NCBI RefSeq assembly: GCF_024713975.1
Contig: NC_091098.1
Location: 13,750,316 to 13,814,315, forward strand
Length of the DNA stretch: 64,000 nt
Direction: 5' to 3'
Source of the DNA: Paralichthys olivaceus
Taxonomy: Eukaryota > Chordata > Actinopteri > Pleuronectiformes > Paralichthyidae
Every line of letters begins with the position of its first letter. The first letter of the stretch is position 1. The translations under genes and the position numbers were made by a program. Positions 1-64,000 of the stretch are shown piece after piece. The notes below the pieces were generated by a model, which saw only the letters and a program-made list of their open reading frames with translations, did not search any database and had not been told where the DNA came from.

Positions 1-311
1 CCCAGTTACTTCAGTAGTATTGAATTTGGCTGCAATGCTGTTTACCCCTGAAACTCCAAAAGTGTTTTATGGACTCAAACACTTCAACCACCCATCCATC
101 TAATTACTTTTGGGGTGAAATAAACCTTTAAAGAGCTGGAGAACTGAGAGAAATATGAGGAGGAGGCATGCACTGCAGGTGGGAAATGACTTTGAACTTT
201 TTTAACATGTTGTTTGAATGTCACACAGATCTGGTGTTGAATCTGTAACAGAGGTAGTGTGTCCATCAGTGGGTTAGAGACAATGACGTAAGCCGGACAG
301 GAGAGTCTCAC

Positions 312-2458
312 CGCATTGACCCCTGACAGCTGCTGGCCCATGTTCATGACGATGATGGAGACCAGCTGCCAGCGAAGAGAGCGCTGGGACAGCAGGGAGA
401 GCACGGACAGGCGGCCCTCAGCCTTCTCCGACTGGTCCTCCAGATGCATCTCGGACAGCTCGGCGTCCACATTGTCCCAGCCGCGCAGACGCTGCAGCGC
501 TAAGACGTAAAAACATCCTGGATTATAGTTTTTAATTACCAGCTTGTATCTCTGTTTCTTAACCAATGCGTTTTCTCACCTTTCTTTGCTGTCTTCTCAT
601 CTCCCCTTTGGATGAGCATGTACCTGGGGCTCTCTGGGGAGAAGGGTAGAAACAGGAGCTCTATCAGGGCAGGAATACCAGTCAGACCCAGCATGAGGGG
701 CCAACCTGGAAACAGGGAACAGAGACACTGCTCTTAAGGATGTACTTCTACAACATCTCACCTCAAAGTATGAACAAGAATGTCACAAGGCCCTGTATGG
801 ACTGTTGGGCTAGCAAATTTTAAATGTACTAGATCTGGATTTTTATTTGGAACTCCACCAAATTGCAAACATAAATATCAGAGCCCTAAATGTGATCCAT
901 GAAATAGTCTCAGAGAAATCAAGGAAATTGTAGACTTGTAATTTAATCTTGCAGTGTTGGAGATGGTGAAAAAACCTTTCTGGATCAGCTGCCTGGTCTG
1001 AAACCACACCAAAATTTCATAGGGTTTTCCCTGACCTAACATCCTTCCAACAAGTTTCATGGTAATCGGTTCAGTAGTTACAAACAAACCAGTAAAAAAT
1101 GGCATTCAGTCCAACACAAGCATGTCCTCCAAGACCCAACAGTCCCCTTGAATTCAATCTAGCTGAACCAAATTGTAAACACACATATCAAACATCTGAA
1201 TGTGCCTGATTGTTTTCATCTGATTCATGGATTATTCCCTGGGAAAACTGGAAATGTTGAGAAGCACACTGTCTCGCAATATTAAAGTTAGCGAAAAAGA
1301 ATTCCTGGATCTGCACCAAAATCTTATGGCTTCTTTCTTGACCTGTAACACATCCTTCCAACAAGTTTTGTGAAAAATCCTGTTCTTTTTGTATAATCAT
1401 GTTCATAAACACACCAACCAAACAACAAACAAACAAACAAACAAACAGAGAGGGATGAAAACACAACCTTGGAGAGAATAACATCCACCACTATGGCAGC
1501 CAGTACCTGTGCTGTTGCCCAGTATGTTTCTGATGCCGAGCACTTGTGCGCTGAGGATGCCAATGGTGATGAAGAGCTGTGGTATGATGCCAAGAGCTCC
1601 CCTCAGGTTTTTAGGAGAGAGTTCACCCAGATACATGGGCACCACATTGGACGACAGACCTGCAGACAGGAAATGATGGAATGAATAAAATCAAACAAAT
1701 TCCTCATTTCCATGCAGAAGAATTGCATAACTGAAAACACAGTAGCTGACCTGCACAGATGCCTACGATGAATCTAGCCACAATGATGATCTCATAAGAC
1801 TTGGCAATCTCACTGACTCCCATCATCACAGCAGGGACGATGGAGAAGATGTTGTTGAAGAGGAGGGTGCCCTTCCTGTTGCAGGATCAGTGCATGTGAT
1901 ATCATATCAGATCAACAACAATACAATTTATTTTTTTAACGTGAATGATAAACATGATGGGAAAAACATTGTGCATTACCTCCCTAGTTTGTTGACCAGA
2001 GGAGCCACCATCAGAGAGCCGAAGAAACCTCCCAGTGGGTACATGGACACAGACAGAGACCACAACAGAGTCAAGAAGTTCTCCTCCATCGCTCTCCCAT
2101 ATCGCTCTCGGTAGGTGGTGTTATAGAACTGCTGCATGAACTGAAGAGAACAACACACATAGAAACACATCACCAAACCTGACCTTAAAGTAGAAGAAAC
2201 ATGTTGCAGTAAAGCCTCAGTTTCTTCACTTACCGGTGAAGGAGAGTTGATCACAGCCACATTATATCCGTACTGAAAGGATGAACCGAATGCAGATATG
2301 AGAGTTGCCAGGACCAGGACTGCAGTCAACCTCTGTTGGGCGACATCAGTTTGTACAGCGTCATGGATCAGAGAAAGCACATTGTTGATAATCACATCTG
2401 TACTGTTACTTACCCCTCTCCTCTCCACAGGCTTCTCCCATTCCTCATTCACTGCCAT
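312..2458 (-). CDS. slc2a5: Class II facilitative sugar transporter (GLUT5-like), 5' half, partial
   Basis: This gene encodes a plasma-membrane hexose transporter of the 12-helix major facilitator family; GLUT5 itself carries fructose. Seven coding exons are visible on the minus strand: 2414-2458, 2234-2332, 1980-2140, 1751-1875, 1507-1659, 580-705 and 312-499. They splice in phase to 299 residues of an expected 500 or so, and the rest lies beyond the left edge. Seen motifs are [12 protein letters not shown] (TM1), an NTT glycosylation site in loop 1, NKLGRKG after TM2, [16 protein letters not shown] (TM4-5), PESPRY before the central loop, and QQLSGVNA in TM7. The ATG at 2458 has G at -3 and +4; a longer in-frame reading upstream begins only with GTG. 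Similarity to GLUT5 and the position beside gpr157 favour slc2a5, but slc2a7 or another class II paralogue is possible. Confidence 0.88.
841..1105. repeat. Interspersed repeat, copy A, in a slc2a5 intron
   Basis: This lies in the intron between the slc2a5 exons at 580-705 and 1507-1659. It resembles the copy at 1153-1446. Both share 'ccaaattg(c/t)aaaca', 'ctggatc', 'caccaaaat' and 'catccttccaacaagttt' in the same order. The tail (cttccaacaagtttcatgg, then a caaacaaacc stretch) looks like the 3' end of a fish retroelement repeat. I recognise the type but cannot name the family. Confidence 0.6.
1153..1446. repeat. Interspersed repeat, copy B, ending in an (AAAC)n tail
   Basis: This is a second, diverged copy of the repeat at 841-1105, in the same orientation and less than 50 bases further on. 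It ends in a run of caaa/acaa units at about 1422-1446, as expected for a target-primed retroelement tail. Two copies in one intron suggest a nested or segmental duplication, or a favoured insertion site. Confidence 0.6.
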
Positions 2459-3844
2459 GGCTGTGTTTAGACTTGTCACTTTCAGCAGTAACACAGACGC
2501 ACTCTGTTTTTTCTGCACCGCTGGATTCTTGCTTGCCCTTTGGACATGAGGTCAGAGAGCGCAGCAGCAGTTTACGGCTTGGCCGCAGTTATTGTTTTAT
2601 TCGCTGCTGACTGTATCAGGTTCAATATGTATTGTTTGCAATACAATCCAGATATTAATCACAGCTGAATGTTAATATATGGTGCTTTTATTGCACTTTA
2701 TGACACAATGCTGGAATCATAAACCACTGGCAAAGGTTTAAAGGTTTCATGTGTTCTCACACTGAAGAAAAGTTATCTCACTCTTTATAATTATTATTAT
2801 AGTAGTTACTGTAGAAACACCACGTGTGAATCTCCTCAGCTTTGTCCTCAGTTGTCATGTGCTGCATCGACTTTTAACTCTAGAACTGAGTCTGCTTGTC
2901 TGAACCACAGCCCTCAGGCTGTTTATCGTTAAAACCGGATGATTTTGTGGACGCCTGATAGCAAAAACAAGGCTCACATTTACATGTGTCTGTGAGTAGA
3001 CAATGCTGCTGACAAAAGTGAAAAAATAACAAGCCAGAACTATTCTCTCGGCAAAATATCACAAAAGATAGCACTCTTAAGTAAAATATTCATGCTTATT
3101 AGCAGCGTGTTAACATTGAAGACTTTTGATCAATGCTGTAAATAAGATCACTTGTATCAATGTTAATATCTCTTATGACTTTTGATGTGTTTCATGATGG
3201 GATGTTTGATATTTACACTTTTTTATTGAGATTTGATCGTCTGTTTGTTCCTGATTGTGTAATATTTATTCATGTGGGAACTAGTGTGTTCATCTGGTAC
3301 AAAGGTTGTTGCACTGAAAACACAAAATAGATAAATCTTCACTCAACCTCTTATAAAATCTGATATGTTGTATTTTATGTTGTAAGCGTTGCCAATTACA
3401 CTAAACTTTAAAAAGTCGTCATTTTGGTGTTGGACAGTGTTGGACATTTCTTGCTGGTGCTGTTTTTATATAGATTAAGATTTGGCAGTGAGATTCACAT
3501 CAGCTATCCTGAAAAGTGAAACGTTCTCGGTTGAATTTAGGGCCATATTGCAGGATCCCTCATCAGGATGAAGCACTGAGTTTACATTTTTGCACACAGT
3601 GTCACACCACACTTGTCATTTAAAGAAGAAAATGATTCATAAAATAAGACAGCGATAGTGTCATTCTCTTCTTTTTTAACATTAATAGATCAAATGTTCT
3701 GTCGTAGTGATAAGATCTGTAAATAAACTCTGAGAGTAAACATCTCATGTTGTTGTTGGCAGAATAAAGATGTCTCATAAAGTGCAGGGACAAAGTGCAG
3801 CTTCCCTGAGTCTTAAATTATGTAACAAGACCATAGACTGTATA

Positions 3845-4010
3845 ACAAGACCCACGTCAGCATGCTAATATGCTCACAGTAACAATGCTAGCATGCTGAT
3901 GAAAGCAGGTTTGTTAACCATGTTCACTGTGTTAGTTTAGCATTTTTAGCATGCTAATATTTGCTAAATGGCACTTAATACAACTGGGGCTCATGGAAAT
4001 CGCATTAGTG
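3845..4010. repeat. GCTAGCATGC-rich interspersed repeat
   Basis: The segment repeats short words such as 'agcatgctaatatgctca', 'aatgctagcatgctgatg', 'gtttagcatttttagcatg' and 'ctaatatttgctaaatggca'. I recognise this pattern as a widely dispersed teleost repeat. It is not coding. Confidence 0.6.
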
Positions 4011-6003
4011 CCCTGTGTCACTTAATTAGTTGGTTGGTCAACGCAGATTACAAAACCTGGAAAGAACCCAATAAATGTAGGTGCAGGATTTTTTAAAATT
4101 ATGTACTACATTGAGGTTATCAGACTACTTACTGTTGCCTTCTATATGTCTGTCACTGACCGAACAACATCTACCATCATGCATTGCGCTTGCATTGGAG
4201 AGACAAGTCAGAGAAGCGAGGGCAGCAGCAACAGCCGACCTGTCTTATAAATATAGATAGAAGCAGAACAGCACATCAAAGCACATCACAGCACAAACAG
4301 CGTGAAACAAGTTTATTTGATGATCATTCAATTTGTTGTTTTTTCCGTAAAGTATTAATACTTAGAGTAAAATAAACATTTAAAATTCACTGTGGGGATT
4401 TTCCAATGGCCAATGTAGTTGTTGTTGTATGACATCATTAGCAGCGATGAGCTCAGTATATATATTACATAATAGTCACGATATAGTGAAGTATTGAATA
4501 GTGAGTGGGTGACACAGCCAAGGTTTAAATAAAGGACTTTGTTAAATCACAAGTCTCTGCACCACCTGCACCACTGCCAGGCCTTACTAGTCCACTCCCC
4601 CCACCCTTTGTTTGAAAGTTGATTGATTGTTTGTATGAGCTTGTAAATAGAAACTCTTATTTGTTTAATTTTACAGGACTAATGACTCATTAAAGTGTGA
4701 GCAGGGAGATCTTAGGAGAATTTCAAATATGAATTGTCAATCAAGAGATGCAGTCGTCTGTTACATTTCCCTGTTCTTAGTTTATATGATATTTCACCAA
4801 CCTGTGCAGGGGGTTGCAATATTGCAAGCAGACAGCTGGCGGAGCTGTTGTTGTTGGTATCGTCGCACTGTTGAGAGCTGGAGAAGGAAAACACATCTCA
4901 TGTGAGGTGCAAGTGAGAAGTGTAAGTTCACTCTGACTTTACCAGCTGGAACGCTGCCTCATTTACAAACTGAAAGTCTCTGGAAACCAATCAAAATCCT
5001 CTTTTCTTTCTGTCTATTGTTTTCTGCTACATATATAAAATTGCTCTGTCACATCTAATATCCTGCTGCCACCCTGACCCTGTCACCCATTCAATTTGTT
5101 GGGCTATGCATTTGAAAATTGGCTCCTAGAACCACCGATGCAGCCAAATGAACAGCCTCTGTTGTCCATTGACTTGACTGGTGAATGGTGAGCTCGTGCA
5201 CGGCCCTGTGGTAACTTAATGAATTAGGTGGGCAAAGAGCCAGCTGAGGAAAAGCAGAAAAAACGTTCCTTAAGTGTTTCAACCAGCTCCATGTTACCTC
5301 GATGTCAGCCAAGTCTCAGAACTGACACAATAGATTAATTCCTGCTGGAGTGTCAGTCCTGAGTGAGACCTCTGTTGTCCTCAAGGACAGAAAGAAAAAA
5401 CTGCTGGTTGGCCATTTTAGATGTCATCAGCATAAACAGCATTTACTTCCTTCATGTTCCCACAGATGGTATCCGGTGTTTCTGATGGTCCTGAGAGACT
5501 GATCTCTGCACTGTGTCCCATAACTTCAGGCCTGAGGTAAAATTAGACTAAAGGAAAACTGTATGTTTACAGTGTAAACACAAAAAAAACCTTCCATGTT
5601 CTGGAAATGATGAGTGGTGGCTAACTGCCCTCATTGGAGTACAGTGTTGTTCATTGACGGACTGTGAGAAGATCGAGCCTCAGGGCACAGACATCAACAA
5701 GGTCCCAAACCGGGAGCAAAACGCCCAGTGAAACTGGAGCCACAATTTTCTATCTGAACCAGACCAAGGCCGGGAGAAAACGAACAAAGCCGATAGGCTC
5801 TCGTCTCTTTGTGTCCAAACCTGACCCAAGCCCGAAGTTTTCCCTGATTACAGGCATGTGCATTTCCAAGCAGTTCTGTCGGGTTCCAACGGATTTCAAA
5901 GGGCTTGGGTCAGATATCCACACTCAGATGCACAGAAACTACAAACTTTCTTTTCTTTTTTTTTTTGCAATTCATTGCGTCATTTCCCATGATTATATAT
6001 CTG

Positions 6004-6153
6004 TCGGACTGGCACGGTGGTACAGTTGTTAGCACTGTTGCCTCACAGATGGTTCCTAGTTCAAATCACAACTTGGTGTGGCGCTGGGATTGGCTCCAGC
6101 CAACTCCCCATGACCTTGGAGAAGGATAAGCGGTATAGATACAAAATGGATGG
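6004..6153 (+). repeat. SINE-like dispersed repeat, internally deleted
   Basis: It begins 'ggcacggtggtacagttgtt' and 'agcactgttgcctcacag', typical of the abundant fish repeat 'ggcacggtggtgcagtggtt...'. It then jumps to the family's far end, 'gggattggctccagcc' and 'ggataagcggtatagataca', followed by 'aaatggatgg'. The intervening 'ttcgaatcccgg...gtgtggagtttgcatg' part seen in full copies is mostly absent, so this copy has lost its middle. Confidence 0.7.
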
Positions 6154-8372
6154 AAGGGTAGCTGTGGTTAAACAAGAATATGAATATATATATTTGGTTA
6201 AACAGCGGGTCGGACTCCAACACATGGATGCACTGTATGAATGGCAAAACTGTACAGCCAAGGGCCTTGAGTAAATAGCTGTTTGTGTCTGTATGTTGGC
6301 TCTACTCACAGTTTGCTCTTTTATTATTATTTAAATACTTTTAATATTAACTTTTTCTTTTCTTTTAGTTTCTTTATTTAGTTCTTATTCTACACTCTTG
6401 ACACAATTTTATTTACATTTTAATGTGTGCATTAGACTCAAATTGTTTACTTGTTTTAATTCTCTTTTCTTTGCTCTTGTTGATTTTTTCTCATGTCTGT
6501 CATCCATAAGTGAAGCACTTTGAACTGCACAAACCTACCTAAACAAATACCGACCATTTTATATAGATCAAGATCATTTGTTAAACTGACTTTCCTGCTA
6601 GAAACGCCACAGCCCCTTAAACAGTATCTCTGGTCAAGGGGCCCCTTGATACTTTGGACTAATCCATTTTGTGGTGTAGCTGCAGTGTGCTGACGTCTGT
6701 GTCACCTGATACAACATTATCATCCACTTCTGCAATAATTCATCAGAGACACAGACCATACAATGTCCATAAATCCCTTTACAATGATGCCACCAACACA
6801 GGAAGTGCTTGCCTTCTGAGCGCCAAACAAAAAAATTGACTGTCAACACGGTGACGTTTCTCCTTCCTCACCTTTGCCAACAAACCTTACTTGAATGCAG
6901 CTTAATCTCTCAGAAACAGGCTCATTAAACAACAGAGACAGCATTCAACCAAGCTGGAGGAGCTACAGGCAGTGGCACTGTGTGTGATGTGTGTTGCACA
7001 GCGGCCTGTGAGCCCCCTGGGGGTTCAGCGGGTTCATGCGCTCCTCACTGGTATGCATTCAGCCTGTAGCTAAGTCTGGCAAACTGGAGCTGGCGACCGC
7101 AGGGGTCAAAGGAGAAGTGAGGCTCATGAGAAAGCCTCGGGTTTCGAGGAGGAAGGATGACATGTGATGATAGTACACTGATCAGTCACGATGACAAGAG
7201 TGACACTACATGAAAAATGTTGCAACTATCTGGTTCAGCAAGAACATGAATATATAAATATTTGGAGAAAAGAAAACAAAGACATCAAAGAAACGAATAA
7301 CTGAAATGAAAATCATGGAGAAAGGAGAGTTTTATATATTATAATACAACTGTGGTTCATATATTTGAGTGAACTGACAGAAAAAGGTGCTTATATATAT
7401 ATCTTTGACTGTATTTTAAAGAGATTGTCAGATGTTTCACACAAAAAAACCTTTGCACACACTCAAAGTCAAACTGGATATATATTGGAAAAATTATTCT
7501 AATATTAATGTTAAGTTGAGTGAGATCCGTCAGATTTTAACTTCATATTTTGAATATCTTGGTCGAAAAGATGAGTGTAAAACTAAACTGCAGCTTGAGT
7601 TCATTGTAGTTCTAATTAAATCAGATGGTTTTTGGGGTAAAAACATTCATAGAAACCTGTTGAATCACACCAGCAGCATTGTTTTCCTCTACACACTTCA
7701 CCTGATACTTGTATCTTTTCTTTCAAACACTCACCGTTTTGTATACACTGCATTGACATTGGTTATGAAACTGTCTTATTTTAATATTGCTGCCTCTTTA
7801 TGATCTACAACAGCAAATGAGACAATCAGGGAAAAAATTGTCTTTTTCTATGTCTATTGAGATCCGAAGAAGAATTACGATACATTAACTCATCGCAATG
7901 CATCTTGCAAACAGTTGTGTGTAATGGTGTGCCCCTATACATTGAGTGACTTGGTATTGTCTCAGGTGGGATGTTCCATTTGGCCAAAATAAGAGGAAAG
8001 GGGAAGACAGTGAGAGAATGTAAACTGTTGCAGTTGTTTAATATTGCGGTGTCACAGTGTTTTCTTGGTGTGTGTGCTGAACTCAATACATGTGTGTCTT
8101 TTTTTCACTCCTTTCAGAACAAATGCAGACAGTCTGGACTGAGGTTTTTATGGCAGATGACAGAAAAAACACTTCCGCTATTGACCAAAGAGTAAAATCA
8201 AGGAAAATGAAAAGTTCCTTGTAGGACATTTAAAGCTCCAACACTCTGTCAGAAGCAGTGCATTTAGAAATATTTGGGACTGAGCGCACATAAAATACAA
8301 ATTCAATCAGTGACGACAAAAAGTTGAAATAAATTTACAGTATGTTAACCACATTAACTGATAATGCTTTGG

Positions 8373-8378
8373 TTTATT
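8373..8378 (-). terminator. Candidate polyadenylation signal for gpr157
   Basis: The plus strand reads tttatt here, so the minus strand reads AATAAA, about 390 bases beyond the gpr157 stop codon. It is the first clear canonical signal I noticed downstream. Without transcript data this is only a candidate. Confidence 0.35.
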
Positions 8379-8766
8379 TTTTTTTGCTTATCTCTTAAAT
8401 CTAATTGACTTCATAAACACAACAATTGAAACCTCAGTGATGTGTGGAAGATGTGAACCATTTTTCTTAAAATATGCAAAAAGACAAAATAAACAAAGAA
8501 AAACTTCAACATAAAGTTTGATGTACAGAACAAAATTCATGTGGAGGAGGAACTAAAATGCTGGTGCTGGTGCACAGTCATCACATCAGCCTCCTCCTAA
8601 TCACCCAAAGTGCAGCCATGTGACACACGTGTGTGCGCCTGCAGAATCCCCAGCCCGCTCTGCAGGCGCTCGTTTCTAATGAGTTTCAGTGTGAAGCGTG
8701 GGCGAGGCCACCCACTACCTTCTTTATATCAACCTGTGTCCGTCCTCTCGTCCACAGAATCAAGTA

Positions 8767-11161
8767 TCATGTTTGATTCTCGGCTTTGCTAGTGTTGTCC
8801 TCCTCTCTCTGTGTGGAGGCCTCCTGGTCTGGCAGCAGCCTTTGAGAGGGGTCATGTGAGCGCTTCACCTCTGCTCGACACCGGGAGCAGCAGCAGCAGA
8901 GCGCAGAGCACAGGCGTGTGCGGATTGGTCGAGTAAACAACACAAACATGATGCAGTTTGCTGCTCCCTGCGACGTGTTGCCAATACCCTGTTGGGTCAA
9001 AGTCAATTAGAGCAGTGTAGCAGTAAATTGTCTCTCAATGAGTTGAAAATGTAAAAAAAACATAATAATTTGACGATGAGATATTAAAAAGATATTAGAA
9101 TAGTATCATAATAATAATTCTACAATATCAGGATTAGAAGAAAAACCTATTTCAACATTTTCCTTCATTACTCAGAATAATTCTTGGATTTTGATGAAAA
9201 GAAAAACTGTCATGTTTAGGCGACAGATATTTATGAGTTGGTGCAATTTGAAGCAGATCAAAATTTAAATCTGAATCTGATGGAATTAAATGTGGTTTGG
9301 TTTGATAAGGGGACTGCTGGGCCTTAGTGGAGGTAGGTGCTCTCTAAGTGTGATTCTATTGTTAACATAGTTATTATATAATAAAATATAAAATATCCAA
9401 TTCTTGATGGATGTGTGATAACAGGAAAAGTTAACTGCAGAATAAACATTTAGAATACAGGAGATTCACAGATATCTCCAATAGACATCAGTGCTTTAAA
9501 AGAACCTTGATGCACACTCACATGCAGAGTGACCAGCACTGGATTCTGTCTGGCTGAAGATCCCACCAGCAGCAGTATGAAGCGCACGGTGCTCCAAATC
9601 CGCAGGACGATGAAGATAATAGGGATGAGCGTTAGCTTCCTGTCAGCCATGGAGGAGAAGGAGTTGGATGGAGGCCTGTTGGCCAATATGGGACGGTACT
9701 CTGACAGGGCTGCGTGCTGCGTCACACAGAACATTTAAAAATGATCATCACAAGGATAGCAGATAATTTTCCTAACCACAGCTATTTGAGCAAACCTGCA
9801 GCATTGGGATAAAAAAATGTAAAAAGAAAAACAAGTAAACTGAGACTTAATAAATTATTTTTAGTTTGCTTCTGACCAATTACACCAACCTGAATGAAAA
9901 AAAAAATCTGACACACATTTGTATAGTTCTGTGATTACTAACTGACTCATATGTTAAGTTCTGGAGGGGTTTTTTATGCAGGGAGAAAAATTAAATAAGT
10001 GTATGATTCTGCTGGTGATGCAGATTGCAGTTGTCAGAAGAGCTGTAGCAGTGAATTGACTCTGCAGGAAGTAAAACCATCCATTAGGCTGAAACCAGGT
10101 TTGCTCCTCACCGCAATGTGGATGTGCCTCTTGATCAGAATGTAGAGGAAAGGGAGGGTGAGGTATGCCAGGAACTCCCAGATCTTTCCCGTCAGCAGCA
10201 TCCACAGGACCCGGTCCGGGGCATGGATTCTGACCCAGCACCAGCCCACCGACACCTCAGACGCATCGTAGCCGATCTTGTTCAGGCAAACGGCTGCAAC
10301 AGTGATGATCAGTGGAACTCCCCAGCTGGACAAAACAGAGGATGAAATTCAACTTCCACCTTTTACAACATCTCTGCCCTGTTCATGTAAATATGTGTTG
10401 AGTTCATGTGACACCATGTGATGGATTATCTTGTGTTGAAGGCATTTGTGTGTTACGGAGTTCACAGTTATAAACTGACTGATTACAGCTCTTTAAGAAG
10501 CAGAACTGTTAAATGTGTTTCCCCCTGAAGCAGCACCTCTCTTCATAAAACACCACAATAATCCTATATTCTTACAGCCGTACATGGCTGATCATCATAA
10601 ACCCCACTCTGCTCCAGGCCTGGTTTTGTCCTTGTGTGCATGTTATGTAAACGATACTATGAATGGCTCTGCTGTGTGTGATCATAGTTCAATGGAGCAT
10701 TTGAGAATTTATAGAAACATAAATAGAATGATCACAACAGACCCTGTGTTGAGAAAGAGAGGTGAAAATATTGCTGTGTCCAGAAATAGTTCAACTATAG
10801 TGAATCAGCTTCCTGCTTACATCCGCACAGTGGACAGCTCATTAATGTGCAGAAGTCAAACGGATGCAAAGGATGATGCATACCTGCAGATTCAGAGCAA
10901 AGGAAACAAGCAGCTCGCTAAACCCTGCCACAAAGTTTTAATATATATTTATGAAATCATGTTTCATCATAAAGAGTTGTGCAGCTGAGATTTTTAACAT
11001 ATTGATGTGTCTAAAAGCAATTGTACCTGCAAGACATGCATGATAAAATATAGGACTGTAACAATTCTCCAAACAAAACATCCACGGTTTAGATTTGTGA
11101 TGCGCAAAGACAGAACCATGACACGTCTCCCTGCATACACACTGCCACAGCAGCAGGTGCA

Positions 11162-11255
<94 letters not shown>

Positions 11256-14209
11256 TAAATAATATAATTATCATTGCTTGCCAAGTAATACATCAGACAT
11301 GATTTTAATAATCAAATACAATAATTCTGACAATCTAATTCAAAGATGAAACCACTGTGTATTGTAAATGTCTACATTTCTGTGCCTTTTAAAAAAAACC
11401 TTTGTGATGATTAAGTGACTTGATTTTCCGGTTGATATTTAAAAGCTTGTTTTCCCTGAAGCCGATATATAAACAGCATATTAATGGGAGGCTCTTCAAA
11501 TCCACCCACTGTGAAAGAAAAACAAGACTGAAAATGTGAAAATAAATGCTACATATCCTCTCTGCATTTGAGTCACTTAATCTGTGTTCTTGAGCACAGC
11601 GCAGATTTTATATACTTACAGTTGCCTCAGAAAACATTTGTTGTAGATTGTAAAACTATAACAAATCTGTTGTAGATAAATTCCGAATAGATTCAATTGC
11701 AATGTTATGTCTAATGTCTAACCAGTTAATCCATGGGTCTACCTGATTATTTGGGCCAAATCTGAAAGGATTCTCATGCGGCATTCTTATGATGCGTTCA
11801 CAAGGCAAAAAAAGGTATTGTGGGACCAGCATGGCCTTGATCTTTAACAACCAAAATCTAATCAGCTCATCTTTGAGTCTAACTGTTTCTAACGTTTGCA
11901 CAAAATTTCAAGAAATTCTCTTTCACCCTAGCAAACCGCAAACACAAAGCCTACCGCCACTGGCTATCACTAGTGCAGAGGTATAAAGACAAAATGTAGA
12001 GCGTGACATATCTAACATCATCTCAGCACAGGATGTCTGAATCCAAGCCAGAGTGACCACCGGCTTCTCTTTCACTTCTTTTCAAGGCCCTACTTCCCCA
12101 ATTTCTCAGTTTGGCCGTGTAGCCAGCTCCACAAAGAGTTCTGGCTGTTACACAGGGTTTTTCATTGAAGAATTACAAAAGGCCATTGTGGCTCTTGAGA
12201 ATCTTGAAAGCAAAACAGAAATGTTTGTATCCCTTCACCAGTCCCCGTCTCTGAGCTCCTGCAGGCAGCTCTTGTGCATGATTGATTCGTTGTGAAGCAT
12301 TATAAGATGCATTTCTTGCACGAAAGAAGCTATAAATTAAGTATGTTGTTATTTTCCAACAGCAGCAAAAATGCCATACCAGTTTTATTGTCTGAACAAC
12401 ATCAGAAACAGAAACATCTATCAACACCAACATTAAGACATTAATACTGCCCAACCCACCTTCAGAGTCCTCTGCAGAGATGGGAGGATGACCTTGTCAG
12501 CAGCAATGCATCTATCAGACCTCTTTATGACAGAGTGGTAAGATGGCAGCCATTTTGTGTAAGCGGTCTTCTTGGAGTTTGCCAACCCGTGTTGAAAAGT
12601 TTCTGAGAGCTTGAGAGAAAAAGATTCTCTGGTGTGTTGTTTTGGACAGAACTACAAGTCCCATGTCTGGTGAAACCTACTTTTGTGGCTTAGACAAAAT
12701 ATCAGGAAGCTCTTGAATAAATAAAGCTGTAACAGCACATAAGACCACATTGTAAGATTTAAAATTGCTAGTGAAGCAGTGAGGCTGGAGACCACAACCA
12801 ACTGAATACCCGTCACCTCATTCATCCCCCTCTTAACATGTAGAAAATCCTGGACTTCAGAACCAGTGTTTCATTTGTTAATTCTGAGTTACACGGGGGT
12901 GAAATGTGGGATAAGCTATATCTTAATTTAGGGTCTTCAACATTCGGAGGCTCCATATGAAGACCGATTGCGCCACAGCACTGTGCCTAGGCGCCCATTT
13001 CACAAGCTCCTCAAATGTGAAGGACAAATGCTTCTTATCATCCCTGCGCAGTGAATGCTCCAACAGGTGAATCCTTCACAGCCAAACCTATTCCAGAATT
13101 CAGTGATGAACCGTTTTTCAAAAAGGGATGGGTATCACACTTCAACTCAACCAAACAGCTAAAGGTAGACATGCTAAAAAACACCAAGCAGCATTAAAAC
13201 TTTATCAGTGTGTCCAACTTCAGCTCTATTACTAGGCAGAAGTAACAAGGGATGACCTGGTGAGCATGATGTTGGTGTGACATGTGTCCCTAACTTCAGT
13301 TCCTAAATAACAAATCTTTAGCGTGTCACCTGTATCAGCATCAATAAAGCTTCATTGTATTTGAATAGATGATTTCATTTAAAGGTTCAGTGTGTAGAAT
13401 TTATTAACATCTAATGGTGTAGTTGCATGTTGCAGCTAAATGGCCCCATCTCTCCCTTCCCTTCCAAACTCGAAAGAGAACCTGTGGTAGTTTCAGTTGG
13501 CATAAAAACTCAAAAGGTGTTTGTCCAGTTTGGTCTACTGTAAAAACATGGCGGCCTCCCTAGAGAGGACCCACTCCCAATATAAATATAAAGTATTTCA
13601 ATATAACAGGTCCATTCTACAATAAAGAAAAAAGATTTGTACAATTTAGATGATTACACACTAACAGAAACATCACTTTAATATTCAGTTTCTCCCAGTA
13701 GATCCCTTTCCCCTAAATCTTACACACTGGACCTTTAAAAGTTATTCAAACTTCCCCTCGTGACGTCAGACCGACCTCAGCACAGATGCAGCCAGAGAAA
13801 AAGAGAAAAGTAGATCCGGGCCGAGTTGTTACCTGACCAGGTGGAAGACGAGCACCAGGCTGTCCGCGACCCTCTGACTGGACTTGACGATGAACACGTA
13901 CAGGTAGACGGCGATGGCCACGGTCCAGAAGAAGGAGCTGGTGTTGGCGAAGGTGGACACGGCTCCTTGTACGACGCAGTCCAGGGAGTCGCTGCGGAAA
14001 GACCTCCACACTCCGAAGGCGTACGAGACGGCGGAGAGCCAGTCCGACATGGAGAGGAAGACCAGCAGCCTGCGGGGAGTGGTGCGTAAATCTGCCCACA
14101 GGACGTAGGTGAGGATGATCAGGGACGAGCCCAGGAAGGAGAGCGCGCAGGAGCACAGCACGACCACCTGCTCCGAGAAGTAAACAACTGTCTCGTTGCC
14201 GCTCGCCAT
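8767..14209 (-). CDS. gpr157: G-protein-coupled receptor 157, complete, four coding exons
   Basis: GPR157 is an orphan seven-helix receptor; published work places it at primary cilia of neural progenitors with Gq-type signalling. The minus-strand exons are 13833-14209, 10112-10325, 9522-9716 and 8767-8988. They splice in phase to 335 residues, the length of the human protein. Near-identity with human GPR157 is visible in STFANTSSFFWTVAIA (TM3), SWGVPLIITVAAV (TM4), KKIGYDAS-type and GWCW segments, VLWMLLTGKIWEFLAY (TM5), the TM6 stretch ending LRIWSTVRF, and GIGNTSQGAANCIMFVL (TM7). A cysteine cluster (ALCCCC) follows TM7 and is a likely palmitoylation site. The C-terminal tail is short, charged and poorly conserved. 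The start ATG precedes MASGNETVV, with an N-glycosylation sequon at residue 5. Position between slc2a5 and mir-34a matches human 1p36. Confidence 0.95.
11163..11253. repeat. (CA)n microsatellite in gpr157 intron 1
   Basis: About 45 uninterrupted AC units. The long Cys-Val or Thr-His open frames across it are artefacts of the dinucleotide repeat. It is likely polymorphic in length. Confidence 0.98.
13379..13738 (+). mobile_element. TTAAAGG-ended MITE, copy 1, in gpr157 intron 1
   Basis: The element begins 'aaaggttcagtgtgtagaat' and ends 'taaatcttacacactggacc' followed by tttaa, which is the same sequence inverted, so it has terminal inverted repeats of about 22 bases. The inside carries 'gagaacctgtggtag', 'cataaaaactcaaaaggtgt' and 'catggcggcctccctagaga', also seen in copy 4. 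It has no coding capacity. The terminal TTAA may be the target duplication, as for piggyBac-type elements; this is inferred. Confidence 0.8.
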
Positions 14210-17084
14210 GGTTTGTTGTGCTGAGGGTACGAGCTGCTGTCACCTCATGGACATCTGCTGACAAACAGGGTTTGCACACAGTCCCAGTGCGCACTAATCC
14301 ATCACGGTGTGCGTTTTGGATGAACACCAGCGCGCCACTGGTCCCCTTCAAGGCCAGGACACTTTTTAAACTCGGAGTGGAGTCGGGCCATGTGACTCAA
14401 CAAAGTTATTCAATAGTTTTTCAGGCAGCCAAACAAATCTTTTCCGCCAGGCTTTAAGCCCTGCCCCCCCGCTCCTTCCTCCCCGCCTTCTCGATGCGTC
14501 AACCCGGAACCAAAGCAGAAGTTGGAGTCAGCTGGTGGTGGGCAGACTGGTAAATATCTATTTGTAGCTTCTAATGATCTTTGCTGATGTGGCCCTGGGA
14601 AAACGGTTACATCAGGGTTTGTCACATAACAACAGATGGCAGCATGTTGAAATATAATGTTTCCACTCCATGCATGGTATAGGCCAATGTAAGAAATGAT
14701 CCTGTTATGTTTCATTCCACAATAGATATAGTTTCTTATAAATACTCATTTCAAGCTCGTAAATCCTCAATCATATTACCTAACAGGGAAGTACAGAATA
14801 GGCCTACCAAATTATAAGTTTGATCAACGCAAGTAAAATGAAAAAGTGCACTTGGAACTTTATATAAACTGGATCGCTGCTTATTATAGCTTGACAATAA
14901 AAGTCTGAGTCAGCTGTTAAAAAAAGCAATGCAGTTTCTCTGTGTTGTTTGTGCTGGGGGAAAAAAAGATTCTAAAACGGTACCAGTAAAAGAAATAACA
15001 AGGAAATACTTAAAGAATCATCCCAACCCAAAGAGAATCAAACAGATGTAAAGATTCCAAGTAAAATAAGATGAGCCAAGATAGTAAAATGATAAAATAA
15101 TCACCTTTTGATGCTCATTCCAAATTCCAATAAGCTTTATTTATACAGCACCCTTAATAAAACGCAGCTCTAGGTATAACAGAGCAAATCAAAACACAGC
15201 AAGACTATAAAAGATGTTTGAATGTATAAAAAAAAGTATAAAAGCAAAGTTAAAGTTACAAAAAAAGAAAAGAAATGGTTATAATTTAAAAAAACAAACA
15301 TCCTAAAAATACGTTTTGAGCAGTTATTTTGTAATGTGCAGACACAGGATGTACATCTGATGTGTAGTGGGAGTATGTTTCTAATCTTTGGTGCATAATC
15401 ACAGAAAACTGCCTCACTGTGTTTCGTAGTTTGAGTGCGGCATGTTCAACAAACCAGCAATTAGTGACCTCAGAGAGCGGATAGGATGGTAATCTGATAG
15501 ACAATCTAAAAGATTAGATGTTGCCAGGTCATTTTTATTTTTAAAACAATGAAGAGAATTTAAAATCTAAGCTCAGTGTTAATGTTAATATGATAAGGAA
15601 AGGCAGCTGGAAACCAGTAAATCAGCATCAGAAATTTGAGCAGTTGACAGAAGTTTTTCAAATTACTCAGGCTGTAAACTAGATGTTAGAGTAGGAGCCA
15701 CCTCGAAAATGTAATCAACAGGATATTAACTCATTTTTCATTTTTTCTCTATGATGCATTAAAATATAAAATGTCAATAAGTTAAAAACCTTTAACATTT
15801 CTCAGAGCTCAAGGTGAAATCTGCTTATCAGTCAAATCAATACTGTGAAACCTCAAGGTAAAAAAAAATGTAATCTCAAAATTGTTGCCAATTGATTTTG
15901 ATTTAGGTCTTTATATTCCCCTGTATGGTGTATTATGACCTGGTGAACGCTTTAACACACTTTAATGGGTTTTACCAAAGAGCTGACGAAGAAGTGTAGG
16001 AAGATTTAAAGCCGTAAAAACCAGTGACCTTGTGTGAGAACAGAAATGTACTGCTCCTGCACTGCTGCACCTTCAGAAACAATGGCCATCGCTGTTTGCA
16101 GCAATGCAGAGGCATGCAGGTCTTTTCCCTGCAATCTGCTGCAGGCACACACTCCTCTGCATTTATCATCAGAGTCCCCGATGGCCAACAGAGCAGCAGC
16201 ATTAACTGTTTACAACAGACCAACAAAAGATTCTGTGATTCTTGAGAAAATATCTATGTGATCATAAATCAGGAGCACAGCGTACATTGAGCTGCTTGTG
16301 CGTTTGCTCTGTGTGTGTGTCAGTGTGTGTGTGTGTGTGAGTGAGAAATTAAATAAGAGTGCACCTGGCATGAAGTTGGCCGTTCTGGCTCATCTGCACC
16401 CTACGGCGTTCACATGGATACATCATTTTTACAAAGAGCTTTTACAATGTGGTTTGTACATAATCGTATGTTCCAGAGTTACAAAACGCACATGTACTGT
16501 GAAAACAAACAAATCAGATTCATAACAATGTCTCTGTAACTTTTATTTATCCGTTATGTGGATCAGTTTAATGTGTGTCACTAACAAATTATTAGGCGAC
16601 AATTAATACATCAGGGTTTATATTAATAAATATTCACCATTTATTTGTTAACTGTACACAAACAATATGCCTCTGCAACTGAAATATATTAAAAATCACA
16701 TGATGAGATAGTTTCTTAATGAACAGGATTTTAGGTTGTTTAAAACGCAACATTGGGTTTTTCAGATTGATGCAGTGTTTGATGGAGAAATGCATGCTGG
16801 GAGGTTTCAGACACAAGATGGCAGCAGAGGCTGATGAAAGTACAGAACAGAGTGCAGAAGTTTGATGCATTGATCAGACAGTAAATATGTAAGAGGCTGT
16901 AAACAAAGCGGCTCATGCTCTCAGTCTCCAACGTGTCCCCGGCTCCTGTTATTTTCTACTGCGTCAGCACACGTGTAAGAACTTACAGTAGCAGCAGGAT
17001 CCTTGCTTGCTACAGTGCTGATTTAGGTTTTTTCCTTTTCTTTCCTCCCTCTCATTTTTCTCCCGGTGATGGCTGCGCTCCCAG
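14210..17084. other. Spacer between gpr157 and mir-34a
   Basis: The first 350 bases above the gpr157 ATG are fairly GC-rich and should hold its promoter and 5' UTR. Beyond that the sequence is AT-rich. A short (TG)n patch lies near 16310-16341. I see no coding exon. If the mir-34a primary transcript (minus strand) extends past the hairpin, part of this stretch is its 3' end. Confidence 0.5.
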
Positions 17085-17190
17085 GGCCTCTTATTGCGAA
17101 GAATTTCTGCGGCAGTATACTTGCTGATTGCTTCGTTCTCACTCCTCACAACAACCAGCTAAGACACTGCCAGAGAAACACCCACAGCAC
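17085..17190 (-). ncRNA. mir34a: microRNA precursor mir-34a
   Basis: On the minus strand the 5' arm reads TGGCAGTGTCTTAGCTGGTT followed by GT (17151-17172), which is the miR-34a guide including the GGCAGTG seed. After a loop of about 20 bases the 3' arm (17109-17130) reads CAATCAGCAAGTATACTGCC followed by GC, the miR-34a-3p sequence. The two arms pair into the expected hairpin. Even the flanks (GTGTTTC before the guide, GAAG before the 3' arm) resemble human MIR34A. miR-34a is a p53-induced regulator of cell cycle and apoptosis targets. It lies on the same strand as gpr157 and opposite to spsb1, as in human. Hairpin ends are approximate, while the mature arms are exact. Confidence 0.97.
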
Positions 17191-18970
17191 CCGCGTCCGA
17201 GCAGATCCGCCTGCCTCCCTCTTTCTCTCCTCGCCGTGCACTTCCACCTGTGAGTCTGGCACCGCGGACGATCAACGCTTTTCATGCCTGGCTTTGTGGT
17301 GGTGGTGGCTGGAAGGCAATGGTTTCACCCACTTGGGGGGGGTGGTGTGGTCCTGTTGCCAACAGGCTCTGTAAGAGAAGCAGGAAACAATGATTGAGTA
17401 ACAAGTGGTTCATGGAATCAACCCATCTTGTTCAGATACATTAGGATGTAAACTTAAAAATAAATCTCACAAATCTAAAATTAAGATTCTAAGAGGTTCT
17501 GTGCTCCCCCTTCCTCAGCGTTTATGTAACTGTGATGTATTGATGAGTGTGCGCTCCTCTGCCCAAAGTGACCCAGAGCCTGTTCCCAAACAGATCCTTC
17601 GTACTTTTCTCACGATTGGTGCAGCATCACTTTAAGTGCACACAACTTGGACACACACAAACACCCCCAAACTAAGAATAGACTTACCATGACTCATTAT
17701 TTTGCAACAAAAAGGTTCGTCTCAGCTCTCTTGTATTAATGCGAGTCTCCGTTCACACAAGGGCCATATTGTACAAGAGTGTTTATGTTCCTATAAACGG
17801 GTAACAACTTAAATCCCGTTGCTGCCACTTGTGTTTGCTGGCTGCTGCGCTATTTTGAGCCAGCTGACCGCTCCATACTGTTCTCTCCCTGTGGACTGTG
17901 CTTTGCTGTCAGGACAGCATGGACACTCGAGAGCGATCAGTACTGTAGTCATCACCAAATGAGGGAGGAGAGGGAATCATGGATGAGACAGAGAAAGTGT
18001 CGGGAGGGACGCGCAGTTGGCCGAACGTCCTGAGTCTGGTGTAGCTTTAAATCCACAGCGAGGCTATTTGTGGTCCTCCATGTCTTTTATGACACATTGG
18101 TTGTATAACTGAAAATTCCTCGCCTCTGTGGTGGTTTGAGCATTTTGACTGTATCTGATATCTAAGAAAAATCTGATATTTCTAAGAACTGTGTGTAAAA
18201 TCTCACACATTGATGCACCAAGTGTTGTCTGCCCCTGTCTTATATGTACGGATACAAGTGATGTCCTCAGACAAACAGAAGAGACGGCTTGACCTTCTTT
18301 CAGACGACCAACAGCTGTGTCCGTGTCTCTTTGTGTCTTTGTGGTGCAGCCACACGCTGCCTTCGCTGAGCACATGATGACAGGAATTTTTCCTGCTCAG
18401 GGCTTGATGTAATCCCTAATACAGGATTGAAGAATGCCAGTGGAAACAACAACCGGCTTGCAAAATGAACAAGCGGCCGCCTCACGGCATCACTCGGCAA
18501 AGCAGCAGCAGCAGCAGGAGCAGCGACGAGCCTCGACTCACAAACCTGCCCACAAATATGTCTAAGGCCTCAGGCTGAGTTCAGCTTTTATGGGAAGAAT
18601 TATATCTTCCTATTTCTGTACTGTCGGCCAAACAGAAAGCAAATGTTGGAAATGTGTTCGAGGAGTGGATGAATGAACATAGATTAAGGTTTGCCAGTTT
18701 AAAAGTCATGTTTAGTACACCTCCATTTAGACTTCTATTTTCAACGTGATCAGTGCTGTAATGCATTATTATTCTTATTATTGATTGATCTACCTTCTTT
18801 TGGCTTTTATATAGATATTAAATTTAATTCTAAATTACCGTACTTTACAGATTCTGAAGAAATAATAATTTAGTTGATGTTTCCTATTTCCCTAAAAAAT
18901 ACATTTTTTAATTCATAATATAAAATTGTTTGAATAAATATTAACACAATCATAAAAAATTTAATACAGT

Positions 18971-18989
18971 ACACACACACACACACACA
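18971..18989. repeat. Short (AC)n microsatellite
   Basis: About nine AC units in an AT-rich context. Confidence 0.9.
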
Positions 18990-20056
18990 TAAACACATAT
19001 AATGTATGTAACTACTTAATAGTCAAATCTCATGCATTAAGTTGGCTCTAACATTAACACTGATGAATTAGTGTTCAGTGTGGTATCTTTTAGCTGTAAT
19101 CCTCTTGTCAAAACCATTTTCAGCATAAGCACATGATTGTGCAGCTATTCAAATTAATTGAATACAAATCTTTGTGGAGCTGTAAATAATGATTATTTGA
19201 ATTATTGATTGATCTGCTGATTCTTTTTTCTTTTCTTATTTCTGTCTAAATGTGACACCTTCATGTTTAGTTTTGTTCACTCAAAAGTATATATACACAA
19301 AATGATTATGTTAATATGAAAAAGGAAAGAGGGAAAACTATCAAAGAATATTTAGCATTTTATTGTTAAAATAGTTGTTGATGATTTGTGTGTATCAGCT
19401 AATTGACTGAATCAGCTCTAATTGAATAAATGCATTTCACATGTGAGAAATGTGGTATTCCCATAATGCACAGTGTTTGTCTCAGAGCTGCATTTGAGTA
19501 ACTAAGGTGTCTGAAGTTACAGAAACGCTCCTTTAAAAACCTACAGGAAACAATTCTTATTAACGTTGGATATATTTTTATCTTATCACACAATTCAAAC
19601 CGTCACACATGCACACAAACAGCATACACACGCCAGTCCTAGACCCACCTACACTTCCTGAACACACTGCATCCTTCTGCTGTCAGAGAAAAAACAAACT
19701 CACCCAGCTATCACCAACCCTCGTCACTTTACTTCACATCCTCTCCACAGTGATTGTTCCAGTGTCGGCCCTCAAACAGTCATGCTCTCCTGCTCCGCTC
19801 CCGTTCCACACACCTAATCATCTTATGACCAACAATGACATTAGTATTTACTGTAAGGCCACGTTTGTGAGCGGTGCTACACATGACACGTACACAGACT
19901 GCAGGCCTGGCGCTGGGGCTTAGACTTGCGTGAGGTTTACGTACCACGAGGGTGTGTATTGATTTAGCTTTTTTAGATTTTAGTTTTCATGTCAAATTAA
20001 CGATTATAAATAAAACACTAAAAGCTTTTCAACTTAATAGAAATAGTAGTATCCAG

Positions 20057-20080
<24 letters not shown>
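20057..20080. repeat. (TA)n microsatellite followed by a T tract
   Basis: About twelve TA units, then a run of T. Confidence 0.95.
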
Positions 20081-20087
<7 letters not shown>

Positions 20088-20246
20088 TACTGTTAAAATC
20101 ATGTATTTATTTGATCAGTATTCACTTATCAGTATTATGTGTCAAACGTCTATTAATAATTCAATGGGTTTTGAGTTTTACACACAGAGGGCACAACCCC
20201 TGGTTACCAGAATACAGAGTTGCTCCAGTAACTATCGCCTTGCGTG

Positions 20247-20248
<2 letters not shown>

Positions 20249-20279
<31 letters not shown>
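20249..20279. repeat. (AC)n microsatellite
   Basis: About fifteen perfect AC units. Confidence 0.97.
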
Positions 20280-20281
<2 letters not shown>

Positions 20282-20794
20282 TCACAGTGCACTGGACACT
20301 TAATGGTTATCATTTGACTCACTTGAGTCATTGATTTGTTTGAGTTGTGACCCTCATTTTTCACTGTAGTTTTCACATGTTGTAATTAAATCACAGATAA
20401 GGTCGTCTTTATCTGCTCATCTATGCACAGTCTCCGTGATCTAATGTTCCGAGTCTCAAACATTATCGTGATGCTTCTTTTGAGTATGAGACCTGTTTGA
20501 GTCTTCTGCCAGCCACGACTGATTGTCGACAGACGTTCAAATATGCTCGCTGCAAATCAGTTTTTTTTTAAAAACGAGACAGTGTGGATCTCTCTTGTTG
20601 AAGGAAGGAGAGGCGGACGGCTGGGTACACTGATGGAAATTAAACAATGTATAATAACATCAGCCGCAGTCCTGCTCTGTGAGGATCAAGCTCTGGTCAG
20701 ACGATGATTGTTGAGTCTTTGCAGATCTGTGAAAGGGTCAGTGGTGTTGCTCTGTGTGTGTACATGTGGAGGTCACTGTGCCACTTTTACCCCG

Positions 20795-21380
20795 TTTCCA
20801 CCAAGGCCGTTCAAAGGCCGATTCGGATCCTAACCTTGAACCACTTCTTTGTGTTTCAACAGCCAAAAAAAACTGTCTCTCTGCACGAAGAACTGGTTCA
20901 ACTGTGGCACCAACACTTTGCTGATCTAGAAGAAAGAACTGGTTAAAGGGCTGATTACAAAACTAAGCACATATCCCGTCAAAGTTCACCAAAATTGAAT
21001 TCCATGCAAAGCCGCGCTGCGATTTGTCACGCGACAGGAAAAGTGAGCAAGAGCTGAAGTTTTGCCACTGAAACATTCGTGTAAGTGTGACCGGGCCCGG
21101 AGTCGAGGCCAATAAGTCCAATAAAAATATTGTGACCACCATTTGTTAAATAAATGGAGCTTGTGTTGTGTTTAGCCTGCAAAGAAGATTAAATATTTTA
21201 GCTATGGAAGCCAAAGCGAAGCAGCAGTCGTCCATGGAGGAGACAAACTGTGTGTCGTTGTTCTCTCTGTAGTTGTTGTTGTGCGAGGGTTGCTGGGAAC
21301 GTGATGACGTGGCTATACGGTGGCTCTGGGTTCTTTAAACTCTGACTCAGCCCTGGCATCAGGTTCACCTTGGTGGAAAA
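20795..21380. mobile_element. hAT-like non-autonomous element (MITE), about 590 bp
   Basis: The left end reads TTTCCACCAAGG and the right end CCTTGGTGGAAA, a perfect 12-base terminal inverted repeat. The next-inner sequence is AC-poor and loosely inverted ('ggccgttcaaagg' against 'ggttcaccttgg'). Internal phrases such as 'tcctaaccttgaaccacttc' and 'gaactggttcaactgtggca' are those of an abundant teleost family with 'ctttccaccaaggctggttc' ends. There is no transposase frame. Assignment to hAT is from memory of the family, not from a search. Confidence 0.65.
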
Positions 21381-21843
21381 GGCCTGTTGTGTGTTCGGGT
21401 GTATCTGGTAGTAACCTTTTGCACAGTTACCATGGCGTCATGGACCCAGCATCAGGACTCGGCTTGGATGCCGTCACAGCTCTTGAGAGCCGCACACTTC
21501 AGATTGTTGCTCATTAATCAACTTCAGCCGTCATTAAGATCTTTAGGCCTTTTGATTTCCCCACACTAACCAGTGTTCCTGAAGTTTGACTCGGAGAGGC
21601 TCCTGTCGGCTGTAACAATTAACCTTGACATTCACACACATGCTCGGCTGCAACATTATATTTATCTGAAGCTTACAAGTTTGTGTCACTCACCCCAAGC
21701 AGCGAGGCGGCAGCGGCACTTCTTCATCCGCGGCCGTCTTCAGTGAGTGTCGACATGGAGAGGACTGTGTCCACGGCTGCTGCAGGGCTCTCCTCTTGGC
21801 AACCCTGGCAAACTGAGTGTCCTCTCCCTCTCGCTGTGCTGCT

Positions 21844-21880
21844 GTCTCTCTCTCTCTCTCCCTCCCTCTTTCTCTCTGCT
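21844..21880. repeat. (CT)n polypyrimidine tract
   Basis: CT units followed by CCCTCC/CTTT variants, which give rise to spurious Leu/Ser-rich frames. Confidence 0.85.
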
Positions 21881-23629
21881 CCTCTCAGGCAGCACAACAA
21901 GTCAAGGCATGTTCCAGCGCACCACCAACAGCCGGACCTGGTGTGTGAGCCTGCTCCTAGGCCAAAGGGGGGAGGAGCAGAGGATCAGAGAGGGGGGAAA
22001 CCCAGAAAAGACCCAGCATGACTCAGCCTGCTCCAGTCGGTTAGCATGCACAGCTTCTGGTCTGAACTCTTAAAACGCAGGAAGGGATTATTGTGTGAAG
22101 GAGCATTAAGATTGTGTGACGAGTGGGTCTCTTTATAAAAAGCCGAGAGGATGTTAGGGCCGATGGCAGCCGAAAGTGTTGAGGAGTTCTTTTTTTATTT
22201 AAATGTTTTTTAATTGCACTGTCTCGCCACTTCACCGTTGTTCTGTCATGAATCATATAGAAATCACATTCTTGCTGCAGGCACTCACTTCTCTCCCTTT
22301 TTCAGTGTCTCTGTCAAAGCGAGCGGAAGCCGTAACCTTCAAGTAAATTTAATATCTTTTCATATCCAGCGACAGTATTCCCCTTTTCATTCAGACTCTT
22401 ATTAGCAAGTCGTCCTGCTCAGTCTGTAGCCCAGCAGAAGGAATAGTTTCGTTTAGAAGCTGTAACCTGGCACCAGCACACCACACTGATGAAAGCTGCT
22501 GATTCATCATATCATCCTGTACAGTACCCACAGTAGGTCACATCAATTACAAATGAGTGTGAATTATATGACCTCTTGGGGAGAGCATGGGTGAAAGATA
22601 TGGAAAAACACAGAAATATTTTCCTGTAGCTGGGACGTTTGATGTCAAATCTGAATTTTAGAGCAGTTTATTAATGCAGCAGAGGAAGAATCCTCGATCT
22701 GACAGATCTGAGATTTAAACGCATGTGTTCTGCTCAGTTGGACGTATTAAACAGCAGGATCATCGCCATGCATGAGCGCTAATTATGCAGAGCTGCTCGG
22801 ATGCTATAGTCACAGTGATGCTAGTTCATCACTGCTGTAGTGGAAGTTGATCACTAGGCAGATTCTAGATGCAGCGGCAGGAACCAGCTCAGCAAAAAAA
22901 AAAAAAACCCTCACCTGCTACAATATGGTCTGAGTCTGGCTGCCTGAGCTGTGCATCACTGGTGCTGCTCCTCACTGCAGCCTGTCAACACACTCATGAC
23001 CTTATCAATGAAAGAGCAAAGTCACTATGACGTTACACGCAAGAAATAACTCACTTCTAGATCTGCTCGGAGGTTTTGTCTTCTCCCTTCTGACAGCATA
23101 CAGAGGAGCAGAGCAACTTTGTAGAAGAGCAGAAGATTAGCCTGCAGATAGTTTGCATTAATTTATTGGACGTGGTGATGCGGCACTGCACTAACACAGA
23201 CGCGTTTTGACAAAGAGCCAGCTGTAGTTTCACCATCTGAGTTGGCTCTCAATTTATGGAAGCGTTGACGATATGTGTGCACAAGAGTGAAATATGGACG
23301 ATTATTTAGAAGCTAGGCCACTCAGACGAAAACCATTTTCTGCTATTTAAAAGCTAAAAAAAAATGCATAAAAAACTGTTTGTAATTTATTTGTCTTCCT
23401 TCCTGGGACACAGAATGAAGCTGAGGCCGCACACGCATCCATATCATGTCACTAAGGTTGGGGGGGAAGGGGACAGGGGGAGGGAACCCCTAGCCCAGAA
23501 AGTTCAAGGCTTGCTGCATTGATTACATCATCGGAACTGGAATGGGACAATGCACCATGGCGGGGGGTGGGTGGGGGTGAAGGGGGTAAAATGGCAAATC
23601 TCGCTATTGCCTGCCCATGGAGCAGAATA

Positions 23630-23631
<2 letters not shown>

Positions 23632-23720
<89 letters not shown>
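23632..23720. repeat. (GT)n microsatellite
   Basis: About 44 uninterrupted GT units, preceded by a G-rich stretch (about 23459-23590) containing runs of five to six G. Confidence 0.98.
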
Positions 23721-23722
<2 letters not shown>

Positions 23723-24412
23723 AACTCAGTCCGGTCCAGAGTGACACCGTCTGCTCTGCCTCACATTTCCCACCAGTGCGTCACATGACATAAGGGCCGT
23801 CTGTGTCTGAGAGAGAATGATAGTCTTGATGTGCCCATGTTTGTCTGTTTTGTGTGTGTGTCAGTGCATGTGCGTGCACTTGTGCATCTGTACTATTAGT
23901 GGCCAGCACTGCAGGAACCCAGCTGCTGCAGGACACTGCAGGATGGCTGTTCTGCTGCTGGCTCACTGGCTCTTGCTTCTCTCTCTCTCTCGCTCTATTC
24001 ACTCAGGCAAATTGCTCAAGGAGGATAGTGAGAGCATGTGCTGCATACTTCTTCAGCAGAGGAGGGGTTAGTGGAGGAGAAAAGAAAAAAAGTGGGGGGG
24101 TTACAGAATCACAGAGGTGCAAAGCATGCTGGTGAGGTGCTGCGCTGGGCAACTGTACCTCTGAGAGAGAGCGACTACAGTAGAGAAATTGGAGACAAGA
24201 AAGGAGGAGGAGGGAAGAGAGCGTATAGGAGGTGGGGGGAGGGCAGGAGCGAGGTGCAAGGAACATCAGGTGAGTGCGGCAATTTCGTTTGCTGGCAGTG
24301 CAGCACCCACCCTCGGTGAGAGTGTAAGCAGGAGAACTGCAGATGTTGGAAGATGATGTCAGGCTCCGGATGTGGCGCGGACCTTTAGTGCAGTTTGCCA
24401 TCACTGCATGTG

Positions 24413-24440
24413 TCCCCCCCCCCCCCCCACACACACACAC
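24413..24440. repeat. C homopolymer joined to (AC)n
   Basis: A run of about sixteen C followed by six AC units. Such a composite is prone to length change and assembly error. Confidence 0.9.
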
Positions 24441-27400
24441 TCGGCCGCCTGCAGTGAGGAGAGATGCTCTGGACTTGTGCCTCACAAAGAGCCAGCTGAC
24501 GACGCAGAGCCGGCTTTTTCAAGGTCTTAGCACAGTTACCTGAGGTGAACCCAGAGCTGGCTGAGCCTGCATACAGGCGAACCGACCCCCACCTCCAAGA
24601 CTGGGTTCAGAGCACATTTTGAACAATGAAACACTTTTATATGAAGCTTTGTAAAGACATTTTTAAAGGTGTTTTAAAAGGCTTAAAGTTAAGCTAGCGC
24701 AATGCAATGTAGTATAAAAATGGCAACATTTACTTTTCGAGCAGATGGTCGCGGAGATCCTGCTGCCGCTGCTGCAGAGGTATTACTCACTGAAAGAGCG
24801 GAGACCTCTTCCTTTCCGTTTTTATCCAAATTAACTTATACACCGACAGCTGGAAATTCTTTATCTCTCTCTTTTTTTTTTTTGCCAAACCCTCCAAAAA
24901 CAATCTCACAGAGCTGCGCTTTGCCCTGGTTTGCTCTCATACGACTGCTCATAAGCACAAAAGTCCTGGTAGCTCGAGCACAACTTCATGACTGCACCAC
25001 AGCTCCCCTGTCCCATGCAGGCCACTGTAGCCTTGTTCGCATTTCCTCATTTCAGCACAGGACCACTGACACAATAGATCCTTCCTGCCAGTTTCCAGCA
25101 TCAGATTCGAAACTAACACAAGCTGCAAAATAAAAACCCACAACTATGAGAAAAGTAAAGGCTATTGTACTCTCAGGTCAAAATCTCCTTTACTGGAGGG
25201 AACTCTTTGCACTGTGGTTTGTTTTTACTTATTGTCCTTGTCTCAAATGGTGAGTCCTCTCAAGCAGCCTCTATCTGACACGCCGGCTGCTATTTCCAGC
25301 CTGTACCATGTGTTAAACATGGATGAGGGAGCAGCGGAGTCTGAATGCTAACTGACTGACTGTCTGGCTGGCTGCTGCCTGGTTATTGCTGGTGCAGAGG
25401 AGGCTGAAACTGATGAGATGGAAGCAGCCGGGAGCTCCAGGACTGCAGGCATGCAAACCGTCGTTATTGGCTGATTTAAGAAGTGTATGTGCAAAGAGGA
25501 AGACTTGCAAGGAGACAGCATATAAGGTAAATGAGACTAAGTAGGAAATAGATACATACCTACAGATGGGTCTCGGACGGCATCGCACCTCGACGGGAGA
25601 GGAGGAAAACTTCTCTGCACTCACTCTGAGCCTCTTGGTCGCTGGTGATGTGCTTCCATGGTGCAGCAAAGTTGACTGCAGCATTGCCTCCTGAACAGAA
25701 TGACATTGTTTGCACTCTCTCTCTCCCTCTCCCTCTCTCACTCCTCCTCCTCCTGCGTGCGCTCGCTCCCCCTCCTCTTCTTTGCACGCTTGCTGGCAGC
25801 ACAAACTGCACAGCTCAGCAGTGTTCCCCCACTGCCGCAGCAGATCCTGCATGAGCTCTGCGTATCTGGGTGGGATGGGACTTTTAAAGGGGAATGCAAC
25901 CTCCAGGGTCAGTATGTGTGTGTGCGGGTGTGCACCTCCTCAGTCCGCCCCTCTCTCCTCCCTGTCCTCCTCAGCAAACCTCCCCTCCCTTTCTCTCCTC
26001 ACACCCCCAAAGAACCATCAGTGTAAAGGACTCCTCACAAGAGAGACCCCCCCCCCCATGCACACAGACACACACACACTATTCTCCATCCTGCTTTTAT
26101 TAATTTTCACACTATACAGCAAAAGCTGCTTTGAGAAATGAGTGCACTCAAACCTCAATGAGGAATAGTTTGCCCCTCAGAGAGGCCATGTGCTCTAGTG
26201 TGCTTTGGAACTTGTCACGATATCACTGAAATCTAATTTCCTCTTAAAATGCCTGGATAGATTTTTTTTTTTATTCCAGGAATGAGTTGAAAAAAGATCA
26301 TCTGATTTGAAGACGTCCATGAAAGAGCGGAGAAAAGGACAGTTGAAAGACTTGATCAGCGCCGCTTAATAAAAATTATATCGCTAGGTGTTATTGTAAA
26401 AAAAAAAAAAAAGTGAGTCAGTGTCAGGAACCATATTTTAACCAGGCATGTTTATAAAAAAAACTCCGAAGGTGAAACACTGGAATGGCACAACACATTA
26501 TGACAAATAAGCAATAATCATGAAATCAGTAGGTGAATGTCACTGTCTGAGAGCTGCCATCTAAAATGTCCTTAATCTACCTAGCTTTCATTACCCAAGA
26601 TGCACTGCTCTACTGGTGCTATTCTGCAGTGCGCTAAAACATAGAAATGTCTTGACCAACCAAATTTGTCTTTTGCGCGTTGCACAACTCTGCGAGAGTG
26701 AGATCATCCATCATTTAGTCAGCCAGTAAGGTTGAACTTCTGCAAAGCTTTACTTCACAAAAGCGTTTCCCCGCTTTCAGTGATGACGTAGTGCGCTGCT
26801 CTGCATGCGCTTCGTATGGATGACGGTGGCTCCATCTTAAATTGTGTGCATTTGAGGTATCAGCATCTTAGCTGTTCTCTGCAGCAGTGCAGCCCAGTGC
26901 GCTCTGCTCCTCACTGCAGGAGTGAGGCTTTTTCTTTTTTTCTGAATGACTTTGTTCTGCCTGGGCCCCCAGTTGAACCTTGGGATCATTTATCTTCTGG
27001 TGCAAAATTAAGAGCTGCATGCCTCTCACATTAACCCTGAATCCATCCAGACAAGAAGTACGCTTACCTGCTTTAGTTGAGGGCTTTGTAGCTATGCTCT
27101 TGTAAAATATGGTGCAGTTATTGAATCAGCAAATTCATGTAATGGAGCATCTCTGATGTTTGGGGATCAGCATCAGGCTGTCCCTATCAGTCAGTGTCAG
27201 TACGAATCATAGCTCTGCATCATGCAAAAACCTGTAATCAGCTGAGTGTGAAGCATCACTCCTCTGCATGAAAGATCTGCATGCAGCACTGCTGCTGCAT
27301 CAGTGTGCCGAGCCGTGCAGCATCTGTCCTCTCCTCTGCACTCTGTGACACCAGGAAAAATGCCCCCGCCAGCATATCCCTCACACAGCCCATGTCATTC

Positions 27401-28207
27401 ACAGTAATGGCATCCCCTGAAATGAATAAGCCATGAGGAGGGGCCCTTTTACATGTCCTATTAGATTACCTCCGTATGCTTTACCTGGCTACTGTCACCT
27501 CATCGCCTCTGGCTCTCCACTCTTCCTAATATTCTCTCCCGTTAGTCCAGCCAAGGGCAGAATGCGTGTTAAAGCTCATAGATCATTTGAGTAGAGATGT
27601 GGAGTTGAGTCATCTGAGCAGTTCATTCAATACAAACATACACTGCTCTCACTCATGTTTATGGGTGGAACGAAACTGCAGTTGATAGGAAATGTTTAAC
27701 TAAATAGGTGTTGGTTGTTTTTGCCTGGTGTCATAACAGATCATCGACTTCTGTCTTATCAGGCACGAGCTGTAACAAAGCTGAGGTAATGATCATCTGA
27801 GGGGAAAAAGGTTATCTGTCACGCATGGACAGTCCTGACACATGCAGATAATGGAGTCCAGTCTAAACATTGGCAGGTGAGTTTGCGTGTCGTCTTTTTT
27901 TCTTTTTCTTTTTGCCATTCACAGCCCATTCGTCTGCTTCCATTGATCTGTGCAGAAAAGATAATAGACACATTGATTCACAAGCTCAGCAGCTTGCATG
28001 GTTTCCACATCAATTCAGACTAATTCTCAGACGTCCTCGATCAACGCGGAGAACCGTCTTGACTGGCGACTGACTCATGGGCCTTTGAAACTGTCGGTGC
28101 TGTGAAGACGTCGTCTCTTTTGGGTTTACAGCATCGCATTATTTATTTCTGAAATTCTGAAAGGAATGGAAGCTTATTTATGCCACTTTGTAAAAAAAAA
28201 AAATGCT

Positions 28208-28445
28208 ATAAGTCATTATAATGAGAAACTTTCAAAATAATGACCTACTAATTCAAAATAATAATTTTCTATTTTCTGTCTCAATATAATGACTTAGTAT
28301 TTCCAAAGGACGACTTAGTATCTCATAATAAAGATCCGCGATTAATGACCAAGTATCTCTAAATAATGAGTTACCATCTCAAAATAATCACTTAACAACT
28401 CAAATATGACTTTATAGCCCATAAATAAAATGTAGTATGTCATAA
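28208..28445. repeat. Degenerate minisatellite, unit about 22-26 bases
   Basis: Successive degenerate units of the form 'ataatgacttagtatctcaa' run through the segment, for example 'aaaataatgacctactaatt', 'aatataatgacttagtattt', 'ggacgacttagtatctcata', 'aatgaccaagtatctctaaa' and 'aatgagttaccatctcaaaa'. Unit length varies by a few bases. It is very AT-rich and non-coding. Confidence 0.7.
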
Positions 28446-29908
28446 TTTCCATAATTTTCACTTGGCATTCATGTTTTTTTCATCACTGGCAGAAATAGGT
28501 TTCCATACACATGACTTAATAAAGGTGAGCCTGACACAAACCTTTCTCTCTGAGCTCAGTTCAGTCAGTCTGGTGTCCAGGTCGACTGAATTGCGGGATC
28601 CTGACTTAGTGGAAAGGTGTGTGTGGTTTATTTCAATGCACCAAGGCTTCTTCGCTGACCTCATTCTGCAAAGCTGGGCAGATTCCTCCCAAGGCCAAGT
28701 GGAGTGAAAAAGACACCGTCACCTACAAAACAGGTCAAATGAGGATGTGTGACTGTAAGCAGCACAGACGCACAAACACTCAAACATTTCCAATTCACAG
28801 CAGATGAAAGGGTTCAGATTTCCTTTTATTCCACTGATGAGGAAACCCTTTTCTCTTTTCTTTTTCACACCAAGGAATCACTCGCAACATTACTCACAGT
28901 GACACTAAAGCTCCTGTTCTGAAAGGCAGAGCTGGATATGAAAAGCATGAGTGTGAGGAGTCACCATTTCCTCCGTCAGTATGAGAGAGGGTACGATAGA
29001 GTGAGGTGATGGTGAGCTGCTGAACTTCTGACAGCTGGCTGCTCTGTTGTGGGGAGCAGGCTGTGGCTCTGTCAGCTGTCAGTGTCGGCGGCAGCAGCCG
29101 CTCTGCTCTCTACAGTCCTGTAGGAGCAAAGCGTAACACACATCAGCCTTAACTGGGGGAGACGCAGGAAGCAGGAGGAAGTCTTGATTACAGACTCATA
29201 ATATCAATGACACGCATCTGTATGTGATATTCTAAGATTCACAGTATAAGTAATTTTCTTTTCAGTATTTTGTAAGATGACTGGAAAGTAGAAAATTCCT
29301 CATATAGCGACTCAGGACTGGATGTGAGTCTTATCTGGTGGCAGTAGTATGAAGATTCCCATTAAGCTGTAAAGCAGCTACATTAAACCTGAAAATATTA
29401 AGCTTTGTAAGTCTTTACTAAATTCAAGACAATGACCACTTCACCCTGAAAACTAAAATCACTCACCTTTTTTAACGAAAAATATCCATTACAGCTGCCG
29501 TGATAAAATATTGATATTGGGTGGTGTTAAGGCAGAAAACAACCTTGTGTTTGATAGAAAAAGTAAATATAGGTTGACAGAGCAAACTCCACTTGACTGA
29601 ATATAGTTTCCAGTGTTATTTGTGAGCTGTTCATCTGCAGAGCTGGTGAGCCACTTTTTTATTTTCGTCTTTTTCCCCCCCGTGCTGCATTGTGTTCTGC
29701 ATTCCAGGTTCTTGGAGGAGCGTTGCATATACAGTATATCCTCCACAACAACTTGTGTCATCTGGAGATGTGCGTTGACTCCTGGCCTACATTCACCGCT
29801 GCTATTTGTTACTGTCAAAAAACAGGTGAGGCGCACTGGGACAAAGATAGTTAACGGATAGGTTCTTCCAGAAAACCTTGTGTGTGTGTATCTGCCTGTG
29901 ACGCATTT

Positions 29909-29949
29909 CAGCAGCAGCAGCAGCAGCAGCCGTAGCAGCAGCAGCAGCG
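29909..29949. repeat. (CAG)n trinucleotide repeat
   Basis: Seven CAG units, one interruption (ccgtag), then five more. It lies in non-coding sequence as far as can be judged. The long Leu-rich minus-strand frame over it is a by-product. Confidence 0.9.
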
Positions 29950-30277
29950 CTGGGGTGATTCCTGACATATGCTCCAAGACAGACACTCTGAGATGTCTAC
30001 TGCATAATCAGGGGGTCATAAAATAAAAAACAATTATATTTACAAGTAAGAATGACAGCATAACATTTAATTTATGTATTAGATGCAAATTGTTTGCCAG
30101 TATAAATATGTATGTTTTTTTTATATTCATTATTTTAGTAGCATATATTAATTTTAATATAGTGCATTACTACCACGTTATCTTAAATGATAACACTGTG
30201 AAAGGTCACTGACTTTTGGACACTACTGTTTATCACATGGAGACAAAGACGGTACTCAGAGACAAATCAATTCAGTG

Positions 30278-30550
30278 TTAAAGGAGCAGTATGTAGAATT
30301 TAGTGGCATCGAGTAGCCTTAGATTGCTTGACTGAAAAAGCAGAAGCCTCTCTCTGCCCTGGTCTACTGTAGAAACATGGTGGTGCAACACAGCAGTCTC
30401 CAAATATACAGTAGATATTACAGACATAACGTAATGAAAACACAATAACTCATAATTTCAGGTGATTATGCAATAATAGAAAAAATAATTATGAATAATA
30501 TTCCATTTCCAGCCAACAGAGTCTGCTAAATCCTACACACTGATTCTTAA
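30278..30550 (+). mobile_element. TTAAAGG-ended MITE, copy 2
   Basis: It starts 'ttaaaggagcagtatgtaga' and ends 'ctaaatcctacacactgatt' followed by cttaa, as inverted ends. Inside are 'ggtctactgtagaaacatgg' and 'tcaggtgattatgcaataat', shared with other copies. It is shorter and more diverged than copy 1. Confidence 0.75.
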
Positions 30551-31272
30551 AGCAGACTCTCCACTACACTACTACCACTACAGTGTCTCTGCCATCAGGT
30601 ACATTCAGTCACAGTCACCAAACTCAGTTTTCAGAATATGTGAGTTACAACAGTTTAACCACCACAGCTCAGATGATATAGACTGGCAAGAGTGAGTCTC
30701 TGAAATGTATTCATGACCTCAGGTTATGGCAGCTCCATTATCTTTGGCAGTCAGTGATTGAGATGATAAAATATGATGTACATTTTACTGATTTACGCAG
30801 CGCAGGAAGGTGTTACTGCTGTTAATTTCCCATGCTGAGCCTGTAGACCCACACTTGTCTGGTAGAAGCACTAACTATGTGAGAGACTGTGCCCAGCAAA
30901 CAACTGTGATGTGGATCAGAAGGACCAGCTTGTTTCCTGGATGCTCTCTGACGATCTATGTGAGCTGAGAATGGCCTATATCCTATATGTACAGACGTGC
31001 CGGTCACCTCTTGACTCCGTCTCTGGCTGTGACCCTCAGGATGAGCTCTGTGGCTGTGCCCGTCTGCTGCCCCGTCCGCCAGCAAAAACCAGGCCATCTC
31101 AGTGCAGCTCATGTGAGTGGGCAGAGTAAACCCAGCTTATGACAATAAAGTCAATAATTCTATAATTTCTCTTTTCCTATACTCAAGCGATGCTGCACCT
31201 TAGACACTTTGGTCGATTTCTGACAGCAAACTGCAAGTAGCAGAAACTCACAGTGACATATTCTGTGGTTTT

Positions 31273-31478
31273 ATGGTGGATTTGATGAAAGCAACAGCCA
31301 CGCTGCTTCTTTTTGTTTACGGTAAAAACAAAGGTATATAAATGCCTGGAAGAAAGATATCAATCTGTTTTCACTCTGATCCTCTGCTGTGCGCTGAGCG
31401 GCTTTTCTCCAGGAAAAGACTTCCTAATCTTTGGATCATCCGAGGAGGATCTGATCCACCTGGGACCCTTCCCTGGAG
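31273..31478 (+). other. Possible cryptic exon pair (signal-peptide-like plus short exon)
   Basis: An ATG at 31273 (or 31285) opens a frame reading MKATATLLLFVYG, which is signal-peptide-like. It ends at a plausible donor (g|gtaaaa at 31321/31322). After 91 bases there is a pyrimidine-rich acceptor (ttttctccag) and a 66-base segment at 31413-31478 reading GKDFLIFGSSEEDLIHLGPF, ending at a good donor (ggag|gtgagc). The phases agree (1 and 1). No further exons were recognised downstream and the peptide matches nothing I know, so chance is quite possible. Confidence 0.15.
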
Positions 31479-33453
31479 GTGAGCCGTGCCGCCGCGAATG
31501 CCTCGCTGTGTTTTAGCAGCAATGCACCATTCAAGTCTGCAGGCGACTTGACAAATGTACAGCAATCTGAGCAGAGGGGATGCTCGTACACTGCAGCACA
31601 CATCCTGTCCCATCGTACATCCCTCTGTCCCGCAGTGGTGCACCTCCTCTGCTGACTGTGAACCAGCACACACACACGCTCTTCTCAAAGTCACACAAGC
31701 ACAGCACACGCTAAGTACATGCCTGCTGACGCACGCACACACAAAGAGGTGAGTGAGTGAGTGTGTACATTTCTTGCTTCATAATCGCAATGTTGATCTT
31801 CAGTGTTCATTTATACCAAGCTGCTCAAATAATCATCATTTTAATCAATTAAATAATTAAAGATTATTATGAGTTAGAGTGATTTATTTTTGAGATAATG
31901 TGAATGATCTTAACCTTTATCTTAACTACTTGTCATTTAACTTGCAAATAGAGCATTTGGCTGATTAGTCGGTTAACAGAAAAATTAGTCACAGACTATT
32001 TGGATTATCTGCATCATAAGTCACTTTTGGCGTAAAAAAGACTTGGTTGTTTTTTATCTGCCCAATATGAGGATTTGCTGGTTTTATTTGTTTTGTATCA
32101 TTTTAAATTGAATATCTTACAGTGCACCTTTGCTCCTGGGAAACAGTGAAAGGCTTAATTTATAATCTTACGGCATTTTACACATTTTAAAAACAATTGA
32201 TTGAATGAAGTGATGGTTAAAATAATCATAAGGCTACCCTGGTTAAAGCAGGATATGTTATTTACAGGGTCTTACTGGGTCGCTTAAACAATATGCAAGC
32301 ACCATGTTATCAAAAATAACTAAGCAGTAGGTCAGCATTCGCACAGTGAATGATTTTCTAAAGATTATTTTATCGCTGTCTAAGGATTTCTGCTGTACGA
32401 AGCCGGACTGTGCAGGTTTTATATTGCAAGCCATCTGAAACATGAGATGTCTCCTCACCTACAGCATGAATCTATTTGAGTGCTCAACCTCCAATACAGT
32501 CAAAGAGGTGCAGGACGATTAAAAAAAGGGCATCAGGGGGGTTTTGTGCTTCAGCTGCAGATCATTCCTCATCTCAAGGCCCGTTTGTGAGTGAGTTCAG
32601 AGAGAAAAACAACTCAGAACATGGAGTACCTGCCTGCTGAACTAGTTCACCAGCTTTGTGCAGCCTGCAACTGCATCCAGCACCTGAGGACACAGAATCC
32701 ACCCACTGGCCCAGCTCAGAAACTGCATCTCAGAGCAAGTGAAGAGCTGAGTGTCTGACGCAGCATGCGATCATTCACCTTGGCTGCGTGTGCTGCTCAG
32801 GCTTGCCTTGGTGCAGCTGTCCACACATACCCACCACCACCCACTACCCCTCGTATAGAGGCAGCACGCTCTTCCAGCCGTGGAGTGGGACGCACTATTG
32901 ATCTTGCTGAAATGAGGGTTTCTAAAAGGGAGGCAGTAAGCATGTCTGCTCTCCCCTCCTCCACCGTGGAAGGGGTCCTGAGATATCACCAAGCTCAGCA
33001 CTTTGCACCATCACTGCATGGGAAAATGGGATTTTCACTGGGAGATGAGCTGAGGGGAAGGTAATTCAAGTCGCCAAAGCTATGTTCCCCCACCAAGCAT
33101 GTAAAATGAGCCACATTACCTTCAGATGCCTCACACATTGGACAAATAAGGTCGTTTTAAAAGTCCTATTGATTCAAGTCCTTGTCACAGAGAAATCAGA
33201 GGCCAAATGTGAAAATATGAATATATGTGATGAAGAGAGAATGAAGAAGAGGAGGATGTTTACTGAGCATTCGACCACTCATCTTTCCAGCCTTCAGGAC
33301 TTGTTCAGCAAGTGGCACCATGTGCAGCTTGTATATATCGTGTGATTCTGCAAGGAATGAAATGTTATTCTACTGTAATCAATTGAATTAATTTTATGCA
33401 GACTGAGTGTGAGGCTCTTAACCTCACAGTATGATGTGTCTATTCCAGGAAAA

Positions 33454-33467
33454 CCACTAGATGGCGA
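33454..33467 (+). promoter_or_regulatory. Candidate CTCF site
   Basis: The sequence ccactagatggcga matches the vertebrate CTCF core CCASYAGRKGGCRS at 13 of 14 positions, missing only the last. It lies in the non-coding interval between mir-34a and spsb1. It is motif-based only. Confidence 0.3.
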
Positions 33468-34558
33468 CACTGCCCTTGTTTTCTCCAACGTCGAGGTGAA
33501 GAGTGGTGCATGTGTTTGCTCTGATTCACACAAGGCTTGACACAGATCTGGATGAATTTCTGAGCAAGCTTTCACAGACTGGTGCAGTAAAATGAAGCAG
33601 TCAAAGTGTTTAGAATCACTACTCTGAGCAAAAACACGACTGTGCTTGTCTCCACTGTGTTTATGAATGGACATTACTGTTGCAGTGGAGCTCCTGTTAC
33701 TTAACATGTTTGTTTGAAGGATCTTAAGTGACTGCATCAGTTGTGCAACACATGAAGGTCATGCGCAGGGTGCGTCTTTCCTGTCAGTACCAATCGTCAG
33801 TCACCTTACTTGACATTTCCTATGTCAGCCAGTGGAGTATGATTCTGAAGTCAAACATCTCCCCTCGACTTCTCTGTGTAAACCGCATCTCTGCAGGACT
33901 AAATGGCCTAAAGTTTGAGCAACAGTGTGCACCATTGTTTCAGTGTGTGAGCAATCCTAGTTCACTGGTGCAGCCGGTAATGTCCCACCCCTGCTACTCC
34001 CTGCCTTTGGGACAGTTGTTTGTGTACTTGACAGAATAGAGTGTAGATAATCAATTATCGCTCATCTCACCATCACACATCACATGTGTAGTAGCATTAG
34101 GGCAGAGCATAATTGCATAATGCTTTCAGAGAAAACATGCTAGGGGGATATAAGTACGCAGCAACACATAAATATTTTACTCTGGGTTGGAATAGCTGTG
34201 GAATAGATACGGAGCACTCGTGGTGAATGTAAACCCGCCATAGAGTAAAAGACAAGGTATGAATTTAAAGCAGCTTGTTGTAGGCCACAGTTAATCAGTA
34301 TGTAACTTCATGCTTTAGTGTAGAACGAACAGAAGCGTGCGTGACTGAACAGGGGTTTTGTGGTACCTGACTTGTACAGCATGTGGGCCCAGTGTAGTGT
34401 GTAGTGCAGTGTCTGCAGATGATGTTACACATTAAAACATCCAGTCATGGTGATGGACTGAAGTTAGTGTTATATTGGAGAGGAGTTGCGGTCTATTTTC
34501 CTTCAATTAACATTATTTTTTCTGAACTTGGTTTTTATTTTAGTAATGTCAAGACTCT

Positions 34559-34564
<6 letters not shown>

Positions 34565-34632
<68 letters not shown>
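34565..34632. repeat. (GT)n microsatellite
   Basis: About 34 perfect GT units, about 1 kb upstream of the probable spsb1 promoter. Confidence 0.97.
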
Positions 34633-34637
<5 letters not shown>

Positions 34638-35315
34638 CACAAAGGTTTTTAGGATGATGAAATCCCTTTAGAAAGAAATAGTTAAACTACAAAAACACAA
34701 TTTAAACCAGGGGTACTAAAGTTTAGTACATTATAGTGTATTATAGTATAGTATGTAGTGTGAGGCCTTTTGCAAAGAACGTCTGTGTTAATGTGATTAA
34801 GTCACATAAAACTAAATGAAAGATTTGTGTTAGAAATATAAAATACAAAGGCAAAGCAAACTGTGTGCTGTGTTTATCGTAGGGCAGAAACTATTTTTAT
34901 TTAATTAAATAATAAATAAAATAATAAAGCTTTGATTATGTCTTGTTATTTATTTTCGGGTTTGGACTAAAAGGAACTAACAGTTTTTCAGAGTCCCAAG
35001 TGATGTCTTCAAATGCCTTGTTTGTTTGTTTTTACCAGAACAATCCAAAACCCTAAAGATATTCAGACAATTAAGACTAAATCCGCTAATTTGTAAACTA
35101 GAGACATCACAATCAAACAAGCATTTCTTATTCTTAGATATAAAATGAACTAAATGATTGTTGATTATTAAAATAGAGACCAATTTATTTTCTCTTTTTT
35201 GATAATAGATCACTGAAATAATAAAATAAGAAAGCTGTGGATTATATGGTGACCCTGAAATGCAAATCAACAAACACAAAAACAACATCAAATCAAAAAC
35301 CCAACAGATAAAGCT

Positions 35316-35370
35316 GTTGTTTGTCCCACGTGTCGTGTGATTAGTTGTTTGTCCCACGTGTCGTGTGATT
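35316..35370. repeat. Perfect 28-base tandem duplication carrying two CACGTG E-boxes
   Basis: The word gttgtttgtcccacgtgtcg followed by tgtgatt occurs at 35316-35342 and again at 35344-35370, identical over 27 bases with a 28-base period. Each copy holds the palindromic E-box CACGTG (35327-35332 and 35355-35360). It lies a few hundred bases before the probable spsb1 first exon. Confidence 0.9.
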
Positions 35371-35574
35371 CGCACCAGATGAACTCCCACTGTCCTGATG
35401 TTGGGATTCAAACGTGTGACGCCTCAGAACACATCAGTTTGACACGAGCCCACAACCACCGCGTCAGCTGCACATCCAACGTCAGACGAACTTCGCAGTC
35501 CTTGCTGACAGTCGGTGGAGGAGGCGGGGGGGGGGGGAGGTCCTAATCTCGCCGAGCAGCTGGGAGCATTTTAC

Positions 35575-35580
35575 CACGTG
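35575..35580. promoter_or_regulatory. E-box CACGTG in the probable spsb1 promoter
   Basis: The context is ttaccacgtgacgtgag, an extended E-box of the USF/MYC/TFE type. It is the third CACGTG within about 250 bases. Confidence 0.45.
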
Positions 35581-35589
35581 ACGTGAGGG

Positions 35590-35968
35590 ATGTTAGAGAG
35601 CAGCCATCATCATTTCACACAATCCATGTCCAGCCTGGAATGGCTCACACTCGGGCGACAAGGAAGCAGGAAACTACGATGGAGTAAGTGAAGCGTGTGA
35701 AGCCGGTGACATCTCCTCCACTGTTCCTCTGCCTCCACCAAGGTCTGTGCCTCCTCTGTGCCTCCTCTCTTCCTCCTCTTAAGCTCTCCACCGAGGCGTT
35801 TGTTTCGGTTTCCTCTTAACGTCACATTTACACGTTCCACAACAAAAACAAACACATTTGAACGAGCTGCCACACGTTCAGCTCTAACTCGCAGAATAAT
35901 GCAGTTGTATCGTCTTCGCCCCTTCGCTAACACGAGCCACGCTTCTCCGCCGCTGTTGATGCTAACAG
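35590..35968 (+). promoter_or_regulatory. Probable spsb1 promoter and non-coding first exon
   Basis: This stretch is richer in C, G and CpG than the sequence on either side, as expected of a housekeeping promoter. Two good splice donors could close exon 1: gatgga|gtaagtg near 35684 and ctaacag|gtacgt at 35968. The spsb1 start codon lies in an exon whose acceptor is at 41076, so an upstream non-coding exon is required. No transcript evidence is available, so the exact exon and start site are inferred. Confidence 0.4.
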
Positions 35969-36699
35969 GTACGTTTCGTGTTTGTGAAACAGACGAGTTT
36001 CAGACACACACACACACACACACCGTTCTAAGGAGAACCTTCACTAACTCACACACGAGCTGTTCCGGTCTCTTCCTCGAGCCTGGTCCGGGAGAGTTTA
36101 CTGGAAGATCAGGCTGCTTCTACATTAGCTAGCATGACAAGCTATCATGGGCTAGCTCTGCAGAAGGCCTTCATACACTGAGCTGCCACTTGATCAGGTT
36201 TACTTCACTCACTCTATAGAAGAACCTGAACAATAAAATCAAATGATAATACGTTTATTTTTCCTTTAAACACTTGATTCTACTTCATGGGGCTTTCTAG
36301 TGACTGAAGTTAATGTCTACACTGAAACTATCCCAACTGATTTAAAGAAGAGAGGTGAGCTGAGAGCTTTTAATATGTGGTCCACCTCCTTTGTGTCAGT
36401 GAGGGTGAAACAAATAGGAACCCCCCCCCTATTCTATATGATTCACTGTGCATGGTCCACAATAACAACAATATCATGCTGCAGAGATTCAGTGATAATC
36501 AGACATATTGCAAGGTAGTCACAGAATGATACATCATGATGTGTTTCTAAGGTAAAGTGCAGGATTTGTGTATTTCTTCACTGTAACTAGTGTCAGTTTC
36601 ACAGTTAGACACAAACTTAAGTCTTAAACAAACACAATGTCACTTGTCAGTGTCCACATGTGCAATCATTCCAATGCAAAATAGCCATAGGCAAACGTT

Positions 36700-39600
36700 C
36701 AAAATATATGTAAATGTAAATATTGCCTTTTCCAGCTAGCATCTTGATAATGAGGGCGACTCTATATTGCTGTATATATCCCCCCCACACCTACTAGGTA
36801 CACCCCTCAGCCTGTCACATTTCAGTTCAACATCCCAATCCACAACCCTGTACTGATGAAGTGGAAACTTTATAACCCTTATAAAGTTAGGGTGTGTATT
36901 ACATGAGCCTGCATTAGTTTTAGTGAAGTGCCAAATAAACCAGAATGCAGTTGCACAAAAGACCAGGTCACCTAAATACATAAGCAAAAAGTTCTTAACT
37001 TTCTTCAAAGCTAAAACATTTTTCAGTTTAAACATTATCAATGGAATAATTATAGAGAAGTGATGAACAGCATTATTTTCAGCAACCTTTAAATACATAA
37101 TGCAATCACTAATTGTATCCTGACTCTGTCTTTGGTAAATCTTATCGAGCTTGTGCTCAATAAGCCAACAAAAATGCTGTGATGTAGGTTCAGGTGGGCC
37201 TGGTTTAAATTGGGCCTTACAATAGAGACAAGTGTTTCCTTGGCCCGGCAAATTCAGTGAGCCCTTCCTCTTGCATTTTAATCAGCTCCAAGCCAACCCA
37301 GGGGCCCAGGACCCCCAAACAGCCTATTCCAGGAACCCAGCTCGAATGTGTTCTTCGACAAGCCAACTTTTCTTCAACTAATGGATGTGTTTATTTTTGA
37401 TGTCCAAGGTAAATGTGAGAAGACATTTAATTGTTAGGTTATTTCAAACTGACCATTTTGGATTTGCTTCTTCATGTAAATAATATCACTGTACCCAACA
37501 ACTTGTGTGAAGTTTTTTTATTTAAGTGTCTGAGATATACTTTTTAAATTGCCCCGTAGCCTTAGTAAAATAAAGTGTTGATTAAAAATTGCAAAGCTCA
37601 AATTAATGTATTAATCACTCTTTCTACTTGCTTGAGATATGTAGTGATTGTTCTGTATAATTAGAATGTAGTTTACAAAAGAGTGGTTGGTTTACAGTTG
37701 CAACTTTGTAGCTTGGATGAAATTGTTTGAAAAAAGGTTTTGCTTTTAAACCCATTGAATACTTATACCAGAGAGAAGTTCATGTTAGAATTGGTGAATG
37801 TACAAATTATGTAGTTGATACCTTGAACTAAAATTTAATTTGGTACCAAACATTCATGAGTTTGGGTCTTTGTTTTCTTCTGTGGTTGCCATGGCTTTTG
37901 TTTACTCACACATGCAGTTTTGAAGCCACATGCTTCTGTTCCTCGTTTATCCACCCTTCACTGGTCACTGTCTGACTTGGTTCACCTCTTCCTTGTTGTA
38001 GTTAATCAGTGATAGTATTTCTAGAGGTTCCAGAAGATGGAGATGGACATAATTGCTCTGATAGCATTTGGTAGCTGGCTCCACCATCGGTGAAACAAAG
38101 AACAGCCTGGACTTTCATTCCTTGTGTGTAGAGAATGCAATGCCAGATGATGTTGGAACTGAATGGCTGAGAAGGAGCATTAGCCCATAAGATTAAGTTC
38201 AAGTAAACAGGTGCAGACCCAAAGGTTGCTCTGTATGCGAGCACTAACTGACTTGATTTTGGGGACCATGGATTGCTAGGGGAGGTTGATGAGCATGAGT
38301 GAGTTTCACTCTGCAAGAAGAGAGGCCTGCTAGTAGGGTGTTGTACTAGTTGAAGCCATGACTTGTAACAAGAGCTTGAATCCATGAAATGTTCAACTAT
38401 GTAACATAAATGGTTTAAAGATAATGACTTATGAAACATTGCCTCGTCTTTAGGAAAAGTTTGAGGATATCCCACATTTCTTTGTGATAGCGAGTAGGGA
38501 GGCCTCGCTCGATTTAACGTGGAATGTTTTTGCTCTGTAAGTTGATTTACTTTTGTATGTTGTGTATGTAATAAGGTGGCCCTTTGCCACGGGCAGAGGG
38601 AATGGTAAACTCCTGGTTCTAAGAGTGTGCAAATTAACATGTTCCACTCTCCCTGAATGCTGGACAGGCATTGAAAAAGAGATGTTTACATTCAGGTGCT
38701 GGCCACCCGCTGTTTGCTTTTTCTTCCCTCCTGTTTTCAAATCACTGGAGAGACATGACCCATTTAAATGGTTGTTTACTTGCATTAGAAGAAGAGCCAA
38801 AGCACTTCTCAATGAACTCTTGTCTACAATTCAATTAGAGTGGCCTTCCCAGAAGCACAGTTTTCCACATTACACAATGCTCTCCACAGCCTCACTGCAA
38901 CACAGGCTGAACTATGAAGACCAAAGAGTCGCAGTGGTCTCACCTGCACCCACAGAACGTTCCATCATGTCTCTAAAGTTTGGGGTTGCAGTCCAAATAG
39001 GGATTTCACTATAAAAGACAGTGCTTGTAGTCTTGCAGGAATTCATTTGCAGTAGTAAAGAACAGCAGGTAGTCATTAGTCTTTTATTATCAAGTTTCTG
39101 CATTCTTGGAACTGTTTCCTCCTCAAAAGATCTGTGTCCCCAAACACAACAGAATGTCTTTTATTTTCTTTTTAAGCCAGACATTTTATTACTGCTTTTC
39201 CTGTTACTCTCTGACTAGACAACCAAATAATAGGAAATGGCTGGAGTTTTTCCACTTGTTTTTTCTATTTTTGGAGTTTGTGGGAATATTTCACTTTGAG
39301 AATAGCCGAGCACTGTTTCAGCCCATTGAGGATCAGGAATATACTTTTTTTTGTTGTATGATGCTTTTCATAAACTTTTTTTCCCAAACCAACCCTATTA
39401 ATCATAATGCTGTACAACCAAATACAGTATGATGTTTTTTATTCTCCACTATGATATTTTTCACCAGAATTTTTATCCCTTGAGGTTAATTTTGTTCAGA
39501 GATTCTCTGGCACTGAAGCCTTTTTAGTGCCTCAGAAGTTGTCCTCTGTCAGAATGTCAAGCACTTTGTATAATAGCTATTGATAAGAGTTCAAAATTGG

Positions 39601-40700
39601 CAACAACATGGCACCACAGATTTTTACATGGACTTATTTATCAAGAAAATCTGGGAAAGTAATGCACAAAATTGAGAACAGCTAATCAAATAAGGTTTCG
39701 ATGTTTTCATGTTGTTTGTGTGGCATAATCCTAAGTGGGTCAAATAGCAAAAGGAGCACATAATAGATCAGAGTGTTTTTTTAAAAGCTGAACATCTGGA
39801 TCAAGATAGAATAATGATCTTCTTCTGTGATGTGTTTGCATGGCTCTTTAGCTGTTAAATTTGAATAGTGAAGTCGCAGTGCAGGGAATATGAGTGGGAA
39901 ATAATCCTGTCATGGTCCATGCAATTTAATGTTGCAATGGTTTGATATACTACAAACAGAGGAGGATCTTATCTTTTATCAATAAACAAAGGCTTAATAC
40001 CCCAAAATAACATACCTGAATGCTTTGAAGCTTCAACCGTTTCCATGGTAATGGCCACCCAAATCACTATTAGAATGCTACTTTTATTTTAAATCATTAT
40101 ACTTATGCTTTACCACAAAATTCCCAATAGCTAGATTTTTAGAATCAAGTGACAGGCTCAAAAGTTTCAAGAAAGTTGGGTGCTGAAAAGGTCAAGCATC
40201 TAGAATAACTTCCAAATTTGTAAAGATGAAACCAAAACGTATTTTTGGCACAAAGCAGTCCTGCTTATTGATTTGCAACATTGGCTACAAGTGCCTCATA
40301 TAACCAGACTTGTGTAATTGATCGGTGCCATGGCACAAAATGTGTCACAGTTGACAGTTTTCCATCATCTCATTGTAACTCTGCCCAATCCTTCTTAGCC
40401 ATGAGGTTACAAGGACTGTTCGTACACAGCAGCTAATACACGTCAGTTATTAAATGTTGAACTGCAGCTTTTCAATCTGGCAACATAACTCAGCTAGTCT
40501 GTTCACTGTAAGTAGTCCAATCAATCTTACATAATCTTTTCCAAATACATTTCTAATTGTTCAGTGGCAGAAACTTGTTGGTCTTGTCTGTCTTGGTTGA
40601 CTCAACATTATAATGAAGTGGAAGGGAGGAAAAACAATACAGCATACCGTCTTAATGTACTGTCTGACTGCTCCAGCCTTATAATACACCAGCGACATCT
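36700..40700. other. Spsb1 intron 1 interior, unclassified sequence block
   Basis: About 4 kb of intron with few microsatellites and two long minus-strand open frames (171 codons at 36736-37251 and 212 codons at 38002-38640). The second includes LAYRATFGSAPVYLNLILWA, which faintly resembles the C-terminal part of LINE reverse-transcriptase proteins. Neither frame has a recognised domain. I see no terminal repeats. It may be an old transposable element remnant, but I cannot classify it. Confidence 0.3.
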
Positions 40701-41076
40701 TTTACTTTATTTACTAAGGATGTGAGAAATAAGGATATGGTAAGCAGATGCCTGCTTCCTGCTGTTATGTAATGTTATTGTAAGTCAGTATTTAGCTTTT
40801 CATCTTAGATTTCTCAAGTCATGCGACACTGCTTTCTTTATGTTGTCACACACAAAGCATCACATGATAACAAAGCCAATTTTGACACCGCTCAACAGCT
40901 AATATCCATTGTTGTCCACTCGTTACCATATGAATCGAGTTAAATGTAAACAATAACTGTAACATTTAATATGATGAGAGCAGATGTGCCATTCTGTTTT
41001 CAAGGGGCATGATGGTGTGATCACAATGGGCCAAGTTATTAACGGTTTTTTTTTGTTTGTTTTTTTATTTCTCTAG

Positions 41077-41277
41077 GTAGTCTTTAAACAACCCCTGGGC
41101 TGACAACGGCTGTCTGCATCTAGTGGCAGAGGAGCCCTTCTTGTTTCTGAGGTTGCAGGAGCACAGTGGAGGAGCGAGGTCTGAGGCTGAATACTCCCCC
41201 CATTAGTCTTTGAGGAGGGGGGAGTAGGAGGAGGGGGCGGAGGAGGAGGGAAAGGAGCTGCTGTAAAGACCCCGAGC
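41077..41277 (+). promoter_or_regulatory. Spsb1 5' UTR part of exon 2, with a G-rich tract before the start codon
   Basis: The acceptor is a T-rich tract ending ctctag at 41076, and exonic sequence runs from 41077 into the start codon at 41278. The last 75 bases include gaggaggggggagtaggagg and agggggcggaggaggaggga, both purine-only apart from single T and C bases. Such a tract could form an RNA G-quadruplex close to the start codon; this is inferred. Confidence 0.6.
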
Positions 41278-43452
41278 ATGGGGCAAAAAGTCCCTGGTGG
41301 CATCAAAACCATTGATATGCGGGATCCGGCATTCAGTCCCCTGAAGCTGGAGCTACAGGCCCTGAGTCACACCAAGCCGTCTCGACTGGATCTGCTGCTG
41401 GACATGCCGCCTGCCGGTTTGGACGTGCAGGTCCAGCACTCTTGGAACAATGACGATCGTTCCCTCAACATCTTCGTCAAGGATGACAACAAGCTGGTGT
41501 TCCACAGGCACCCTGTGGCGCAGAGCACAGACGCCATCAGGGGCCATATCGGCTACACGAGGGGTTTGCATGTGTGGGAGATAAGCTGGGCCATGCGTCA
41601 GCGGGGCACGCATGCCGTGGTCGGAGTGGCTACAAGTGACGCCCCGCTACATTCTGTAGGCTACACAGCGTTGGTAGGGAGCAACGCTGAGTCCTGGGGC
41701 TGGGACCTGTGCAGGAGTAAACTCTACCATGATGGCAAAAACCACCCAGGGAAAACCTACCCAGCCTTCCTTGAGCCAGACGACACCTTCATAATACCAG
41801 ACTCCCTCTTAGTAGTCTTGGACATGGACGAGGGAACTCTGGGTTACATAGTGGATGGACATTATCTAGGCGTAGCGTTCAGAGGACTTAAGGGCAGGAA
41901 GCTGTACCCCGTGGTGAGCGCCGTGTGGGGACACTGTGAAATACGAATCCGGTACATAAATGGTCTTGATCGTAAGTACAAATCTTTAACCTTTTTATTA
42001 TCTTTCTTAGTTACTCATTTCTCTCATGAGCAACTGTTTTGACGTCCTGTGCAAAGCTTTTGCTTATTTACATACATTTATTGATGCAATAAATCAAGGT
42101 GTGACCATCGAGGGTTTGTCACACTAAAAGAATATAAGAAGCTGGGTTACTGTAGAGTGGCATTGTTTACTTGCATCAATATTGCTGTCTCTCAGTTATA
42201 TTAGGTGGAACATGTGATAATATGACTAATATGTACTTTACCTTTGTCACCTAGGTAATATAAATTAATATTTAACTTTATTTCTGAGTCACTACTTCTC
42301 ATGTTAGTCATGTTAGAATAATATGACTGTGTCCTGCTCTTAGTAAGGAGTACTGCATGTAATTTTCAAATGAGCTGTAGTTTGGTGGAGTATGTATCTC
42401 TTTAAAACATCCAATAGTACTTTATGTACAGAAAAACATGCTTGTTTTTCCCCAAGAAAAATTTAAAATGATTCAAATTGGACTAATCCCAATTATTCCA
42501 TGTAAAAGAGTCATGAGCTTTCAATACAGAAACCTAGGTGCTTATCAAAACATGTCGTACCCTCATGTCCCAAATGCTCTGTGCTCATTAGATTTTTATG
42601 CTCAGCTCAGATTCCTTGACCTAGTTAAGTCGAAAGAAGAAGCCCGACAAATGCAGTGATATGCATAGAATTCACTTTGATATGACATTGCTCTTACTGT
42701 TTGATGTGGAGCTGGGAAATCCCCGATCTTTTTCAAGATTAAAATCCCTACAAAATATGTATCGTAATGTAATTTAGGTTAAGAATGTGGCAAAGTATAA
42801 ATTCATATTTTCTATTTTCTCTGAGACTCATTTTGTTTGCTCGCTCTTTGATCAGATATTTTGACATTAAAATGGTTGTATGATTACTTCAAGACTTGTA
42901 TGTTAACATTTTTACCTTTTTTGTTATGTAGGGTTTGTAAAAAATATATTTTTTAAAATGATTGTCTCTGTATTCATATATACCACACATGGTATTTGCA
43001 TTGCTCTAGATTTTTTCCCCCAGGAACATAAATATGAATTCAGCAGGTGTTTATAAGAGCAGAGTCGCCTGTTGACTGACGCTGAGTAATGTGCCATGTA
43101 ATGAGTTCATTAATCGTAATCAAGGTAAAAGTTTGAAATAATTGTGATGTTTGATTTGAGCTTATTGTAATGTAACATGTCCATAATTAAATGATGTGAT
43201 ACATTACACACAGCCTCTCCAGATCACCAGAGTTTAGGTCACCAGCATGCACTCTCCATTCTACCATTTCAAACACATAAACATGCTCTTCCTTACACCT
43301 CTCCCCCTCTTGTCTCCCTTTCAGCTGAACCCCTCTCTCTCATGGACCTGTGTAGGCGTTCAGTGAGGGTGGCGTTAGGAAGAGACCGCCTGAGTGAAAT
43401 CCATAGACTGCCTCTGCCGGCTTCTCTCAAGAACTACCTGCTCTACCAATGA
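41278..43452 (+). CDS. spsb1: SPRY domain- and SOCS box-containing protein 1, complete CDS
   Basis: SPSB1 is the substrate receptor of a Cullin-5 (Elongin B/C) ubiquitin ligase that recognises D-I-N-N-N-type motifs, for example in Par-4 and inducible NO synthase. Coding exons are 41278-41971 and 43325-43452. The join GAT C|CT GAA restores [12 protein letters not shown], giving 273 residues as in human. Residues about 55-230 form the B30.2/SPRY domain, with [42 protein letters not shown] and [11 protein letters not shown], including the ligand-contacting V-W pair at residues 216-217. The second exon encodes the SOCS box: [18 protein letters not shown] (Elongin B/C box) and [14 protein letters not shown] (Cul5 box and C-terminus). 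The start context is agcATGG. Neighbours match the human order H6PD-SPSB1-SLC25A33, except that H6PD is missing. Confidence 0.97.
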
Positions 43453-46400
43453 TGGCGCTAACAGTTACATCACACACACACACGCACACACACACACATG
43501 CACAGCACACCCTCGTCTCTTTCTCGTGTTTCTCTGGGATCCTTCTTGGGTTGAACCCGTTTGACAGGATTGTTCAAACCTCCAGGACTGACTCAACAAG
43601 TATGCTTCTGCGTCAGTTTCTTATCCTGTTTTTATGAATCTTTGCAATTGTATTCTTTAACTTTATAAAAAATCAGGAATCACTGAGCACTATGCACATG
43701 CTGATCCAGACGATGCCATGACAGTCACCATATTGGTGTACCTCCTCCAGTTTGATGTGGCATATGTAGTCGGTAACTCTGCGGTGACCTCCAGGCTTTG
43801 TGATTCTAAATTTTTAAATTTAAATGTTGTGCTGAGACAAAAGTATGTGATGGAAATTGAACTTGATGCAAATGTGCTCTGTCAGTATCTGACCACAAGG
43901 CGGCAGCACATACGTCCTCAAAAAACTTGAGAAATATAAAAAGAAATCCTAATTGCTTTCAGAAAATGTTTTTTAATTAGATAATAAATTGAAAAGAGAT
44001 GCTGACCACTCCATTGTGAGTTTGTAATGCAGCGTGGATGAATGCACTATGAGGCAGCTGAAGAGCAGCTCCCACCACTCACTGCACTCAGTTCTCTGTG
44101 ATATGGATGGATGTGAACATCTGCAGAAACTGTAAAACAAGAAAAATGTCACTGTGATTATTTGTAGCATGCATCTACAGGATTTTTTTTTGTTCTTGAT
44201 ACAATCAGTGTCTTTTTATTCCTTTCTGTCACTCCTGCTTTTTGTAGTTCAGTCATTTTCGCCCACATGCTGTCAAGGCTCAGGAGTCCAATGTTTATTC
44301 ATTCTCGTCGGCTGATTTCACTGGTTTGCACATATTAAACCAGAACAGCTGGTTGTGATGTAAACCTGCTACTCTTGGGTCTCACTGTCACATAGCTGAG
44401 AGCCATTGATGTAGTGTTTGTGTTTTATGATGGGGTGGGGGCCAGATATGTAGGTGAACAACGTTGTGCTTGAATCAGCAAACCTCAGATTTAAGGCAAA
44501 GTAATGACAGAAAAGACAATCCACAAAGTGCTGCACAAATGTGAAGGTCCGTTTGCCAACATATTGTCAAATGCCATATCATAGACCTGTCGACTTTAGT
44601 ATTTTTTAATGTGCAGACATCCACATTCAGCACTCAGCTGGACGTGGACACACTGTGCCACACCTTACTTTTCCTTGCTTGCAGATTCCATTTTATTTGT
44701 ACTCCTTGTTGTAGATTTCTTTGTAAGTATCTATTAAAGATTATTTCAAATTATATACTGTGCATTCTACAAGACTCTGTTCTAAAAACATCACCAAGCC
44801 TCAAGCTGTTGGGAACTCACAGTCAGCTAATTTATGTGTTGGCACACTCTTATGGTGACAAATGGAAATGCAGTCTCTGTAAATCTTTCAGGTAGTAGTA
44901 GATGCTAAGCAGGAATTAATGATCGCAAAACTCAGGATCTGATTGGTAGCCAATGGTGTCCCTCCCACAAAGAATGATTGACATCCTAACTGAACAACCA
45001 CCTTGAGAGGATTGACTGAATATATTTTTATAAAAATATAAATTGCCATGTAAATGCAATAGACTGGAGTCACTGTTTCACTTCCTGCATTTGAATATTG
45101 TCCTGTTGACCAGCTCATATTTTTGAAAATGAAAAGTCAAATGCTGTTTCCACGAATGAGAGAGAGAAGCATTCCCAACAGGGCACTGAATCTTTTGACC
45201 CTTATCTTTCTGTCTGTAAATATCACACAGGATGCTGGGAAAATGTTATGCTCCCTACAATTACATGAAACTTGGAACAGGAAAGTGAGTGCAGTGACTG
45301 TTTTCATATTCAAACTCAGTTTAGTTGTCTGATATGTGTAAATGTCTATTGTGTTTGCACAACTCTCATAACATGGTTTAGTTGTGGATTGTTAAATTGT
45401 GGAAAACTATTACAGAAAAGGGCATTTAGTTATTCAGCTAGCAATAACCACAGATACAGTCAACGAAAAAATACATTAAAAAATACAAAGACTTCATAAT
45501 GAGTCGTTTAAAAGGTTGATGGCAGCAGGGATCAAATCCGTAAATCAAAAGTTAGTTAGAAGGCTGTTAACCTGTGAAGGCTTTAACAACATTGAATAAT
45601 GTTCAGTTGCGTGGAAATCAATTTTGCTTTAAACATTCACTTTAGAATAATGCTACTTTAAGAGTTGGCATTGTAGGATTGAGATTTTGGCCCAGAGAGG
45701 TTCACAAAGCAGCTTCACTCTGACACACTTCTTAATATCAGGCAAACAAGTCCTGGTGCTTGAAACGTTGGTGGGCCAAGCACTGAGGGAAACCAGTGTT
45801 AAAGGAGGCAGGGAGTGGAGGGATGGGTGTGGGGGTGACTTCTCCTCCAGCTGCTGTGACAGTTTCACCGAGACAGATACTAAGTCAGTGTAATCCCTGT
45901 AATGGTTTAGCTTTTTATGTAAGGCACAGGATTAGGTTCTGTCAAGTTTATGCGCATGCACACACAGACACACAGACACACAGAGAGAAACACATGCGCA
46001 CAAACACTGTTCCACAGCTGACTCTGACAAACCCAGGGAGATTTCTGAAAGCGACAAACAGTCTCGTTAGGATCTGATGCACCTGAGACTTAACAAAGCC
46101 TGTAGATCACAAACAATGATGAGAGAAAATAAGACACAACAATGAAACTAAACAGCAGGTTGACATAAAAAGGGCAAAAACATTGTATTTCTTGACAGGC
46201 AGAAATGTGAGGGAACACTTCTTTAGCTGCAGCTTTCATATTTGATCACTTGGTGTCAGTATTTTCAACCCTAACAACCATGAAGACCAGTTCCGATCAT
46301 CCAGACTCATTGTTGTGACATTCAGAACATTGCATTACATCTTAAGAACATGTCATCCATTCAAAATTGTGCCTGTGCAAAGGAAAGTAAGTATTAACAA

Positions 46401-48070
46401 TAAAATATATGTTAGGTATCGAAGTTAAAGAACTTATTCTGCAGAATATGTGTGACTGACAGATATGTGATATTATTAGATTATTGATACTGAAGTCTTG
46501 CTTCATAAGAAGCACTTAACTGCACACAATAGCTGGATTGAATAAAAAGCAAATCTCTGCTTTAACTTTTCCACTTTAGATTGAAATTACATTTTTAAAT
46601 TTGAATAAAATTTGTTGCATGAATATAAAACTATAATTTGAATGAAGCCATCTCAAAACTCTACAGACTAAATCACTTATTACATCAACATGACAACAAA
46701 CTCCAACTAGATGTTTTTTTTATATCACAAGCCAAAAAAGGCTGGAAACCACTGGTTTAGTCTTTAATATATTTCAGGGTGCAAACCACATGATTTTTTT
46801 GGGTAAAATCTTGATTTGAAAAGAAACCAGTAACCAGAACTGAGACATGAATGTTGTGGAGTAAAGACTACACTATTTCCTTCTGAGAGAAACTAGAGTG
46901 GAAGTATGGAAACGCATGAGGAAAGTACAAGTGCTTCAAAACTGTACAATGCTTCACTAGAGTCATTGAGTTACTCTTAACCACTGAAGACAATTCTAAA
47001 ATGCATATGTGTTTTTTTTACTTGACTCACCTCAGCTGCTTAATTAAGACCATTCATGTTTGCGAGACAAAAGCGATCCCTACCTTGTTATACAATGTTT
47101 CACTGTTGCTTAGTACCAGTAAAGTAAATAACAAAGGTACAAATACATCGAAACAATGTCGATGTTGTCATCTCAAAAACAAGTTTGATGTACACTTTCA
47201 ATACAGGATGACAGAAATGTTTTTAGGATGAGAAATAGGTCAAAAATCAAGCAGTACTGGTTCAACAAGTGTTTTTCTGGCACACAGGTGCAGGTGTTAT
47301 TGTGCAGACACAGACAAACAATCTCTTATCAAGGCAATTGAGTAACTTGTTTTTCTGTGGCTTAATCTCCGCAAAGCAGGAGTTGCATTCCAAGTTGAGA
47401 CCTCTCATTGGTGCGCAGCACATACCATAACATCACACCCTCATTACAGCACATGGTGGTGTCAGGTTATGTCTGTGTCGTCCTGTGATCTGGCTGCTCT
47501 TATCAGAACAGGCTAAGTATAGGAAAGCCAAATGTTTGATTTGAGGTTCTGCAGCAGCAGGAAGTAATAAGATAACTGGTCTGATGAGCATGCAAATCAA
47601 AATGCATGATTGCGTTATGGGATGACCTTTGAAGGATATTTTATTATAATTCATCTTTCCAAAACAAACAAGCTCATGTGATTGCACTATGTGTACACTG
47701 TGCATTTATACCCCTGAAAATGTTTTGCAGCCATTATTGTATGTTTTTGTAATGATACCTACATGAAACTCTACAAGTATATTTTTAATGCTTATTCAAA
47801 CTTCTATACAAACGATATGAATACATGCAATAAGAATCATGGTTGACACTAGATTATACAGCCCCAGATTTATAGTGTAGGTTTGTTTCCAGAAGAATGA
47901 GCGAATAAAATAGTTACCAATTTGTGCAAGTGCCCATATGTATAGTTCAACAATGAGGGATTTTAGTGAAAAGATGAATAGATTATTTGGGAAAATGAAA
48001 TGAACGACCTTGTTTTATCTAAGTAAGAGCTCACTCAATTTTATGAAATCCAGGTAGGCTTGTTCTGACA
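43453..48070. other. Spsb1 3' UTR and spacer to slc25a33
   Basis: The sequence after the spsb1 stop begins with a (CA)n tract at 43471-43498. An aataaa at about 43983 is the first possible poly(A) signal. A second CTCF-like word (ccacaaggcggcag, 43893-43906) lies before it. Short (CA)-type tracts occur near 45958-45990. The remaining sequence is AT-rich and I recognise no gene or named repeat in it. Confidence 0.5.
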
Positions 48071-48373
48071 TTAAAGGTCCAGTGTGTAAGATTTAGGTGA
48101 AAGGGAACTATTGGCAGAAATTTAATGTAGAATTATCCTCATGATGTTTTAGTTCATTTCATCTAAATTGTATGATTTGTAGTTTTCTTTACCCCAGAAA
48201 AGGCCCTTTATATTTAAATACTTTATATTTACATCTTTTGAGTTTTATGACAACTGAAGCTACCATAGGTTCTCTTTCATATTTGAAAGGGGAGGGTGAG
48301 GTGAGGGGTGTTCAGCAGCAACATGCAATTTCTACACTAGATATCACTAAATTCTACAAACTGTACCTTTAAG
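48071..48373 (-). mobile_element. TTAAAGG-ended MITE, copy 3, inverted
   Basis: The left end is ttaaaggtccagtgtgtaag and the right end ctaaattctacaaactgtac followed by ctttaa. The interior (cttttgagttttatgacaac, then ccataggttctctttc) is the reverse complement of that in copies 1 and 4, so this copy is in the opposite orientation. Confidence 0.8.
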
Positions 48374-48970
48374 AATATTCAAGTTATAATTATGAGGTTC
48401 TTCAAAACTGCTGAGAACATTAAGAATCGAGCTTGTTCAATGGTTCATCATTTATGTCCACACATTGTTTACAAGGTAGCTCTTACATTTCTCTGTCCTG
48501 CTATTTTGTACATATCCTCCAATTATCAGAGGACATGGAGATACCTACGTTCTGTGAGTGAAATTAATTGCATTGAGATCTCTTTCAAACTAATTTGGTT
48601 TTTGTTGATGTGCCATAGTCCGACTGAGCAAGGGTCAAATCCCTGTGGCTGGCCACATCAGTGGACCATCAAAAAATCCATAAAGTTTTTTTACTAGCCC
48701 TTTCTGCGTGCCTGTCATCTGGGATGTGCACGAAAGTGTTTGCATGTTCCTGGTTTTGGGTCAACGGGCATCGACAGCTGTGTTTGAGGAAAATGTGGAG
48801 GATTTGTTGCAGAGAGAGAGAGAAGCTGTGACGCTCACTCTTAAGCTTGTTACCACTTCTTCTCCCTTTAATATTGATCAACAAATAACCCAGATGTCTT
48901 TCAAAACTTGTTTTATGTTATTTCTTGAAATTTTAGCAGAAAATGTTTGAATATTTGAAAATAGAATGTT

Positions 48971-49315
48971 CACAGTGTAGAATTCAGTGGTGAAGTTGCT
49001 TTTTGCACCTGAATACCCCTCCCCTCCCCCCTCCAAACACGGAGGAGAACCTGTGGTAGACTTTAGTTGACATAAAAACTCAAAAGGTGTTTGTTTGGTT
49101 TAGGCCACTGTTAAAAACCTGGCAGCCTCTGTAGAGAAGGACCGCTTCCAGATGTAAATACAAAGTTTTTAAATATAAACAGTTCTAGGGTGAAGGAAAC
49201 AACCATTTGCACAATGTAGATGAAACACACTAGTGAAACCATCACTAGGATTATTTTCTATTCAGTTCCTGCCAGAAGATCTCTTTCACCTACATCTTAC
49301 CCACTGGACCTTTAA
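48971..49315 (+). mobile_element. TTAAAGG-ended MITE, copy 4, left end eroded
   Basis: It begins at cacagtgtagaattcagtgg, so the first few terminal bases have decayed. It ends catcttacccactggacctt followed by taaa. Inside are gagaacctgtggtagacttt and cataaaaactcaaaaggtgt, which match copy 1. It lies about 80 bases before the CG-rich slc25a33 promoter region. Confidence 0.78.
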
Positions 49316-49399
49316 ATTGTGGGCTGCGTTAACCAGTGTTACATGACACAGCCATCAGAGTACACACTGTCTGTCAATGATTGGGTCTGGTGTTTCACA

Positions 49400-49733
49400 C
49401 ACAGGCCGGTGAAGGTCGGAGGGGTCCGGGCAGATCGTCGAGCATGTGTGTTTGTTGTCGCTTCTGTTACGTAACGAACTGAGAAAGAACAAGGTGTCGT
49501 GCACGTGTCCCTACGTCATAGACAACACCCCCGCCCGGCCCACTGACGTCAGCGCGGGTTCCTCATCAGCTCATCGGGCCGCTACGCCCCGCGCTGACAG
49601 CTCCACCAACCCGGCACAGATAGAGGGATCGACGGGAGCTCATCGGGAAAACCACCTCTGCGACCGCTTCTTTCACCCGGGGACAGTTTAAACCGAAGCA
49701 CGATAAGAGTATGGTGGCTGTTTGAAGAGCACG
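49400..49733 (+). promoter_or_regulatory. Slc25a33 promoter and 5' UTR with CRE and E-box
   Basis: CG-rich sequence directly before the start codon. It contains a perfect palindromic cAMP response element TGACGTCA (49544-49551), an E-box CACGTG (49502-49507) and a CRE half-site in ctacgtcata. No TATA box is evident. Human SLC25A33 responds to insulin/IGF and mTOR signalling, so growth-responsive elements would be fitting, but factor binding is inferred. Confidence 0.5.
49711..49725 (+). CDS. Short upstream ORF (4 codons) before slc25a33
   Basis: ATG GTG GCT GTT TGA ends only 8 bases before the slc25a33 start codon. Its context, agtATGG with A at -3 and G at +4, is as strong as that of the main start. 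If the transcript starts upstream of it, it would be expected to dampen translation, because so short a gap leaves little room for re-initiation. The transcription start is unknown. Confidence 0.45.
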   Translation: MVAV

Positions 49734-52700
49734 ATGGCACAGAAAGACACGCTGCTTCATCTTTTCGCCGGGGGGTGAGTCACATTATTGATACTAATTC
49801 AAACCGGTGTAACGTTATTATTACGTTAGGGGGAAACGAAACGTTGAGATTGAAGCCGGGGCGTAATGTTCGCTGCCTCATCCGTTTGAAACAAAAGAGA
49901 ATTCACGCTTTAAGCTAAAGGTTTCTCAGCCGCCAGCCAGCATGCTAACCGAAACACCGAAAGGCGAGCTAGCTCGTGTTAGCATAGCACAACGGCTGTG
50001 CTCTCTCCAGGTTCACTGTCCTTCACCAGCGGACACATTCACCACGTGAAATCTGATGTGTACATTTAATCCACATATTAGACTAACAACACGGCCAACG
50101 TTAGCGAGGACAGGGGACTTTTCTTTTCATTTCTGTGCGTTACATCCATGCGGAAGTTTGCTAATACCTCGTAGCCACCGTTAGCTACAAGATGTATCCA
50201 GGTTATCGGGTTTGTTTCGTGTCCAAACAACCCGGTGTTTTATTCAACACATTGTGTGAAGACTTGGGCTATAACGTGTAACTCAACACCGTGAGTTAGC
50301 GGTTGGTCAGGTGTCCTCTGGGCCGACCGGTCGCGGTGCAGTCTCGGGAACATTTGGCCTTTAGGTACGTGATGTCTCCGGTGTTACGTGGGACTTTGCC
50401 AACAGGGAGCTCCGTGTTCTGACGCGACAAGCTCGTCGCCACCTGGCCGAAGAATGCGAACTGTTCCCCCCCAGTATATGTTCACGTAGGACCGTGTCAC
50501 GAACATGAAGCTGGATGACATCCAGTGCATGTTGAGGTCACATTAAAGCAACACAGGCTTGTTAAAAATGACGCCATTTTACCCTTGAAATGTTATGACG
50601 TGCATGAAGTTTGGCTCCATATGTAGAATAGGTGAATTGATCTGTACATGTTTTTGTTTAAATGTAACATCAGTTGTGTTATGGCAGTGCCAGCGACTTT
50701 GTTTTTATTGTAGCTGTATCCGGCTGATGGGGTGCAGTGTCTCCAGCATCTGCATGAAGTAAACATTTACCAAAAAAACCAGCTGAGCCTGCATGGCAGC
50801 CTTTGTCCTCTTTCTTCATTATATGTGCAACGACACCAGGGAGGTCCCTTTCGGTCTGTCAGATGAAGTATTATTGAAAAATGAATCCGCAATCATAATT
50901 TCTTCTTTCTATATTTTCTAACAATAACATAGAGGAGAATGATTAGTGAATAGACAATTGGAAGTTTGACTCTGTCCTCCAGACATGAGACAGTACAGAG
51001 GCTTAGTTTAATCTGTTCCAGACTTCTAAGCCTGTCACTGATACGTTTGCATACACGCTTCATAAATGATGTGCTATTGAGACATGTGAAGAACCATATG
51101 AATCAAAAAGTGGTGCGGACATTGAAAAGTGCTGCTCTCTAAAAATAGTCTTTCCCAGTGCAACTGGAACGTCTGAGCCACAAAACACTTAACCAGATGT
51201 GTTGGTAACCCTGTGTTACCACTGCTAAATAAGTCTTGGTTCTGGCTGCTCATATGCGTTAAGAAAAAAAAAAAAAGTCTCCTCAGTCAAGGCTCACATG
51301 GGGTAATAGGATCATTTTGAGCACACTATTATAAACTGGTTAATAATTGTATTATAATGACAAAACACATCTATTGGCCCATAATCCTAATTTTAATGTT
51401 ATCCATTTGCAGGTGTAGTGGTACGGTGGGGGCCATCGTGACCTGTCCCCTGGAGGTGCTTAAGACACGGTTGCAGTCCTCTGGCCTCACCCTCCGGCCC
51501 GTCTTCCAGGTTCATCTAGGCACCATAAGTGGTACGGGGGTTATTCGACCGGGGCCTGTTACACCTGGCCTGCTGCAGGTCCTACGGTAAGATTTCTGTC
51601 TGTGCAAAAATTGCTACAACTTGCTATGTAAGCTGTCCCTTTTGAGGTATTTGTATTTCATTGCATGCAAAGGGACAAAATGTTCCCTCCTCACAGTCTA
51701 TGTACTTTGCTCTTTATCCTTATTATGGAGGAGCAGGCATGCTTGTTGACTATTGTAGTTGCAGTTTGACTTGCTACTGTGTGAAAACCTCAGTGTTTAC
51801 ATGTGTTTGTTGTGTTGACTGAACAACTTTGTCAAAGTTACTGCTTTAAGCCTGTAGAAATGCTTTGGGAGAGCCTTTCATTTGCACTCTACTTTATAGT
51901 CGTGGTTTCATAATCCTCTCCTACATAAAACAGATTCAAGTACACACTGTCTTTTTTGTATTTAGTGTCTTAACCAGCTGTTCAGGGTAACACAAGTCAT
52001 GCTTTCCCAGCAGGCTTTAAGATATGCTTCAAACAAGGTGTTCTTAAAATGCTCTATTGTGAATCTGCTTAGGTTCGGGAAGCCTAGGAGCAGCCTCAGT
52101 AGGACAAATGGAAGGAGGGGAGGTTTTAAGTAGGGGGCTGTGTCAGTGTTATATTACACTTCGGACCATGGCCACATAATTAACCTGCCTGAACTGGTGT
52201 CTGCTTTAGCTGAGGCCATAAAAGCTACTGGTGCCATAAGACAAATTTTTGTCTTTGGAGAACAAATATTTCCTGTCAGTTCAGGTGCTTTTCTAGTATT
52301 TGAACTTGCTTTAACTGATACAGATTCTTGTTTTCAGGGCTTGTAGAGGGTTGTCTTTGCAAGGCTGTGTGTAACATTCATATTGGACCTGAAAATAAGT
52401 GATTATACATCATTTGTTGAAAAGTTGTTGGGAAGTAGAATGTATATTGGACTGCTTTAGGGCATAACAAAACACAGCAGCAACTGCAGTTCTAACCACC
52501 CCTTCATTTGGCCTCAGGCAGACCTGAATGTCATCTGGAGAATGAAGGTTGCTATTTACAAAACAGACACAAAGTCCCTGGGATGTGGCTGACGTGACAA
52601 GCCAAGCGCTGCAGAGGGAACCGGGTTCAGTGTATAAACGTATGCAAAACCAGCTCGGGTGAACAGGACTGGTGTAACTTTTAGACGACTGCATGAGGGA

Positions 52701-55698
52701 GCTATCTTAATCATGCCCTTTAATAGAGCCTGGGATAGTCATACTGACATTTGCTGTAATAAATGAAGAGACCCTTCAATGTGTACTGTGGTGTGTATGG
52801 ATAAAAGTCTGTCAGTTATTTCATTGTATGATGGTTTAGGTCTCTGCTTTTATTTCAGATCAATTCTTGAAAAAGAGGGACCAAGATCACTTTTTCGAGG
52901 TCTGGGACCGAACCTTGTTGGTGTGGCCCCCTCAAGGTACAATGAAACACATTTGAGTTGCTCTAATATATCAGTGTTGTCCATCTCCAGTTCCAGCCAT
53001 AACAGTGTTAATTTTGATGGTCAGAGTTAATGATACCTTCTTGTTATAGTGCAAGTCAATGATAAAACACAAGGAAGTGTTATTCTAAAATAATAAACAA
53101 AGCAGAGGGAGAGTCACAAAGGGAAGCAATGATGATTTCTCAGCAGCCTTGTTTCCGTGTATAAGGACAGCACAGATTGTACTTTACCACAGCTGCTAAC
53201 AAAATAAAACCAAAAAAGGGGGGAAGCTGTGTTTACATTTTACTTTTAAATGGCTGAAAACACAAACTGGCTGTATAAACAGGAAGCTGTTGCCATGGCA
53301 TTGATGTTTGAGTCTCCCCCTAACTTTACAGGAAACTAGTCCACATGAATGAACAACATAGCAGTTTAGTTTTTACACAAACAGACTGGCAATGAGAATA
53401 ACTGGGGATGCTTGATCGTGTTTAAATTTGTGTCGGAAACCTTTGCAAGGAGTTGTATCAATGTTTTTTGCACCTTTCTTAAATTTCAATTTCACCACAA
53501 AAATTCTGAACTTTGCCCTGTTGGCTCATGGTTGATAATGTCCATACAACAGTAATATAACTGTAAAAGAAATTGTCCTAATTCACGTGCCTTAAATGTT
53601 GATCAGACTTTGAAACTTTGTTAAACTGGAAAGGGTCACAGGTTTGGGTCATACATTTCCCCATGGTTAATCAGTAGCCACAGCATGAGCCTTTGCTCTG
53701 TGACTCCACTGTCCCTCTGATCCACTGGCCAGCTCAAACACGCTTACATTCAGAGCAGCTCAGTTAGCATCTGTGGTGCCCAGTGCTTATTCAGCCCATT
53801 CTGGTGCAGTAACAGTTTGTTCCAGAAACCAAGCAGAGGGAACAGGCACTGGGAAACCGACTGCTCTGGATGCACTCAAACACTCTCATCAGCCCAAATT
53901 TAATAATTTGCATATTTGAACAGCCGTCACATATTTATAACATCTAAGCACTGTGTGTAAATCTTTATAGCTACTTCTGTGCAGAGTTCTCATCAGTTTG
54001 TTCTTTATTTCAGAGCCATTTACTTTGCTGCGTACTCAAAATCGAAAGAAAAGTTCAATGGGCTGTTTGTCCCTAATAGTGGAGTGGTGCACATGTCCTC
54101 CGCTGGTGTTGCAGGTGAGAATTGTGCATGTTCCCCTTTGTTATAAAAAATAATGTGGTGCCAACTTAAGTCTTTTTAAGGCCTCTCAAATGAACATTGT
54201 CAAGTTCAGAAAAGGACTACATTTTAATATTCCTTGACTGTATATCTGACTGAGCAGTATATTTTGCAAGTTTTTATTGTGGTCTTATAATTTCCCTCAA
54301 TTGGCTTGACAAAAACATTTTCCCTTCACAACTTTGTTTGTAATTATGCGGACCAGGTGATATTACCCTGTAGTGTAAAACAGTATTTTCTTATCTCCCT
54401 TTTCCTTAGCTTTTGTTACCAACTCTCTGATGAACCCCATCTGGATGGTAAAGACCAGGATGCAGCTGGAGAAAAAGTGTGTGCTCTCTTTATTTCACCT
54501 GCCCTGTGTGTTCTTGAGTTTTTAAATCTTTAGACAGACTGCAGTTTAAAACAATCAGATTTATTTTAAGGGCTTTGCAGGGGGTAAAGGTTATAATGTG
54601 ACCTTTCAGCTTTAACTGAGCCTGCCTTCGTGGCACTGACCTTGGGTTACACTGTGTTTGAGACGGAGCGTGTGACCTGCGCCTTAAATACACAGTGCTG
54701 ACGCACTGTCCTGCGTCCAGGGAAAGAGTCTATATTTACATTGCCGAGTACAGGGCAGTAGTATCATGTGATGTCACACGCACAAGTCTTGTCTTTGAAG
54801 AACACTTGCTCTGTAACACAAAACTATGGCTTTATGAATGAGGGGGAAAGATTCAAGTATTTCAAACAAAATTAAGTTAAATTAGGTTCTAATTCAAACT
54901 ATTAGGGAAACTACTTAGCTCCCTTGCTTTCTTCAAATGGATAAAACATGTTGCAATTTTAATATCTTTTAAAGTAGGAAATGCTTCAAATGCAAACGCT
55001 GTTTTCTTAAAATGTATAATTGGGTTTAGTACTGTTCTGATACCTTGTGCTGGGGATTTATCATATTATGATTTTAGCACTAAAGAGCCTGACCTGTCTG
55101 ATCTTACAGAGCCAGAGGAGAGAAGAAGATGAATGCACTGCAGTGCGCCCGCTACGTTTACAGAACAGAAGGGATCCGTGGATTCTACCGAGGCCTGACT
55201 GCATCTTACGCCGGCATCTCGGAGACTATGATCTGCTTCCTCATCTACGAGACACTGAAGAAACACCTCGCCAAGAGCCAGTTCGCCTCCCCAAATGGCG
55301 AAAAGGAGAAAGGAGCATCAGACTTCCTGGGTTTGATGATGGCAGCTGCTTTTTCAAAGGGTTGTGCGTCCTGCATCGCCTACCCACATGGTAAACACTT
55401 GTATTCATTGTTTTTCCTTTGCAACAATCTAATGTCAGGGTAGAGTATTCATATTTACTTAAATGGCTAATACTATTTTTGTGCTTCTTTCTCCGCAGAG
55501 GTCATACGGACGAGGCTGCGCGAGGAAGGCAGCAAGTACAAGTATTTCTTCCAGACAGGAAGGTTAATAGCAGTGGAGGAAGGTTATGCAGCTTTTTATA
55601 GAGGACTCATTCCACAGCTAATTAGACAAATCCCTAACACAGCCATCGTCCTCTCCTCTTACGAACTCATTGTCCATCTGCTGGGAGACTCCAAGTGA
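49734..55698 (+). CDS. slc25a33: Mitochondrial pyrimidine nucleotide carrier, complete, seven coding exons
   Basis: SLC25A33 (PNC1) exchanges pyrimidine nucleotides across the inner mitochondrial membrane, supporting mtDNA and RNA synthesis. Exons are 49734-49774, 51413-51586, 52859-52936, 54014-54114, 54410-54476, 55110-55390 and 55499-55698. They join in phase to 313 residues; the human protein has 321. All three carrier repeats are present with their Px[DE]xx[KR] signatures: PLEVLK (residues 26-31), PIWMVK (141-146, with W in the acidic position as is usual for this subfamily) and PHEVIR (246-251). Further matches to human include [58 protein letters not shown] and [20 protein letters not shown]. 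The exon 5 donor is gtgtgt rather than the commoner gtaagt. Its neighbour spsb1 is as in human. Confidence 0.96.
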
Positions 55699-56071
55699 AG
55701 ACATGTTTGAAGTTTGGCAGCTTCCTGATAAATGATGGATTCCTCGCAAAACCCAAGTCACACTGAGCAAGAGACTTTTTGAAGATGTAGCACATACTGT
55801 TCATATTCTGATGTGGTGCTACAGAGACTTTTATGGTGGAGCTGAAGCATATTGTACTGTTATCCAAAGAGCTAAACAGATTATTTTATTGAAAGCTTGT
55901 TATTAGGAGTTTATCAAAATAATTCTTGGAAGTCGTGGTACTTACTGAAACTCCAAACCTGTGAAAAAAGGTCATCTACTTAGACGACTAGTGTTAAGTT
56001 AACTAAGTTATTTTATGTTTTGGTATTTTATGACATTGTTTGTTTCCTTTTATCAGTGGTGAATGTCCCAT

Positions 56072-56073
<2 letters not shown>

Positions 56074-56102
<29 letters not shown>
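56074..56102. repeat. (CA)n microsatellite in the slc25a33 3' UTR
   Basis: About fourteen perfect CA units, roughly 380 bases after the stop codon. Confidence 0.95.
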
Positions 56103-56104
<2 letters not shown>

Positions 56105-56378
56105 GTTGACTCATTAAGTTATCAAAGGGAAGTTATTCTGATGAAGTGAAAATAATATTGCTGTTCCTTGCAGTGTAATGACCACAGACCATTTTGAGAT
56201 TTCTGTTTCACAAATGCTGTTCTGGTTTTGAATTACAGAGAAAGTTATCATATTTTTCATTAATATATATATATATATGAACATATATATACAGATTTAT
56301 CTGTATTTTTTTCTTAGAAAAAGATGGTCACCTTTTCCAATATAATGAGAACTTGGATGCTTATTTGACCAGTGGTTC

Positions 56379-56384
56379 AATAAA
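56379..56384 (+). terminator. Candidate slc25a33 polyadenylation signal
   Basis: AATAAA in the context ttcaataaactgcatc, about 680 bases after the stop codon. It is the clearest canonical signal in the 3' flank. Confidence 0.5.
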
Positions 56385-57710
56385 CTGCATCAAGGAAACG
56401 AAATGAGTTGGTGACTGACCCCCAGTTGAGAAATCTGCCTTTAGTTTGTTGTATACACAATAGTAGTGCAGGGTTTTTGCATTTTCACTATGGCTCAATA
56501 ACTGATGAATCAGATTATGCTAGGCAATCGTGTGCTGGTTCTGTTTCGAAAGCCAAATATACAGATTGATTCATTTAGTTAGGACTTTATACCTGTTGAT
56601 AAGTTTAGGATCTGGATAAAAGACACAACTGAAAAAAGTATTCTATAGTCAGAGATTTCTCTAGTGAATTAAATTTTATTCCACTTTTATAACTCTACAT
56701 ACAAGCATAGTGCCTTTATTACAGTAAAGGCTCTTATTTGCTTGTAACTTGTGTTTATACCTTGACTGAACACCCAGAAGCGTTTTCCAAACTTCATACT
56801 GTTATTTGCTGAGAATGTTTTATTGTTCCCACTAATGTCTCAAACTCAGTCGCATGGATCTGAAAACAACTCTTCCACTATCTCTGCATATCATGCTTAT
56901 AAAAATGATTCTCCCCTTTGGACTTTTTCATGTTTTAATGTTTTACAACATGTTCTAATTTTATGCCCTTGATCAGCATGAAAGATAAATGCCAACGTAA
57001 CTTCACTCAAATCCATATAGTACAAATATAAAATGCATATCACATCTTTAAAATCCATGTTATTGTTAATAATGCATACATACAAGAGTTTAATGCTTCA
57101 ATTTATATTTGAAAGAGTCTTCAGGGACAAGTTTCAAGTCTATATAGTAATAATATAATATGAGTCACTTAAAATGTGAACATATTTGGTCATAATAAAG
57201 GAAATGAAATTGACCCTTAGCCAGAGAAGGCCAAGTCATCTATGATTGGAAAACAATAGGAAATGAGAAACATGCCTTGAAGCATAAAAAGTAAGTCTCT
57301 TTATGTGCCAGACAACTAGACTAGTCATACACGCATCAGCAAAAATTACTTCCTCTGGTTGTGGTTTTTGTTGATTCATCAACATTTTTCCTCCAGCCAG
57401 GAAGAACATGCTCGTGACTGAATAGTTGTGAGAAGACTGCAGCTCCCAAGGAGCAAAGTGAAATTGAGACATACTTGCTGTTAGTGTTATATTTCTGAAA
57501 GGTCCCATCTAAAATCAATGGGTGCCTGTTTGTCGTTCTCTCTGTGAAATGTATACACACGGTATCACTGTCTTACACCTGCAGTGGCTGTAATCAGCCC
57601 TGTATGACCACAATTCCATGATGTTTAATGTAATACCAGTTTTACAAGTATAGTCACTGTTGGGAAAATATGAGGTAAAAAACCATACAAAATTTAATTA
57701 TAAACATATA

Positions 57711-58615
57711 CACTCATCGGCCACTGTATAAGGTACACCGGTTCAATTGCATGTTAACACAAATAGCTAATCAGCCAATCACATGGCAACAACTCAATGC
57801 ATTTAGGCATCTAGACGTGGTGAAAACGACTTGCTGAAGTTCAAACCGAGCATCAGAATGGGGAAAAAATGGGATTTAAGTGACTTTGAACGTGGCATTG
57901 TTGTTGGTGCCAGACAGGCTGGTCTCAGTATTTCAAAAACTGCTAAGATACTGGGATTTTCACGCACAACCATCTCTAAGGTTTACAAAGAATGGTCAGA
58001 AAAAGAGAAAATATCCAGTGAGCAGCAGTTGTGTGGACGAAAATGCCTAGTTGATGTCAGAGGTAGGAGGAGAATTGGTGGTTCAAGATGATGGAAAGGC
58101 AACAGTTACTCAAATAACCACTCTTTACAACCAAGGTATGCAGAATACCATCTCTGAACGCACAACACGTCGAATCTTGAAGCATATGGGCTACAGCAGC
58201 AGAAGACCACACCTGTCAGCTAAGAACCATGTCCATCCCTTTATGACCACAGTGTACCCATCTTCTGATGGCTACTTCCAGCAGGATAATGCACCATGTC
58301 ACAAAGCTGACATCATCTCAAACTGGTTTCTTGAACATGACAATGAGTTCACTGTACTCCAGTGGCCTCCACAGTCACCAGATCTCAATCCAATAGAGCA
58401 CCTTTGGAATGTGGTGGAACGGAAGATTTGCATCATGGATGTGCAGGCGACAAATCTGCAGCAACTATGTGATGCTATCATGGCAATACGGACCAAAATC
58501 TCTAAGGAATCTTTCCAACACCTTGTCTAATCTATGCTACGAAGAATTAAGGCAGTTCTGAAGGGGGTCCAACCCGGTACTAGCAAGGTGTACCTAATAA
58601 AGTGGCCGGTGAGTG
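57711..58615 (+). mobile_element. Tc1/mariner element, internally deleted and frameshifted
   Basis: The ends form inverted repeats: left cactcatcggccactgtata then aggtacacc (57711-57739), and right, read inverted, cactcaccggccactttatt then aggtacacc (58587-58615). They match at all but a few positions, with TA-rich flanks suggesting TA target sites. The element holds a decayed transposase, described in the next entry. The whole copy is about 0.9 kb, shorter than complete relatives because the middle is missing. It sits between slc25a33 and the SRCR-Ig gene. Confidence 0.92.
57858..58530 (+). pseudogene. Tc1-type transposase remnant with DD36E-like spacing
   Basis: It opens MGKKWDLSDFERGIVVGARQ with a helix-turn-helix reading ISKTAKILGFSRTTISKVYK, then shifts frame near 58060-58090 and continues DGKATVTQITTLYNQGM. 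At about 58227 LSAKN runs directly into HVHPFMTTVYP, so the segment holding the first catalytic aspartate is deleted. The second aspartate (QQDNAPCH, codon 58285) and the glutamate (SPDLNPIEHLW, codon 58396) remain, with 36 residues between them rather than the 34 of classical Tc1. The copy cannot encode an active enzyme. Confidence 0.9.
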
Positions 58616-58621
58616 TCTGTA

Positions 58622-59130
58622 TATGAAGATAAAGTATATAAGTAAGTAATAACATAATCCATAATTTGCAGAGTAGTAATAATAAGATACGCAGAATATA
58701 AATCTATATTTTCAATTTACTAAATATAATTTACTAGTGAAAAATAAATATGCAATAATGAAATAAAAGTAGTCATTATAAAGACATAAGAACAAATAAA
58801 TTAAAATAACATTGAAGGCTGAACACTTGCATAAAATATACTTGCATATAATGATGGTTCAGTGTTTACAAATAAAGTGAGAGATTAGAAACCTTATTAC
58901 CTGGGTTCACATATTTAATTTGTTTGATATCTCACTGATCAACAGAAAAAACACAAAAATTACAATGATCTGATGATAATGGAGAACTACATTGTTTTTA
59001 AAAGATGGTAAACGTACATCTTGTCCTACTGTCTATTCTGAAATGTTTGATTTGTAACTGATCAACAGAGAACAAATACAAAGTTTACTATAATCTGAGA
59101 AACTTCTTCCACGCTTGTATATGTGAAGGT
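58622..59130. other. AT-rich spacer after the Tc1 element
   Basis: The sequence is dominated by aataa/tataa words; I recognise no gene, repeat family or regulatory motif in it. Confidence 0.5.
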
Positions 59131-59149
59131 GAATGTGACTCTCTGGGGC

Positions 59150-59700
59150 CCAGGCTGTGAGATCAGGCTCCGGATCCCGAGCTCCTGAGCCGCTGAGCAG
59201 AGTCGTGACCCCCAGAGGAGATTACTGGCGTCAGAGCTGCGCTGCGGCGGAGCAGTGACCTCTGTCTGCCGCAGAGAGAACAGCTCACCAGCGGCGTTAA
59301 TTCCCGGACTGTTGACGACGTGATTGCGGCGGCCTTGACGGCAGATAGCTCACCCAGCGTCACCCCGACACGCAGCCTCCCTCCCTGGACATGTCGTTGT
59401 CTTGAGAGCCGCCAGCAGACGCTCTCCACTCCCACACTACACTTATAATAATCACCGTCCTCTCCTCCGCGCTGCTCTTTTACCTACGATGTCTTTAACT
59501 CACTTCCGCTGCTAAGTGCTAGTTGGTCAGAACTTTAGCCGTTCGCTAGCTCTTAGTACTGTTAGCCAATCCGAGTCTCTCCGGCACACCAGCTAGCTAA
59601 TGTCTTGTGCGGTCCTTGTGTTTAAACGGCGGCCAGCACCATTGCCGGGACACCGGGCATTCTCCCCCCCCGGGCGGCTGATGGAAGGGTGAGGGGAACG
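59150..59700 (+). promoter_or_regulatory. CpG-rich promoter and 5' UTR of the SRCR-Ig gene
   Basis: CpG density rises sharply against the AT-rich sequence on the left, with cggcgg, cgcggc and ccccccgggcgg words. It ends directly at the signal-peptide exon (ATG 59701, context aacgATG with A at -3). A minus-strand open frame at 59163-59435 is probably a by-product of base composition, although CpG promoters are often divergent. Confidence 0.5.
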
Positions 59701-62700
59701 ATGCTGAGATTCCTCCACATCCTCCTCCTAGCAGGTGAGCTAAGCTAGCTAACGTCGGATAGCCTGCTAGCTAGGTATGAGCTCGGTAGTTTATGTGATT
59801 ACGCAATAGGATAACTGTGCCCGTTACTCTATTTAAATTAAAGTATTAAAGTCTTTTCTCTTATTTGTGAATTAAGACACATTATCTTGTAATTATAGTT
59901 AATTCACACTAAGCTTCTCTTTAGCCTAATCTCAGTTACTAAGTAGCTAGCACTGAATTCCTATTGAAATAAGTTGAATTTAAAAAGTATAGTGGAGTTA
60001 TATATGTGTGGTCATTTGGAGGCTGTTGTATGTTGAACAGCTGAGCTCAACCTTATTGTTTAATGTGGCTAAATAATCTTTTAATTGTCACACAACACAA
60101 CGATCTGTCCACCTTCACCTGTTCTATCAATGAGTTTAAACACTTATGTCTAAACTATGACAAATGTTGTACCACAGATCGATCTATTTCCATAATTTCC
60201 CATTTGTCTTAAAAAAATAGTTTACTTGCACAGTGGAAATATGTTTGTTTCTTGTATATATATATATATATATATTTCAGTAGAAAGAAAAAATAACTGT
60301 TCATAGCAGGATTTTTGTATTGGATGAGCTGTATTCATTTGGCTAGTGTTAGGTGTAGTTAATAGACAGCTAGCTAAGTAGCTGCTGTTGTTGGCATGAA
60401 TGTAATTGAATTTGTTTTTGTCAGATAATAATTCCATGTCTGTAATGTCCTCCTCACAGGCCTCTTAGGTGTGGTGTGGGATAGAGTCGATGCTTTTGGT
60501 AAGTGTGGGATTTCTCTGTCTCATCCTCATGCACTGAACTCCAGACATTCTCCTGAGATTCTCCTGAGGGGCTGTCTTTGACAACGCTAATGTCATTCAA
60601 AATAATACAAATATCCCAGGATGAAAAAGAGTAGCCATACACGTAGAATATGCGAACGAAGATGTCGACTTGAAAAGACAACTAGATTCAAGAGCCCTTG
60701 AGGATAATGGGTGGCGCTGGTGTCATTGTTCTATAAACAAAAGATTGTGATTGCCTCAGCAGAATTTATACGTCATGTCCTGCCTCCTGCATGCTTTACT
60801 CAGACGCCACCCCTCGCCTGAATGCTCCAGAGATTTTCCTGTTGTTGTGAACTCATCAACTCCCACAATCTCATTCTCTGGAGAATATTCAGACCCAATT
60901 GTCCAGATATTTCTGGAGTTCATGTGTAAAAATGGCTGAACAAATTTTTCTCTGATCCACAGGTGGGGTCAGACTAGTGGATGGGGAGGACAAGTGTTCT
61001 GGGAGAGTGGAGGTACTCCGCCATGACCAGTGGGGGACAGTTTGTGACCATGGCTGGGACATCCGGGAGGCTGACGTTGTTTGCTTGGAGCTGGGCTGTG
61101 GTTTAGCTGAATTGGCCCTTCATAGTGCAAGATTTGGTGAAGGTAGAGGGGCGATCTGGCTGCGCCATGTCCAGTGCACTGGACATGAGTCCAGTTTGAC
61201 ACGCTGTGCTGTTGTCCTCCACAGTAACTCCTACTGCACCCATGAGAATGATGCAGGGGTGAAATGCTCAGGTGAGACTTTGGTCTGATAAGGAATTTTA
61301 TTTTCCAAGGAGCACTGCCAGACGGTTGACTGATTTCTGCTTTTTTGATCCATAGAGGATATACAAAGCTCACTGTTATACAGTGTGACAGGTTTCTCCA
61401 TTGAACATAAGTTAACAATACGGACATAACTAGAAAACACACAATTTATCTGGGACAGTGAGGCATGTCATTTTGTTAAGAGGTGTGGATTTGATTTGAT
61501 TTGACCAGCAATCTGTTTCCCACCAGTCCATTAATCTGTGCAATTATCCAAAACCTTCAGCAATAGCAGAAAACCAATGTCTGTTATGACAGCAACAGTC
61601 TTGACCCATGAGGGACTTTACTTGAGTCTGTCTGCAGAATCATCCTCTGTCTTCAAAAATCACTTTAGACTCACCTCTTTGAAGCTTACCTTCTCTGTAT
61701 TTGTACCTAATTTGAGTCTTGCTTTGGACAGAATTGTATGAACGAATGAATAAATGTACATAGTGTTTGTTTGAAGAGGGGTGGCCTGGGCAAAGAAATA
61801 CATTTTTTTAAGGAACGAGGAAGGAATACAACATAAATGTAGGATTGTACACTGAGATTTGTGGGTTATCTGAAACACTCGGATAGTATTTGAAATAGTC
61901 TGCATGTCAGCATGGTATTCGATAAGCTGGGTACAGTCTATTGGATAATCCTCACATTTTGACCTGTCTTTACTCAGGTACCCTTTTAACACCCACCCTC
62001 ACCCTGCTGTCACATCACACTGTGTTCTCACCCGGCGAGGCTGTTCGCTTTGGCTGCAGTGTTCTGCCGGGTCACCACCTCAGTGACTTCCACCTGTACA
62101 AGCACGGAGTGTCCACTCCACTGGTTACACAGAGGGCAGACCAGACCCAGGCCGGGGTGGAGCTCACGCTGTCCGACATAGAGACTTTCCACCAGGGCAG
62201 CTACAGTTGTTGTTACAGGATCAAGGGTGGCTTCCCCTCTCAGCTGCTCAGCTCTCCGCCAAGCAACTCCATCAACATCACCGTGGGTGAGTCAAAACTG
62301 TATTGTCTAATTTGTATTAAATCTATTAACCTCCAACCTCCATTCTCATAAGCAAAAGCTACATTTATGGTTTGAACATGGCTCATAACGCCACCCAGCG
62401 TTTTAAACCATTTTGGACCTTTCAGGGCCAATGTTGAAGTAGAGTTTGAGACATGTCTTCGTCATGACGTTCATATATATTTGAAAAAGTAAAGTTGGTG
62501 GAAAAGACCAAATAATCTTAAAACATTTTGTAATAACAAATGTAATTTAGGATAAAGATTGTTATCAAGTTAAATCTGAATCCCTGCAGTTTCAAGAGAG
62601 TCTCATGTTATCTCAATGACCTCTCATAATCTATTGATTTTTATTTTTCATCCACAGTGGAGCTCTTGACTCCCCAACACTGGTATAACACGTCCTCTGA

Positions 62701-63526
62701 GGCCCCGGCTGGTTCCGTAATTAAAGGCCACAATTTTAATATCACCTGCTCCACCCTGCAGCAGTACCCCGGAGGTTCCTTCCAGCTGCGTCTGATCCGG
62801 TCCAATGGCACCGTGCGCCAGTCCCTGCCTGCCCTCGCCCCGTCCGTCACTTTCACTTTTTCCAACGCCCAGAGCTCCAACGAGGGCTACTACTACTGCC
62901 TGTATCGGGTCCAACTGGGTGGACGCACCTTTGTTTCCAGAGAAAGCCAGCCCCTGCCTATAGCCATAAGAGGTGAAACTGATAGTATTACATACTATAA
63001 AGATGTGTTAAAGATTAAGAAAGGTATCATGTGTGCTAATAATCTGAGTGGATAAAATACTGAATGATACTATAATATGAATATTACATCATTTAGAGTC
63101 TATCTAGATTTCTTTCCTGACAGTTTTTTATTGTACAGATTTGATGTTTTCCTCTAGTTTACAAGTTGTTACAAGTTGTTCTATCAATGAAAACCTGAAT
63201 GAAACTCACAGGTTACTTCTCTGACCCCCAGACCCAGATCCACTATTGAGTCCAATGGTGATCAGCTGGCTTGTGTCTGGCCTGACATTTGTGGTAGCTG
63301 TCATTGTTATAATTATTGTGGCCAAGGTACTATGTAACAAGGAGAAGAAGCCCTCTGAACTAGAACGAGAGACCAGAACCTGTAAGTTCCACCTACTGAG
63401 CTCTTTATACTTCAGACTGATATGACTTTTAGAAGATGTCATGTATGTCTACCAATAGTAACAGATGTGCTTTTCTTTACAGGTGTGGACAACACTTATG
63501 TTGCCTTATCAATTAACAAGCTATAA
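59701..63526 (+). CDS. Type I membrane receptor: SRCR + two Ig-like domains, unnamed, complete
   Basis: Seven coding exons are 59701-59734, 60460-60498, 60963-61271, 61978-62286, 62658-62972, 63232-63381 and 63483-63526. They join to exactly 400 codons (399 residues plus TAA), and every intron is phase 1, the pattern of shuffled extracellular domains. Residues 1-24 are a signal peptide (MLRFLHILLLAGLLG...). Residues 25-127, one exon, are a scavenger receptor cysteine-rich domain with eight cysteines (36, 52, 65, 70, 96, 106, 116, 126), the group B pattern. Residues 128-230 and 231-335 are one-exon Ig-like domains with FGC...YSCCY and ITC...YYYCLY cysteines and several N-glycosylation sequons. 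A membrane helix spans about 344-366, followed by KVLCNKEKK. The tail ends DNTYVALSINKL, one YxxL motif at Tyr391 without the usual ITIM -2 residue. Surface immune recognition or adhesion is likely but inferred. I know no named gene with this layout. Confidence 0.85.
60255..60275. repeat. (TA)n microsatellite in intron 1 of the SRCR-Ig gene
   Basis: About ten TA units. Confidence 0.95.
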
Positions 63527-63745
63527 TGGGGTACACAAGCAACAGAACAACAACTAAAGGTACTGAAGGTCATGATTCTTACACTAACACTTCATATATA
63601 GTGTTACATACCTACCACTCTTAGAAATGTTCATTTTACCGGTTTACAAAAATGAATGAAAGGGTGTTTATTATATTCTTGTATCAATTACATTTTTGTG
63701 AGTTGTTAGCAGTGTTCTTTGGGTCTTCATTGTGTTGGTTTTGCC

Positions 63746-63751
63746 ATTAAA
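63746..63751 (+). terminator. Candidate polyadenylation signal of the SRCR-Ig gene
   Basis: ATTAAA in the context ttgccattaaactgtctc, about 220 bases after the stop codon. It is the commonest non-AATAAA signal and the clearest in the remaining flank. Confidence 0.45.
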
Positions 63752-63795
63752 CTGTCTCACTCAAAGTTGGACCTTCTACTTCCAGGTGTAATTGA

Positions 63796-64000
63796 GAGGG
63801 CCAGTGTGAAGGATTTAATGGCATCTAGTGGTAAAGCTGCATATTGCAGCCAATTTAATACCCTTTGCCTTACCCTACCTTTATAAGCGTGGTGGCCTTT
63901 CAGGTGGGTACCATTGAAAGTGCAAGGTTACCAAAACACAATTATTGGTTTCAGGTGATTCAACACGTTACCATAATTGACAAAAAAGACTTTCACACTG
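63796..64000 (+). mobile_element. TTAAAGG-ended MITE, copy 5, cut by the window edge
   Basis: The left part reads gggccagtgtgaaggattta, followed by atggcatctagtggtaaagc and tgcatattgcagcc as in copy 1. It then has cgtggtggcc and aaaacacaattattggtttc with aggtgattca. The right end lies beyond the window. Confidence 0.7.

Follow-up and report, generated by a model that had tools for sequence, protein, structure and literature searches.

A divergent member of a four-gene SRCR-Ig-TM family in Paralichthys olivaceus as a candidate cell-surface receptor

The window analyzed in the present study, a 64,000-nucleotide stretch of Paralichthys olivaceus DNA, contains at 59701-63526 (+) a gene (C6:13810016-13813841) that combines one SRCR domain with two Ig domains and a transmembrane (TM) helix. 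We consider its product to be a type I cell-surface receptor, the most divergent of four SRCR(n)-Ig(1-2)-TM genes in this genome and probably a protein binder that does not require a cation, and we assign a probability of roughly 0.6 to this reading. The gene, its domains, its family, the exon plan shared with that family, the type of its Ig domains, and the degeneration of its cation site are read directly from the DNA, and it is from this sequence that we infer the function.

Gene model and genomic neighborhood

The seven exons (Table 1) sum to 1200 nt and encode 399 residues and a stop codon, and GT-AG borders and phase 1 were found at six of the six introns, which bears out the preliminary description of this DNA as holding a complete SRCR-Ig-Ig-TM gene. 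No stop codon or frame break was observed, and the splice sites and the cysteines of both the SRCR (8) and the Ig domains were all intact. The protein is arranged as a split signal peptide (predicted), an SRCR domain, two Ig domains, a TM helix, and a short tail, and is, judged by its sequence, a type I membrane protein. In a Pfam search, it matched SRCR at 1.5e-28 (residues 30-127, profile positions 1-100 of 100), Ig_2 at 1.8e-11 and Ig_3 at 1.2e-10 over two stretches each, and Ig_C19orf38 at 2.2e-7. One hydrophobic segment was found, at residues 345-370, which runs into CNKEKK and shows a 19-residue mean hydropathy of 2.88 from residue 352. The ATTAAA listed in Table 1 is the single poly-A-type hexamer between the gene and the end of the window.

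Table 1. Features of the window gene (window coordinates) and exon plans of its three paralogues
Feature	Position	Strand	Description
CpG-rich promoter / 5' UTR region	59101..59750	+	GC 0.58, CpG o/e 0.76
Exon 1	59701..59734	+	First half of signal peptide, MLRFLHILLLAG; phase-1 donor gtgagc
Exon 2	60460..60498	+	Second half of signal peptide, 39 nt
Exon 3	60963..61271	+	Single group B SRCR, 8 Cys; phase 1-1; genome scan 5.8e-27; cation-site residues degenerate
Exon 4	61978..62286	+	Ig D1, OSCAR/LILR-like; Pfam Ig_2; OSCAR 1.3e-6 (query = Ig pair)
Exon 5	62658..62972	+	Ig D2; kin = membrane-proximal Ig of C5a and C19
Exon 6	63232..63381	+	Juxtamembrane, predicted TM helix (hydropathy), basic stretch CNKEKK
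Exon 7	63483..63526	+	Tail end, sole tail tyrosine Tyr391 in DNTYVALSINKL, stop
Poly-A-type hexamer ATTAAA	63746..63751	+	
Paralogue C5a (L017)			SRCRx2, one Ig exon found, TM, then exon with YENF
Paralogue C5b (L018)		minus	SRCRx2-Ig-Ig-TM; tail exon with DYINF, TYEKP, HYDEL, NVYVDV, FYKL
Paralogue C19 (L019)		minus	SRCRx9-Ig-Ig-TM; tail with CYELEPL

Activating receptors that couple to adaptors carry a charged residue within the TM helix, and the helix core of the window protein, MVISWLVSGLTFVVAVIVIIIVA, contains no charged residues; an adaptor-coupled activating receptor was rejected on this point, and a partner of the FcR-gamma/DAP12 type should not be needed. Regarding the tail, its sole tyrosine lies in N-T-Y-V-A-L (YVAL), and the residue at position -2, N, departs from the ITIM consensus (I/V/L/S)xYxx(I/L/V), on which ground an ITIM-bearing inhibitory receptor was also rejected.

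The CpG-rich region at the start of the gene ranked 60 of 1267 overlapping 650-bp segments by CpG o/e. Between -600 and +50, the CpG o/e was 0.76 versus 0.22, 0.36, and 0.28 in the three paralogues, and between -300 and +50 it was 0.74 versus 0.28, 0.48, and 0.19, which suggests that the window gene may be expressed more widely than its paralogues. The 12 segments with the highest CpG o/e lie at 49301-50500, upstream of the first carrier ORF (51321), and are probably the slc25a33 promoter.

The adjacent upstream gene, on the same strand, is identified as a mitochondrial carrier by Mito_carr matches in the ORFs 51321-51587, 52767-53027, and 55102-55440 (+), which agrees with slc25a33. A SPRY match was found in the ORF 41191-42039 (+), which, given the human gene order, may be spsb1. 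A Tc1/mariner-like transposase (HTH_23 and DDE_3) is located at 57807-58527, ~1.2 kb upstream of the window gene, and this element is apparently disrupted because it is spread over two overlapping frames. Long minus-strand frames are present downstream of the window (L028-L030), and a Pfam scan of four of these gave no match over the cut-off. The gene had previously been described as interrupting the human SLC25A33-TMEM201 order; the carrier does adjoin it upstream, but a single Ima1_N (TMEM201-type) domain was found, ~470 kb distant on the minus strand of this contig (C6:13339377-13339796). This is no simple insertion, and, thus, the region is rearranged, not merely interrupted.

The SRCR(n)-Ig-TM family and its Ig domains

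The SRCR domain scan of the Paralichthys olivaceus genome gave at least 85 matches. A search with the window Ig pair returned at least 11 non-self matches, the best five of which (E 2.9e-8 to 0.03) were within 2 kb of SRCR exons (C5:27719356-27719583, C19:10600187-10600447, C5:27649150-27649401, C5:27649496-27649744, and C19:10600910-10601137), and the other six (E 0.65-1.7; four on C8, one on C3, and one on C22) were away from SRCR matches; the genome searches scored the best candidates, and their match counts are minimum values. When the C19 Ig pair was used as the query, at least seven matches were obtained, all five non-self matches at E<=10 fell in the other three SRCR-Ig genes, and the window gene was recovered with its D2 at 7.1e-6 and its D1 at 2.0. 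When the C5b Ig pair was used, the best four of 21 non-self matches (E<=1) were in C19, C5a, C19, and the window gene (the last at 0.006), and the remaining 17 weaker matches were outside SRCR-Ig genes. Fourteen of these 17 fall in one stretch, C8:1.6-2.3 Mb (e.g. L016), a possible leukocyte-receptor or Fc-receptor-like cluster that would be among the nearest non-SRCR kin of the Ig pairs.

In all three paralogues, the SRCR and Ig exons are in phase 1 on both sides, and the signal peptide is split into exons of 31+36, 31+36, and 52+27 nt (C5a, C5b, and C19; by eye), with several splice sites scoring weakly, above all those of the TM and tail exons, the ends of which are less certain. The SRCR-Ig-Ig plan of the window gene is not a matter of chance because three further genes in the genome share the exon order, and this common order would also speak against a split of the SRCR and Ig exons into different transcripts. 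The picture of a lone unnamed gene, accordingly, requires amendment: the gene is as it was described, but three more of its kind exist in the genome, and its place in this real four-gene family is well supported. Neither a named orthologue nor a SRCR-Ig receptor family with this plan was found in the literature searched, and a scan of viral contigs for the family gave no match.

Two features of the paralogues are of interest in themselves. The two SRCR exons of C5a (L017 3515-3826 and 4375-4686) share 98% DNA identity, which marks them as a recent exon duplication. The C5b tail exon (L018 7273-7589, reverse-complement coordinates) holds several tyrosine motifs and is likely to encode a signaling tail.

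Concerning the type of the Ig domains, the window Ig pair alone had its best PDB matches in OSCAR (1.3e-6), PIR-B (2.9e-4), and LILRB1 (0.0016). A profile built from seven Ig exons of the four SRCR-Ig genes (alignment A1) and searched against the PDB only was led by PIR-B (2.6e-32), LILRB2 (2.3e-27), LILRA6, LILRB3, LILRB1, and FCRL5, followed by CEA, CD276, and titin, which ranked above NKp46, KIR, and CD89, and then by NKp46, LILRB4, KIR3DL1, CD89, OSCAR, GPVI, and CHIR-AB1 (among the best 60 of 4240 matches passing E 0.5). In these sequence searches against the PDB, the Ig domains were most similar to the LILR/KIR/FCRL type, and the Ig exons of the four genes are, by this measure, of the LRC/FcR type. 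The resemblance to fish leukocyte-receptor-like families that had been noted earlier was, thus, correct as to leukocyte-receptor type (PIR-B, LILRs, FCRL5, and OSCAR), while the resemblance found was to mammalian LRC/FcR receptors. The AlphaFold models obtained for single Ig exons were of low quality (pLDDT 60.5 and 58.3), and the Ig tree had no starred branch.

The window gene might instead have arisen through an independent fusion of a DMBT1-like SRCR exon with an LRC-type Ig pair, its plan being convergent with those of the C5 and C19 genes, and this we regard as unlikely. Such a fusion would agree with the position of the window SRCR nearest the C8 repeats (52% identity), with a second signal exon of 39 nt versus 36, 36, and 27 nt in the paralogues, and with D1, which is without a strong family match: a search with D1 alone gave C19 D2 (E 0.27) and a single further locus (E 3.4), and this weak best match suggests that it may have a separate origin. 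However, the best kin of D2 in the genome search come from C5a and C19, in each case the membrane-proximal Ig exon (2.9e-8 and 4.7e-6; 36-38% identity), the window gene is recovered in turn with the Ig pairs of C19 and C5b, and two independent fusions that arrived at one Ig type and one domain order are less likely. We retain the membership of the window gene in the SRCR(n)-Ig-TM family, with D1 as its weak part.

The SRCR domain and its cation site

A group B SRCR domain is encoded by a single exon. The number of cysteines is six to eight in group B and six in group A (PMC2906472). The window SRCR has both group B features, namely, 8 cysteines between residues 36 and 126 (36, 52, 65, 70, 96, 106, 116, and 126) and a single exon in phase 1-1, which, together with the Pfam match, upholds its initial assignment to this group. 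In the PDB, it matched best to DMBT1, at 99.3 bits, and to CD163 repeats taken singly, at a maximum of 96.2 bits; the CD163 chains top the SRCR table because nine repeats are summed.

In SRCR8 of SALSA/DMBT1, cation site 2 is formed by D1019, D1020, and E1086 and site 3 by D1020, D1058, D1059, and N1081, and either D1019A or D1020A abolishes the binding of the ligands tested, according to PMC7043408. When these residues were placed by spacing on the conserved SRCR motifs, D1019, D1020, E1086, D1058, D1059, and N1081 corresponded to D, H, N, R, H, and Y in the window SRCR, such that one of the six is identical to SALSA and two of the six are D/E/N/Q. Of 24 group B SRCR exons compared across seven loci, 17 carry D/E/N/Q at each of the six positions, and the seven degenerate ones are the window SRCR, C19 repeats 2, 4, 6, 7, and 8, and C20 repeat 2 (one of two in C20). 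All SRCRs of C5a and C5b and four of the nine of C19 keep intact cation sites; each of the other six loci has at least one full site, while the window gene has a single SRCR and no backup. Along C19 (L019 1828-5687, reverse-complement), the repeats that lost the site (2, 4, 6, 7, and 8) and those with an intact site (1, 3, 5, and 9) partly alternate.

A cation-dependent scavenger of the SALSA/CD163 type was rejected for the window SRCR on the state of sites 2 and 3. That the window gene encodes a CD163/DMBT1-like scavenger receptor, which binds and takes up ligand in a calcium-dependent way, seems improbable: the PDB matches to DMBT1 and CD163 and the YxxPhi motif of the tail, set beside YREM of CD163A, are in its favor, but the dual cation site is degenerate and there is one SRCR only. 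In the SRCR tree, the window SRCR did not join those of the paralogues, and was nearest the DMBT1-like C8 repeats by path as well as identity, on a long branch and with no firm support. The loss of its cation residues could reflect decay rather than specialization, and a view of the whole gene as a duplicate in decay, its frame still open but its constraint weak, is the least probable of the readings considered, since the degenerate site and the long branch that would fit it are accompanied by an unbroken frame, intact splice sites and cysteines, and a CpG-rich promoter.

Proposed function and relation to known receptors

In the reading that we prefer, the family would have arisen when phase-1 LRC/FcR-type Ig exons were joined in between the SRCR and TM exons, prior to the divergence of the four genes. 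In view of their intact cation sites and tails with tyrosines, the paralogues are probably signaling receptors for anionic or microbial ligands, much like CD163 and WC1. The window gene stands apart from them through its lone degenerate SRCR, its CpG-rich promoter, and its one tail tyrosine (YVAL). Its receptor would display the SRCR outermost, atop two Ig domains, and would probably bind a protein partner without calcium through the SRCR face, the Ig pair, or both. The SRCR face, no longer bridged by cations, may bind protein as the SRCRs of CD6 bind CD166 and CD318, and clustering may lead to uptake (YxxPhi) or to SH2 docking through Tyr391, with the proviso that YVAL may match YxxPhi by chance.

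Among known receptors, CD6 has a long tail. It is likewise an SRCR receptor for cell-surface proteins, binding CD166 through domain 3 and CD318 through domain 1 (PMC11747410), but has three SRCR domains and no known Ig. The starfish protein tabulated as SRCR/(Ig)4/TM, a possible nectin relative (PMC7286890), has the same SRCR-Ig-TM order, but with four Ig domains and in an echinoderm, and SRCR together with Ig has been reported for invertebrates (PMC7308585). CD163, WC1, and DMBT1 share the group B SRCR, and CD163 and WC1 are receptors with tail tyrosine motifs, CD163A having YREM in its tail and its short-tail form internalizing ligand (PMC2906472). The window gene differs from these three in its one SRCR and degenerate cation site. 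To our knowledge, CD163, WC1, and DMBT1 have no Ig domains and LILR, PIR-B, OSCAR, and FCRL, the best sequence matches of the window Ig domains, have no SRCR; the window gene differs from the latter families in a tail without a canonical ITIM.

The closest mammalian parallel overlooked in the preliminary list of group B SRCR proteins, whose members were said to lack this SRCR-Ig-Ig order, is FCRLS (mouse Fcrls), a chimera of FCRL Ig domains and a type B SRCR with a split signal peptide and no TM-encoding segment, thought to stem from FCRL/CD5L recombination in a eutherian ancestor, as presented in PMC7940838 and also described in PMC4016189. As far as those accounts go, FCRLS resembles the window gene in joining Fc-receptor-like Ig domains to an SRCR-B domain behind a split signal peptide, and differs in a second signal exon of 21 bp versus 39 nt. 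The window gene, for its part, has the SRCR first and possesses a TM helix and tail, and its TM exon rules out FCRLS. In FCRLS, the Ig domains precede the SRCR. Among vertebrates, FCRLS is the sole case of an SRCR-B domain joined to Fc-receptor-like Ig that the literature found describes.

If four fish genes form a membrane-anchored family in which the SRCR lies outermost, the SRCR and Fc-receptor-like Ig systems would appear to have come together on two or more occasions. It is conceivable, if rather doubtful, that ray-finned fish possess a so far undescribed receptor class that unites SRCR arrays and LRC/FcR Ig pairs in a single molecule, the large members of which, such as the nine-SRCR C19 gene, are the counterpart of the WC1/CD163 co-receptors, e.g. 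the cod M130-like gene, and that the window gene is a member in which binding of a fixed self ligand has replaced dependence on cations. Many fish SRCR genes have received M130- or DMBT1-like names from pipelines. One of these, an M130-like gene of Atlantic cod with group B SRCR, is a marker of T cells expressing putative tcrg and tcrd, and its authors did not succeed in confirming it as CD163 (PMC9276791). If some such fish genes prove to be SRCR-Ig receptors, cod 'm130' and similar markers should be reinterpreted. The fish family would provide a genetically tractable setting (medaka, and zebrafish if the family is present) for the role of the SRCR and Ig combination.
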